In this document: piece by piece, positions 1 through 41,838 of the stretch | How the letters are laid out: every line of letters starts with the position of its first letter | Position numbering within the stretch: the stretch's first letter is position 1 | Source: Halopenitus malekzadehii | GTDB taxonomy: Archaea > Halobacteriota > Halobacteria > Halobacteriales > Haloferacaceae | Length of the DNA: 41,838 bases | Assembly (NCBI RefSeq): GCF_900108505.1 | Contig: NZ_FNWU01000003.1 | Location: forward strand, 266,683-308,520 | Direction: 5' to 3' | The notes under the pieces: model-generated | Database searches by the model: none | What the model was told of the DNA's origin: nothing | What the model saw: only the letters and a program-made list of their open reading frames with translations | Program-made: the position numbers and the translations under genes

Positions 1-72
1 AAAAACGCCGACAAACCTGACGACAAAAACGCCGACAAACCTGACGACAAAAACGCCGACAAACCTGACGAC
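1..72 (+). repeat. 24-bp in-frame tandem repeat, three copies
   Basis: Three perfect copies of a 24-base unit encode the octapeptide KNADKPDD. The array may continue to the left of the window. Confidence 0.9.
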
Positions 73-441
73 GAGCTCGACGGGAACGAGGAACAACCCG
101 ACGAGGAGGACGACAAAGGCGAAGATCGCGACGAGGAGCAAAAGAACACCGGAGAGGAACAGGAGAACTCAGGAAACGGAGAAGGTGGTGAGAAAAGCGG
201 CGATGGAGATGACGCAGATGGTGACGATGATGCGGATGACAACGACGCCAGCGGTTCGAACGGAGGCCAGTCCGGCGGAGGCGCAACGAGTGGTGGAGGC
301 TCCGACGGCGATTCCGACGACGGTGGTTCCGACGACGGCAACTCCGACACCGATGACGATGATTCCGAGGACGCAGGTGAGAGCGGTGGCGAAAGCGGCA
401 GTTCCGAAAGCGGATCCGAGACCGATCCCGAGTCGGAGTGA
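1..441 (+). CDS. C-terminal part of a very acidic low-complexity protein (5' truncated by window edge)
   Basis: The reading frame is open from the first base and ends at TGA 439-441, giving the last 146 residues of a longer protein. It starts with three copies of an octapeptide (KNADKPDD), then runs through Glu/Asp/Lys-rich sequence into Gly/Ser/Asp-rich sequence ending in DPESE. No catalytic motif, membrane segment or fold signature can be seen. Such tails occur in haloarchaeal secreted or surface proteins and as disordered tails of cytosolic ones, so the function cannot be inferred from this part. It stops 64 bases before the recJ-like gene, which has its own promoter-like element. Confidence 0.6.
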   Translation, partial: KNADKPDDKNADKPDDKNADKPDDELDGNEEQPDEEDDKGEDRDEEQKNTGEEQENSGNGEGGEKSGDGDDADGDDDADDNDASGSNGGQSGGGATSGGGSDGDSDDGGSDDGNSDTDDDDSEDAGESGGESGSSESGSETDPESE

Positions 442-443
442 AT

Positions 444-476
444 AACGCACACGCGGAGCCGACGGGAGCGTGCGTT
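444..476 (+). terminator. Inverted repeat after the acidic gene, possible terminator
   Basis: AACGCAC (444-450) and GTGCGTT (470-476) can pair as a 7-bp stem with a 19-base loop, just after a stop codon. There is only a short T run. It overlaps the TATA-like element of the next gene, so the role is uncertain. Confidence 0.3.
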
Positions 477-480
477 TATG
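474..480 (+). promoter_or_regulatory. TATA-like box of the recJ-like gene
   Basis: The sequence GTTTATG is centred about 29 bases before the ATG at 506. That is the spacing expected if the archaeal transcript starts at the start codon (leaderless). No Shine-Dalgarno sequence precedes the ATG. Confidence 0.45.
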
Positions 481-505
481 CCGGATGGCGAATCTATGAA
501 CGCGT

Positions 506-1927
506 ATGTCCGCCGCCGACCCACCAGTGCCACTCCTCGCGGAGCGGGCCGCTGCCTGCGCCGAACGGCTTCGATCCGCCGACAGCGTCCTCCTCGCGTC
601 CCACATCGACGCCGACGGGCTCACGAGCGGAGCGATCGCCTCGAGCGCGCTCGAGCGCGCCGGGATCGACCACGAGACCGTCTTCGAGAAGCAGCTCGAT
701 GAGGAATCGATCGCCGGGATCGCGTCTCGGGAGTTCGACACGGTCCTGTTCACCGATTTCGGGTCGGGACAGCTCGACGTCATCGCCGACCACGAGGCGG
801 CCGGCGAGTTCACGCCGATCATCGCCGACCACCACCAGCCCGCCGACGCCGAGACGGAGTACCATCTCAACCCGCTCCTGTTCGGGATCGACGGCGCGTC
901 GGAGCTGTCCGGGGCGGGCGCGAGCTACGTCCTCGCGCACGCGCTCGACGCCGACAACCGGGATCTCGCGGCGCTCGCGATCGTGGGTGCGGTCGGCGAT
1001 ATGCAGGGCGGGACCGAAGGGCTGACCGGCGCGAACGAGGGGATCGTCGACCACGCGGTCGCGGCGGGCGTCGTCGAGACGCGGACCGACATCGCCCTCT
1101 ACGGGCGCCAGACCCGCCCGCTCCCGAAGCTGTTGGAGTACGCAAGCGACGTTCGGATCCCGGGGATCTCGAACGACGAGGCGGGCGCGATCGCCTTCCT
1201 CTCGGAGCTGGATATCGACGTGAAAGCCGACGACGGCGACTGGCGGCGCTGGGTCGATCTGGACGACGCCGAGCGGCGAACGCTCGTGAGCGCGCTGTTG
1301 CAGCGGGCCGTCTCATCGGGGGTGCCCGCGAGCCGGATCGAGGAGCTCGTCGGCACGTCCTACACGCTCACCGCCGAGGAGCCCGGGACGGAGCTGCGGG
1401 ACGTCAGCGAGTTCTCGACGCTGCTCAACGCGACCGCCCGGTACGAGCGCGCGGACGTCGGGCTTGCGGTCTGTCTCGGCGAGCGCGGGGCGCCGCTCGA
1501 GCGCGCGCGAACCCTCCTGCGGAACCACCGCCGAAACCTCTCGGAGGGGCTGCAGTGGGTCAAATCCGAGGGCGTCATCGAGGAGGACCACCTCCAGTGG
1601 TTCGACGCCGGATCGCGCATTCGGGAAACGATCGTCGGGATCGTCGCCGGGATGGCGATCGGCTCGCCGGCGGTCGACCGGTCGAAGCCGATCGTCGCGT
1701 TCGCCGAGAAGGACGCCGACCACGTGAAGGTCTCCAGCCGCGGGTCCCACCGGCTGGTCCGGCAGGGACTGGACCTGTCGGCCGTGATGCGGGAGGCGTC
1801 GCGATCGGTCGGCGGCGACGGCGGCGGCCACGACGTCGCCGCCGGCGCGACCATCCCGAGCGGGAGCCAGCGGGAGTTCGTGGCAGCGGCGAACGCCATC
1901 GTCGGCGAACAGCTGGGAGACGAGTGA
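506..1927 (+). CDS. recJ: DHH/DHHA1 phosphoesterase, archaeal RecJ-like single-strand nuclease
   Basis: This 473-residue protein has the DHH superfamily layout. The N-terminal DHH domain has HIDADG near residues 33-38 (motif I), a DFGSG segment near 88 (motif II) and DHHQPADA near 112 (motif III), whose Asp/His residues bind the two metal ions. The C-terminal DHHA1 domain ends in a glycine-rich GGDGGGHDVAAGA motif near 440. Archaeal members include GAN, the GINS-associated 5'-3' exonuclease, and related 3'-5' enzymes acting on single-stranded DNA or RNA. Haloarchaea encode several paralogues, so assignment to one subtype is inference. The ATG at 506 fits a leaderless transcript. Confidence 0.85.
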   Translation: MSAADPPVPLLAERAAACAERLRSADSVLLASHIDADGLTSGAIASSALERAGIDHETVFEKQLDEESIAGIASREFDTVLFTDFGSGQLDVIADHEAAGEFTPIIADHHQPADAETEYHLNPLLFGIDGASELSGAGASYVLAHALDADNRDLAALAIVGAVGDMQGGTEGLTGANEGIVDHAVAAGVVETRTDIALYGRQTRPLPKLLEYASDVRIPGISNDEAGAIAFLSELDIDVKADDGDWRRWVDLDDAERRTLVSALLQRAVSSGVPASRIEELVGTSYTLTAEEPGTELRDVSEFSTLLNATARYERADVGLAVCLGERGAPLERARTLLRNHRRNLSEGLQWVKSEGVIEEDHLQWFDAGSRIRETIVGIVAGMAIGSPAVDRSKPIVAFAEKDADHVKVSSRGSHRLVRQGLDLSAVMREASRSVGGDGGGHDVAAGATIPSGSQREFVAAANAIVGEQLGDE

Positions 1928-1990
1928 CGGCGGGAGCAAGCGGCGAGAACGGAGCACCGAGAAGAGGTAACCGCGAGGTATTACGTTCAG

Positions 1991-1997
1991 TATTTAC
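1991..1997 (+). promoter_or_regulatory. TATA-like box of the aldehyde dehydrogenase gene
   Basis: TATTTAC lies about 29 bases before the ATG at 2023 and suggests a leaderless transcript. It sits between two direct repeats of AGGTAACC (1964 region and 2007 region). Confidence 0.45.
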
Positions 1998-2022
1998 GTG
2001 CCCGCAAGGTAACCACACGCGG

Positions 2023-3474
2023 ATGAGTTACACCGGTCCGACTGACCTGTATATCGATGGCGAGTGGACGAGCGCCGACGACGGCGAGACGTTTACGACC
2101 GAGGATCCCGCGACGGAGGAGCCGTACGCGACCGTCGCGGAGGCGAGCGAGGCCGACGTCGACCGCGCGGTCGAGGCCGCCCACGACGCGGCCGAGCGCG
2201 GCGCCGAATGGCGGTCGCTTGATCCGCGGGAGCGCGGCCGGTTCCTCGAGTCGTTCGCGGACGCGATCGAGGACCGCAAGGACGAGATCGTCCGCGTCGA
2301 GTCCCGCGACAACGGGAAGACGCCCTTCGAGGCGACCCTCGACGTGGACATGGTCATCGACACGGTCCGGTACTACGCCGGCTGGACCGACAAGATCGAG
2401 GGCGACGAGGTGCCGGTTCCGGGCGACCGACTGAACTACACCGTCCGTGAACCCCTCGGCGTCACCGGCCACGTGATCCCGTGGAACTACCCCTTCCAGC
2501 TCGCCGGCCGAAGCCTCGCGCCGGCGCTGGCGTGCGGGAACACGGCGGTCCTGAAACCCTCGAGTACGACCCCGCTGTCGGCGCTCTACTACGCGGCGGC
2601 GGCCGATGAGGCGGGACTACCGGACGGCGTCGTCAACGTCGTGCCCGGCCGCGGAAGCGTCGCCGGCAACCGGCTGGTCGAACACCCTGACGTCGACCAC
2701 GTCGCGTTCACCGGCAGTACGGGGGTCGGCAAGGGCGTGATGGAGCGTGCGGCTCGAAACGTCACCGGCGTCACGCTCGAACTCGGCGGCAAGGGCCCGA
2801 ACATCGTCTTCCCGGACGCCGACCTCGACGCCGCGGCGGCGGGGTGTCACTACGGGATCTTTATGAACGCCGGCCAGATGTGCTGGGCGGGCTCGCGGCT
2901 GCTCGTCCACGAGTCGGTCCACGACGAGGTCGTCGACCGCGTCGTCGAACGGGCGGAATCGACGCCCCTCGGGAGCGGGATCGATGACGGCGGACGGATG
3001 GGCCCGGTCGTCAGCGAGAGCCACCACGAGGAGGTCCTCGAGTACATCGAGACCGGGCGTCAGGAGGGCGCGACGGTCGCAACCGGCGGCGGCGTTCCCG
3101 ACGAGAAGGACGCGGGTTACTTCATCGAGCCGACGGTGTTCACCGACGTCACGAACGACATGACGATCGCCAGAGAGGAGATCTTCGGCCCCGTGCTGTC
3201 GGTCATCGAGTTCTCGGACCGCGAGGAGGCCATCGAGATCGCCAACGACTCCCCGTACGGCCTGATGGCCGGGATCTGGACGACCGACCTCGAGACGGCT
3301 CACAGCGTCGCCGACTACCTCGACTACGGAATGGTAAGCATCAACGAATTCCCGGTCACCCAGCCGCAGACGCCCTTCGGCGGGTTCAAACAGAGCGGCA
3401 ACGGCCGCGAGCAGGGGACCGAGGCGCTCCACGAGTACACGCAGACGAAGAACGTCAACGTCAACCTGGAGTGA
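2023..3474 (+). CDS. NAD(P)-dependent aldehyde dehydrogenase
   Basis: This 483-residue protein oxidises an aldehyde to the carboxylic acid with NAD(P)+. All family landmarks are present: PWNYPF with the oxyanion Asn155, the cofactor loop FTGSTGVGK, ELGGKGPNIVF with general base Glu253, GQMCWAG with nucleophile Cys287, and EEIFGPVL. Length is normal. It resembles the betaine-aldehyde or succinate-semialdehyde type, but substrate cannot be read from sequence. A longer frame runs upstream to 1555 but overlaps recJ. The chosen ATG has a TATA-like box at leaderless distance and begins the usual N-terminus. It ends 6 bases from the convergent acyl-CoA synthetase. Confidence 0.92.
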   Translation: MSYTGPTDLYIDGEWTSADDGETFTTEDPATEEPYATVAEASEADVDRAVEAAHDAAERGAEWRSLDPRERGRFLESFADAIEDRKDEIVRVESRDNGKTPFEATLDVDMVIDTVRYYAGWTDKIEGDEVPVPGDRLNYTVREPLGVTGHVIPWNYPFQLAGRSLAPALACGNTAVLKPSSTTPLSALYYAAAADEAGLPDGVVNVVPGRGSVAGNRLVEHPDVDHVAFTGSTGVGKGVMERAARNVTGVTLELGGKGPNIVFPDADLDAAAAGCHYGIFMNAGQMCWAGSRLLVHESVHDEVVDRVVERAESTPLGSGIDDGGRMGPVVSESHHEEVLEYIETGRQEGATVATGGGVPDEKDAGYFIEPTVFTDVTNDMTIAREEIFGPVLSVIEFSDREEAIEIANDSPYGLMAGIWTTDLETAHSVADYLDYGMVSINEFPVTQPQTPFGGFKQSGNGREQGTEALHEYTQTKNVNVNLE

Positions 3475-3480
3475 GACGCC

Positions 3481-5589
3481 TCACGCCCCGCCCGATCCGC
3501 CACCCTCGTCGTCGAGGTCGGCGTCCTCATCATCGAGGTCGGCGTCCTCGTCGTAGAGATCGGTGACCTCGGCGGCAAAGCGATCGAGGATATCCCGCCG
3601 CTTCTTCTTCATCGTCGGGGTGAGCAGCCCGTTCTCCTCGGTGAACGGCTCGGGGACGAGTCGGAATCGTTTGATCCGTTCGTGATCCTCGAGAGCCGCG
3701 TTCACCCGATCGACGTCACGCTGGATCCGCTCGCGCACGCGGTCGTCCTGGCTCCGGCTCAGCCCGCGGCGGTCGGCGGGACGGTCGATCCCCCGGTCGG
3801 CGGCCCAGTCACGGAGCGCCTCGACGTTCGGCACGACGAGCGCCGAGACGAACTTCCGGTCGTCGCCGACCACGAGACACTGCTCGACGACCGCGGCGTC
3901 GGAGAGCCGGTCCTCGATCGGTGCCGGCATCACGGTCTTCCCGGTCGAGAGGACGATCCGCCGATCGGCACGGCCGCGGAACTCGATGTAGCCGTCCGGC
4001 CGGATGGCGACGATGTCACCGGTTCGAAACCAGCCGCCGTCGGTGAACGCCGCGGCGGTCGCGTCGGGACGGTTCCAGTAGCCGTCGGTCACCTGCGGCC
4101 CCCGGACCAGGAGTTCACCGACGTCGCCGTCACCGTCAGCACTGGCGGCCTGATCGTCGCTTACCGCGGCCTCGTCGACCGTGACGTCCGTGTCGACGAC
4201 CGGCGGGCCGATCGTTCCGGCGATCGGCGCCTCCGGCGGGTTGACCGAGACGACGGGCGCGGTCTCGGTGAGGCCGTATCCCTCGAGGATCGGGAGCCCC
4301 ATCCCGTGATACAGCGCGCAGAGATCGGCCGACAGCGAGCCGCCGCCCGAGATGAAGAAGTCGACGTTGCCGCCGAGCGCCTCTCGAACTGAGCCGAAGA
4401 CGAGCCGGTCGGCGATCGCGTGTTTGGTGGCGAGGACGGGACCGGGGTCGTCGGTTCGGTGGGCCGCCCGCCCGATCGAACACGCCCAGTCGAAGATCCG
4501 GCGGGAGATCGCCGATCCGGACGCCTCCTGGCGCATCGACTCGTAGAGTTTCTCGTACACGCGGGGGACGCTCGTGGCGGTCGTGGGGCGAACGAGCGCG
4601 AAGTCCTCCCGGAGCGTGTCCGGGCTCTCGGCGTACGCGACCGTGGCACCGGCGGCGAACATCAGGAAGTGGCCGGCGAGCCGCTCGAAGACGTGCGCCA
4701 GCGGAAGGAACGACAGCGTCGTCGTGCCGGGGGCGATCCGCGGGAGGTCGGGTCCCTTGTCCGGGCGCGGGCCGAGCCGCCTGTAACACTGCGTCAGGTT
4801 CGCCCGGAGGTTGTGGTGGGTGAGTTCGACGCCCTTCGGGCGGCCGGTGGTTCCCGACGTGTAGATGAGGGACGCGTGGTCCGTCATCGCGATGTCGTCG
4901 ATCCATCCCTCGTAGGCACTCCGATCGAACGTCTCACGGCCACGTTCGTGAACCGTCGCAAGCGGGATGACGGGCGGATCGTCGGTCGTGTCCGCGTTCG
5001 GGATATCGGTCGCGTCCGGGACGCCATCCGCGTTCGCGTTCGAGACGTCGTCGATCGTGACGATCGCCTCGAGGTCGTGATCGAGGTCCTCGCGGACGTC
5101 GAGCACTCGGTCGCACAGCGCCGCGTTCTCGACGACGACGACGGTCGCTTCCGGATCCGCGAGCAGGTACCGGAGCCGCGCGTCGGTGGCGGACGGATAG
5201 ACGGTCGTGACGACGCCGCCGACCGCAAGGAGGGCGAGATCGGCCTGGGCCCATTCCATCCGCGTGTTCGAGACGATCGCGACGCGAGTGTCGGAGTCGG
5301 CGCCGAGGTCCCGAAATCCGGCAGCGAGATGCTCGACGATCGAGCGCATCTCGGCGTACGTGAGGTCGGCGTACTCGCCGTCAGGTGCAGCCGGGATCAC
5401 GCCCCCAGAGACGAGCGAGCGGTCGGCGATGCCGCCCTTGTACTGCTGGGCGGTGCGGTCGGCGTGGCGTCGTGCACTCCGATCGAAGGTGCGTGGGATC
5501 GGTTCCTCGGCGATGGCCACGTCGTCGAACTCACGTTCCGCCTCCCGCCAGTCCATACTCGGCGGTTGGGTGGAGTCGTCATAAACCAT
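3481..5589 (-). CDS. Long-chain fatty-acid--CoA ligase (AMP-forming)
   Basis: This 702-residue member of the ANL superfamily activates a fatty acid with ATP and CoA. It has the P-loop YTSGTTGRPKGVELTHHN near 245, GYGLTETAPVVSVN near 440, and WFRTGDIVAIRPDGYIEFRGR followed by KTVMPAPIED. The last conserved segment is LTPTMKKKRR, holding the adenylation Lys. It fits the FAA1-type long-chain branch. The extreme C-terminus carries two DADLDDE repeats and a Gly/Ser tail. The start at 5589 (MVYDD) is used here; a second Met (MDWRE) 11 codons in is possible. It follows the MBL gene by 24 bases, so the two are probably one operon. Confidence 0.9.
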   Translation of the reverse strand: MVYDDSTQPPSMDWREAEREFDDVAIAEEPIPRTFDRSARRHADRTAQQYKGGIADRSLVSGGVIPAAPDGEYADLTYAEMRSIVEHLAAGFRDLGADSDTRVAIVSNTRMEWAQADLALLAVGGVVTTVYPSATDARLRYLLADPEATVVVVENAALCDRVLDVREDLDHDLEAIVTIDDVSNANADGVPDATDIPNADTTDDPPVIPLATVHERGRETFDRSAYEGWIDDIAMTDHASLIYTSGTTGRPKGVELTHHNLRANLTQCYRRLGPRPDKGPDLPRIAPGTTTLSFLPLAHVFERLAGHFLMFAAGATVAYAESPDTLREDFALVRPTTATSVPRVYEKLYESMRQEASGSAISRRIFDWACSIGRAAHRTDDPGPVLATKHAIADRLVFGSVREALGGNVDFFISGGGSLSADLCALYHGMGLPILEGYGLTETAPVVSVNPPEAPIAGTIGPPVVDTDVTVDEAAVSDDQAASADGDGDVGELLVRGPQVTDGYWNRPDATAAAFTDGGWFRTGDIVAIRPDGYIEFRGRADRRIVLSTGKTVMPAPIEDRLSDAAVVEQCLVVGDDRKFVSALVVPNVEALRDWAADRGIDRPADRRGLSRSQDDRVRERIQRDVDRVNAALEDHERIKRFRLVPEPFTEENGLLTPTMKKKRRDILDRFAAEVTDLYDEDADLDDEDADLDDEGGGSGGA

Positions 5590-5613
5590 CTGGGACGGGA
5601 TATTGGCTGAGAA

Positions 5614-6552
5614 CTATGCGTCCAGCATCGCGAGGACGCCGCGGACGTTGAGGCGCTCGTTGGCCTGCGCCCGCTCGCTCGTCCAGACCCCATCGAGTTC
5701 GGTGGTCCGCTCGAAGTGACGGATCACCGCCTCGTCGGAGTCGAGTTCCTCGCGTTTGCGGCGGATCGCCTCGACCCACTCGACGGAGGCGCGCTGGAAT
5801 TCCTCGATGACCGCGGGGTCGAACGACCGGGGACCGAAGTGGGAGAAACAGAGCACGGAGGGGTCGAGATCCGCGATCGCGGCGGCGTCATCGAGACACT
5901 GGTCGAGGTCGAACTGCGGCGGCGGGGTCGTCGGGGTGACCGTGTCGATCTGCGGGACGTAGATCCCGGCGGCGTCGGCGGTGAAGACGACGCCGTCCCC
6001 GGGCTCGTGGAACACGACCTGGTGGGGCGCGTGGCCCGGTGCCTCCAGAACCTCGAGCCGTCGGTCACCCAGGTCGATCGTGTCGCCATCCTCGAGTCCG
6101 CCGGTTCGATCCGCCGGGATCGGTTCGGGGTCGGCGTAATGACGCCACTGGTCGCCGACGGCCGCCTTCGTCCCCTCGACGAGTCGGGAGGGATCGACGA
6201 GGTGGTGGACACCGCGGTCGTGGGTCCGGACGGCGGCCTCGGGATAGGCATCGGCCAGATGGCCGGCGCCGCCGGCGTGATCGAGATGGACGTGGGTCGG
6301 GAGGATCCACGCGAGGTCGTCGGATTCGATCCCGATCGCCGAAAGCGTCTCGAACAGGGTATCGACGTTTGCGCCGGTCCCCGTGTCGATCACCGCGGGC
6401 GTGGGCGTGTCGTAGATGTAGACGGAACCGTATCCGGGCGCGTCGAACATCCCGGTGTCGTGGTAGTAGAGGTCCTCGACGCCGCGAACCGCCTCGAACT
6501 CGCCGGGGGAGAGTCCACCGGCGGAGTCGCCGGTCGTCTCATCACGTATCAT
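5614..6552 (-). CDS. MBL-fold (metallo-beta-lactamase) metallohydrolase
   Basis: This 312-residue protein has a complete two-metal site: THVHLDHAGG near 87-96 (HxHxDH), GHAPHQ near 172, FTADAAG near 190 and FSHFGPR near 238. The pattern matches glyoxalase II-like and related hydrolases of the MBL superfamily. The C-terminal helical region (240-312) is longer than in a minimal domain. Substrate is unknown. It is first in a likely two-gene unit with the acyl-CoA synthetase downstream, which suggests, without proving, a thioester or acyl substrate. Confidence 0.85.
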   Translation of the reverse strand: MIRDETTGDSAGGLSPGEFEAVRGVEDLYYHDTGMFDAPGYGSVYIYDTPTPAVIDTGTGANVDTLFETLSAIGIESDDLAWILPTHVHLDHAGGAGHLADAYPEAAVRTHDRGVHHLVDPSRLVEGTKAAVGDQWRHYADPEPIPADRTGGLEDGDTIDLGDRRLEVLEAPGHAPHQVVFHEPGDGVVFTADAAGIYVPQIDTVTPTTPPPQFDLDQCLDDAAAIADLDPSVLCFSHFGPRSFDPAVIEEFQRASVEWVEAIRRKREELDSDEAVIRHFERTTELDGVWTSERAQANERLNVRGVLAMLDA

Positions 6553-6584
6553 TGTGATCGCTGGGGGCGGTCTCGGAGTTAAGG

Positions 6585-6640
6585 GTTCGGTGCGCGGTGT
6601 CGAGTTCGGTGCGCGGCGTCGAAGGGTTCGGTACGTGGCC
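6585..6640. repeat. Intergenic 19-bp degenerate tandem repeat
   Basis: GTTCGGTGCGCGGYGTCGA occurs at 6585-6603 and 6604-6622, with a diverged third copy from 6626. The array fills the spacer between the methyltransferase stop and the MBL start. Confidence 0.7.
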
Positions 6641-6664
6641 CCGCTATCGGCACGGGGGAGCCAG

Positions 6665-7342
6665 TCAGGGCGCGATGCCGACCGTGAGCAGGGTGCCCCA
6701 CGTGCGGTACCGGTCGACCATCGCCTCGCGACTCTCCCAGTCCTCGGTCGGGAACGCCTCCGCGGTCGGGATCTCGATCTCCCGGTCCGGGATGGTGTCC
6801 TGGGCCGCGACGTGGAGCCCAGCCTCGCGGAATGCCTCGCGGTACTGCGAGCGGTCCCAGAGGGTCATCTCCACATCGATCGACGCCTGCCACTCGTGGG
6901 TGTGTTCGCTCTCGGCGAAGTAGTTGACCGCGCAGTACCAGGTGCCGCCGGGACGGAGGATCCGCCGGATCTCCGAGAGGGTGGTGTGGGGATCGGCGGC
7001 GTAGTAGAACGCCTCCATCGAGACGACGTGGTCGACCGAGTCGTCGGCGAACGGGAGGGAATCGAAGTCGCCGACGAGAAATCCGATCCGGTCGTCGTCG
7101 GTGTACGATCGGGCGTTCCGCGCCATCTCGGGCGCGCCGTCGAGCCCGTAGCCGCGGTCGATCCCGCGTTCCGCGAGCGCGCGGAGCGCGTACCCGGAGC
7201 CGGTTCCGAGGTCGACGACGACGTCACCGGGATCGACCGGCATCCGGGCAAGGACGTGTTTGGCGGTGTGCCAGTGTCGATCCTCCATCCCGCGGTCCTT
7301 GCCGGTCGTTGCCCACTCATCGAACTCCTCGCGAACACTCAT
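6665..7342 (-). CDS. Class I SAM-dependent methyltransferase
   Basis: The 225-residue protein carries the Methyltransf_11-type core. Motif I is VVDLGTGSGYALRAL near 47-61, the acidic loop follows as YGLDGAPEMA, and VGDFDSLPFADDSVDHVV is near 95-112. The RRILRPGGTWY segment follows. The same frame continues upstream to 7618, but that part is Arg/Pro-rich and overlaps the next gene on the other strand. MSVREEFDEW at 7342 is therefore the better start. The substrate is not evident; the layout resembles small-molecule or quinone methyltransferases as much as any nucleic acid enzyme. Confidence 0.85.
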   Translation of the reverse strand: MSVREEFDEWATTGKDRGMEDRHWHTAKHVLARMPVDPGDVVVDLGTGSGYALRALAERGIDRGYGLDGAPEMARNARSYTDDDRIGFLVGDFDSLPFADDSVDHVVSMEAFYYAADPHTTLSEIRRILRPGGTWYCAVNYFAESEHTHEWQASIDVEMTLWDRSQYREAFREAGLHVAAQDTIPDREIEIPTAEAFPTEDWESREAMVDRYRTWGTLLTVGIAP

Positions 7343-7421
7343 AGGACGGTCTCGGAGCGGGACGGGCAAAACAGGTTCGGGACGGCGGCAGCGACACGTT
7401 CTGGACGGCGGGCAGCAATGC

Positions 7422-7469
7422 CCTCCGGCAGTGAATTCCTCCGGCAGTGGGCTCCTCTGGCAGCGGGTT
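7422..7469. repeat. Intergenic 16-bp tandem repeat, three copies
   Basis: Copies start at 7422, 7438 and 7454 with the core CCTCYGGCAGYG. They lie in the divergent spacer between the methyltransferase and the membrane protein gene, directly before the TTTTTAA stretch that probably includes the downstream promoter. Confidence 0.75.
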
Positions 7470-7497
7470 TTTAACTGCTGACCCCGCAGAGGAACGT

Positions 7498-7938
7498 ATG
7501 AAGCGGCCACGGGTTCGGCGTCCGAACTTCCGGATCGCCGACTCCGCCCAACAGACCGTCGGCGGGTTCCTGCTGGCCGGGCCGTTCGTCGTGACCGAGG
7601 AGGTGTGGGGGCTTGCACAGGGGATGCATCCCGTTCAGGCGATCCTGACTGCGGGCGTCGTCGCCGCGATCGGCTACGCAGCGCTGTACCGTGCGGATAC
7701 CGGTCGCGATCCCGACACGGAGCAGGCGGTCGCCGGGATCCCGATCCGGTTCCTTTCGTTGATGACAGTCTCCTTCGGGTCGGTGCTGGTGCTCGCGCTC
7801 CTCTTCGACGCGCCGGACACGTTCCTCATCGATCAGGGGATGACCGGACGAGAGGTGTGGGTGACGACGGCGAAGGCAGTCACGATCGGAGCAGTCTTCA
7901 GCGTCGTCGGCGCGGCGACCGCCGACAGCGTGTTCTGA
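7498..7938 (+). CDS. Small integral membrane protein, DUF2391-like
   Basis: The 146-residue protein has about four hydrophobic segments: residues 20-36, 48-64, 83-105 and 124-145. A basic N-terminus (MKRPRVRRPNFRI) fits a cytosolic start. The sequence pattern resembles the DUF2391 / TIGR02587 family of putative integral membrane proteins, whose function is unknown. An upstream in-frame start exists (7447), but the ATG at 7498 has TTTTTAA about 30 bases upstream, which fits a leaderless transcript. Confidence 0.7.
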   Translation: MKRPRVRRPNFRIADSAQQTVGGFLLAGPFVVTEEVWGLAQGMHPVQAILTAGVVAAIGYAALYRADTGRDPDTEQAVAGIPIRFLSLMTVSFGSVLVLALLFDAPDTFLIDQGMTGREVWVTTAKAVTIGAVFSVVGAATADSVF

Positions 7939-8004
7939 TCGACACCGGACGACGCAAAGACGGATCGCAACACAACTTAAGTTCGTCCGGCGGGTGCCGC
8001 CTGT

Positions 8005-8583
8005 ATGGAGTACTCGTTGGCGATCGAGAACGCGCCGGAGACGATTCCCGGAGGAACCGGGCTGTTGTTAGTACATCCGAGCATCGGCGAGACGGACCGG
8101 ATCGACACGGACTTTCTGAAAACCGACACGGACTCCTTTCTCGTCGTCTCGACGCGAACGACGGCGCGGGAGGTCGAACAGAAGCTCGAGTACTACGACG
8201 TCGACGAGTCGCGCGCGACGATCCTCGACACGATATCGGTCGAACGGGGATACTCGCGTCGATCCGGTGACGACGTCTACTACGTGGCCTCGCCGGACGA
8301 CCTCGAGGGCGTCGTGGATTCCGTCGAGCGGTTCCTGACCGACCACGACGGGAAGCGGCGCGTCTCGATCGATTCGCTCACCGAGATGGCCTACTACGCG
8401 GACGAGGAGGCGGCCTACGAGGCCGCGGCGGGGATCCTCGAGCTGCTCGCGAAGCACGACGCCGTGGGACTGTTCCACCTCTCGAAGGAGGTCCACAACG
8501 ACGACGTTTTGGACCGGTTCGAGACGCTCTTCGACGTCGTCATCGATCTGGACGAGGACGGAACCGTCACGGTCGAGTCGTAG
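8005..8583 (+). CDS. RecA/KaiC-fold protein lacking a Walker A lysine, haloarchaeal
   Basis: The 192-residue protein follows the strand order of the haloarchaeal RAD55/KaiC-like domain: LLLVHPS, then FLVVSTRTTAREVEQKLEYY, then VYYVASPDDLEGVV, then RRVSIDSLTEMAYYAD in the Walker B position, then VGLFHLSKEV. The loop that should be GxxGxGKT reads IPGGTGLLL, with no Lys-Thr. It is thus likely a non-ATPase relative, perhaps a regulatory partner of a real KaiC-type protein; this is inference from the pattern. The palindromic AACTTAAGTT near 7974-7983 lies about 26 bases before the ATG and may hold its TATA box. Confidence 0.65.
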   Translation: MEYSLAIENAPETIPGGTGLLLVHPSIGETDRIDTDFLKTDTDSFLVVSTRTTAREVEQKLEYYDVDESRATILDTISVERGYSRRSGDDVYYVASPDDLEGVVDSVERFLTDHDGKRRVSIDSLTEMAYYADEEAAYEAAAGILELLAKHDAVGLFHLSKEVHNDDVLDRFETLFDVVIDLDEDGTVTVES

Positions 8584-8594
8584 CCGACGGGAGC

Positions 8595-8664
8595 GGCGTC
8601 GCCGATAGTCGGAGTCGCAGTCAGGGGTCGGCGTCGCCGGCAGTCCGAGTCGCAGCCGGCGATC
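8595..8664. repeat. Intergenic 35-bp imperfect tandem duplication
   Basis: GGCGTCGCC-containing copies at 8595-8629 and 8630-8664 share the order GGCGTCGCC, AGTC, GAGTCGCAG. The array lies directly after a stop codon, in a convergent spacer. Confidence 0.6.
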
Positions 8665-8684
8665 GGCGCCGTCACCGACCGCGA

Positions 8685-9491
8685 TCAGGACGTCTCGAGC
8701 GCCGCGAACGTCTTCTCGGCCCATCGAACCGCGTAGTCGGCGCCGTGGTCGGCGTAGGCGGCGGTGTCGAGCGCGGAGAACGGGGTCGGCAGGTCGAGGT
8801 CGTGGCGGACCGCAGAACAGGCGTACTCGGTCGCATCCGGGAAGGTCACCTCGCCGCGAGCCATCCGGCTCGGGAGAGCCTCGAGGCGGTCGGTGAGACG
8901 CTTGCCGGCGTCGACCCACGCGTCGTGGAGTCGGTCGTGGTCACTGGTCCAGTCCGCGAAGGTCTCGCGGGTTCGGAGCCCGATCCAGGCGTCGAAGAGG
9001 GCGTTCGCGACCTGGTAGACGTCAACTGGAGTGAGATCGCCCGGGACATCCGGACCACGGATCGCGGCGTCGAGGTCCCGGTACCGATCGCCGAAGAACG
9101 GGAGAAAGTGCTCGGGGACGTCAGCGCCGATCTCGACGAACGCGCCGGCGATCAGGAACGACAGGAACTCGTCCGGCGTGGTTTCGGCGCGTCGTTTGCA
9201 GATCACCGTCGGCGGGTCGGTCTGGGCGGTCCATACGACGGTTCCGTCGCCGGGAGCGCCGACGGTGAACGTGGATCCGCAGTAGCGCTCCAGAACCGCG
9301 GGCGCGTCCGCCGGAAGCCACTCCGTGGGGTACGTCGCCGGCTCGAGCCGGTCGACGAAGAGCCCGAGGTCCTCCGCCGCAGCCGGTGGGATCGTTTCGA
9401 AATCCGACTCGGCGTCGAGGACCGGCGTGTCGGGTGCGTGCGTCGATCGAATCGCCTCAAGATCGGCGGGCAGTTCACGCCGAGAGAACAT
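8685..9491 (-). CDS. Conserved haloarchaeal protein of unknown function
   Basis: The 268-residue protein has no motif that I can assign. It is predicted soluble and mostly helical, with Asp/Glu-rich surface sequence and a hydrophobic stretch (FLSFLIAGAFVEIGADVPEHFLPFF) near 130-155. The C-terminal half has repeated Trp/Ala helices (FADWTSDHDRLHDAW). The start codon at 9491 directly abuts the stop codon of a 29-residue membrane peptide gene (TGA-ATG), which strongly suggests cotranscription and translational coupling. It converges on the RecA-fold gene. Confidence 0.6.
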   Translation of the reverse strand: MFSRRELPADLEAIRSTHAPDTPVLDAESDFETIPPAAAEDLGLFVDRLEPATYPTEWLPADAPAVLERYCGSTFTVGAPGDGTVVWTAQTDPPTVICKRRAETTPDEFLSFLIAGAFVEIGADVPEHFLPFFGDRYRDLDAAIRGPDVPGDLTPVDVYQVANALFDAWIGLRTRETFADWTSDHDRLHDAWVDAGKRLTDRLEALPSRMARGEVTFPDATEYACSAVRHDLDLPTPFSALDTAAYADHGADYAVRWAEKTFAALETS

Positions 9492-9581
9492 TCAGGCGAA
9501 GGCGTACGTGAAGATCGTGAGGATCGAGAGGACCGCGGCGCTTCCGACCGTTCCAAGGACGACCTTCGTTGGGGTGCTCAT
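9492..9581 (-). CDS. 29-residue single-span membrane peptide
   Basis: The short frame encodes a peptide starting MSTPTKVVLG, followed by one hydrophobic segment of about 20 residues (TVGSAAVLSILTIFTYAFA) running to the C-terminus. A TATA-like TTTAAG on the minus strand lies about 27 bases before the ATG, which fits a leaderless transcript. The stop codon abuts the ATG of the next gene with no gap. The length, clean hydrophobic span and coupling make it a credible microprotein; the function is unknown. Confidence 0.6.
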   Translation of the reverse strand: MSTPTKVVLGTVGSAAVLSILTIFTYAFA

Positions 9582-9603
9582 ACCGGACGTGTGGGTGCCG
9601 GTC

Positions 9604-9702
9604 GCTTAAATCCATTCAGTTCGACCGAGCCATTCCTGCCGACGATTCGACCGAGTCGACACGCTCGGCGACGGGAGGGTGATCGCTGCCGAGGCGTTTA
9701 AG
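9604..9702. promoter_or_regulatory. Divergent promoter pair
   Basis: Within the 144-base divergent spacer, GGATTTAAGC on the minus strand (9604-9613) lies about 27 bases before the microprotein ATG. GTTTAAG on the plus strand (9696-9702) lies about 27 bases before the GTG of the acetyltransferase gene. Both spacings fit leaderless transcripts. Confidence 0.5.
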
Positions 9703-9725
9703 TTGCCATCGACCGATCACCGACC

Positions 9726-10154
9726 GTGCGCGTACGAGACGCCGTCGAGGCCGACGCGGAGGCGATCGCCGCGCTGTCCGGACAGCCGGTCGACGCGACC
9801 CGGGAGGTCATCCACGACCGGTCGGTTCGCGTCGCGGTGTCCGAGGGCGAGAGCGACGACCGACCGGACGCAGGATCAGCTCCCGGCGAACCGATCGCCT
9901 ACGTCGCGTTCGACGCGCGACGTGGAACGGTGCATCTGACCGGGTTCGACGGCGAGGCGACGGCGCTTGAGCGGCTCCTCGAGGAACCCTGCCGGTTCGC
10001 GGACCGGGAGGGAATGGCGGTCGAGGCGATCGTCGACCGGGACGACGAAACGCGCCGGTCGATCGTCGAGGGCGCCGGCTTCGAGGAGGGCGGATCGGGT
10101 CCACGGTTCGACGGCGCCGAAACGGTCCGGTACCGACTGCCGGTGCGTGAGTAG
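9726..10154 (+). CDS. GNAT-like N-acetyltransferase domain protein
   Basis: The 142-residue protein starts with MRVRDAVEADAEAIAALSG, the typical first strand and helix of GNAT enzymes. It continues with IAYVAFDARRGTVHLTGFDG in the core sheet and ends with a GAGFEEGG segment near 118, as in the C-terminal GNAT region. The acetyl-CoA loop (Q/RxxGxG/A) is not clear, so activity is uncertain. The start is GTG, supported by the TATA-like box at leaderless distance. The last codons and the stop lie in a 30-bp tandem duplication. Confidence 0.6.
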   Translation: MRVRDAVEADAEAIAALSGQPVDATREVIHDRSVRVAVSEGESDDRPDAGSAPGEPIAYVAFDARRGTVHLTGFDGEATALERLLEEPCRFADREGMAVEAIVDRDDETRRSIVEGAGFEEGGSGPRFDGAETVRYRLPVRE

Positions 10155-10182
10155 GTTCGGTACCGACTGCCGGTGCGTGAGT
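10128..10182. repeat. 30-bp tandem duplication spanning a stop codon
   Basis: CGGTACCGACTGCCGGTGCG and five further bases are identical at 10128-10152 and 10158-10182, a period of 30. The first copy holds the codons YRLPVRE and the stop of the acetyltransferase. The second lies in the spacer, where the same frame would continue in register. Confidence 0.9.
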
Positions 10183-10214
10183 GGAACGGGGCAGCGCGTG
10201 ACCGCGAAGCGATC

Positions 10215-11939
10215 CTACGCGAACTTCCGGACGGTCATATCCAGCGTGTCGAGATCGAGGATCGGCGCGAATCCACAGTCGGGGTCGATGTTGACCGACT
10301 TCTGGAAGTCGGTCTGTTCCTGCCAGCAGCCGGAGTTGACCGCCAGGACGTTGTGGTATTTCCCCCAGCCGAGCTTGTGAACGTGGCCGGTGTGGAACAC
10401 CTCGGGAACGTCCTCGATGACGAGGTGGTCGCGTTCCTCGGGCGCGACGCGGGTGTGACCGCCGAACTGCGGGGCGACGTGGCGTTTCTTGAGCAGGTGG
10501 TACATCGCCTTGTGAGGGTCGTCGTAGCTGGCCTTCTCGGCCGGGAGTTCGGCGATGACCTCGTCGAGGGAGACGCCGTGGTACATCAGGACGGAGACGC
10601 CCTCGATCGTGACCGCAGCCGGGTTCGAGACGATCCGGGAGTCGTGTGCCGACATCAACTCGCGGAGATCCTCGTCGAAGGCGGGTTGGGGCTCCGCGAG
10701 CCGGACGGCGTCGTGGTTGCCCGGGATCATCACGATCTCGATATCGTCGGGGACGGCCTTGAGGTGCTCGGAGAACCGCTCGTACTGCTCGTAGATGTCG
10801 ACGATGTCGAGCTCCTCGTCCTGGTCCGGGTAGACGCCGACGCCTTCGACCATATCGCCGGCCAGGAGGAGGTACTCGACCGGCTCGGCCTCCTCCGTGT
10901 GGAGCCAGTCGGCAAACGACTCCCAGGCACCGCGCATAAACTCCTGGGAGCCGACGTGAACGTCCGAGATGAGCGCGGCCTGGACGTGCCGGTCGGCGTA
11001 GCTCGGCTGGAACGTTCGGGGAACGTCCGGGAAGTGGACCGCATCGGCAAACAGGATCCCGGCGTCGTCGGCCAGCGTCCCGTCGACGGCGATACACTCG
11101 TCAAGGAGGATCTCGTCGACGACGTCCGCGATCCCCTTGTCCTTCATGATCAACGCCGGAAACGTTCCGGTCGTATCCTCGAGTTCGACGAGCCAGTGTC
11201 CCGATCGGGTCGATCGGACATCGTTGACGAGCCCGATCATCGCGGCGTCGCTGCCGCCGGGCATCTCCGCGATCGCGCTCGCCGGACGGTGGTTCACGCG
11301 CCCGCGAAGGATCTTCGACAGGCGCTCGTACCGGTCTCGAAACGTTCGGACGAAGTCCGCGTATTCGCCCGTCCCGGTGCTGTGGCCGGTCATATCGTTC
11401 GCGATCTCGAGGTCCCTGAGATGGGCGGTGTCGGACCGGTCCGCGTCCGAGGTAGCCGTCTCGGAGCGTGACGCGTTCGAAGCGGTCGTCGACGCAGCCG
11501 TGTTCGAAGCGGTCGTTGTCGATCCGGTCGAGTCGGTGTCCGATCGGGAATCCGATGTGGACGGGTCGGACTCCGTCGTGTCGTCGACGGCGACGTTCCC
11601 CTCGTCGGTGGATGCATCGGTTGATACGTCGTCGGATGCGTCGGAGACGGGCGATCGGTCCGTCTTCGCCGACCCCATCGTTTCAGGTGGAGATACGCTT
11701 TCAGTCGAGGTGTTTGTCGACCTATTGGATCCAGTCGAAATGGAGGGATCGGATTCGATCGTGGACCGAACCTGGTCACTCGTGATGCGGAGAGCGTCGT
11801 CATCGGCGCGTTCGGTGACGGCCTCGATCGTGGCGCGTGGGTCGTCGGTTCCGGCGATGAGCGTGATCGCCTCGCGGTCGGCGTTGAACCCGCGTTCGGT
11901 GAGTTCCATCACGATCCGCGACGACGTCTCCAATGGCAC
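10215..11939 (-). CDS. polD1: DNA polymerase D small subunit DP1 (3'-5' exonuclease)
   Basis: This is the proofreading subunit of archaeal replicative polymerase D. Residues 1-65 form the small N-terminal domain. Residues 65-160 are a Ser/Thr/Asp-rich disordered linker. An OB-fold region and the calcineurin-like phosphoesterase domain follow, with ALISDVHVGS, LLLAGDMVEG, VMIPGNHDAV, MYHGVS and FHTGHVHKLGWGK supplying the Mre11-like metal ligands. I place the start at GTG 11939 (VPLETSSRIV), the usual haloarchaeal N-terminus, giving 574 residues; an ATG at 11966 would add nine. The position next to the signal peptidase and orc1 matches the origin locus known in Haloferax. Confidence 0.92.
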   Translation of the reverse strand: MPLETSSRIVMELTERGFNADREAITLIAGTDDPRATIEAVTERADDDALRITSDQVRSTIESDPSISTGSNRSTNTSTESVSPPETMGSAKTDRSPVSDASDDVSTDASTDEGNVAVDDTTESDPSTSDSRSDTDSTGSTTTASNTAASTTASNASRSETATSDADRSDTAHLRDLEIANDMTGHSTGTGEYADFVRTFRDRYERLSKILRGRVNHRPASAIAEMPGGSDAAMIGLVNDVRSTRSGHWLVELEDTTGTFPALIMKDKGIADVVDEILLDECIAVDGTLADDAGILFADAVHFPDVPRTFQPSYADRHVQAALISDVHVGSQEFMRGAWESFADWLHTEEAEPVEYLLLAGDMVEGVGVYPDQDEELDIVDIYEQYERFSEHLKAVPDDIEIVMIPGNHDAVRLAEPQPAFDEDLRELMSAHDSRIVSNPAAVTIEGVSVLMYHGVSLDEVIAELPAEKASYDDPHKAMYHLLKKRHVAPQFGGHTRVAPEERDHLVIEDVPEVFHTGHVHKLGWGKYHNVLAVNSGCWQEQTDFQKSVNIDPDCGFAPILDLDTLDMTVRKFA

Positions 11940-12096
11940 GAATCGCTGAAAGGGAGGCGTGAACAAAAGAATGCCGACCGATGGCGACTTCGATCGATCG
12001 TCGACGACTTGGACCAGTCGTCGGTGACTTCGGTCGGGAACCGGAGCGTACCCGGAGCCAGAACGTTCAAACCCGAAGCCGCAAAAGACGAATCAA

Positions 12097-13287
12097 ATGG
12101 GCTCCGGGAACGAATGGTCGAGGGAGCCATCGGACGATGATCCGGGATCCGACGGGAAGGGACCCGGCAGCGACTCTGACGGGGGTCGACGGACGACCGA
12201 TCCGGACGACGACGATCGAACTGCCGATCGAAACGGCGGTGACGATCGGACCGACAACGATCGGACCGACAACGATCGGACCGACAACGATCGGACCGAC
12301 GACGATCGAGCTATCGATCGCGACCGCGACGATGCGATGCCCACGGGCGGGACCGAGACGCAGGAAACGCACTCGGAGTCAGGACCCAAGCACCGCGATT
12401 CGCCGGCCGGTCGGCCGTCGCAGGCACCGGAAACGACGGCGGCCGCCGAGCGTGGTCGTGAACGCGATCGTGGCCGTGAACGGGGGCTCAGTCGATCGAC
12501 TGGTGGGCAGGATCGAGAGTCCATTCGCGAGTTTCTGACCGCCAAGGAGGGACCAGCAGTCTGGATCCGTGACGTCGTCGTGAGCGTTCTCATCGTCCTC
12601 GCGATCGGCGCGTTGTTGTTCGCGGTCAGCGGCGTGTGGCCGCCGATGGTCGCCGTGGAATCGGGGAGTATGGACCCGAACATGCAGAAGGGTGACCTGA
12701 TCGTCGTGACCGAGCCGGGGCGGTTGGCGCCGGCGGCGGCCACGAACGACGTCGGGGTCGTCCCCGCCGCGGTCGGCGAGCGGGAGGGCTATCGGTCCTT
12801 CGGCGCCCCGGGATCGGTGATCGTGTACACCTTCCCAGGCCGGATCGGGTCGCCGATCATTCACCGAACAATGTTCCACGTCGACGCCGGTGAAAACTGG
12901 GTCGACCGTGCCGACGATCGATATCTGAGCGCGGACACGTGTTCGGCGGTACAGAACTGTCCGGCACCACATTCGGGATTCATCACGAAGGGCGACAACA
13001 ACGGTCGCTACGACCAGGCGAGCGGGATCGCACCGCCGGTGAAACCGGAGTGGATCACGGGCGTCGCGCGCGTTCGTCTCCCGTACCTCGGCTGGATCCG
13101 GCTCGTCGCCACGGGACAATCGACGATGGACGAAGCCATCGAGTCGGTAACGTCCGGAACGCTTGGGTGGAAAGGGACGTTCGGCGTACCGGGAACTCCG
13201 GGTGCGCTAGCGATCGCGGGATCGACCGCGATCGGGAGTGCGGCAGTCGCCGGGACGGCGTCGGTAGTTCGGCGACGGCGTCGGTAG
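12097..13287 (+). CDS. sec11: Type I signal peptidase, archaeal Sec11 type
   Basis: This 396-residue membrane peptidase of family S26 removes Sec signal peptides outside the cytosol. The N-terminal 150 residues are disordered, Asp/Arg/Ser-rich and hold four DRTDN repeats. A membrane helix (VVVSVLIVLAIGALLFAV) lies near 164-183. The catalytic domain has ESGSMDPNM with nucleophile Ser191, IIHRTMF with His256, and KGDNNGRYD with Asp300. This is a Ser-His-Asp arrangement as in archaeal and ER enzymes, not the bacterial Ser-Lys dyad. A second hydrophobic segment (360-388) ends in RRRRR. The stop lies in a 20-bp tandem duplication. It is divergent from polD1 and convergent with orc1. Confidence 0.88.
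   Translation: MGSGNEWSREPSDDDPGSDGKGPGSDSDGGRRTTDPDDDDRTADRNGGDDRTDNDRTDNDRTDNDRTDDDRAIDRDRDDAMPTGGTETQETHSESGPKHRDSPAGRPSQAPETTAAAERGRERDRGRERGLSRSTGGQDRESIREFLTAKEGPAVWIRDVVVSVLIVLAIGALLFAVSGVWPPMVAVESGSMDPNMQKGDLIVVTEPGRLAPAAATNDVGVVPAAVGEREGYRSFGAPGSVIVYTFPGRIGSPIIHRTMFHVDAGENWVDRADDRYLSADTCSAVQNCPAPHSGFITKGDNNGRYDQASGIAPPVKPEWITGVARVRLPYLGWIRLVATGQSTMDEAIESVTSGTLGWKGTFGVPGTPGALAIAGSTAIGSAAVAGTASVVRRRRR
12243..12302 (+). repeat. 15-bp in-frame tandem repeat, four copies, in the signal peptidase
   Basis: CGATCGGACCGACAA units start at 12243, 12258, 12273 and 12288, the last slightly changed. They encode DRTDN repeats in the disordered N-terminal region. Confidence 0.9.
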
Positions 13288-13300
13288 TTCGGCGACGGCA
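13261..13300. repeat. 20-bp tandem duplication covering the signal peptidase stop codon
   Basis: TCGGTAGTTCGGCGACGGCG at 13261-13280 is repeated at 13281-13300 with one change at the end. The period is not a multiple of three, so the TAG in the second copy acts as the stop while the first is read through in another frame. The duplication therefore added the RRRRR tail. Confidence 0.9.
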
Positions 13301-13323
13301 TCAATACGACGGTGGCGAGGCGG

Positions 13324-15390
13324 CTAGTTGTCGAACCGCGCTTGGACGAACGGCTGGGCGTTCTCGATGTCGCCGAGCCGCGAGTCCGACAGGAGGACGG
13401 CTTCGGTCTCGTCGATCGGCACCGAGAGGCTCATCTCCTTGGTCCGACCGTACCGGCCCTTCGAGACGACGACCGCGTTGACGATTCCGAGCATGTCGAG
13501 CTCGGAGATGAGGTCGGTGACTCGACGCTGGGTGAGCACGTCGGCGTCGATCTCCTCACAGAGGCGTTTGTAGATGTTGAACACCTCGCCGGTGTTGATG
13601 TTGTGGACGCCGTTCTTCTCGAGGAGGATGATCGAAAAGAGGACGATCTTGCTCTGGGTGGGGAGCGTGCGGACGACCTCGACGACGCGGTCGAGTTCGA
13701 TCTTGTCCTGGGCCTGCCGGACGTGTTCCTCGCCGATCACCTCCGCCTGCGACCGCTCGGCGAGTTCGCCCGCGGTCCGCAGGAGATCGAGCGCCCGGCG
13801 GGCATCGCCGTGCTCCTGTGCCGCGAACGCCGCACACAGCGGGATCACGTCCTCGGTGAGCGCGTCACCTTTAAACGCGACATCGGCACGGTGTTGGAGG
13901 ATATCCCGGAGCTGATTCGCGTCGTACGGCGGGAAGACGATCTCCTCCTCGCCGAGACTGGACTTGACGCGCGGATCGAGGAAATCGGTGAACTTCAGGT
14001 CGTTCGAGATCCCCATGATGGAGATCCGCGAATTGTCGAGTTCGGAGTTCATCCTGGAGAGGTTATACAGCGTGTCGTCGCCGGATTTCTCGACGAGCTT
14101 GTCGATCTCGTCGAGCATGATCACGGCCACGCGCTCGTGGTAGTCGACGGCGTCGAAGAAGGTGGAGTAGACGCGGTCGGTCGGCCAGCCGGTCATCGGG
14201 ACCTCCTCCATCTCCTCGGCATCGTCCCGGAGTCGTTGGATCCGGTCGTCGATCGCCGAAACGTCCTCGAAGGGGGTTCCATCGAGTGGAGAGGGATCCG
14301 AACCCGCACCGGCGTCGATGGATGAACTGTCGGTATCGACGGGCGAAGCGTCGGTGTCTTCCCCGTCTGCGGCCGTTGATCTCTCTGTATCCGTGGATTC
14401 CTCATCGACGACGGCGGAGCGGAGCGTCTGCAGGTCGTCGATCCGGTCCGCGATCACCGTCTGATTCTGTTGGATGAACTTGTTCGCGAGTTGCGCGAGC
14501 ACGCGATACTGGGTATCGGTGACCTCGCAGTTGATGTACTCGACCTCGCAGGGAACGTCGTACTTCTTCGAGGTAGTCTCGAGTTCGTTCGAGACGAACT
14601 TCGCGGAGGCCGTCTTTCCGGTCCCCGTCTTCCCGTAGATGAGAATGTTCGAGGGAGTATCGCCGCGGAGTGCGGAGACGAGGATGGTCGCCATTCTGTT
14701 GATCTGGTCGGTTCGATGCGGGAGCTCGTGTGGGGTGTAGGAGGGACGAAGCACCTCCTTGTTCTCGAAGATGGGCTCGCTGGACAGGAGGTCGTCGAAG
14801 AGTCCCTGGCTTTCGGTTTCGTCGTCGCTGTCCTCCTGAAAGACGACGCCGTCCAGATCGACGTCGGTCGAGGATCGGTCCCGGCTGGGGGACGAATCGA
14901 CTGCGACGGTGACGTCGGCGTCGGTATCCGTCGATACGTCGGCGGCATCGGAGGGTGTGTCAGCGGTGGCGTCCGAAGGTGTGTCGGCGGCGGCGTCCGA
15001 GGTGGAATCATCCGAGGCAACGTCGGAGCCCTTCGTTTCGGATGGAGACGGTGTGGAGGAGGAGGGAGTGGAGGAGGCAGGAGTAGAGGAGGCAGGAGTG
15101 GAGGAGACGGAACGATCGTCGGGTGCTCGGTCGTCGACGGCGTCGTTCCGATCGTCGGCGGGGGGTGCCCTCGTGGCGGCATCCGGATCGTCCGTGACGG
15201 GATCCGGATCGTCGGGAGCGAGAGCCGAATCATCGTCGGATGCGGGACCGTCGTCGGATGCGGGACCGTCGTCGGATGCGGGACCGTCGTCGGATGCGGG
15301 ACCGTCGTCGGATGCGGGACCGTTTCGTTTCGAAGTCTCGTCGTCGCTCGTCTCGGGTGCGTGTTCGGATGTCGTGTGGTCTGTTCCCAT
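13324..15390 (-). CDS. orc1: Orc1/Cdc6 replication initiator (origin-adjacent)
   Basis: The 688-residue AAA+ initiator binds ORBs and loads the MCM helicase. Residues 1-205 are a disordered acidic extension with five GPASDD repeats. The AAA+ domain has IYGKTGTGKTASAKF (Walker A near 255) and VAVIMLDEIDKL (Walker B near 425). A 60-70 residue Asp/Ser/Thr-rich insert separates them. The C-terminal winged helix (about 585-680) includes LTQRRVTDLISELDMLG. The family is usually 400-570 residues, so this one is long. The frame continues to 15867 through origin DNA, but MGTDHTTSEH at 15390 is the likely start. An ORB-like site lies 6 bases upstream, which suggests autoregulation. Confidence 0.93.
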   Translation of the reverse strand: MGTDHTTSEHAPETSDDETSKRNGPASDDGPASDDGPASDDGPASDDGPASDDDSALAPDDPDPVTDDPDAATRAPPADDRNDAVDDRAPDDRSVSSTPASSTPASSTPSSSTPSPSETKGSDVASDDSTSDAAADTPSDATADTPSDAADVSTDTDADVTVAVDSSPSRDRSSTDVDLDGVVFQEDSDDETESQGLFDDLLSSEPIFENKEVLRPSYTPHELPHRTDQINRMATILVSALRGDTPSNILIYGKTGTGKTASAKFVSNELETTSKKYDVPCEVEYINCEVTDTQYRVLAQLANKFIQQNQTVIADRIDDLQTLRSAVVDEESTDTERSTAADGEDTDASPVDTDSSSIDAGAGSDPSPLDGTPFEDVSAIDDRIQRLRDDAEEMEEVPMTGWPTDRVYSTFFDAVDYHERVAVIMLDEIDKLVEKSGDDTLYNLSRMNSELDNSRISIMGISNDLKFTDFLDPRVKSSLGEEEIVFPPYDANQLRDILQHRADVAFKGDALTEDVIPLCAAFAAQEHGDARRALDLLRTAGELAERSQAEVIGEEHVRQAQDKIELDRVVEVVRTLPTQSKIVLFSIILLEKNGVHNINTGEVFNIYKRLCEEIDADVLTQRRVTDLISELDMLGIVNAVVVSKGRYGRTKEMSLSVPIDETEAVLLSDSRLGDIENAQPFVQARFDN
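15233..15322 (-). repeat. 18-bp in-frame tandem repeat, five copies, in orc1
   Basis: Five copies of TCGTCGGATGCGGGACCG (plus strand) encode GPASDD five times in the N-terminal acidic extension of Orc1. Confidence 0.95.
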
Positions 15391-15396
15391 CAATAA

Positions 15397-15416
15397 CCCC
15401 CCTGTTTCAGGTGGAA
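15397..15416 (-). promoter_or_regulatory. ORB-like element in the orc1 leader
   Basis: On the minus strand this reads TTCCACCTGAAACAGGGGGG, a good match to the haloarchaeal ORB pattern of TTCCANNNGAAAC followed by a G run. The G run ends 6 bases before the orc1 ATG, so initiator bound here would cover the translation start region. Confidence 0.75.
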
Positions 15417-15526
15417 AACTCCGAGATGGCGCGTAGATACCGCGGTTCAGACGTGAACGGCGGGGTATTCCTGGAGGAGGCCAAAACGGAGCGTCCAGAT
15501 GATGCAAACGAAACAGATGTCCACAT

Positions 15527-15537
15527 CCAATAAAAGC
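15527..15537 (-). promoter_or_regulatory. Possible TATA box of orc1
   Basis: GCTTTTATTGG on the minus strand is the clearest TATA-like element upstream of orc1. It would give a transcript start near 15505-15510 and a leader of about 115 bases containing the leader ORB. Confidence 0.35.
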
Positions 15538-15544
15538 GTTGCCC

Positions 15545-15568
15545 TCTCCAGTTGAAAGGGTGGTGGGG
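15545..15568 (+). promoter_or_regulatory. ORB-like element
   Basis: CTCTCCAGTTGAAAGGGTGG followed by TGGGG on the plus strand matches the core and G-rich tail of an ORB, with a longer spacing before the tail. It lies just upstream of the possible orc1 TATA box. Confidence 0.55.
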
Positions 15569-15587
15569 TGTGTGACGAGATACCCAT

Positions 15588-15608
15588 CTCCAGTGGAAGC
15601 GGAGGGGT
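15588..15608 (+). promoter_or_regulatory. ORB-like element
   Basis: CTCCAGTGGAAGCGGAGGGG on the plus strand has the core TCCANNNGAA and the G-rich tail in the normal spacing. It has the same orientation as the site at 15545 and lies 43 bases from it. Confidence 0.65.
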
Positions 15609-15743
15609 TCGATAGGTCGGCAGAGCACCACGGTCGGTGGTTCAGGTGATCGACGATTCTGTTGGAGCCGATCGAAACCGATATTTCACGAGTATTGGCG
15701 ACAATTCTCGCGTCACACAATGACTCGTGCTGGTACGCGCCAC

Positions 15744-15846
15744 ATTTGATAGCTGCAGTTGATAGTCGTAGTTGGATATCATAGTTGGTGGTCGTTGTCG
15801 GGGTCCTGGTTGGGGATCGTGGTTGGGGATCGTGGTTGGGAATATT
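15744..15846. repeat. Left origin array: about eight degenerate 13-bp units
   Basis: Units start at 15744, 15757, 15770, 15783, 15796 (12 bases), 15808, 15821 and 15834. The consensus is about RGTTGGGGATCGT; the units at 15808 and 15821 are identical. The array lies between the orc1-side ORBs and the left core ORB. All units have the same orientation. Confidence 0.8.
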
Positions 15847-15929
15847 TATCACGATGACAAACACCATTCAACAAGGTACCATCCAACATACAGAACTGGC
15901 CATTGGAGATCTGGTTACCGTTCATTTGA

Positions 15930-15981
15930 CCCCCCACCCCTTCGTTTCAACTGGAGACGGGTGGAGGGGTGGGGGTGGGTT
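15930..15981. promoter_or_regulatory. Left core ORB, double-sided
   Basis: On the minus strand the site reads CTCCAGTTGAAACGAAGGGG followed by TGGGGGG (15930-15955). On the plus strand the same core reads TTTCAACTGGAGAC and runs into its own G-rich tail GGGTGGAGGGGTGGGGGTGG (15959-15978). One core thus has G-rich tails pointing both ways. The outward half is the better match to the ORB pattern. Confidence 0.8.
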
Positions 15982-16029
15982 AGGTGGTAGTTAGAGTGAC
16001 GGGGGCTGTCCGGAACCGATCGATCGGTT

Positions 16030-16150
16030 GGATTAATAAAATAGGTTTCTATAATTTTATTTTATATTAATATATGTCTGAATCATACCTTCTACTGCAT
16101 TACGGGTACTGTTTGAACCTTTCATATATAAAACCACCGCTATAATATAC
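16030..16150. other. AT-rich putative DNA unwinding element
   Basis: Between the two core ORBs lies a markedly AT-rich stretch, densest at 16031-16077, with further AT clusters near 16121-16132 and 16141-16149. This is in sharp contrast with the GC-rich surroundings. Its position between oppositely directed ORBs is where duplex opening is expected. Confidence 0.8.
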
Positions 16151-16155
16151 GGGGG

Positions 16156-16210
16156 TCACCCCCCACCCCACCAATATCGAGTTCCACCCGAAACGAAGGG
16201 GTGGGGGGGT
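16156..16210. promoter_or_regulatory. Right core ORB, double-sided
   Basis: On the plus strand TTCCACCCGAAACGAAGGGG (16182-16201) continues into TGGGGGGG. On the minus strand the same core is followed, after a longer spacer, by GGTGGGGTGGGGGG (16157-16172). The outward tail mirrors the left core ORB, so the two sites face each other across the AT-rich segment. Confidence 0.85.
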
Positions 16211-16240
16211 TGCGTCGATCGGAGACTATGAACGTTGAAT

Positions 16241-16350
16241 GGTGATTAATACCAAAACAAGAGGTGGTTGATAACAGACTAAGGGGTGGTCGGTAACAGA
16301 TAGGATGATGTTTGGTGACGGATGATATGGTGGTTGGTAACGAATGTAGA
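16241..16350. repeat. Right origin array: five 22-bp units in exact register
   Basis: Units start at 16241, 16263, 16285, 16307 and 16329, each exactly 22 bp apart. The conserved part is about GGTGGTTGGTAACAGA; the first and fourth units are the most diverged. A 22-bp spacing is close to two helical turns, so a bound protein would sit on one face of the DNA. The array ends about 110 bases before the oapA ATG. Confidence 0.85.
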
Positions 16351-16462
16351 AGACGGCTGAGGGACCCGTGTCCACCTGGATCCGTGTCTGACGCAGTTCT
16401 TAAGTGAAAGCGGCGTGGAACGTGCTGTATATCCCCGCGCCGCCGCAGGGACGGAGGACAGG

Positions 16463-17104
16463 ATGGGACTGCTCACGAACCTTAAAGACAGCATCTCGAA
16501 AGTCTCTGACCGGCTGTTCGCGGACGAGGAGCCGAAGCGGATCGGCATCTACGGTCCGCCGAACGCCGGAAAGACGACGCTTGCGAACCGTATCGCCCGC
16601 GACTGGACCGGCGACGCCGTCGGTCCCGAAAGCCACGTTCCACACGAAACGCGCCGGGCTCGCCGCAAGGAGGGCGTCGAGATCGAGCGCAACGGGCGGA
16701 CGGTCACGATCGACATCGTCGACACCCCGGGCGTCACGACCAAGGTCGACTACAAGGAGTTTCTCGACCACGATATGGAGAAGGACGACGCCGTCCGTCG
16801 CTCCCGCGAGGCGACTGAGGGGGTCGCCGAGGCGATGCACTGGCTCCGTGAGGACGTCGACGGCGTCATCTACGTGCTCGACTCGACGACCGACCCGTTC
16901 ACACAGGTGAATACGATGCTCATCGGCATCATCGAGTCCCAGGATCTGCCCGTCCTCATCCTCGCGAACAAGACTGACCTCCCCGAATCGAACATCCAAC
17001 GCGTCGCCAACGCCTTCCCGCAACACGAGACGATTCCCCTCTCGGCGCTCGAGGGCGACAACATGGATGAAGTCTACGACAAGATCGCGGAGTACTTCGG
17101 ATAA
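16463..17104 (+). CDS. oapA: Origin-associated GTP-binding protein OapA (Era-like GTPase)
   Basis: The 213-residue GTPase has G1 GPPNAGKTT near 32-40, G3 DIVDTPG near 84-90 and G4 NKTD near 168-171; DTPG replaces the more common DxxG of Ras types. No KH domain follows, unlike bacterial Era. The frame opens at 16415, but the ATG at 16463 has GGAGG at 16453-16457, an ideal ribosome binding site that decides the start. It lies next to the origin and leads a tight three-gene operon with oapB (stop and start overlap by one base). In Haloferax the oapABC genes flank the main origin; their exact role is unresolved. Confidence 0.9.
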   Translation: MGLLTNLKDSISKVSDRLFADEEPKRIGIYGPPNAGKTTLANRIARDWTGDAVGPESHVPHETRRARRKEGVEIERNGRTVTIDIVDTPGVTTKVDYKEFLDHDMEKDDAVRRSREATEGVAEAMHWLREDVDGVIYVLDSTTDPFTQVNTMLIGIIESQDLPVLILANKTDLPESNIQRVANAFPQHETIPLSALEGDNMDEVYDKIAEYFG

Positions 17105-17535
17105 TGCCCGAAGCAACGCCAAACGTCGACGGCGGTGACGGGATCGACGGCAGCGACGACGACAATGGCGATGATGACGGCGTCCGGATCGACCTGATAA
17201 GCGGTGCCCGGATGGAGGGACTCACGAGTATGGAGAAGATCCGGCTCATCCTCGACGGCGTCCGCGACGGTAACATCGTTATCCTCGAAGAGGGGCTCGC
17301 CCCCGACGAGGAATCGAAGCTCATCGAGGTGACGATGACCGAGATCAGCCCTGACGAGTTCACCGGGATAGAGATCGAGACGTACCCGAAATCGGACGCG
17401 GGCGATCAAACCCTTCTCGACCGGTTGATGGGTCGTGAGTCCGCACAGAAGCTGACCGTCATCGGTCCGGCCAACCAGCTGCAGACCCTCCACAAGGACG
17501 AGACGCTCATCAGCGCGCTCGTCTCCCGCAAGTAG
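17104..17535 (+). CDS. oapB: Origin-associated protein OapB (DUF2073)
   Basis: The 143-residue protein has an acidic disordered start (residues 1-25), then the conserved DUF2073 domain: LISGARMEGLTSMEKIRLILDGVRDGNIVILEEGL, then EVTMTEISPDEFTGIEIETYP, and ends KLTVIGPANQLQTLHKDETLISALV. It is soluble, with no catalytic motif that I recognise. Its ATG overlaps the oapA stop by one base and its stop is followed at once by the oapC ATG. The arrangement suggests translational coupling and joint function. Confidence 0.9.
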   Translation: MPEATPNVDGGDGIDGSDDDNGDDDGVRIDLISGARMEGLTSMEKIRLILDGVRDGNIVILEEGLAPDEESKLIEVTMTEISPDEFTGIEIETYPKSDAGDQTLLDRLMGRESAQKLTVIGPANQLQTLHKDETLISALVSRK

Positions 17536-18297
17536 ATGCCCCACCAGTGTACGTCGTGTGGCCACGTCTTCCCCGACGGATCCAAGGAGATGCTTTCCGG
17601 ATGTCCCGACTGCGGCGGGAACAAGTTCCAGTTCAAACCGGGATCGGTCGACGACGCCGGCGGATCGAGCACCGACCGATCGGGGTCCCCGACCACCGAC
17701 GAGAACGTCACCATCGACCCTGACTCCGGGACCGACGGACCGGCGTCGGCTTCCACCGATTCGTCGTCTCCATCCGCCGACGCCGGTTCATCGTCCCGCT
17801 CCGCCGCCGATCCCGCTGCCGCCGGGACTGCTCCGGATCGTGATGCGGAGGTCACGATGACCCCCGACGACGAAGTCCCCGACGATGCCGCCGAGGACGA
17901 CGCGCAGGCGAGCGCGCGATCGGAGATCGTGAGTCCCGATGAACTCGCCGTCTCAGAATCGTCCGGATCCGGGACTTCCTCGCCCCAAGACGGCGACGAA
18001 ACGCGGGAGGTGGCCGGGACACGGCCCGACGACGCCACCGAACCCGACGACGCCACCGAACCCGACGACGTCACTGACCCCGACGGTGACGCCGACACCG
18101 CGGAGTCCGATTCGGGACTGGATGCGCTTCGTGAGGAACTCAACGACCAGTTCGAGAGCATCCGGATCGTCAGTCCGGGCCAGTACGAACTCAACCTGAT
18201 GGAGCTGTACGATCGCCAGGAGTACATCATCTCTCTACAGGAGGACGGCCGTTACGTCATCGAGATGCCCGGCGATTGGGGCCCCGACGACGAGTGA
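17536..18297 (+). CDS. oapC: Origin-associated zinc-ribbon protein OapC
   Basis: The 253-residue protein begins with a zinc ribbon: CTSCG (Cys5, Cys8) and CPDCG (Cys23, Cys26) in the first 30 residues. A long disordered Asp/Ser/Ala-rich middle (about 35-190) includes three EPDDAT-like repeats. The conserved C-terminal block (195-253) reads LREELNDQFESIRIVSPGQYELNLMELYDR and ends GDWGPDDE. The start follows the oapB stop with no gap. It is convergent with the 2H phosphoesterase gene 19 bases away. Confidence 0.88.
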   Translation: MPHQCTSCGHVFPDGSKEMLSGCPDCGGNKFQFKPGSVDDAGGSSTDRSGSPTTDENVTIDPDSGTDGPASASTDSSSPSADAGSSSRSAADPAAAGTAPDRDAEVTMTPDDEVPDDAAEDDAQASARSEIVSPDELAVSESSGSGTSSPQDGDETREVAGTRPDDATEPDDATEPDDVTDPDGDADTAESDSGLDALREELNDQFESIRIVSPGQYELNLMELYDRQEYIISLQEDGRYVIEMPGDWGPDDE

Positions 18298-18316
18298 TCG
18301 CACACGTCGCCGGCCA

Positions 18317-18874
18317 TCACTCGAGCGAGACCGTCCCGGCCGGCTCTCGGAACTCTGCGTCGTAGATCGTTAGCGACCGCGCACGCCACTCGATCGGATC
18401 CATCTCCGAATCAGCAATCGCCTGCGCCCGTTCGATCGATCCGCCACGCGCGAGCGTAACGTGCGGCACGTATTCTTCGCCCTCGATCCCGGTGACCGGA
18501 TCGAAGGCACCACACAGTCGTCGATGTACCCGATCGAGATCGTCGCTCTCAACGCGCAGATACACGACGGGACCGGGCCCTTGAACGGGCACCTCGAAGT
18601 ACCCGATCCCCGTGATCGACAGGTCCAGCGGGTCGGTTCCCGTCAGCACCGGCCGCAGTCGTTCACGAAGCCGCGTGACGGCGCGGTCCCGACTCCGACC
18701 GGGATCGCGTCCGCCGTCACGACCGCCACCTCCGCTCCGGATGTCGTCGCTGCCCAACCGCTTGCAGACGAGCGTGTGTCGCTCCCGGATCCGATCGAAC
18801 GCGACCAGGTCCGGATGGCGGTCGTTGGCGAGCCGGTCGACGGCGGGCGGAAGCGGAACGTTGAGGCTGAACAT
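18317..18874 (-). CDS. 2'-5' RNA ligase / 2H phosphoesterase family protein
   Basis: The 185-residue protein resembles small archaeal 2H phosphoesterases. The second His motif is clear (HVTLARGG near 152), while the first (RHTLVCKRLG near 36) lacks the exact HxT spacing, so that active-site half looks altered. A Gly/Arg-rich loop (near 48-65) is inserted. The family cleaves or joins 2'-5' or cyclic phosphate bonds in RNA; the cell target is unknown. The frame extends upstream to 19300 across the membrane protein gene, so the ATG at 18874 is chosen. Confidence 0.75.
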   Translation of the reverse strand: MFSLNVPLPPAVDRLANDRHPDLVAFDRIRERHTLVCKRLGSDDIRSGGGGRDGGRDPGRSRDRAVTRLRERLRPVLTGTDPLDLSITGIGYFEVPVQGPGPVVYLRVESDDLDRVHRRLCGAFDPVTGIEGEEYVPHVTLARGGSIERAQAIADSEMDPIEWRARSLTIYDAEFREPAGTVSLE

Positions 18875-18906
18875 TCGACGTCGAGTGGCACGTGGTTTCG
18901 TGTCGG

Positions 18907-19179
18907 TTACAGGTTGTCGGTCAGCCACAGGACGATCACGACGACGATCACGATCCCGATGATCGTCGGAAGCGCCCGCACCACCGCGAACGTCAGGTTC
19001 ACCAGTTGCCCGAGTATTTCGAGCGCGAGCCAGACGATCACCAGCCCGAGGATCACCTTCAGGAGGTCCTCGACGTCGATCGACCCTCGATCTCGCCGTC
19101 GAGGTGGTTCCCGCCCCCGGCCGCGACGTACTCTTCGTTTCCGGTCGCAGCGTGCTGGATCCTCGCGTGCCTCCGTCAT
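18907..19179 (-). CDS. Small membrane protein with a basic N-terminus
   Basis: The 90-residue protein has an Arg-rich, soluble first 32 residues (RKRRVRRGRGREPPRRRDRG), then two hydrophobic segments, DLLKVILGLVIVWLALEILG (about 38-58) and a longer one (about 62-86) ending in WLTDNL. It is likely a two-span protein with a cytosolic positive tail. Function unknown. It precedes the 2H gene by 32 bases on the same strand. Confidence 0.65.
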   Translation of the reverse strand: MTEAREDPARCDRKRRVRRGRGREPPRRRDRGSIDVEDLLKVILGLVIVWLALEILGQLVNLTFAVVRALPTIIGIVIVVVIVLWLTDNL

Positions 19180-19311
19180 ACCCGACGTTCGGACGCCGAT
19201 CGACAAAAAGATCGCCGTCCCGATCGCCGACGGTGTATGAATGGTTAGCGAAAACACACGTCTCGCCGACGTGAGAAACCGATATACGCCGGGGGGACAC
19301 AATCGATCCGT

Positions 19312-20658
19312 ATGACTCGCTCGCGGACCGCGTGGACCCGGCTCGTCTCGGTCGCGATCGCGGTTGCCATCATCGGCGGCGTTCTCGGTGTCACGTTCCT
19401 TGGGACTCCAGGATTCGCCGATCTCGGCGACGCCCCGGACGTCGCGAACGGTTCGGTTTCGGACGCGACGACGTCGGCCTCCTCGGCCTCGTCCGCCACC
19501 TCCGGCGGTGGATCCGGTTCGGTCGCCGCGCAGGCGGTCGACGCCGATCGGGTGGCGATCCGGATCGACGTCGCCGAGTCCGGAACCGCGAGCTGGGAGC
19601 TTGAGTACCGTGTCCGGCTGGACACCGACGATCGCGAGGCCGCCTTCGAAAACCTCAGCGCAGACCTTGCGGCGAACGAGTCCGCCTACACCGACCGGTT
19701 CGAAACGCGTATGGCGGCGACGGCCGCTGCGGCCGAGAACGCGACCGATCGGTCGATGTCGATCGGCGACGTCACGGTCGAGACGGACCGCCGTGAGCTG
19801 CCGGAATCCTACGGCGTCCTCCGGTACTCCTTCGAGTGGAACGGATTCGCGTCCGTCTCCGAGGACCGGATCGTCGTCGGGGACGCGATCGCGGGTCTGT
19901 TCCTGGATTCCGGCCACCGTCTCACGATCGCGTGGCCCGACGGCTACGAGGCCGACGTCACCCGACCGACGCCCGACCAGGCGGACGCCACCTCGGCCAC
20001 GTGGATCGGTCCCATCGAGTTCGCCGCCGACGAGCCCCGAGTCGTGATGGTTCCCTCGTCGTCCGTGGGGATCGGCGGTCTTGCCGTCGGCGCCGCCCTC
20101 GTGCTCCTCCTCGTCCTTCTCGCGGGCATCGTCTACCGCCGTCGTGATCGCCTCGCCGGACTCTTCCCGGCCGGACGTTCCGGTGACGACACCGCCAACG
20201 ATACTCACGACGACACTACCGACGACGTCGCCAGCGATACTCACGATGACACTACCGACGATGATGCCGCCGACGTGGCCGCGACTGAAAGTGGTACCAC
20301 GTCCGCCGCCGAGGGCGCGTCCGGCTCGACCGACGTCGACGACGCGGATGACGCGGACGGCGCTACCGCCGACGATCCGTCCGAGGAACTGTTGAGCAAC
20401 GAGGAACGCGTTCTCAAACGGCTTCGTGAGAACGGCGGCCGGATGAAACAACAGGACCTCGTGAGTGCGCTCGGGTGGTCCGACGCCCGGACGAGCCAAG
20501 TCGTCTCGGGGCTTCGCGAGGAAGGCTCCCTCGAGAGCTTCAGGCTCGGCCGGGAGAACGTGCTTCGGCTGCCGGAGGCGGACGCCCTCGATCCCGGTGA
20601 CGTCGATCCCGGAACGGAGACGACGGACGACGCTGCCGGTTCATCCGGCGACGAGTGA
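19312..20658 (+). CDS. Membrane-anchored protein with a C-terminal winged-helix domain
   Basis: The 448-residue protein has a signal-anchor or membrane helix (VAIAVAIIGGVLGVTFLG, about 13-31), an extracytoplasmic domain (about 60-245) with LEYRVRLDT and SYGVLRYSFEWNGFA, and a second membrane helix (IGGLAVGAALVLLLVLLAGI, about 252-274). A disordered acidic linker (280-355) with THDDTTDD repeats leads to a cytosolic winged-helix domain near 365-425 (NEERVLKRLRENGGRMKQQDLVSALGW, then VVSGLREEGSLE). This looks like a one-component membrane sensor that could act on DNA directly. Ligand and target are unknown. The family occurs widely in haloarchaea. Confidence 0.75.
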   Translation: MTRSRTAWTRLVSVAIAVAIIGGVLGVTFLGTPGFADLGDAPDVANGSVSDATTSASSASSATSGGGSGSVAAQAVDADRVAIRIDVAESGTASWELEYRVRLDTDDREAAFENLSADLAANESAYTDRFETRMAATAAAAENATDRSMSIGDVTVETDRRELPESYGVLRYSFEWNGFASVSEDRIVVGDAIAGLFLDSGHRLTIAWPDGYEADVTRPTPDQADATSATWIGPIEFAADEPRVVMVPSSSVGIGGLAVGAALVLLLVLLAGIVYRRRDRLAGLFPAGRSGDDTANDTHDDTTDDVASDTHDDTTDDDAADVAATESGTTSAAEGASGSTDVDDADDADGATADDPSEELLSNEERVLKRLRENGGRMKQQDLVSALGWSDARTSQVVSGLREEGSLESFRLGRENVLRLPEADALDPGDVDPGTETTDDAAGSSGDE

Positions 20659-20681
20659 CCGACGTCGCCGGCCACGATTGC

Positions 20682-20761
20682 CGTCCGTCACACTTACCGT
20701 CTCCCACATTCATCGCCTTCCACGTTCACCGTCCGCCACAGTCGCCGCTCGTCACGCCGAA
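20682..20761. repeat. Intergenic 16-bp degenerate tandem repeat, five units
   Basis: Units start at 20682, 20698, 20714, 20730 and 20746 with the pattern CGTCCGYCACATTCAC. The array lies in the spacer directly after the winged-helix membrane protein gene, before the convergent DUF5786 gene. I see no other feature in the spacer. Confidence 0.75.
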
Positions 20762-20833
20762 CAGCTGCTGCTCGTCGCTCCGTCCGGTGTGGTCTCCGCA
20801 GAAGAGCACTGGGCCGCGTGATGCCCCAGCCCG

Positions 20834-21007
20834 TCACTCGTCGTTGAGTTCCTTGAACTGGTTGAGGAGGTCCTCGGTGGACTCGCCGGACTCGTAGGTG
20901 ATCGACCCCCGGTAGTCGTTCCGCTCGTCGTCGAAGCCGGCGTCGACGACGCCAGTCTTCTGCTCGCGACGTTCGTGCTCGTCCTCGTCATAGGCACCCA
21001 TTGACAT
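20834..21007 (-). CDS. DUF5786 family small acidic protein
   Basis: The 57-residue protein starts MSMGAYDEDEHERREQ and ends with a helix DLLNQFKELNDE, the typical DUF5786 layout seen across haloarchaea. It is very acidic, with no Cys and no membrane segment. AAGGAG about 12 bases before the ATG at 21007 acts as ribosome binding site and supports that start; ATG at 21001 is possible. Function unknown. Confidence 0.8.
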   Translation of the reverse strand: MSMGAYDEDEHERREQKTGVVDAGFDDERNDYRGSITYESGESTEDLLNQFKELNDE

Positions 21008-21033
21008 GCTACATATCTCCTTGGAATCATCTA

Positions 21034-21045
21034 TACATATATGTA
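21034..21045 (-). promoter_or_regulatory. Palindromic TATA region of the DUF5786 gene
   Basis: TACATATATGTA is a perfect 12-bp palindrome about 27-38 bases before the ATG at 21007 on the minus strand. It is the likely TATA box, and its symmetry could also allow repressor binding. Confidence 0.5.
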
Positions 21046-21178
21046 ACGGTCATTCACCCCGTCGACACCCTCGGATTCGCATCCCGGCGGCGCCTCTCCC
21101 GTCTCGACGGCATCCTCGACGCCTCGGCGACGTCCGTCATATCGGAACCCATTAGCGTCACTGCGACCTACCCCGACC

Positions 21179-22228
21179 GTGGCACGACCGCTTCGCTTTC
21201 GTCGCGCCCCCCGGTCCTGGAGCGAGGGGGCCGTTCGAGGCGAGATCAAACGCCCGCTGGACGAGAACCTCGGTGCGACCGCTCGCACCCCTTGGTTCGC
21301 CCCGCCGGCCAGCTACGAGGCGCGGCGCTTCGAGATGGACGACGGGTCGATCGCCCTGTTCTGCTGGACCGACGACGACGCCGATCCGCCCGAGGGCACA
21401 TCCTCGGGACCGACCGGCTACTGGATCGGCAACACCGAGACGCCGAGCGCGCTCTGGAAGACCGACAAGTACGGCTTCGACGAGGTTCCCTATCCGGTCC
21501 GGAGGTGGACCGAGCGGGAGCTGCTCGCGGGGCTCACGGACGAGGAATCGTGGCTGGATGCGTACCCGCACATCGCGTGGTTCTTCCTGCCGGTCCTCTG
21601 TTCGAAGGACGGCGCCGACTCGACCCGGGCGTTCTTCCGTGATCACGCCGCCGGATTTCCCGACACCGATCGCGAGACGGCGCTGTCGTTTCTCGAGGAT
21701 ATTCTCCGGCGCGGTACCCTCGATCCGTATCGGTCGGTGATGGCCGGCAAGCTCGGAACCTCCCCGCACGTCGATCTCGTCCGAATGCGGGCGGCGATCG
21801 CCGAGTACGTCGCCGCCGACGTCTTGGTCCGCGCCGGTTACGAGATCACACCCGAGATCGAGGTGACCACCGGCCACTCGCTCGATTACCGCGCCGCGGA
21901 TCCCGACACCGGCGAGGCGTTCCTCGTGGAGGTCACTCGCCCCCAGCCGGTCGCCGGCCGGGCCGCGGGGACCCCGATCGCTGCCGTCCGCGACACCGTC
22001 GAGACCAAGACCGCCGGCCAGCTCGAGGCCCACGGCGGCGGCGCGACGCTGTTCGTCGACTGCTCGTCGTTCCCCGACGACGACTGGCGATCGGTGCTCG
22101 CGGAGCGTCCCGAGGTAGACCACCGTCCAGCGGTCGTCTATCGCGCCCGCCCCGGCCCCGGGATCGAGGGGTACCGGCTCGGATCGGTTCCCGTCGACGT
22201 CGGTGACGTCATCGACCTCTCGTCCTGA
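21179..22228 (+). CDS. DUF5784 family protein with nuclease-like core
   Basis: The 349-residue protein starts at GTG 21179 (MARPLRFRRAPRSWSE), the usual N-terminus of DUF5784. The C-terminal half has LDYRAADPDTGEAFLVEVTRPQ near 237-258, which resembles the Asp...ExK core of PD-(D/E)XK nucleases but with Thr in place of Lys. A conserved TKTAGQLEAHGGGATLFVDC follows. The nuclease reading is an inference from the strand pattern. It is soluble and found in most haloarchaea; function unknown. Confidence 0.7.
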   Translation: MARPLRFRRAPRSWSEGAVRGEIKRPLDENLGATARTPWFAPPASYEARRFEMDDGSIALFCWTDDDADPPEGTSSGPTGYWIGNTETPSALWKTDKYGFDEVPYPVRRWTERELLAGLTDEESWLDAYPHIAWFFLPVLCSKDGADSTRAFFRDHAAGFPDTDRETALSFLEDILRRGTLDPYRSVMAGKLGTSPHVDLVRMRAAIAEYVAADVLVRAGYEITPEIEVTTGHSLDYRAADPDTGEAFLVEVTRPQPVAGRAAGTPIAAVRDTVETKTAGQLEAHGGGATLFVDCSSFPDDDWRSVLAERPEVDHRPAVVYRARPGPGIEGYRLGSVPVDVGDVIDLSS

Positions 22229-22261
22229 GAGCTCGTTCTCGTGGAGTCGACGTCACTGGGT

Positions 22262-22346
22262 AGTTGCCGTCACCGGGAAGTTGCCGTCACCGGGAAGTTG
22301 CCGTCACTGGGCAGTTGCCGTCACTGGGCAGTTGCCGTCGCCGCCC
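22262..22346. repeat. Intergenic 17-bp tandem repeat, five copies
   Basis: AGTTGCCGTCAYYGGGM units start at 22262, 22279, 22296, 22313 and 22330. Copies 1-2 are identical, copies 3-4 are identical and copy 5 is diverged. The array fills most of the convergent spacer after the DUF5784 gene. Confidence 0.92.
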
Positions 22347-22381
22347 AGTGCGTGAAAACGTCGTCCGCGTCGCTTCGTCGT

Positions 22382-22669
22382 TTAAAAGGAGATCTGCTCC
22401 GGGCCGTTCTCCCCGAGCGCGTCAGGGTCGCGGTCGGAGTAGAAGCGTCGACCGACGCCTCGGTGGCACACTCCGGTGCGGATCGCATCGTAGACGTCCT
22501 CGGGACGCTCGAAGGTCTCCTCGCCGAGCCGCGAGAGGACGTCCTCGAGGCGCTCGGACCCGTCCGCAAGCTCCACGTGCGCGTTCCCGTGCGCCGTGAT
22601 GATGTCCTGTGTGGTCGCCGGATACTGGTGCCGTTCGAGACGTTCGTCGATGCCGTTCAATCGCATCAC
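22382..22669 (-). CDS. DUF5789 family protein
   Basis: The 95-residue protein (MMRLNGIDERLERHQYPATTQDIITAHG at the start, YSDRDPDALGENGPEQISF at the end) matches the haloarchaeal DUF5789 pattern, which is related to the small DUF2795-like helical domain. It is soluble and helical, with no catalytic residues apparent. Two adjacent ATG codons (22669 and 22666) leave the exact start open by one codon. Function unknown. Confidence 0.75.
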   Translation of the reverse strand: MMRLNGIDERLERHQYPATTQDIITAHGNAHVELADGSERLEDVLSRLGEETFERPEDVYDAIRTGVCHRGVGRRFYSDRDPDALGENGPEQISF

Positions 22670-22828
22670 TATCCCGTACCAGCCGCAGGTTCTTAATGAT
22701 TGTCCATTCGGATCATAAATCGATCAGGATCTGTTTAATGTCAATTAACCACACGACAACGTCGCGATCCCCTCCCACCTACCGACGATCCCCCGTGATT
22801 CATCCCGCCGACGCGTGTACGGATCGGT

Positions 22829-23680
22829 ATGGTTCCCCCACGCGATGACCGATCCGGCGACGATCCGCCATCCGGTGACGCTGACGAGCGAGTCATCGCC
22901 GATCTCCACGCGCACACGACGGCCTCCGATGGTTCGCTCACGATTCCGGACGTTCCGACCGCCGCCGAACGGGCGGGGATCGAGTGGGTGGCGATCACGG
23001 ACCACGACCGGATTCATCCCGAGCTCTCGGCGCCGGTCACCGAGCGCGACGGCGTTCGGATCGTTCGCGGGATCGAGCTGCGCGTCGAGGCGCCCGCAGT
23101 GCGATACGACCTCCTGGGTTACGCGGTCGAACGCACCGACGCGCTCGACGCGGAGACGGACCGCCTCCAGGCTGACCGAATGGATCGGGGGCGACGCATC
23201 ATCGACCGCGTCGAGGACCGGACCGGCGCCACGCTGGATATCGATCCGCATCCCGGGATCGGCCGCCCCCACATCGCACGGGCGATCGCGGACTCGCCGG
23301 CGCCCTACGACTACGACGACGCCTTCGCCGAACTGATCGGCGCCGGGTGTCCCTGCTACGTGCCTCGCGATATCACCCCGATCGACCGCGGGATCGACCT
23401 GCTTCGGGACGCCTGTGCGATCGTCGGACTCGCCCATCCGTTCCGCTATCGCGATCCCGATGCGGCCCTCGAGATCGCTCGGGATCTCGACGCCGTCGAA
23501 CGCTGGTACCCCTACGGGTCCGACGTCGATCCCGATTACGACCGGATCGACCGTCTCGCTGACGACGCGACCCTTCTCCGAACCGGCGGGAGCGATGCCC
23601 ACGATCGGACCCTCGGGAGGGCCGGGCTCACCGCCGCGGCCTTCGAGCCGATCCGGCGGGCGCTCCCCGCTCCCGAGTGA
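22829..23680 (+). CDS. PHP-domain metal-dependent phosphoesterase
   Basis: The 283-residue protein contains a full PHP domain: ADLHAHTTASDG near 24-35, AITDHD near 57, GIELR near 82, RPHIARA near 149, GLAHPFR near 200 and GGSDAH near 255. The His/Asp/Glu residues of these motifs bind a trinuclear metal site. Relatives hydrolyse phosphoesters such as histidinol phosphate or nucleoside 3',5'-bisphosphates (YciV/RNase AM type). The first 20 residues are acidic and disordered. The real substrate is undetermined. Confidence 0.85.
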   Translation: MVPPRDDRSGDDPPSGDADERVIADLHAHTTASDGSLTIPDVPTAAERAGIEWVAITDHDRIHPELSAPVTERDGVRIVRGIELRVEAPAVRYDLLGYAVERTDALDAETDRLQADRMDRGRRIIDRVEDRTGATLDIDPHPGIGRPHIARAIADSPAPYDYDDAFAELIGAGCPCYVPRDITPIDRGIDLLRDACAIVGLAHPFRYRDPDAALEIARDLDAVERWYPYGSDVDPDYDRIDRLADDATLLRTGGSDAHDRTLGRAGLTAAAFEPIRRALPAPE

Positions 23681-23701
23681 CCGTCCGCTGTGCGTCCGGA
23701 G

Positions 23702-23776
23702 CGAACCGTTCGCTACCTGTCCAGATCGAACCGTTCGCTGCCTGCCCAGATCGAACCGTTCGCTACCCGCCCGACC
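23702..23776. repeat. Intergenic 25-bp tandem repeat, three copies
   Basis: CGAACCGTTCGCTRCCYGYC-type units start at 23702, 23727 and 23752. The half CGAACCGTTCG is itself palindromic. The array lies 22 bases after the PHP gene stop and before the DUF6757 gene. Confidence 0.9.
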
Positions 23777-23845
23777 GCTCCCAGACCGTGGTAAACGCCC
23801 GCACGGAAGACTACGCTTAACCCCGTCCGTCCCGAACCATCGGGT

Positions 23846-24010
23846 ATGTACTGCCACTACTGCGACCGCGAGGCGGCCTTCGAGGCGGAGTCCGATGGCG
23901 TCACCGTCGGCCTCTGTGAGGACCACTTCCGCGAGCGCGTGCAGGAACTGGCCGACTCCGACGAGCTCGAGGCGCTCAAGGAGCGCGTCGACGTCGAGGG
24001 GCCGGAGTAG
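23846..24010 (+). CDS. Small zinc-finger-like protein, DUF6757-like
   Basis: The 54-residue protein begins MYCHYCDREAAFEAE and continues VGLCEDHFRERVQEL. Cys3, Cys6, Cys24 and His27 can bind one zinc ion. A charged helix follows to the C-terminus. The pattern fits the small haloarchaeal family DUF6757. Such proteins are numerous in haloarchaea and several act in regulation, but no role is evident here. It lies between the PHP gene and hemB on the same strand. Confidence 0.75.
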   Translation: MYCHYCDREAAFEAESDGVTVGLCEDHFRERVQELADSDELEALKERVDVEGPE

Positions 24011-24123
24011 TCCGCTTGGCTACCGTTTCTCCGTCGTTCCGTGCGATTCCTGGCTCCCGGCGTCGTTGAGCTCCCTCCGGCGTCGAACGAACCCTACAAG
24101 GCCTCCGACGGCCAATCCGACGT

Positions 24124-25104
24124 ATGGAACTGACGGATCGTCCCCGCCGGCTCCGGACCGACGGCGTCCGGTCGCTCGTTCGGGAGACGTCGCTGTCCGC
24201 CGCCGATCTGATCGCCCCGGTGTTCGTCGACGCCACCGCCACGGAGCGCGTGCCGATCGACTCGATGCCCGGCCACGAGCGCGTGCCGGTCGACGAGGCG
24301 GCCGATCGCGTGTCGGAGATCTGCGAGACCGGCGTCGAGGCGGTCATTCTCTTCGGCATACCCGAGTCGAAGGACGCCACCGGGAGCCGCGCCTACGCCG
24401 AGGACGGCGTGACCCAGCGGGCGATTCGGGAGATCACGGCCGAGACGGACGCCTACGTCATCGGCGACGTCTGTCTGTGTGAGTACACCGACCACGGCCA
24501 CTGCGGCGTGCTCGAGACCGGCGCTGCCGACGATCCGACGCTCACCGTTCGCAACGACGAGACGCTCGAACTGCTCGCGCGAACCGCGGTCGCACAGGCG
24601 GAGGCCGGGGTGGATATGGTCGCTCCTTCCTCGATGACCGACGGGATGGTCGCCGCGATCCGGGAGGCGCTCGACGGCGCCGGCTTCGAGGACGTTCCGA
24701 TCATGAGCTACGCCGCGAAGTACGAGTCCGCCTTCTACGGCCCCTTCCGCGACGCCGCCGACGGCGCTCCCGCCTTCGGCGACCGTCGTCACTACCAGAT
24801 GGATCCCGCGAACCGTCGGGAAGCGCTCCGTGAGGCAACCCTCGACGCCGAGGAGGGCGCCGACGTGCTGATGGTCAAGCCGGCGCTCCCGTACCTCGAC
24901 GTCGTTGGCGACCTCCGGCGCGAGTTCAACCGGCCGATCGCCGCCTACAACGTCTCCGGCGAGTACGCGATGCTACACGCCGCCGCCGAGAAGGGGTGGC
25001 TCGACCTCGAGGCGGTCGCGCTCGAGTCGCTGCAGTCGATCAAACGCGCCGGTGCCGACCTGATCATCACCTACTTCGCCGAGGACGTCGCCGAGCGGCT
25101 CTGA
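24124..25104 (+). CDS. hemB: Porphobilinogen synthase (delta-aminolevulinic acid dehydratase)
   Basis: The 326-residue enzyme joins two 5-aminolevulinate molecules into porphobilinogen in haem and cobamide synthesis. Active-site lysines are in [15 protein letters not shown] (Lys199) and [10 protein letters not shown] (Lys252, Schiff base). The zinc-binding segment [14 protein letters not shown] supplies Cys117, Cys119 and Cys127, so this is a Zn-dependent type and not the Mg-only type. Length and ends are normal. It converges on the ferredoxin gene with 3 bases between stop codons. Confidence 0.96.
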
Positions 25105-25107
25105 GCT

Positions 25108-25404
25108 TCAGACGATCCGCTCGCCGTCGTCGTCGTACACCGCGATCGCGTCAACCGGACAGACGCGCGCCGACATCTCCGCATCGAACTCCTCCCCCTC
25201 GGGGACCGTCACCTCGAGCACCTCTCCGCTTTCGATCGCCTCCTGGGTCGCGCCCATCTCGCCCGCCCGTTCGTCGTCGTCGGCTACGGCGTTGCCCCCG
25301 ACCAGGTCGGCCTTCCCGTCGTCCATGTTCTCCTCGAACCGGTCCCACTCCTCAACACACTGATACATCCCGATGCAGGTGTCGCGATCGAAGACGACCT
25401 TCAT
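25108..25404 (-). CDS. Three-cysteine ferredoxin
   Basis: The 98-residue protein has CIGMYQC (Cys10, Met13, Cys16) near the start and CPVDAI (Cys82) near the end, separated by an acidic insert of about 60 residues. This is the pattern of monocluster ferredoxins in which the second ligand is not Cys, so a [3Fe-4S] cluster is expected; related small ferredoxins serve cytochrome P450 enzymes. The redox partner is unknown. The frame continues far upstream, but MKVVFDRDTC at 25404 is the natural start. Divergent from the VOC gene. Confidence 0.85.
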   Translation of the reverse strand: MKVVFDRDTCIGMYQCVEEWDRFEENMDDGKADLVGGNAVADDDERAGEMGATQEAIESGEVLEVTVPEGEEFDAEMSARVCPVDAIAVYDDDGERIV

Positions 25405-25530
25405 ACCGGGACGTTCGGGCGACCGGCCCATAGTGGTGCCGACAGCGGCGGCCAGCAGCTCCCCCGTCGATGCGAGGGTCCCAACGGCCCTCGCCGGTAG
25501 ACGCAAGGGCCTCGGGACCCTACCCGGGAT

Positions 25531-26142
25531 ATGGAGCCCGACGTCACCGCGGAGCGACCCGACAGCCCGTTTCACACGGTCGGCACCGACCACATCACCG
25601 TCATCGGCAGCAACGTCGCGGACACGATCGAGTACTACCGCGACCTGCTCGGGATGCCGCTCGTCCTGCGCCAGCCCAACCTCGACCAGCCGGAGGTGAC
25701 CCACCTCTTCTTCGACACCGGCGACGGCCGGATCCTCACCTTCTTCGTCACCGACGACCGCCCCTCGAATCCGAATCCGCAGCGAACCGGCCTGGGGCAG
25801 GTCCATCATCTCGCGTTCACGATCGAGGCTGAGCGCCTCGAGGAGATCAAGGCCGCGCTCGACGACGCCGGCTACGGCTACAACGAGTTCGACCGCGGCG
25901 CGTTCCACTCGCTGTACACCCGCGACCACAACGGCCTCACGATCGAACTCGCGGTCGACAAGTATGAGATCCCCGACGACCGCCGCGGTGAGGTGTTCGC
26001 GCGCGCCCAGCAGGCCCGCGTCGAGGCTGGCGCGGAGTACGTCGACGACGAACATATGGAGGACGCGATCGAGGCGCTTGGGATGGAGGTCGTCCGCAAC
26101 GAGACGCCCGACGCCGACAGCGGCGTCGGCGGCGTGGAGTAG
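25531..26142 (+). CDS. VOC-fold (glyoxalase/dioxygenase superfamily) protein
   Basis: The 203-residue protein has paired VOC modules: TDHITVIGSNVADTIEYYRDLLGM near 19-42 and VHHLAFTIEAERLEEIKAAL near 91-110. RDHNGLTIELAVDKY near 131-145 supplies the last ligand. His21, His92 and Glu139 are the likely metal ligands. The family includes glyoxalase I, ring-cleavage dioxygenases and epimerases, and this length and the NGLTIEL motif fit a ring-cleavage-like member. A C-terminal helical tail follows (155-203). Substrate unknown. Confidence 0.8.
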   Translation: MEPDVTAERPDSPFHTVGTDHITVIGSNVADTIEYYRDLLGMPLVLRQPNLDQPEVTHLFFDTGDGRILTFFVTDDRPSNPNPQRTGLGQVHHLAFTIEAERLEEIKAALDDAGYGYNEFDRGAFHSLYTRDHNGLTIELAVDKYEIPDDRRGEVFARAQQARVEAGAEYVDDEHMEDAIEALGMEVVRNETPDADSGVGGVE

Positions 26143-26235
26143 TCGCGCGGTCGCAGTCGTCCGGTTTCGGGTCTGATTCATCCTCTCGCCGCCGGACGGA
26201 AACGCTTACTCGCCGGGGCCCCGGATCCGGAGTCA

Positions 26236-27159
26236 ATGACCACTGATTCGAACGCGGACACGACCACCGCCGGTTCGGCCGCCTTCTTCGACCGGCTGGC
26301 CGATCGCATCGCCGCCGTCGACAGCGTCGTCTCCGTCGGTCTCGACCCGGATCCGAACCGGATTCCGGCGTTCCTGACCGACACGGACCTTCCGCGCTGG
26401 GCGTTCAACCGGCGGATCATCGACGCGACCCACGAACACGCGGCCTGTTACAAGCCGAACGCCGCCTTCTACGAGGATCCGGACGGCTGGCGCGCGCTGC
26501 GCGAGACCATCGCGTACGCGCACGGGAAGGACGTTCCCGTCCTGCTCGACGCCAAGCGTGCCGACATCGGGAACACGGCGCGCCGGTACGCGAGCGCGCT
26601 CGATGACACGGACGGGCTGGGTGTGGACGCGATCACGGTCAATCCGTATATGGGCCGCGACTCCCTGCAGCCGTTCCTCGACCACGCGGATGCGGGCGTC
26701 TTCGTGCTCTGTCGGACGTCGAACCCCGGCGGGAGCGACCTCCAGGACCTCGAACTCGCCTCCGGCGAGCCCGTCTACGAGCGGATCGCCGCCCTGGCGG
26801 ACCTGTGGAACGACCACGGCAACGTGGGGCTCGTCGTCGGCGCAACCGTGCCCGCGGAGCTCGAGACCCTCCGCGAGTCGGTCCCTGATCTGCCGTTCCT
26901 GGTTCCCGGCGTCGGCGCGCAGGGCGGCGACGCCGAGGCGGCGGTCGAACACGGCCTCGCCGCCAGGCCCGGTCACGACGTCGACGTCGGCCTCGTCAAC
27001 TCCTCGCGCGGGATCATCTTCGCCGGGGAGGACGCCGGCGGTACCGGTGGAGGCATCGGCGCCGGCGGAGCGGACCGCCCCGACGAGGAGGCGGCGTACT
27101 TCCGGGCGGCCGGCGAGTCGGCCAAGCGCCTCAAGCGCCGGCTGAACCGGCATCGGTGA
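26236..27159 (+). CDS. pyrF: Orotidine 5'-phosphate decarboxylase, type 2
   Basis: The 307-residue enzyme makes UMP from OMP in pyrimidine synthesis. [13 protein letters not shown] near 34-46, YKPNAAFYE near 75 and [11 protein letters not shown] near 105-115 (catalytic Lys107 and Asp) mark the type 2 branch, which is longer than the classical enzyme. The C-terminal [17 protein letters not shown] closes the phosphate site. The trmY start follows the stop by 5 bases, so the two are likely cotranscribed. Confidence 0.93.
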
Positions 27160-27164
27160 TCCCG

Positions 27165-27758
27165 ATGCGCCAGTTCGTCGTCGTCGCCCACGAGCTCGAT
27201 CCGGCCGCCGACGTGTCGCTCGACGACCTCCCCGGGACCGGCCGGCTCGACCTGCTGTGTCGATGCGTGGGCGCGGCGGTGTTCCTCTCCCACGGGATCC
27301 GCGACTCCGTTCGGGTGCACCTCGTCGTCGACGACGCCTACACGGTCCGGTTCGACGCGGACCGGCTGCGACACCTCCATCCCGACGAGCGCAACGTCGC
27401 TGCCCGGATCCGGGACGCCCTTGGGGATCGCGAGGATGCGATCGGTCACCAGCCCGCCGACGTCTCGCCGGGCGTGGAGATCTATCGGATGGGGGTCGAG
27501 GCGACCCTCGATCGACTCGCCCGCGAGGGCTCGATCGTGCAGCTGCACGAGGACGGCACGCCCCTTGCCGACGACTTGCCGCCGGCCGATCCCGTGTTCA
27601 TCCTGTCGGACCACCGCGATTTCACCGACGCCGAGCGAGCGGTGCTCGCCGACCACGCGGACAGCCGGGTTCGGCTGGGTCCGGAGACGCTGCACGCCGA
27701 CCACGCGATCACGGTCGCGCACAACTGGCTCGACACGGACGGCTATGAATCCTACTGA
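27165..27758 (+). CDS. trmY: tRNA pseudouridine(54) N1-methyltransferase TrmY
   Basis: The 197-residue SPOUT methyltransferase makes N1-methylpseudouridine at tRNA position 54 in archaea. Diagnostic parts are [13 protein letters not shown] at the start, a Cys/Ala-rich core ([17 protein letters not shown]), [13 protein letters not shown] near 146 and [20 protein letters not shown] at the knot. Its frame also opens at GTG 27156, but MRQF at 27165 is the family start. The next gene begins inside its last codons. Confidence 0.9.
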
Positions 27759-28152
27759 CCCCGAAGCTGACGATTCCGATGTCGAAGCCGGTGACGTTCC
27801 CGACGGTCGCGTCGACCTCCGAACCGGTGAGTTCGACGTCCTCGTCCGTGGCGTCGACGTCGATCCCGAAACGCGATGTGTACACTACCGGAGTGACGTC
27901 GACGTCGCCGCCTTCCGGTTCGCGTGCTGTGACGCGTACTTCCCGTGTTTCCGGTGTCACGAGGAGACCACTGACCACGACGCGGTCCCGTGGCCCCGCG
28001 ATCGGTTCGACGATCCGGCGGTGCTCTGTGGCGTCTGCGGCGAGACGCTGTCGCCGACCGCGTATCTCGCGGCCGCCGACGCCTGCCCGTCCTGTGGCGC
28101 CGCGTTCAATCCCGGCTGTCGCGCCCATTACGATCGATACTTCGAGATCTGA
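27745..28152 (+). CDS. CHY zinc-finger protein
   Basis: The 135-residue protein carries a CHY zinc finger: [28 protein letters not shown] near 45-72. Then come CGVCG near 95 and [16 protein letters not shown] near 112-128. Together they form several Cys/His zinc sites, as in the N-terminus of eukaryotic Pirh2 and in yeast Hot13. The ATG overlaps the trmY end by 14 bases in another frame, so translation is probably coupled. Role in archaea unknown. Confidence 0.85.
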
Positions 28153-28216
28153 ACCCGTCGAGCTCCCAGCGACTCGACGTTGCAAGTCCGCCGTCCCTTG
28201 GCGAATATGCGGGACT

Positions 28217-28235
28217 CCGCCACGGTCTGTGGCGG
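28217..28235. terminator. Perfect 7-bp stem-loop after the CHY gene
   Basis: CCGCCAC and GTGGCGG flank a 5-base loop in the spacer between the CHY gene and tRNA-Pro. No T tract follows, so a terminator role is only possible. The likely tRNA promoter TATA box (GTTAAAGG, 28245-28252) lies just after it. Confidence 0.35.
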
Positions 28236-28276
28236 TTCGGAAGCGTTAAAGGAACGACTGACGTTACTCCGAATGC

Positions 28277-28349
28277 GGGCCGGTGGGGTAGCTTGGTATC
28301 CTTCGGCCTTCGGGTGGCCGTAACCGCGATTCGAATTCGCGCCGGCCCA
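28277..28349 (+). tRNA. tRNA-Pro (anticodon CGG)
   Basis: A complete 73-base cloverleaf is present: acceptor GGGCCGG / CCGGCCC, anticodon stem CGGCC / GGCCG with loop TTCGGGT (anticodon CGG, reading CCG), and T arm CGCGA-TTCGAAT-TCGCG. The discriminator base is A and CCA is not encoded. A TATA-like GTTAAAGG lies about 28 bases upstream. Confidence 0.93.
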
Positions 28350-28387
28350 CTTCTCCCGCAATTCGACTCCGGATAGCGATGTTCTCG

Positions 28388-28411
28388 GGCCTTCGGGTGG
28401 TCGTAACCGCG
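28388..28411 (+). pseudogene. Partial duplicate of tRNA-Pro (anticodon arm to variable loop)
   Basis: The 24 bases GGCCTTCGGGTGGYCGTAACC plus GCG at 28305-28328 recur at 28388-28411 with one mismatch, 83 bp downstream. No acceptor or T arm accompanies the copy. It could be the trace of an integration site or a local duplication. A hairpin GCGGAGC-TTC-GTTCCGC follows near 28440. Confidence 0.75.
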
Positions 28412-28535
28412 TTCTCGCGAGTGGAACGAGCGAGGGCTTGCGGAGCTTCGTTCCGCGGTGAGTGCGAAATTTTGCTCCTCCGGTCGCCAAGATTGATACA
28501 GCCACGTCCCGACCGTGCAACCGATCGACGATCGA

Positions 28536-28907
28536 ATGGCTGACCACACCACGCGACCCCGCTCGGCGATCGCCCGCCTCGACCAGCTGACGGACTATTT
28601 TGACGCTCGTCGGTCCGCCGTCTGGACCGCGGCGGTGGGCCTGTTCGTCGTCGGCGATCTCCTCACGACCGGCGTCGGGGTGCGGTACGGGTCGATCGTC
28701 GAGGCGGGACCGGTGGCGGCGCCGCTGCTTTCCGCACACGGGTTCTGGATGATGCTTCCGTTGAAGGCCGCGGCCCTCGCGATCGGGGCCGGACTCTACG
28801 CGACCGTGCCCCGGCCGTACGACGTCGGCGCGCCGCTCGGCCTGGCCGCAGTCGGCGTGATCGTCGTGGGATGGAACCTCGTGATGATCGCGTTGACGAT
28901 CGCGTGA
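28536..28907 (+). CDS. Small integral membrane protein
   Basis: The 123-residue protein (from ATG 28536) has three likely membrane helices: AVWTAAVGLFVVGDLLTTGVG (about 28-48), a segment around LLSAHGFWMMLPLKAAALAIGAGLYA (60-85), and LGLAAVGVIVVGWNLVMIALTI (100-121). The motif GDLLTTGVG with an Asp in the first helix resembles DUF5658-type membrane proteins, a tentative match. A GTG at 28515 would add 7 residues. Function unknown. Confidence 0.65.
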   Translation: MADHTTRPRSAIARLDQLTDYFDARRSAVWTAAVGLFVVGDLLTTGVGVRYGSIVEAGPVAAPLLSAHGFWMMLPLKAAALAIGAGLYATVPRPYDVGAPLGLAAVGVIVVGWNLVMIALTIA

Positions 28908-28958
28908 GGGGGACGGATACCGGCGATCGTCGGGGTGACTGCGTCCCGACCGGGCCCG

Positions 28959-29261
28959 TCACTCCGCAGGCGATCCTGTATCCGCCACCACGAGGTGCTC
29001 CCAGATGAACTCGATGACTGCCCAGGCGACGAGCCAGGCGAACGCCAGGACGAACGCGATCACCGTCGTCGACAGCCCCCCGAACGGTTGAGCCAGATCC
29101 AACAGCATCGGCAGCGCGAGGAGGACGGCGATCACCGCCGTGGCGCCGCCGAGCAGACAACAGAGAGACGTCGACGGCGAGTCACTGCGCGTCGGCGCGT
29201 CCGCGACGCTCGGCGTGCTCCGGTCGTGGCCCTCCGTCCCCGTCCTGTGTGGTGTGGACAT
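28959..29261 (-). CDS. Small two-span membrane protein
   Basis: The 100-residue protein has a polar first third (MSTPHRTGTEGHDRST) and two membrane helices, CCLLGGATAVIAVLLALPMLL (about 34-54) and TVIAFVLAFAWLVAWAVIEFI (about 65-86). It is likely an inner membrane protein with no other motif. The start at 29261 is supported by GGGAG about 10 bases upstream and by CATATTTATAACG on the minus strand near 29298-29309 as TATA box. Confidence 0.65.
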   Translation of the reverse strand: MSTPHRTGTEGHDRSTPSVADAPTRSDSPSTSLCCLLGGATAVIAVLLALPMLLDLAQPFGGLSTTVIAFVLAFAWLVAWAVIEFIWEHLVVADTGSPAE

Positions 29262-29432
29262 ACATAGCACTCCCGGCTAAAAGTATGTAATCGATCGTTA
29301 TAAATATGCTCCACGGACGCGTCTCGCGGCGCTCCAACTGCGATGCCGGATGCACCCCATCTCCATTCGTGGCTCACGATGGACGTGGATGACGGACTGC
29401 CGGCTGCCGTTCGCTGTGGGGTGTCGAAGAAG

Positions 29433-29507
29433 TGGGTTGGGGCGAATTTGAATCGCCGGCCTCCTCCATGTCAAGGAGGTGTCATAACCAGACTAGACCA
29501 CCAACCC
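29433..29507 (-). tRNA. tRNA-Val (anticodon GAC)
   Basis: Read on the minus strand the 75 bases fold fully: acceptor GGGTTGG / CCAACCC, D arm GTC...GAC, anticodon stem CCTCC / GGAGG with loop TTGACAT (anticodon GAC, reading GUC), variable AGGCC, T arm GGCGA-TTCAAAT-TCGCC, discriminator A. CCA is not encoded. Confidence 0.95.
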
Positions 29508-29722
29508 GTCCGTGGCTCGTCCGGCGCATTTCGTGATACCCTGGGGACGTAATTGAACCTTTCGAATCGGGGACGGCGGCGGTGGCGGTCGCGGCGGTGG
29601 GCCGTCCCGCGCGTCGGTACTGCTCCGTCCGTCCCGCTACTCATCCGGTCCGTCTCCGTCCCCACTCGTCAGGTCTCGTCGCCACTCGTCCGGTTCAAGT
29701 GGCTCGACGGCCACCGCCACGT

Positions 29723-30931
29723 ATGACCGACGGTCCCGATCGTGTCGATCGCTTCGACCGCTCCGCCCGCGCCGCTCGTCTCGACGACTACCTGAACGCC
29801 CACGGCCTCGAGGCCGTCTGGTTCGCGCGACCGAACGGCTTCGCCTGGCTCATCGGCGGTTCGAACGTCGTCGATCGTGGGGCCGAAGTCGGCGTCGCGG
29901 CGGTGGGATACGACGGCGAGTTTCGCGTAATCGCCTCCGCCGACGCAGCGGACCGGATCCGCGAGGAGGAGGTCCCAGACGACGTCCCGGTCGAGTCGGT
30001 CCCCTGGCACGAGGACTCGCTGCTGGCCGCCATCGCGGACCGGTCGCCGATGCCCGCCGCGCTCGACGTCGACGCCGCGGGGTTCGAGGACGTCGACGCC
30101 TCGCGGCTCCGGCAGCCCCTCATCGATGACGACGTCGAGCGGTACCGGGAGCTCGGTCGCGAGGCCGCCGCCGCGGTCGAGACGGTCTGCCGACAGCTCG
30201 AACCGACCGACCCCGAGTACGAGGTCGCCGCCGCCATCGAGATCGCCCTGGCCGCACGCGACGTCTCCACGCCGGTCCTGCTCGTCGGTGGGGACGACCG
30301 CGCCTCGCGCTTCCGGAGTCCCACCCCGGGCGACGCGGAACTGGGCGAGTACGCGATCGTCTCCGTTACCGCCGAACGCGCGGGGCTCCACGCGTCGCTC
30401 ACGCGCACGGTCGTCTTCGACCCGCCGGCGTGGCTCCGGGATCGACACCGTGCGGCCGCCCGGATCGAGGCGACGGCGATCGCCGCTACGGAGGTCGCGG
30501 TCGGGAGATCGGAGGCTGCGGTCGACGATTCGGAGGCTGCGGTCGACGGATCGGCTGTCACGGCCGGCGACTCGAACCGGATCACGGACGCCGGCGACGT
30601 GTTTGCGGCGATCCGGGACGCCTACGACGCGGTCGGTCACCCTGACGAGTGGCGCGCGCACCACCAGGGCGGTGCGGCGGGATTCGACGTCCGTGAGTGG
30701 ATCGCACGCCCCGAGGCCACCGATCCGGTGACCGCGCCGATGGGATACGCCTGGAACCCGACCGTCGCGGGCGCGCGCAGCGAGGACACCTACCTCGTCG
30801 CCGGCGACCGCACCGAGATCCTCACGAAGACCGGCCGCTGGCCGACTCTCGAGGTGGAATCCGTCGACGTTGACGGCGTTCGGCAGCGCCGGTACGACCG
30901 CCACGCACCGGTCGTGCTCTCGGAGGAGTGA
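29723..30931 (+). CDS. M24 (aminopeptidase P / Xaa-Pro dipeptidase fold) protein, metal site degenerate
   Basis: The 402-residue protein has the two-domain layout of Xaa-Pro peptidases: an N-terminal creatinase-like domain (RLDDYLNAHGLEAVWFARPNGFAWLIGGSN) and a C-terminal pita-bread domain from about 150. HHQGGAAGFDVREW and the GARSEDTYLV segment are kept. The first two Asp ligands (usually DxG...DxxRT) read SVTAERAGLHASLTRT, and the EPG Glu is replaced in AWNPTVAG. Most metal ligands are therefore missing, and I expect no normal peptidase activity. A 30-residue Ala/Asp-rich repeat (VGRSEAAVDDSEAAVDGSA) is inserted near 265. The TATA region has not been resolved. Confidence 0.75.
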   Translation: MTDGPDRVDRFDRSARAARLDDYLNAHGLEAVWFARPNGFAWLIGGSNVVDRGAEVGVAAVGYDGEFRVIASADAADRIREEEVPDDVPVESVPWHEDSLLAAIADRSPMPAALDVDAAGFEDVDASRLRQPLIDDDVERYRELGREAAAAVETVCRQLEPTDPEYEVAAAIEIALAARDVSTPVLLVGGDDRASRFRSPTPGDAELGEYAIVSVTAERAGLHASLTRTVVFDPPAWLRDRHRAAARIEATAIAATEVAVGRSEAAVDDSEAAVDGSAVTAGDSNRITDAGDVFAAIRDAYDAVGHPDEWRAHHQGGAAGFDVREWIARPEATDPVTAPMGYAWNPTVAGARSEDTYLVAGDRTEILTKTGRWPTLEVESVDVDGVRQRRYDRHAPVVLSEE

Positions 30932-31022
30932 CCCGGAACCGACTCGTGATCCTCCCGCAGCGTGAACCGAATCCAGAAAGGTTTTGTAGGATACCGGTTC
31001 TACCTACGCCCAATGAGCGCGG

Positions 31023-31169
31023 ATGCCCGCCGTGACGCTCGACTCTTCCGAGAGCGGCGAGCCCCGCGACCGCGACGACGACCGGCCCTTTGAGGCCGAT
31101 ATTACCTACCCCCCCATCGTCGTCACGCATCGTTCCTTCGTCCACAACGTCCAGTTTTCGGTCGGTTAG
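31023..31169 (+). CDS. Possible 48-residue protein upstream of argG
   Basis: An open frame in the 310-base spacer before argG encodes a peptide starting MPAVTLDSSESGEP and ending THRSFVHNVQFSVG. Codon third positions are mostly G or C, as in real genes here. I recognise no family. An alternative frame from ATG 31013 (ending 31093) encodes 26 residues, ten of them Arg. Only one of the two, or neither, is likely translated. Confidence 0.3.
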   Translation: MPAVTLDSSESGEPRDRDDDRPFEADITYPPIVVTHRSFVHNVQFSVG

Positions 31170-31208
31170 CGTCCGCCAGACCATTTTATTACAATTCTAA
31201 AACCGCTG

Positions 31209-31216
31209 AATTTAAG
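31209..31216 (+). promoter_or_regulatory. TATA-like box of argG
   Basis: AATTTAAG lies about 29 bases before the ATG at 31242, which fits a leaderless transcript for the arginine gene cluster. A second AT-rich stretch, CATTTTATTACAATTC, lies near 31181-31196 and may be an alternative promoter or operator. Confidence 0.5.
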
Positions 31217-31241
31217 GGTCTAAGGGGCCCAGCACACGGTA

Positions 31242-32501
31242 ATGACACGTGTGGCACTCGCGTTTAGCGGGGGACTCGACACCACGGTCTGTGTACCACT
31301 GCTCGAGGAGGAATACGGATACGACGAGGTCATCGGCGTCACCGTCGACGTCGGTCAACCCGAATCGGAGTTCGAAGAGGCCGAGGAGACCGCCGAGGCG
31401 CTCGGGCTCGATCTCCACGTCGTCGACGCCAAAGCGGAGTTCGCAGACCTCTGTTTCGACGCGGTCCGCGCCAACGCGACCTACCAGGGCTATCCCCTGG
31501 GGACCGCGCTCGCGCGCCCCGTCATCGCCGAGGCGATCCTCGAGGTCGCCCTCGAGGAGGACTGTGACGCCGTCGCGCACGGATGTACCGGCAAGGGCAA
31601 CGACCAGCTGCGGTTCGAGGCCGTCTGGCGCGGCTCGGATCTGGAAGTGATCGCGCCCGTGCGTGAGCTGGGGCTCACCCGCGAGTGGGAAATTGACTAT
31701 GCCGCCGAGAAGGATCTGCCCGTCGAAGCCGGCGACGGCGGCGTCTGGTCGATCGACACGAACATCTGGTCGCGCGCGGTCGAGGGCGGCGAGCTCGAGA
31801 ACCCCGATTACGTCCCGCCGGAGGACATCTACGAGTGGACCGCCGAGCCCGAGGGCGAGACGACCATCGAGGTGACCTTCGAGGAGGGCGTTCCCGTCGC
31901 CGTCGACGGCGAGGAGATGGGCCCCGTCGAGCTCATTCAACACCTCAACGAGTACGCGGGCGGCTACGGCGTCGGCCGCACCGACGTGATGGAGGACCGG
32001 ATGCTCGGCCTGAAGGTGCGCGAGAACTACGAGCATCCCGCCGCGACCGTGCTCCTCACCGCCCACTCGGCACTCGAGGACCTCGTGTTGACGAAGGGCG
32101 AGCGCTCGTTCAAGACGGGCATCGAACAGGAATGGTCCGAGAAAGCCTACCAGGGGCTCGTTTTTGCACCCCTGATGAACGCACTCGACGCGTTCATCGC
32201 CGAGACGCAGGACGTCGTCACCGGCAGCGCCACGGTGAAGGTGTCCGGTGGCAACTGCCGCGTCGTCGCCCGCGACAGCGAGTACGCGGTCTACTCCGAG
32301 GAGATGGCCTCGTTCAACACCGCCGACGTGGCCGGCATCGCCCAGGAGGACGCCACCGGCGTCGCCAAGTACCACGGCCTCCAGGAGCGCCTCGCGAACG
32401 CGGTCTCCGAGGACGTCTCCGACCGCGAACTCGCTGCTGACGGTGCCGGGGCGGACGACGCGGAAGGAACCGACGGCGTCACCACCGACACCGACGAGTA
32501 G
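31242..32501 (+). CDS. argG: Argininosuccinate synthase
   Basis: The 419-residue enzyme joins citrulline and aspartate with ATP. The N-terminal ATP pyrophosphatase loop ALAFSGGLDTTVC is at 5-17. HGCTGKGNDQLRFE near 111 and SIDTNIWSRAVEGGELE near 167 are the substrate segments. The C-terminus has a short acidic disordered tail ending in DTDE. It is the first gene of a nine-gene same-strand arginine cluster; argH follows 4 bases after its stop. Confidence 0.96.
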   Translation: MTRVALAFSGGLDTTVCVPLLEEEYGYDEVIGVTVDVGQPESEFEEAEETAEALGLDLHVVDAKAEFADLCFDAVRANATYQGYPLGTALARPVIAEAILEVALEEDCDAVAHGCTGKGNDQLRFEAVWRGSDLEVIAPVRELGLTREWEIDYAAEKDLPVEAGDGGVWSIDTNIWSRAVEGGELENPDYVPPEDIYEWTAEPEGETTIEVTFEEGVPVAVDGEEMGPVELIQHLNEYAGGYGVGRTDVMEDRMLGLKVRENYEHPAATVLLTAHSALEDLVLTKGERSFKTGIEQEWSEKAYQGLVFAPLMNALDAFIAETQDVVTGSATVKVSGGNCRVVARDSEYAVYSEEMASFNTADVAGIAQEDATGVAKYHGLQERLANAVSEDVSDRELAADGAGADDAEGTDGVTTDTDE

Positions 32502-32505
32502 ACCG

Positions 32506-33981
32506 ATGTCCGACGGAACCCCCGCCGAGACGGCCGTTCGCCGCGACCGCTTCAGCGGCGGCCCCGCCCGTGGGTTCCTCTCGAGCCTCGCGGCCGACGA
32601 GGCGATCTTCGCGGCCGACCTCGCCGTCGATCGCGCGCACGTAGTAATGCTCGCCGAGCAGGGGATCATCGAGCCCGAGACGGCCGGGGAGATCCTCTCG
32701 GCGCTCGACGACGTCGAGGATGCGGATCACGACGCCCTCGCGGAGGGCGAGGACGTTCACGAGGCGATCGAGACGGCCGTCATCGACCGGATCGGCCCCG
32801 ACGGCGGCCGGATGCACACCGCACGTTCGCGCAACGACGAGGTCGCGACCTGCATCCGGTACCGGCTCCGGGAGGACCTGCTGGCGGTTGCTGAGGCGAC
32901 GGTCGCGTTCCGGGAGGTTCTTGCGGAGTCCGCGGCCGATCACGTCGAGACGACGATGCCCGGCTATACGCATCTCCAACCGGCCCAGCCCACGACCGTG
33001 GCTCACCACCTCCTGTCGTACGAGGCGGCCGTGGCTCGCGAGACGGACCGGTTGCTCGACGCCTACGACCGGACGAACCGGTCGCCGCTTGGCGCCGCGG
33101 CCTTCGCGGGCACGCCCTTCGCGATCGACCGCGACCGGAGCGCCGAGCTGCTGGGGTTCGACGGAGTCGTCCGGAACGCGATGGACGCGGTCTCCGCGCG
33201 GGACTTCCTGCTCGAGGCCGCCGCGTCGTTCGCCTCCCTGTCGGTGGCGCTGTCGGGGCTGGCCGAGGACCTGATCGTCTTCGCCAACAAGGGCTTCCTC
33301 GAACTCGACGACGACTACGCCTCGACCTCGTCGATCATGCCCCAGAAGAAGAACCCCGACACGCTCGAGCTGACGCGGGGTACTGCCGGCGAGGCAGTCG
33401 GCGAGTTGACCGGGGTGGCTACCGCACTAAAAGGGCTTCCAAGAGCGTATAATCGCGATCTCCAGCGCGTTCACCCCGGCGTCTTCGAGATCGCCAGCGT
33501 GGTCCGCGACGCGACCGACGTTGCGGGCGGCGCCGTCGCCACCGCGACGTGGAACGAGTCCGACCTCGCGGCCGCCGCCGGCGATGGCTTCTCGACGGCG
33601 ACCGGGATCGCGGACCTACTGGCGATGGCGGGGCTCCCGTTCCGGTCGGCCCACGAGATCGTTGCACACGCCGCGTCGTCGATCGATGGCGCGGCCGACG
33701 CGGCAGCCGCGGCCGCAAAACTTGACGCGGCCGCCGAGGACGTGCTCGAGGAGTCGCTGTTCACGTACGTGAGCCGCGACGACGTGGAGCGCGCGCTCGA
33801 TCCCGACGTCAGCGTCGCGAGCCGTGACTCCGCCGGCGGTCCCGCACCGGAAGCGGTCCGCAACGCGATCGCGGACGTCGACGCACGGATCGCGACGGAC
33901 CGCGATCGCGTTGCGGACCGCCACGCCGCGCTCGACCGTGCTGCCGACCGGCTCCAGACGGAGGTGGCTACGTATGTCTGA
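32506..33981 (+). CDS. argH: Argininosuccinate lyase
   Basis: The 491-residue enzyme of the fumarase/aspartase superfamily splits argininosuccinate to arginine and fumarate. The signature SSIMPQKKNPD is near 275-285; HTARSRNDEVAT near 105 and MPGYTHLQPAQPTT near 150-163 supply the other active-site segments. Length is a little above the family norm, from a C-terminal Ala/Asp-rich helix. It closes the first part of the cluster; a spacer of 235 bases separates it from argW. Confidence 0.96.
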   Translation: MSDGTPAETAVRRDRFSGGPARGFLSSLAADEAIFAADLAVDRAHVVMLAEQGIIEPETAGEILSALDDVEDADHDALAEGEDVHEAIETAVIDRIGPDGGRMHTARSRNDEVATCIRYRLREDLLAVAEATVAFREVLAESAADHVETTMPGYTHLQPAQPTTVAHHLLSYEAAVARETDRLLDAYDRTNRSPLGAAAFAGTPFAIDRDRSAELLGFDGVVRNAMDAVSARDFLLEAAASFASLSVALSGLAEDLIVFANKGFLELDDDYASTSSIMPQKKNPDTLELTRGTAGEAVGELTGVATALKGLPRAYNRDLQRVHPGVFEIASVVRDATDVAGGAVATATWNESDLAAAAGDGFSTATGIADLLAMAGLPFRSAHEIVAHAASSIDGAADAAAAAAKLDAAAEDVLEESLFTYVSRDDVERALDPDVSVASRDSAGGPAPEAVRNAIADVDARIATDRDRVADRHAALDRAADRLQTEVATYV

Positions 33982-34082
33982 TCGACGTCCGGTTCCCGCA
34001 TCCGTCGTGCGGCGAACGCGGCAGCCGTTTCCGCCGCGGCCGCCGCGATCGCCGCGGTCCCCGTGAGGGGACAATATAATTA

Positions 34083-34104
34083 CGAAATCTGACACACGAT
34101 TTCG
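34083..34104. promoter_or_regulatory. Dyad upstream of argW, possible operator
   Basis: CGAAATC (34083-34089) and GATTTCG (34098-34104) form a 7-bp inverted repeat with an 8-base spacer, just after the AT-rich ACAATATAATT (34073-34081). The argW start is about 113 bases downstream. The arrangement fits a regulator site over a promoter, though the regulator is unknown. Confidence 0.35.
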
Positions 34105-34179
34105 AACAGCCGTCTTGACACGTTCTTCTTCCAATAGCCGTGGCTCCATATGTTGTTTTTTATCTGATAGGTCCGATGG

Positions 34180-34188
34180 ATTTATGTA
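34180..34188 (+). promoter_or_regulatory. TATA-like box of argW
   Basis: ATTTATGTA lies about 30-35 bases before the argW ATG and is the best promoter candidate in the 235-base spacer between argH and argW. It implies a separate transcript for argWXCBDEF. Confidence 0.5.
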
Positions 34189-34216
34189 TGGTCGACGATG
34201 ACGTACGGGTACGACA

Positions 34217-34387
34217 ATGACGCAAGCAGAATGTGTCGAGTGCGGGGCCGACGTGGACCTGTACGACGACCTGGAAGTGGGAGAGATAATCGACTGTGGC
34301 ACCTGTGGCGCCGAGCTGGAGGTCATCGACGTTTCCCCGCCGGTCCTCGATCGAGCCCCGGAGCTCGAAGAGGACTGGGGGGAGTGA
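34217..34387 (+). CDS. argW: ArgW, LysW-type amino-group carrier protein
   Basis: The 56-residue acidic protein has a zinc-binding CVECG (Cys6, Cys9) and CGTCG (Cys27, Cys30). Its C-terminal EDWGE is the hallmark of LysW/ArgW, where the terminal Glu side chain carries the growing amino acid. It protects the alpha-amino group of glutamate during conversion to ornithine. The argX start follows one base after its stop. Confidence 0.95.
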   Translation: MTQAECVECGADVDLYDDLEVGEIIDCGTCGAELEVIDVSPPVLDRAPELEEDWGE

Positions 34388-34388
34388 G

Positions 34389-35300
34389 ATGCAGGTCGGC
34401 ATCCTCTACTCCCGTATCCGAAAAGACGAGAAGCTCCTCCTTTCGGAGCTACGTGACCGCGACCACGAGGTCACGAAGATCGACGTTCGCAAGGAGCGGT
34501 TCGGACTCGACTCCACGACGGCCGACATCGAGAACCTCGACATCGTCGTGGATCGGTGTCTCGCGACGAGTCGATCGCTGTACGCAACGCAGTTCTTCGC
34601 GAGCTACGGCGTTCCCGTGATCAACGCGCCGGAGACCGCTGACGTCTGTGCCGACAAGGCGAAGAACTCGCTTGCGCTTGCGGATGCGGACATCCCCACG
34701 CCCGAGACCGAGGTCGCGTTCACCACGGACGCGGCCCTCGAGTCGATCGAGGAATTCGGCTATCCCTGCGTCCTCAAACCCGTCGTCGGTTCGTGGGGCC
34801 GACTGATGGCGAAGATCGACTCCCGGAACGCCGCGGAGGCGATTCTGGAGCATAAGGCAACGCTGGGCCACTACGAGCACAAGGTGTTCTACGTCCAGGA
34901 GTTCGTCGACAAGCCCGGCCGCGACATCCGCGTCGTGGCCGTCGACGGCGAGCCCATCGCCGCGATGACGCGGACGTCGGACCACTGGCTCACGAACGCC
35001 GCCAAGGGCGGTCACGCCGAGTCGTTCGACATCGACGACACGGCGCTGGACCTCGTCGAGCGCGCCTCCGAGGCGGTCGGCGGCGGCCTTCTCGGCATCG
35101 ATCTGATGGAGGTCGGCGGCGCCGATTCCGGCGAATACACCGTCCACGAGGTGAACCACACCGTCGAGTTCAAGGCGCTCAACGACGCCGTCGACGTCGA
35201 CGTTCCCGCGGCGGTCGTCGACTGGCTCGAGACGCGCGTCGCGAACGCGGAGGCCGACGAGGGAAATGAGCAGCGGACGGGAGTGACGGCGACGGTATGA
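34389..35300 (+). CDS. argX: Glutamate--ArgW ligase (LysX/RimK-type ATP-grasp)
   Basis: The 303-residue ATP-grasp ligase attaches glutamate to the ArgW C-terminal Glu. It opens MQVGILYSRIRKDEKLLLSEL. Further landmarks are CVLKPVVGSWGRLMAKI near 127-143, YVQEFVDKPGRDIRV near 168 and EVNHTVEFKALNDA near 256-269 (ATP, metal and substrate sites). The absence of LysX aminoadipate-specific neighbours and the arginine gene context point to glutamate as substrate. Overlaps argC by 4 bases (ATGA). Confidence 0.92.
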   Translation: MQVGILYSRIRKDEKLLLSELRDRDHEVTKIDVRKERFGLDSTTADIENLDIVVDRCLATSRSLYATQFFASYGVPVINAPETADVCADKAKNSLALADADIPTPETEVAFTTDAALESIEEFGYPCVLKPVVGSWGRLMAKIDSRNAAEAILEHKATLGHYEHKVFYVQEFVDKPGRDIRVVAVDGEPIAAMTRTSDHWLTNAAKGGHAESFDIDDTALDLVERASEAVGGGLLGIDLMEVGGADSGEYTVHEVNHTVEFKALNDAVDVDVPAAVVDWLETRVANAEADEGNEQRTGVTATV

Positions 35301-36367
35301 GTGACGACGACGCCAGCTCGAACGACGCCACCTATACCGCCGGCGTCATCGGCGGAACCGGCTTTGCGGGCGGGGAGCTGCTCCGCCTGCTCGCTGGGCA
35401 TCCCGAGTTCTCGGTCGTCCAGGCGACCTCCCGGTCGGCCGCGAACAAGACCGTCGGGTCGATACATCCGAACCTCCGATCGCTCGACCTCCGGTTTACC
35501 GAGCCGTCCGACCTCGAGTCGGTCGACGTGTTGTTCGCTGCGACGCCACACGGCGTCTCGATGGAGCAGATCGACGCGTACTTCGAAGCGGCGGACACCG
35601 TCGTCGACCTCTCGGCGGACTTCCGGCTGCCGAACGCGGAGCTGTACGACGAGTGGTACGAGGGCCACGACGCGCCCGAGTACCTCGAACGTGCTGAATA
35701 CGCTCTGCCCGAGCTCAACCGCGAGAACCTCGCTGGGGCGGACCTCATCGCCGGCGGCGGCTGTAACGCCACCGCGACGATACTCGGGCTGAAACCCCTC
35801 GTCGACGAGGGGATACTCGGCCCCGAGACCGGCGAGGTCGTCGTCGACGTCAAGGTCGGCTCCTCGGAGGGCGGTGCCGGCGGCGGCGCGGCCTCCTCAC
35901 ACCCTGAACGGTCGGGGGTCGTCCGTCCGTACGCGCCGATCAGCCACCGCCACGAGGCGGAGATCGGCGCCTACCTCGGCCTCGACGTCTCCTTTACCGT
36001 CCATGCGGTGGATATGGTTCGTGGCGCCTCGGCGACGTGTCACGTCTTCCCCGACGGACCGGTCTCGAAGGGCGACCTGTGGGGCGCCTACCGCAGTGCC
36101 TACGAGGACGAACCGTTTATGCGGCTCGTCTCCGGCGGCAGCGGCGTCTACCGATACCCCGAACCGAAGGCCGTCGCCGGGACGAACGCCGGCGAGGTCG
36201 GGTTCGAACTCGACGCGAGCAACAAGCGCGTGGTCGTCTTCTCGGCGATCGACAATATGATGAAGGGATCGGCGGGACAGGCGGTCCACGCCGCGAACAT
36301 CGCGCTCGGCCTCGAGGAGACGGCCGGGCTCGAGTTCCAGGGACTCCATCCGGTGGGATCGCCGTGA
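35297..36367 (+). CDS. argC: [ArgW]-glutamyl-phosphate reductase (ArgC/LysY family)
   Basis: The 356-residue NADPH-dependent reductase converts the carrier-bound glutamyl phosphate to the semialdehyde. AGVIGGTGFAGGELLRLL near 15-32 is the Rossmann nucleotide loop; AGGGCNATATIL holds the catalytic Cys156; EIGAYL and SFTVHAVDMVRG belong to the substrate region. A 14-residue acidic N-terminal tail precedes the fold. It overlaps argX at one end and argB (GTGA) at the other. Confidence 0.94.
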   Translation: MSDDDASSNDATYTAGVIGGTGFAGGELLRLLAGHPEFSVVQATSRSAANKTVGSIHPNLRSLDLRFTEPSDLESVDVLFAATPHGVSMEQIDAYFEAADTVVDLSADFRLPNAELYDEWYEGHDAPEYLERAEYALPELNRENLAGADLIAGGGCNATATILGLKPLVDEGILGPETGEVVVDVKVGSSEGGAGGGAASSHPERSGVVRPYAPISHRHEAEIGAYLGLDVSFTVHAVDMVRGASATCHVFPDGPVSKGDLWGAYRSAYEDEPFMRLVSGGSGVYRYPEPKAVAGTNAGEVGFELDASNKRVVVFSAIDNMMKGSAGQAVHAANIALGLEETAGLEFQGLHPVGSP

Positions 36368-37293
36368 GCGCAGCCGAATCAACCGATCCGCCCGTCGTGG
36401 TCAAGGTTGGCGGCGCGAAGGCCGTCGACCCCGCGGGCGCGATCGGTGACGTCGCACGACTGGTCGCCGAAGGTCGCGAGGTCGTCGTCGTTCACGGCGG
36501 CTCGACCGCGGTCGACGGGATGCTCGACCGGCTCGGAATTGACCCCGAGTACGTCGAGTCGGCCTCCGGCGTCACCGGCCGGTTCACCGACGCGGAGACG
36601 ATGGAGGTCTTCGAGATGGTGATGGCCGGCAAGCTCAACACCGAACTGGTCGCGTCGCTTCAGGAGGCGGACGTCGACGCGGTCGGTCTCTCCGGCGTCG
36701 ACGGCGGCCTCCTCTCGGGGCCCCGTAAGTCCGCCGTTCGCGTGGTCGAGGACGGCAAGAAGAAGATCCGACGCGGCGACCACTCGGGCAAGCCCGAGTC
36801 GGTGAACGCGGCGCTGCTCGAGGAACTCACCGCCGACGGCTACGTCCCCGTCGTTTCTCCCCCGATGGCGGGTCAGGAACGTGACGGGGGCGTCACGCCC
36901 GTCAACACGGACGCCGACCGCGCCGCGGCCGCCATCGCCGGCGCGCTGGGCGCGGAGCTCGTCCTGTTGACCGACGTCTCCGGGGTCTACGCGGACCCCG
37001 ATGACCCCACGACGCTGATCGACTCCGTCTCGACCCCCGTCGATCTCGAGGCGCTCGAATCCGCCGCGGAAGGGTTTATGGGCAAGAAGGTGATGGCCGC
37101 GGAGGAAGCCCTCTCGACGGGCTCCCCGCGCGTCGTCGTCGCCGACGCCAACGCTGCCGATCCGATCGTCGACGCTCTCGCCGGCGGCGGCACGCACGTG
37201 CACGCGAGCGCACTCGCGGACACGAATGAGGATGATAACGACGCACAGGTCGACGACGGTGCACAAGAGGACGCCACCACGGGGGGTGCCTGA
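36364..37293 (+). CDS. argB: [ArgW]-glutamate kinase (ArgB/LysZ family)
   Basis: The 309-residue amino acid kinase phosphorylates the carrier-bound glutamate. VVVKVGGAKAVDP near 13-25, VVVHGGSTAVDGML near 40-53 and LLTDVSGVYADPDDP near 200-214 mark the ATP and substrate sites. The start is GTG 36364, overlapping the argC stop by 4 bases, so coupling is likely. A disordered acidic tail (about 285-309) ends the protein. Confidence 0.92.
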   Translation: MSAAESTDPPVVVKVGGAKAVDPAGAIGDVARLVAEGREVVVVHGGSTAVDGMLDRLGIDPEYVESASGVTGRFTDAETMEVFEMVMAGKLNTELVASLQEADVDAVGLSGVDGGLLSGPRKSAVRVVEDGKKKIRRGDHSGKPESVNAALLEELTADGYVPVVSPPMAGQERDGGVTPVNTDADRAAAAIAGALGAELVLLTDVSGVYADPDDPTTLIDSVSTPVDLEALESAAEGFMGKKVMAAEEALSTGSPRVVVADANAADPIVDALAGGGTHVHASALADTNEDDNDAQVDDGAQEDATTGGA

Positions 37294-38432
37294 TGTCCGG
37301 GTTCGTCTTCTCCGAAAAACCGATCCCGATCGAATCGGGCGAGGGTGCAATACTGACCGCCGAGGACGGGACGGAGTACCTCGACTTCGGAGCGAGCTAC
37401 GCCTGTACGCCGCTCGGCCACTCCCATCCCGCAGTCACCGAGGCGATCCAGGAGCAGGCGGCCGAACTCACCTACGTGCAGGCGTCGTATCCCGTTGGGA
37501 CGCGTACGGAGACCTACGAGAAGCTCGCGGCGCTTGCCCCGGGCGATCTGGACAACGTCTGGTTGTGTAACTCCGGAACCGAGGCCAACGAGGCCGCGAT
37601 GAAGTTCGCACGCGCAGCAACTGGCGACGAGAAGATCGTCGCCACCAAACGCGCCTTCCACGGGCGCACGCTTGGCGCGCTTGCGATGACCTGGAAGGGG
37701 AAGTACAAGGCGCCCTACGAGCCCCTTGCGGGAGGGATCGAGTTCGTCGAGTACGGCGACGCCGAGGCGCTCGCGGAGACGGTCGACGAGGACACCGCCG
37801 CGGTGTTCCTCGAACCCGTCCAGGGTGAGGGCGGGATCCACCCGGCCGCGGTGGAGTACCTCCAGCACGCCCGCGAGGTGACCGAGGACGCCGGCGCCGC
37901 GCTGGTCTTCGACGAGATCCAGACCGGCGTCGGCCGGACCGGGACGCTGTGGGCCTGCGAGCAGGCCGATGTCGTACCCGACGTCCTCACGACGGCGAAA
38001 GGGATCGCCAACGGGCTCCCGATGGGTGCGACCCTGTGTGCCGACTGGATCGCCGAGGACTACGGCGACCACGGCTCGACGTTCTCGGGCGGTCCGGTGG
38101 TCTGTGCCGCCGCGAACGCCACCCTCGAGACGGTCGTCGAGGAGGACCTGCCGGCCCACGCCGAAACGGTCGGCGACGACCTCCGTCGTCGGCTCGAGAC
38201 GGCGGTCGATGACCACGACCTCCCGGTCCGCGACGTCCGCGGATCGGGGCTGATGGTCGGCATCGAAGTGAAACGCGGGGCCAACCGGATCCTTCGGGAT
38301 CTGGCGGTCGATCAGGACGTCCTCGCGCTCCCCGCCGGTCGTTCGGTCGTCCGGCTGCTCCCGCCGCTGGTCGTCGACGAGCCCGAGGTCGAGCGGTTCG
38401 TCGATGCGTTCGTGGAGGTGCTCTCGGAGTGA
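37293..38432 (+). CDS. argD: [ArgW]-ornithine/acetylornithine aminotransferase
   Basis: The 379-residue class III PLP aminotransferase makes carrier-bound ornithine from the semialdehyde. CNSGTEANEAAMKFAR near 90-105, EPVQGEGG near 173, FDEIQTGVGRTG near 206-217, and TTAKGIANGLPMGA with the PLP Lys236 are all present. It overlaps argB by one base (TGATG) and argE by four. Relatives in this family also act in lysine synthesis, so dual use is possible. Confidence 0.93.
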   Translation: MSGFVFSEKPIPIESGEGAILTAEDGTEYLDFGASYACTPLGHSHPAVTEAIQEQAAELTYVQASYPVGTRTETYEKLAALAPGDLDNVWLCNSGTEANEAAMKFARAATGDEKIVATKRAFHGRTLGALAMTWKGKYKAPYEPLAGGIEFVEYGDAEALAETVDEDTAAVFLEPVQGEGGIHPAAVEYLQHAREVTEDAGAALVFDEIQTGVGRTGTLWACEQADVVPDVLTTAKGIANGLPMGATLCADWIAEDYGDHGSTFSGGPVVCAAANATLETVVEEDLPAHAETVGDDLRRRLETAVDDHDLPVRDVRGSGLMVGIEVKRGANRILRDLAVDQDVLALPAGRSVVRLLPPLVVDEPEVERFVDAFVEVLSE

Positions 38433-39613
38433 TGACAGGCTCCGAGGCGGCCGGGTCCGGCTCAGATCGGGACGAAAACGCCGATCACACGGTTGTCGCC
38501 GGCGGCGAGGGCCCGTATCCCGACGTCTGCGACACGCCGGCCCGTAAGCTGCTGTACGACATGGTCTCGATCCCCTCCCCGTCGGGCGAGGAGGCCGCCG
38601 CGGCCGAGCGGCTGCGTGCGTTCTTCGCCGCCAACGACCGGGAGGCGTGGATCGACGAGGTCGGCAACGTCCGTGCCCCTGCGGACGATGCCGTCCTCCT
38701 GACCTCCCACATCGACACCGTTCCGGGCGACATCCCCGTCGAGGTGACGTCCGCCGACGAGGATGCGTACGACCTCGATGCCCTGGCCGAGGCGGACGGC
38801 GACGTGGTTCCCGACGACGCGCTGTGGGGCCGCGGCTCCGTCGACGCGACCGGTCCGCTCGTCTCGATGGCGATCGCCGCCGTTCGGACCGGCGTCTCGT
38901 TCGTCGGCGTCGTCCGCGAGGAGACCGACTCCCGGGGCGCGCGCCACCTCGTCGAGGACCGCTCCGACACGCCGGAGGCGGTCGTCAACGGCGAGCCCTC
39001 GGGCTGGAACGGGGTCACCTTGGGGTATCGGGGATTCCTCGCCGGAACCTACGTCAACACGAGCGAATCCGGCCACTCCTCGCGCCCCGAGCCGAACGCT
39101 ATCCAACACGCGATCGGCTGGTGGGCCGGCGTCGAGGACGCCTTCGCCCCCGAGGACTCCGACACGCCGGTCTTCGAGCAGGTGACGACGAAACCCGTCT
39201 CCTTCGACGGCGGCCTCACCGAGGACGGACTGGCCGTCGAGGCGACTGCCGAGGTCCAACTCCGCGTTCCACCCTCGCGCACCGTCGACGAGGTTCACGA
39301 GATCGCCGAAGGGCAGTTGACAACCGGAACCGTTCACTGGAAGGAACCGATCCCGCCGGTGATGAAGAGCCCACGGACCCCGCTGGCGCGGGCGTTCCGC
39401 GTCGCGATCCGTGGTGCTGGCGGCGACGTCAGGCTTCTCCGAAAGACCGGCACCAGCGATATGAACCTGTTCGCGGCCGCCTGGGACTGCCCGATGGTTA
39501 CCTACGGTTCCGGGAACTCCGATCTCGACCACGCGCCCAACGAACACGTCCCTCTCGCGGAGCTTGACCGCGCCGTCGACGTTCTCACCGCGGTCTGCCG
39601 CGACCGACGATAA
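38429..39613 (+). CDS. argE: [ArgW]-ornithine hydrolase (LysK/ArgE, M20 family)
   Basis: The 394-residue zinc hydrolase releases ornithine from the carrier. TSHIDTVPG near 92-100, GRGSVDATGPLVSMA near 132-146, REETDSRGARHL near 162-173 and the C-terminal KTGTSDMNLFA near 337 carry the co-catalytic metal and active-site residues. Residues 1-30 are an acidic extension. Two adjacent ATG codons (38429, 38432) leave the start open by one codon. The argF gene follows 43 bases later. Confidence 0.9.
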   Translation: MMTGSEAAGSGSDRDENADHTVVAGGEGPYPDVCDTPARKLLYDMVSIPSPSGEEAAAAERLRAFFAANDREAWIDEVGNVRAPADDAVLLTSHIDTVPGDIPVEVTSADEDAYDLDALAEADGDVVPDDALWGRGSVDATGPLVSMAIAAVRTGVSFVGVVREETDSRGARHLVEDRSDTPEAVVNGEPSGWNGVTLGYRGFLAGTYVNTSESGHSSRPEPNAIQHAIGWWAGVEDAFAPEDSDTPVFEQVTTKPVSFDGGLTEDGLAVEATAEVQLRVPPSRTVDEVHEIAEGQLTTGTVHWKEPIPPVMKSPRTPLARAFRVAIRGAGGDVRLLRKTGTSDMNLFAAAWDCPMVTYGSGNSDLDHAPNEHVPLAELDRAVDVLTAVCRDRR

Positions 39614-39656
39614 CGAGATTCTTCGCGTTCGATCCACTACAGACACCACTCCACCG

Positions 39657-40550
39657 ATGGCACTCGAAACCACAGACTTCCTCGACATCGACGACCTCAC
39701 GCCGGCGGAACTCGACCGCGTGCTCGAGCGCGCGTCCGCGATGAAGGCCGGCGAGGACGCCGCACAGCTGCCGAACCAGACGCTTGCGATGATCTTCGAA
39801 AAACCATCGACGCGAACGCGCGTCTCCTTCGAGACCGGACTGACCGACCTCGGGGGCCACGCGATGTTTCTCGGTCCCGACGACATCCAGCTCGGCCACG
39901 GCGAGCCGCTCCGGGACACCGCCCGAGTGCTCGGCCGGTATACCGACGGCGTGATGGCCCGGCTGTTCGATCACGAGGACGTCGAGATCCTCGCCGAGTA
40001 CGCCGACTGTCCGGTGATAAACGGGCTCACCGACCAGGCTCACCCCTGTCAGACGCTCGCGGACCTGTTGACGATCCGTGAACACGCCGGCGAGGACGTC
40101 CGGGTCGCGTGGGTCGGCGACGGGAACAACGTCGGCCAGTCGTTCGTCGTCGGTGCCGCGATGGCCGGGATCGACGTGACGGTCGCCACCCCGGCCGAAT
40201 ACGCGATGGACGAGGCGATCTTCGACCGTGCCGCCGACTTCGGGGCCGACCCGACGGTGACGACCGACCCGGCGGCCGCGGTCGCCGACGCGGACGTCGT
40301 CTACACCGACGTGTGGATCTCGATGGGTCAAGAGGATGAACGGGAGCGAAAGCTTGCGGCGTTCGATGGTTTCCAGGTGAACGAGGAGCTGCTCGCCGGT
40401 AGCGACGCCGCGGTGATGCATTGTCTGCCGGCCCACCGTGGCGAGGAGATCACGAACGCGGTGCTCGAGTCCGAGCGCGCGCTCGCGTGGGACCAGGCCG
40501 AAAACCGGCTTCACGCACAGAAGGCGCTCCTCGTCGAGCTGTTAGAATAG
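39657..40550 (+). CDS. argF: Ornithine carbamoyltransferase
   Basis: The 297-residue enzyme makes citrulline from ornithine and carbamoyl phosphate. STRTRVSFETG near 48-58 (carbamoyl phosphate), HPCQTLADLLTI near 129-140, and HCLPAHRGEEI near 260-270 (ornithine) are diagnostic. The frame opens earlier (39564), inside argE, so MALETTDF at 39657 is the start. It ends the arginine cluster; carbamoyl phosphate synthase is not in this window. Confidence 0.96.
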   Translation: MALETTDFLDIDDLTPAELDRVLERASAMKAGEDAAQLPNQTLAMIFEKPSTRTRVSFETGLTDLGGHAMFLGPDDIQLGHGEPLRDTARVLGRYTDGVMARLFDHEDVEILAEYADCPVINGLTDQAHPCQTLADLLTIREHAGEDVRVAWVGDGNNVGQSFVVGAAMAGIDVTVATPAEYAMDEAIFDRAADFGADPTVTTDPAAAVADADVVYTDVWISMGQEDERERKLAAFDGFQVNEELLAGSDAAVMHCLPAHRGEEITNAVLESERALAWDQAENRLHAQKALLVELLE

Positions 40551-40601
40551 TTACTCACGTCGCGGGTCTCGCCCTCTCCCGTCGAATACCCTCCCGCCGT
40601 C

Positions 40602-40805
40602 TCAGAAATCGTGCTCGAGGTCTTCGGGGTCCGAATCGGCCTTCTGGATGATTATCTTCCCGTCGCGGACGCGAACGAACACTTCATCGCCGATCTCCAT
40701 TCCGGCAACCGCGAGTTCGTCCTCGTGAAGGTTCACGTGGACGTTGTGGTATTCCCCATCCTCGTCTTTGGTCCCACTCGGACTGAGCTTCTTCTTGCGA
40801 ACCAT
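40602..40805 (-). CDS. AbrB-type swapped-hairpin DNA-binding domain protein
   Basis: The 67-residue protein consists of one SpoVT/AbrB-like domain: YHNVHVNLHEDELAVAGMEIGDEVFVRVRDGKIIIQKAD. The DEVxVRxxDGKIII strand-turn-strand is typical. A basic start (MVRKKKLSPSG) could contact DNA and an acidic tail follows. It may be a transcription regulator, or an antitoxin-like protein without a visible toxin partner. CACTTATGTATC on the minus strand near 40840-40851 may be its TATA box. It is convergent with argF. Confidence 0.75.
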   Translation of the reverse strand: MVRKKKLSPSGTKDEDGEYHNVHVNLHEDELAVAGMEIGDEVFVRVRDGKIIIQKADSDPEDLEHDF

Positions 40806-41099
40806 CGGCGGGTTTCTGCGTGGGACTTCACCGTACGAGATACATAAGTGTTGTTTCCCCCGCTGCGACCGGCCGCTTCGCGTCCACGCGTTCGTGACTT
40901 CGTCGAACGATCCATCTCGCCGACCCGCCGTCGATGGTGACGCCGTCGACGGTGATGTGACCGCGCGCCAGCGTTTGACCCGCCGTTCGTCGGCCGATCG
41001 ACGGATTTTGTGCCGATATCGACTCGGTCTCACTCGCGGATCCCCCCGATCGACGGCCACATCGCCGCTTGATGCCACTCTCACCCCCCGATCCCCCGG

Positions 41100-41110
41100 T
41101 ATATTTATAA
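41100..41110 (+). promoter_or_regulatory. TATA box of the MC1 gene
   Basis: TATATTTATAA is the strongest TATA-like element near the right end of the window. It would give a transcript start near 41130 and a leader of about 20 bases. The rest of the 343-base spacer 40806-41148 holds the divergent AbrB promoter and no other gene that I can support. Confidence 0.6.
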
Positions 41111-41148
41111 TAGATTGTGTGCTGGGTTGCCATGGAGGTCAACAACCT

Positions 41149-41466
41149 ATGGTACGTGACGACGGCAAGCGGAACTTCGCGCTGCGAGAGGGGAACGGAT
41201 CGGAGCCGAGCGTCTTCTCGGGGAACACACCGCGGCAGGCCGCGCTGAAGGCTGCCCGGCGGATCGAGCCGGCTTCCTCGGAATCGGCAGCCGATCGGAA
41301 GGAACTCCGGCTCCGGGAGAAAGGGACCGACAAGGTCCACGTGTATGAGGGCTGGGCCTGGGAGGAGGAGCCGCCCGAGAACAGTCCCGACTGGCTCGAG
41401 GACCAGGACACGATCACGGAAGCGAACGTCTCGAAACAGGGCATCAAACACCTCGACGAGGAGTAG
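41149..41466 (+). CDS. hmc: Chromosomal protein MC1 (nucleoid protein)
   Basis: The 105-residue protein matches MC1, the small archaeal DNA-bending chromatin protein: KRNFALREGNGSEPSVFSGNTPRQAALKAARRI near 7-39, then LRLREKGTDKVHVYEGWAWEEEP near 54-76, then a C-terminal block ending GIKHLDEE. The conserved Trp/Glu-rich wing and the basic N-terminal part bind bent or kinked DNA. The frame opens earlier (40744), but MVRDDGKRNF at 41149 is the usual start. Confidence 0.92.
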   Translation: MVRDDGKRNFALREGNGSEPSVFSGNTPRQAALKAARRIEPASSESAADRKELRLREKGTDKVHVYEGWAWEEEPPENSPDWLEDQDTITEANVSKQGIKHLDEE

Positions 41467-41808
41467 CCTCACACAGCTTCAGTGCCCGCAGCTCCGGTTT
41501 TCGACGCCTTATTGGTCACCGCGTGCCCATCCGCAGCTGCACGGCTTTCACCCGGTTGGACGACCCGTGTCAGCGGCGGATGATCCTCCGGCCTCCGGCC
41601 GTGATACATTCTTCGGGCCGATCGTCGATCGACCAGCGCCGCCGTTTGCGTCGCCGCCGACGGGAACGGATCGGTGTGCGGATCGAGGCGGGTCCAGGGT
41701 GATCGACGGTTCGCTCCGCACCGGGGTGTGTGAACGCCGACCTATGGAACCGGGTGACGCGGCGCCGATCGAACGACGGCGTTAAGTAATCACCACTCCT
41801 CGACAGAA
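41467..41808. other. Gene-free stretch after MC1
   Basis: About 340 bases downstream of MC1 contain no open frame with credible codon use or a recognisable product; the frame running through 41345-41785 is an alternative-frame shadow. There is a short self-complementary CCTCCGGCCTCCGGCC near 41588. No RNA gene could be identified by eye. Confidence 0.5.
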
Positions 41809-41838
41809 ATGCAACGGACGCCCCATCCGCGGGGCGCT
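41809..41838 (+). CDS. Possible start of a gene cut by the window end
   Basis: ATG at 41809 opens a frame of ten codons (MQRTPHPRGA) to the window end, preceded about 27 bases upstream by GTTAAGTAA, a TATA-like element. Too short to identify. Confidence 0.25.
   Translation, partial: MQRTPHPRGA

Follow-up and report, generated by a model that had tools for sequence, protein, structure and literature searches.

Each of the two ORBs at positions 15930-16210 of the 41,838-nucleotide stretch of Halopenitus malekzadehii DNA analyzed here (the window) has G-rich sequence on both sides of its core. The locus thus raises the question of whether each core is one box that can be read from either strand, as the original prediction had it, or whether the G-rich tails that face inward, toward the AT-rich segment between the ORBs, are an element of their own.

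Gene context and architecture of the origin

The region lies within 1 kb of intergenic DNA, with orc1/cdc6 on one side and a GTPase-OapB-OapC operon (16415-18297, plus strand) on the other. The orc1/cdc6 initiator gene (13324..15390, minus strand; Pfam Cdc6_C, 1e-31, and Cdc6_lid, 1.2e-29) encodes a protein with an AAA+ domain, a lid and a C-terminal winged helix, preceded by an N-terminal extension of approximately 200 residues. Its best PDB relatives, both close in sequence, are the Sulfolobus solfataricus Orc1-1/Orc1-3 complex (2qby_A; 2e-105) and the Aeropyrum pernix Orc1-ORB4 complex (2v1u_A; 4e-99). The N-terminal extension (14940-15390), which lies ahead of the AAA+ domain, is partly made up of tandem repeats, with an 18-nt unit at 15224-15323 and a 15-nt unit at 15035-15106. 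The operon comprises the GTPase gene that flanks the origin (16415..17104; Pfam MMR_HSR1, 1.4e-13) and the genes for two origin-associated proteins, oapB (17104..17535; Pfam OapB, 4.4e-43) and oapC (17536..18297; Pfam OapC, 3.2e-28), all on the plus strand. The order orc1-origin-GTPase-OapB-OapC is the conserved setting of archaeal oriC1. In many Halorubrum genomes, oriC1 and its orc1 are found about 10 kb from oapB rather than adjacent to it, as in genome G011 (oapB at C1:639526, ORB at 652534). An Rfam search of the window gave no match.

The two ORBs point outward, away from each other, and flank an AT-rich segment (16034..16149, no strand assigned) that is conserved in Halopenitus and, judged by its sequence, is the presumed duplex unwinding element (DUE). 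On the orc1 side, the left ORB (15930..15956) reads CTCCAGTTGAAACGAAGGGGTGGGGGG on the minus strand and consists of the core CTCCAGTTGAAAC plus GAAGGGGTGGGGGG, with its outward, halophile-specific G-string at 15930-15940. On the GTPase side, the right ORB (16182..16209) reads TTCCACCCGAAACGAAGGGGTGGGGGGG on the plus strand (core TTCCACCCGAAAC plus GAAGGGGTGGGGGGG), and its outward G-string occupies 16198-16209. The outward halves form a perfect 19-nt inverted match (CCCCCCACCCCTTCGTTTC / GAAACGAAGGGGTGGGGGG). Genome-wide, GAAACGAAGGGGT occurs at zero mismatches in the left and right ORB only, and both ORBs are also supported by class-wide alignment. In these respects the original prediction is borne out: its coordinates, its layout of two outward-facing ORBs around an AT-rich segment, its mirror-image outward halves and its G-rich tails on both sides of each core are all present in the sequence, the inward tails at 15959-15979 (plus strand) and 16159-16169 (minus strand).

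An oriC1-type orc1/cdc6 gene adjoining GTPase, OapB and OapC genes, together with two inverted ORBs that carry extended outward G-strings and enclose an AT-rich region, is the arrangement of a haloarchaeal oriC1. By gene context and architecture, 15930-16210 is the predicted oriC1, the main replication origin, of a Halopenitus species.

Other sequences in the neighborhood were also noted. One ORB-like sequence lies within the orc1 coding region (15027-15051, minus strand; CTCCATCCGAAACGAAGGG), weaker ones lie close to the orc1 start (15542-15612; TCTCCAGTTGAAAGGGTGGTGGGG and CTCCAGTGGAAGCGGAGGGG), and many relatives have an additional ORB core approximately 450-550 nt away on the orc1 side. 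GT-rich repeats and an outer 14-nt inverted repeat, AAACACCATTCAAC / GTTGAATGGTGATT (15859-15872 and 16234-16247), flank the ORBs; the outer repeat was rejected as an origin element, as it is not kept in two other Halopenitus genomes. Across species, no helical phasing was detected between the two ORBs (vector length 0.11).

Inward G-rich tracts and their one-sided conservation

Four G-rich sites have been described in oriC1 of Haloarcula hispanica by Wu et al. in 2014 (PMC3936714). Two of them, I and II, are the outward G-strings that end the ORBs and are essential, whereas sites III and IV form a G-rich inverted repeat inside the ORBs and are enhancing only (PMC3936714). Mutants of this repeat formed smaller colonies, with the strongest effect from changes on both sides, which is why it was termed an "enhancer"; the readout was how large the colonies of plasmid transformants grew, in a single Haloarcula species (PMC3936714). 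The repeat was seen in most haloarchaea, with half of it only in four (PMC3936714), and in our data Haloarcula amylolytica carries GGGGGGAGGGGG and CCCCCTCCCC at the positions of the published H. hispanica sites.

In the window, an inverted G-rich repeat likewise lies directly inside both ORBs. The left inward tract (15959..15979, plus strand; GGGTGGAGGGGTGGGGGTGGG) is the counterpart of site III, and the right inward tract (16159..16169, minus strand; GGGGTGGGGGG, or CCCCCCACCCC on the plus strand), 12 nt from the core, is the counterpart of site IV. As far as position, orientation and composition tell, the inward tails are the published G-rich inverted repeat of oriC1, and the element is thus already known. 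The two origins share inverted ORBs with G-strings I/II and a G-rich inverted repeat III/IV, but they belong to different genera; the inward tracts of the window contain GGGGTGGGGG, not GGGGAGGGGG, and on the left the window has a longer form with four runs. By analogy with the published mutations of the same element in H. hispanica, the inward tails would matter for origin activity here as well.

Genome-wide statistics were obtained by pattern searches. A composite pattern, CCCCNCCCC-N6..15-TCCANNNGAAACRARGGGG, which describes an inward two-run C tract, 6-15 nt, the core and the G-string, has exactly two matches in the 3.14 Mb genome, namely these two ORB sites. It was found in 105 of 194 class genomes, and a reversed control pattern gave 0 matches in all genomes; the inward tracts are therefore far from a chance occurrence. 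As a background, two-run C tracts occur in 1.7% of 55-mers elsewhere within the same loci.

The comparison set consisted of oriC1 from 76 genomes in 42 genera, contigs ending near the origin having dropped out, and we defined a tract as two runs of three or more C. At least one inward tract is present in 64 of the 76 loci, on the left only in 34, on the right only in 4 and on both sides in 26, so that the orc1 side carries a tract in 60 loci and the other side in 30. The 12 loci that have a two-run tract on neither side indicate that the tract is dispensable. When one-sided retention is counted by genus, 17 are left and 1 is right (p = 1.4e-4, uncorrected for phylogeny, the related genomes counted here not being independent). 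Two Halopenitus genomes other than that of the window and a further genus make up the right-only exceptions.

Halopenitus departs from the majority in a way that the alignments help to explain. Here the left inward tail falls within a 32-nt insertion that is missing from two other Halopenitus genomes, and the right inward tail is strictly conserved in all three. The original prediction had made conservation of the inward tails one of its touchstones: on the left they are unconserved within the genus, while class-wide they are conserved. We compared 15930-16210 with Halorubrum loci (L121-L133); inverting the interior of the Halopenitus cassette improved its alignment to Halorubrum and same-family genera (26/30 and 27/30 comparisons). 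These alignments indicate that, unlike in related genera, the ORB-to-ORB cassette of Halopenitus is inverted relative to orc1 and that the conserved tract moved along with it, which places that tract on the right in the window. In the genus represented by L067 and L071, the cassette was apparently inverted independently, as judged by motif polarity only.

Register of the tract and competing explanations

Alignment of the 76 loci by their cores shows a sharp position for the inward C tract, the complement of which is the G-rich strand: it occupies -23 to -13 relative to the start of the core, and the C frequency reaches 0.94 on the left side. Tract and core are separated by a median of 12 nt (interquartile range 11-13 on the left and 11-14 on the right). 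We consider it very likely that this oriC1 has one polar Orc1 per ORB and that its inward tracts are an in-register enhancer, probably contacted by Orc1 or a partner.

The alternative that survives best is a GC clamp, in which the tracts merely bound the AT-rich unwinding region and receive no sequence-specific contact. The tracts do lie between ORB and AT-rich segment, and a comparison of left-only with right-only loci reveals that tract retention goes with the AT-richer side, although the right-only cases come from two genera only. A clamp, however, needs neither a fixed register of 11-14 nt to the core nor a constant direction of the G strand toward the unwinding region, nor the two-run GGGGNGGGG form. 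On account of this register and strand polarity, we favor protein contact and regard a passive clamp as unlikely.

Less likely still is the double-sided box itself, in which both strands of a near-palindromic core are read and two Orc1 molecules, each on a G-string of its own, sit back to back at every site. In its favor, the core comes close to a dyad, inward tract and outward G-string are alike in sequence (GGGGTGGGGG), and A. pernix Orc1 can dimerize in vitro at high concentration (PMC5333045). Dyad symmetry predicts a gap of about 4 nt, yet a gap in this mirror register (2-6 nt) was found in 0 of 60 left tracts and 1 of 30 right tracts, and the distance from dyad to tract is approximately 8 bp greater on the inward than on the outward side. 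The window departs from mirror symmetry in the same manner, as the canonical GGGGTGGGGG unit of its inward tail begins at 9 nt from the core on the left and at 12 nt on the right, which speaks against a core readable from either strand. Nor does the ORB half-site GAAACGAA precede the inward tract. The 8 nt ahead of the inward G tract match the half-site at 3.07 of 8 positions, compared with 2.28 in shuffles and 7.68 for the outward G-string, and the excess over shuffles is a purine-rich stretch, not a half-site. The gap and half-site tests together led us to reject a mirror-symmetric second ORB; the inward tail is a distinct element in fixed register and does not complete a two-faced box. Archaeal ORBs have been reported to bind one Orc1 with a defined polarity (PMC12141716, PMC7776575), with one polar monomer per ORB in Sulfolobus (PMC12141716), and the two sides of the box fall into different mutation classes in H. 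hispanica (PMC3936714). Given the register of about 12 nt in 76 loci, the missing half-site and the published one-Orc1 ORBs, the proposal of two Orc1 molecules at each composite site finds no support, and such double occupancy is unlikely.

About as improbable, in our view, is a G-quadruplex, the G-rich secondary structure that had also been suggested, in which the inward G-rich strand would fold upon opening and hold the origin open or block it. The left tail of the window (GGGTGGAGGGGTGGGGGTGGG) fits (G3+N1-7)x4 with a G4Hunter score of 2.36, but this tail is a species-level insertion and an exception: the right tail of the window has no four-run motif, and of the 76 loci only 11 have one on the left and 3 on the right. 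G4Hunter is similarly high in the outward G-strings, where the contacts are with protein, and a quadruplex does not need a fixed register to the ORB core. A conserved G-quadruplex was rejected on the basis of these 14 occurrences in 152 inward tails (76 loci). Taken as a whole, the original prediction is partly supported.

Proposed polarity of the unwinding region and proposed mechanism

According to the reading that we prefer, with the inward tracts as an in-register enhancer, one Orc1 would bind each ORB in fixed polarity, with its winged helix on the TTCCA...GAAAC core and its AAA+ domain on the outward G-string. The tracts, approximately 13-23 bp from the core on the side of the unwinding region, would then lie between bound Orc1 and the AT-rich segment. 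They would most likely be contacted as duplex by Orc1 or by a partner recruited with Orc1, and this contact may stabilize the initiator complex or the loading of the helicase where ORB and unwinding region meet. Both the contact and a role in loading or opening are what we infer from the geometry of the element. A stimulatory role is favored over one in recognition, since 12 of the 76 loci do without the tract and the published effect is on colony size only. To our knowledge, the 2v1u and 2qby complexes contain no inward G-rich tract, and the contact is therefore not readable from them.

The AT-rich segment carries two conserved directional DUE elements, both on the minus strand: AAACAGTACCC (16104..16114), approximately 67 nt inside the right ORB, and ATAGCGGTGGTTTTATATAT (16124..16143), 38-46 nt inside the right ORB. 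Across the 76 loci, AAACAGTA with at most one mismatch occurs in 43 (10.8 in shuffles), with an orientation bias of 42:8, and clusters 64-74 nt from the tract-side ORB. The GGTTTTAT core occurs in 44 (12.9 in shuffles; orientation 50:14), and across haloarchaea GGTGGTTTTAT and AAACAGTA are found approximately 43-49 and 65-72 nt, respectively, from the tract-side ORB. In Halorubrum, the ATAGCGGTGGTTTTATATAT block is present, inverted, at the orc1-side end; tract and unwinding-region motifs are co-inverted in Halopenitus.

Polarity was scored from the unwinding-region motifs alone, with both sides treated alike, in 131 loci (the 76 and 55 more), 81 of which were callable. Of these, 37 have a tract at the polar side alone and 4 at the opposite side alone, 31 have both tracts and 9 have none; shuffled interiors gave approximately 2 polar calls per side, versus 77 and 10 observed. 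The conserved tract is mostly the one at the end of the unwinding region with GGTGGTTTTAT and AAACAGTA, which is the right-hand side here. In our interpretation, oriC1 has an intrinsic polarity, of which the tract would be one component.

It is also conceivable, although we put it forward only tentatively and at somewhat less than even chances, that a directional module at one end of the unwinding region marks the side of helicase loading or first strand opening and moves as a unit on cassette inversion, as in Halopenitus. Such a module would comprise, under the same reservation, the ORB, 12 nt, the GGGGNGGGG tract, often CTAG, GGTGGTTTTAT at approximately 43-49 nt and AAACAGTACCC at approximately 65-72 nt. 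In the literature covered, to which a supplementary figure of Wu et al. on other species did not belong, we found no description of the fixed register or polarity of the tract, nor of the directional motifs AAACAGTACCC and ATAGCGGTGGTTTTATATAT.

CTAG is rare in haloarchaeal genomes. Between the ORBs of 66 loci (for example, L170:3870-4000) its density is 14.1/kb, versus 0.53/kb in flanking sequence, and it peaks 30-36 nt inward of the tract-side ORB. The clustering of CTAG near orc1/cdc6, correlated with an orphan CTAG methylase, is already known (PMC4752239). No CTAG lies between the ORBs in any of the three Halopenitus genomes, the window included, and H. persicus is without a CTAG methylase (PMC5867850); CTAG methylation is thus inapplicable here and was rejected as a part of this origin.

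A further close parallel is oriC1 of Sulfolobus (ORB2-DUE-ORB3, with ucm), which also has inverted ORBs around an AT-rich segment and a conserved motif inside the unwinding region, and in which each ORB takes one polar Orc1 monomer and replication begins at one ORB/AT junction (PMC12141716). It differs in being without the extended halophile G-string (PMC3936714), and an inward G-rich tract has not been described for it. What ucm shares with haloarchaeal GGTGGTTTTAT/AAACAGTA is its position inside the unwinding region.

With these results, one box read from both strands gives way to a known enhancer with a defined geometry, namely a fixed gap of 12 nt and a tract that lies toward the unwinding region, for the most part on a single side. 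Should the polarity of the unwinding region prove real, the initiation asymmetry reported for Sulfolobus oriC1 would gain a readable sequence counterpart in the genetically tractable haloarchaea, where start-site mapping would put the predicted polarity to a direct test.
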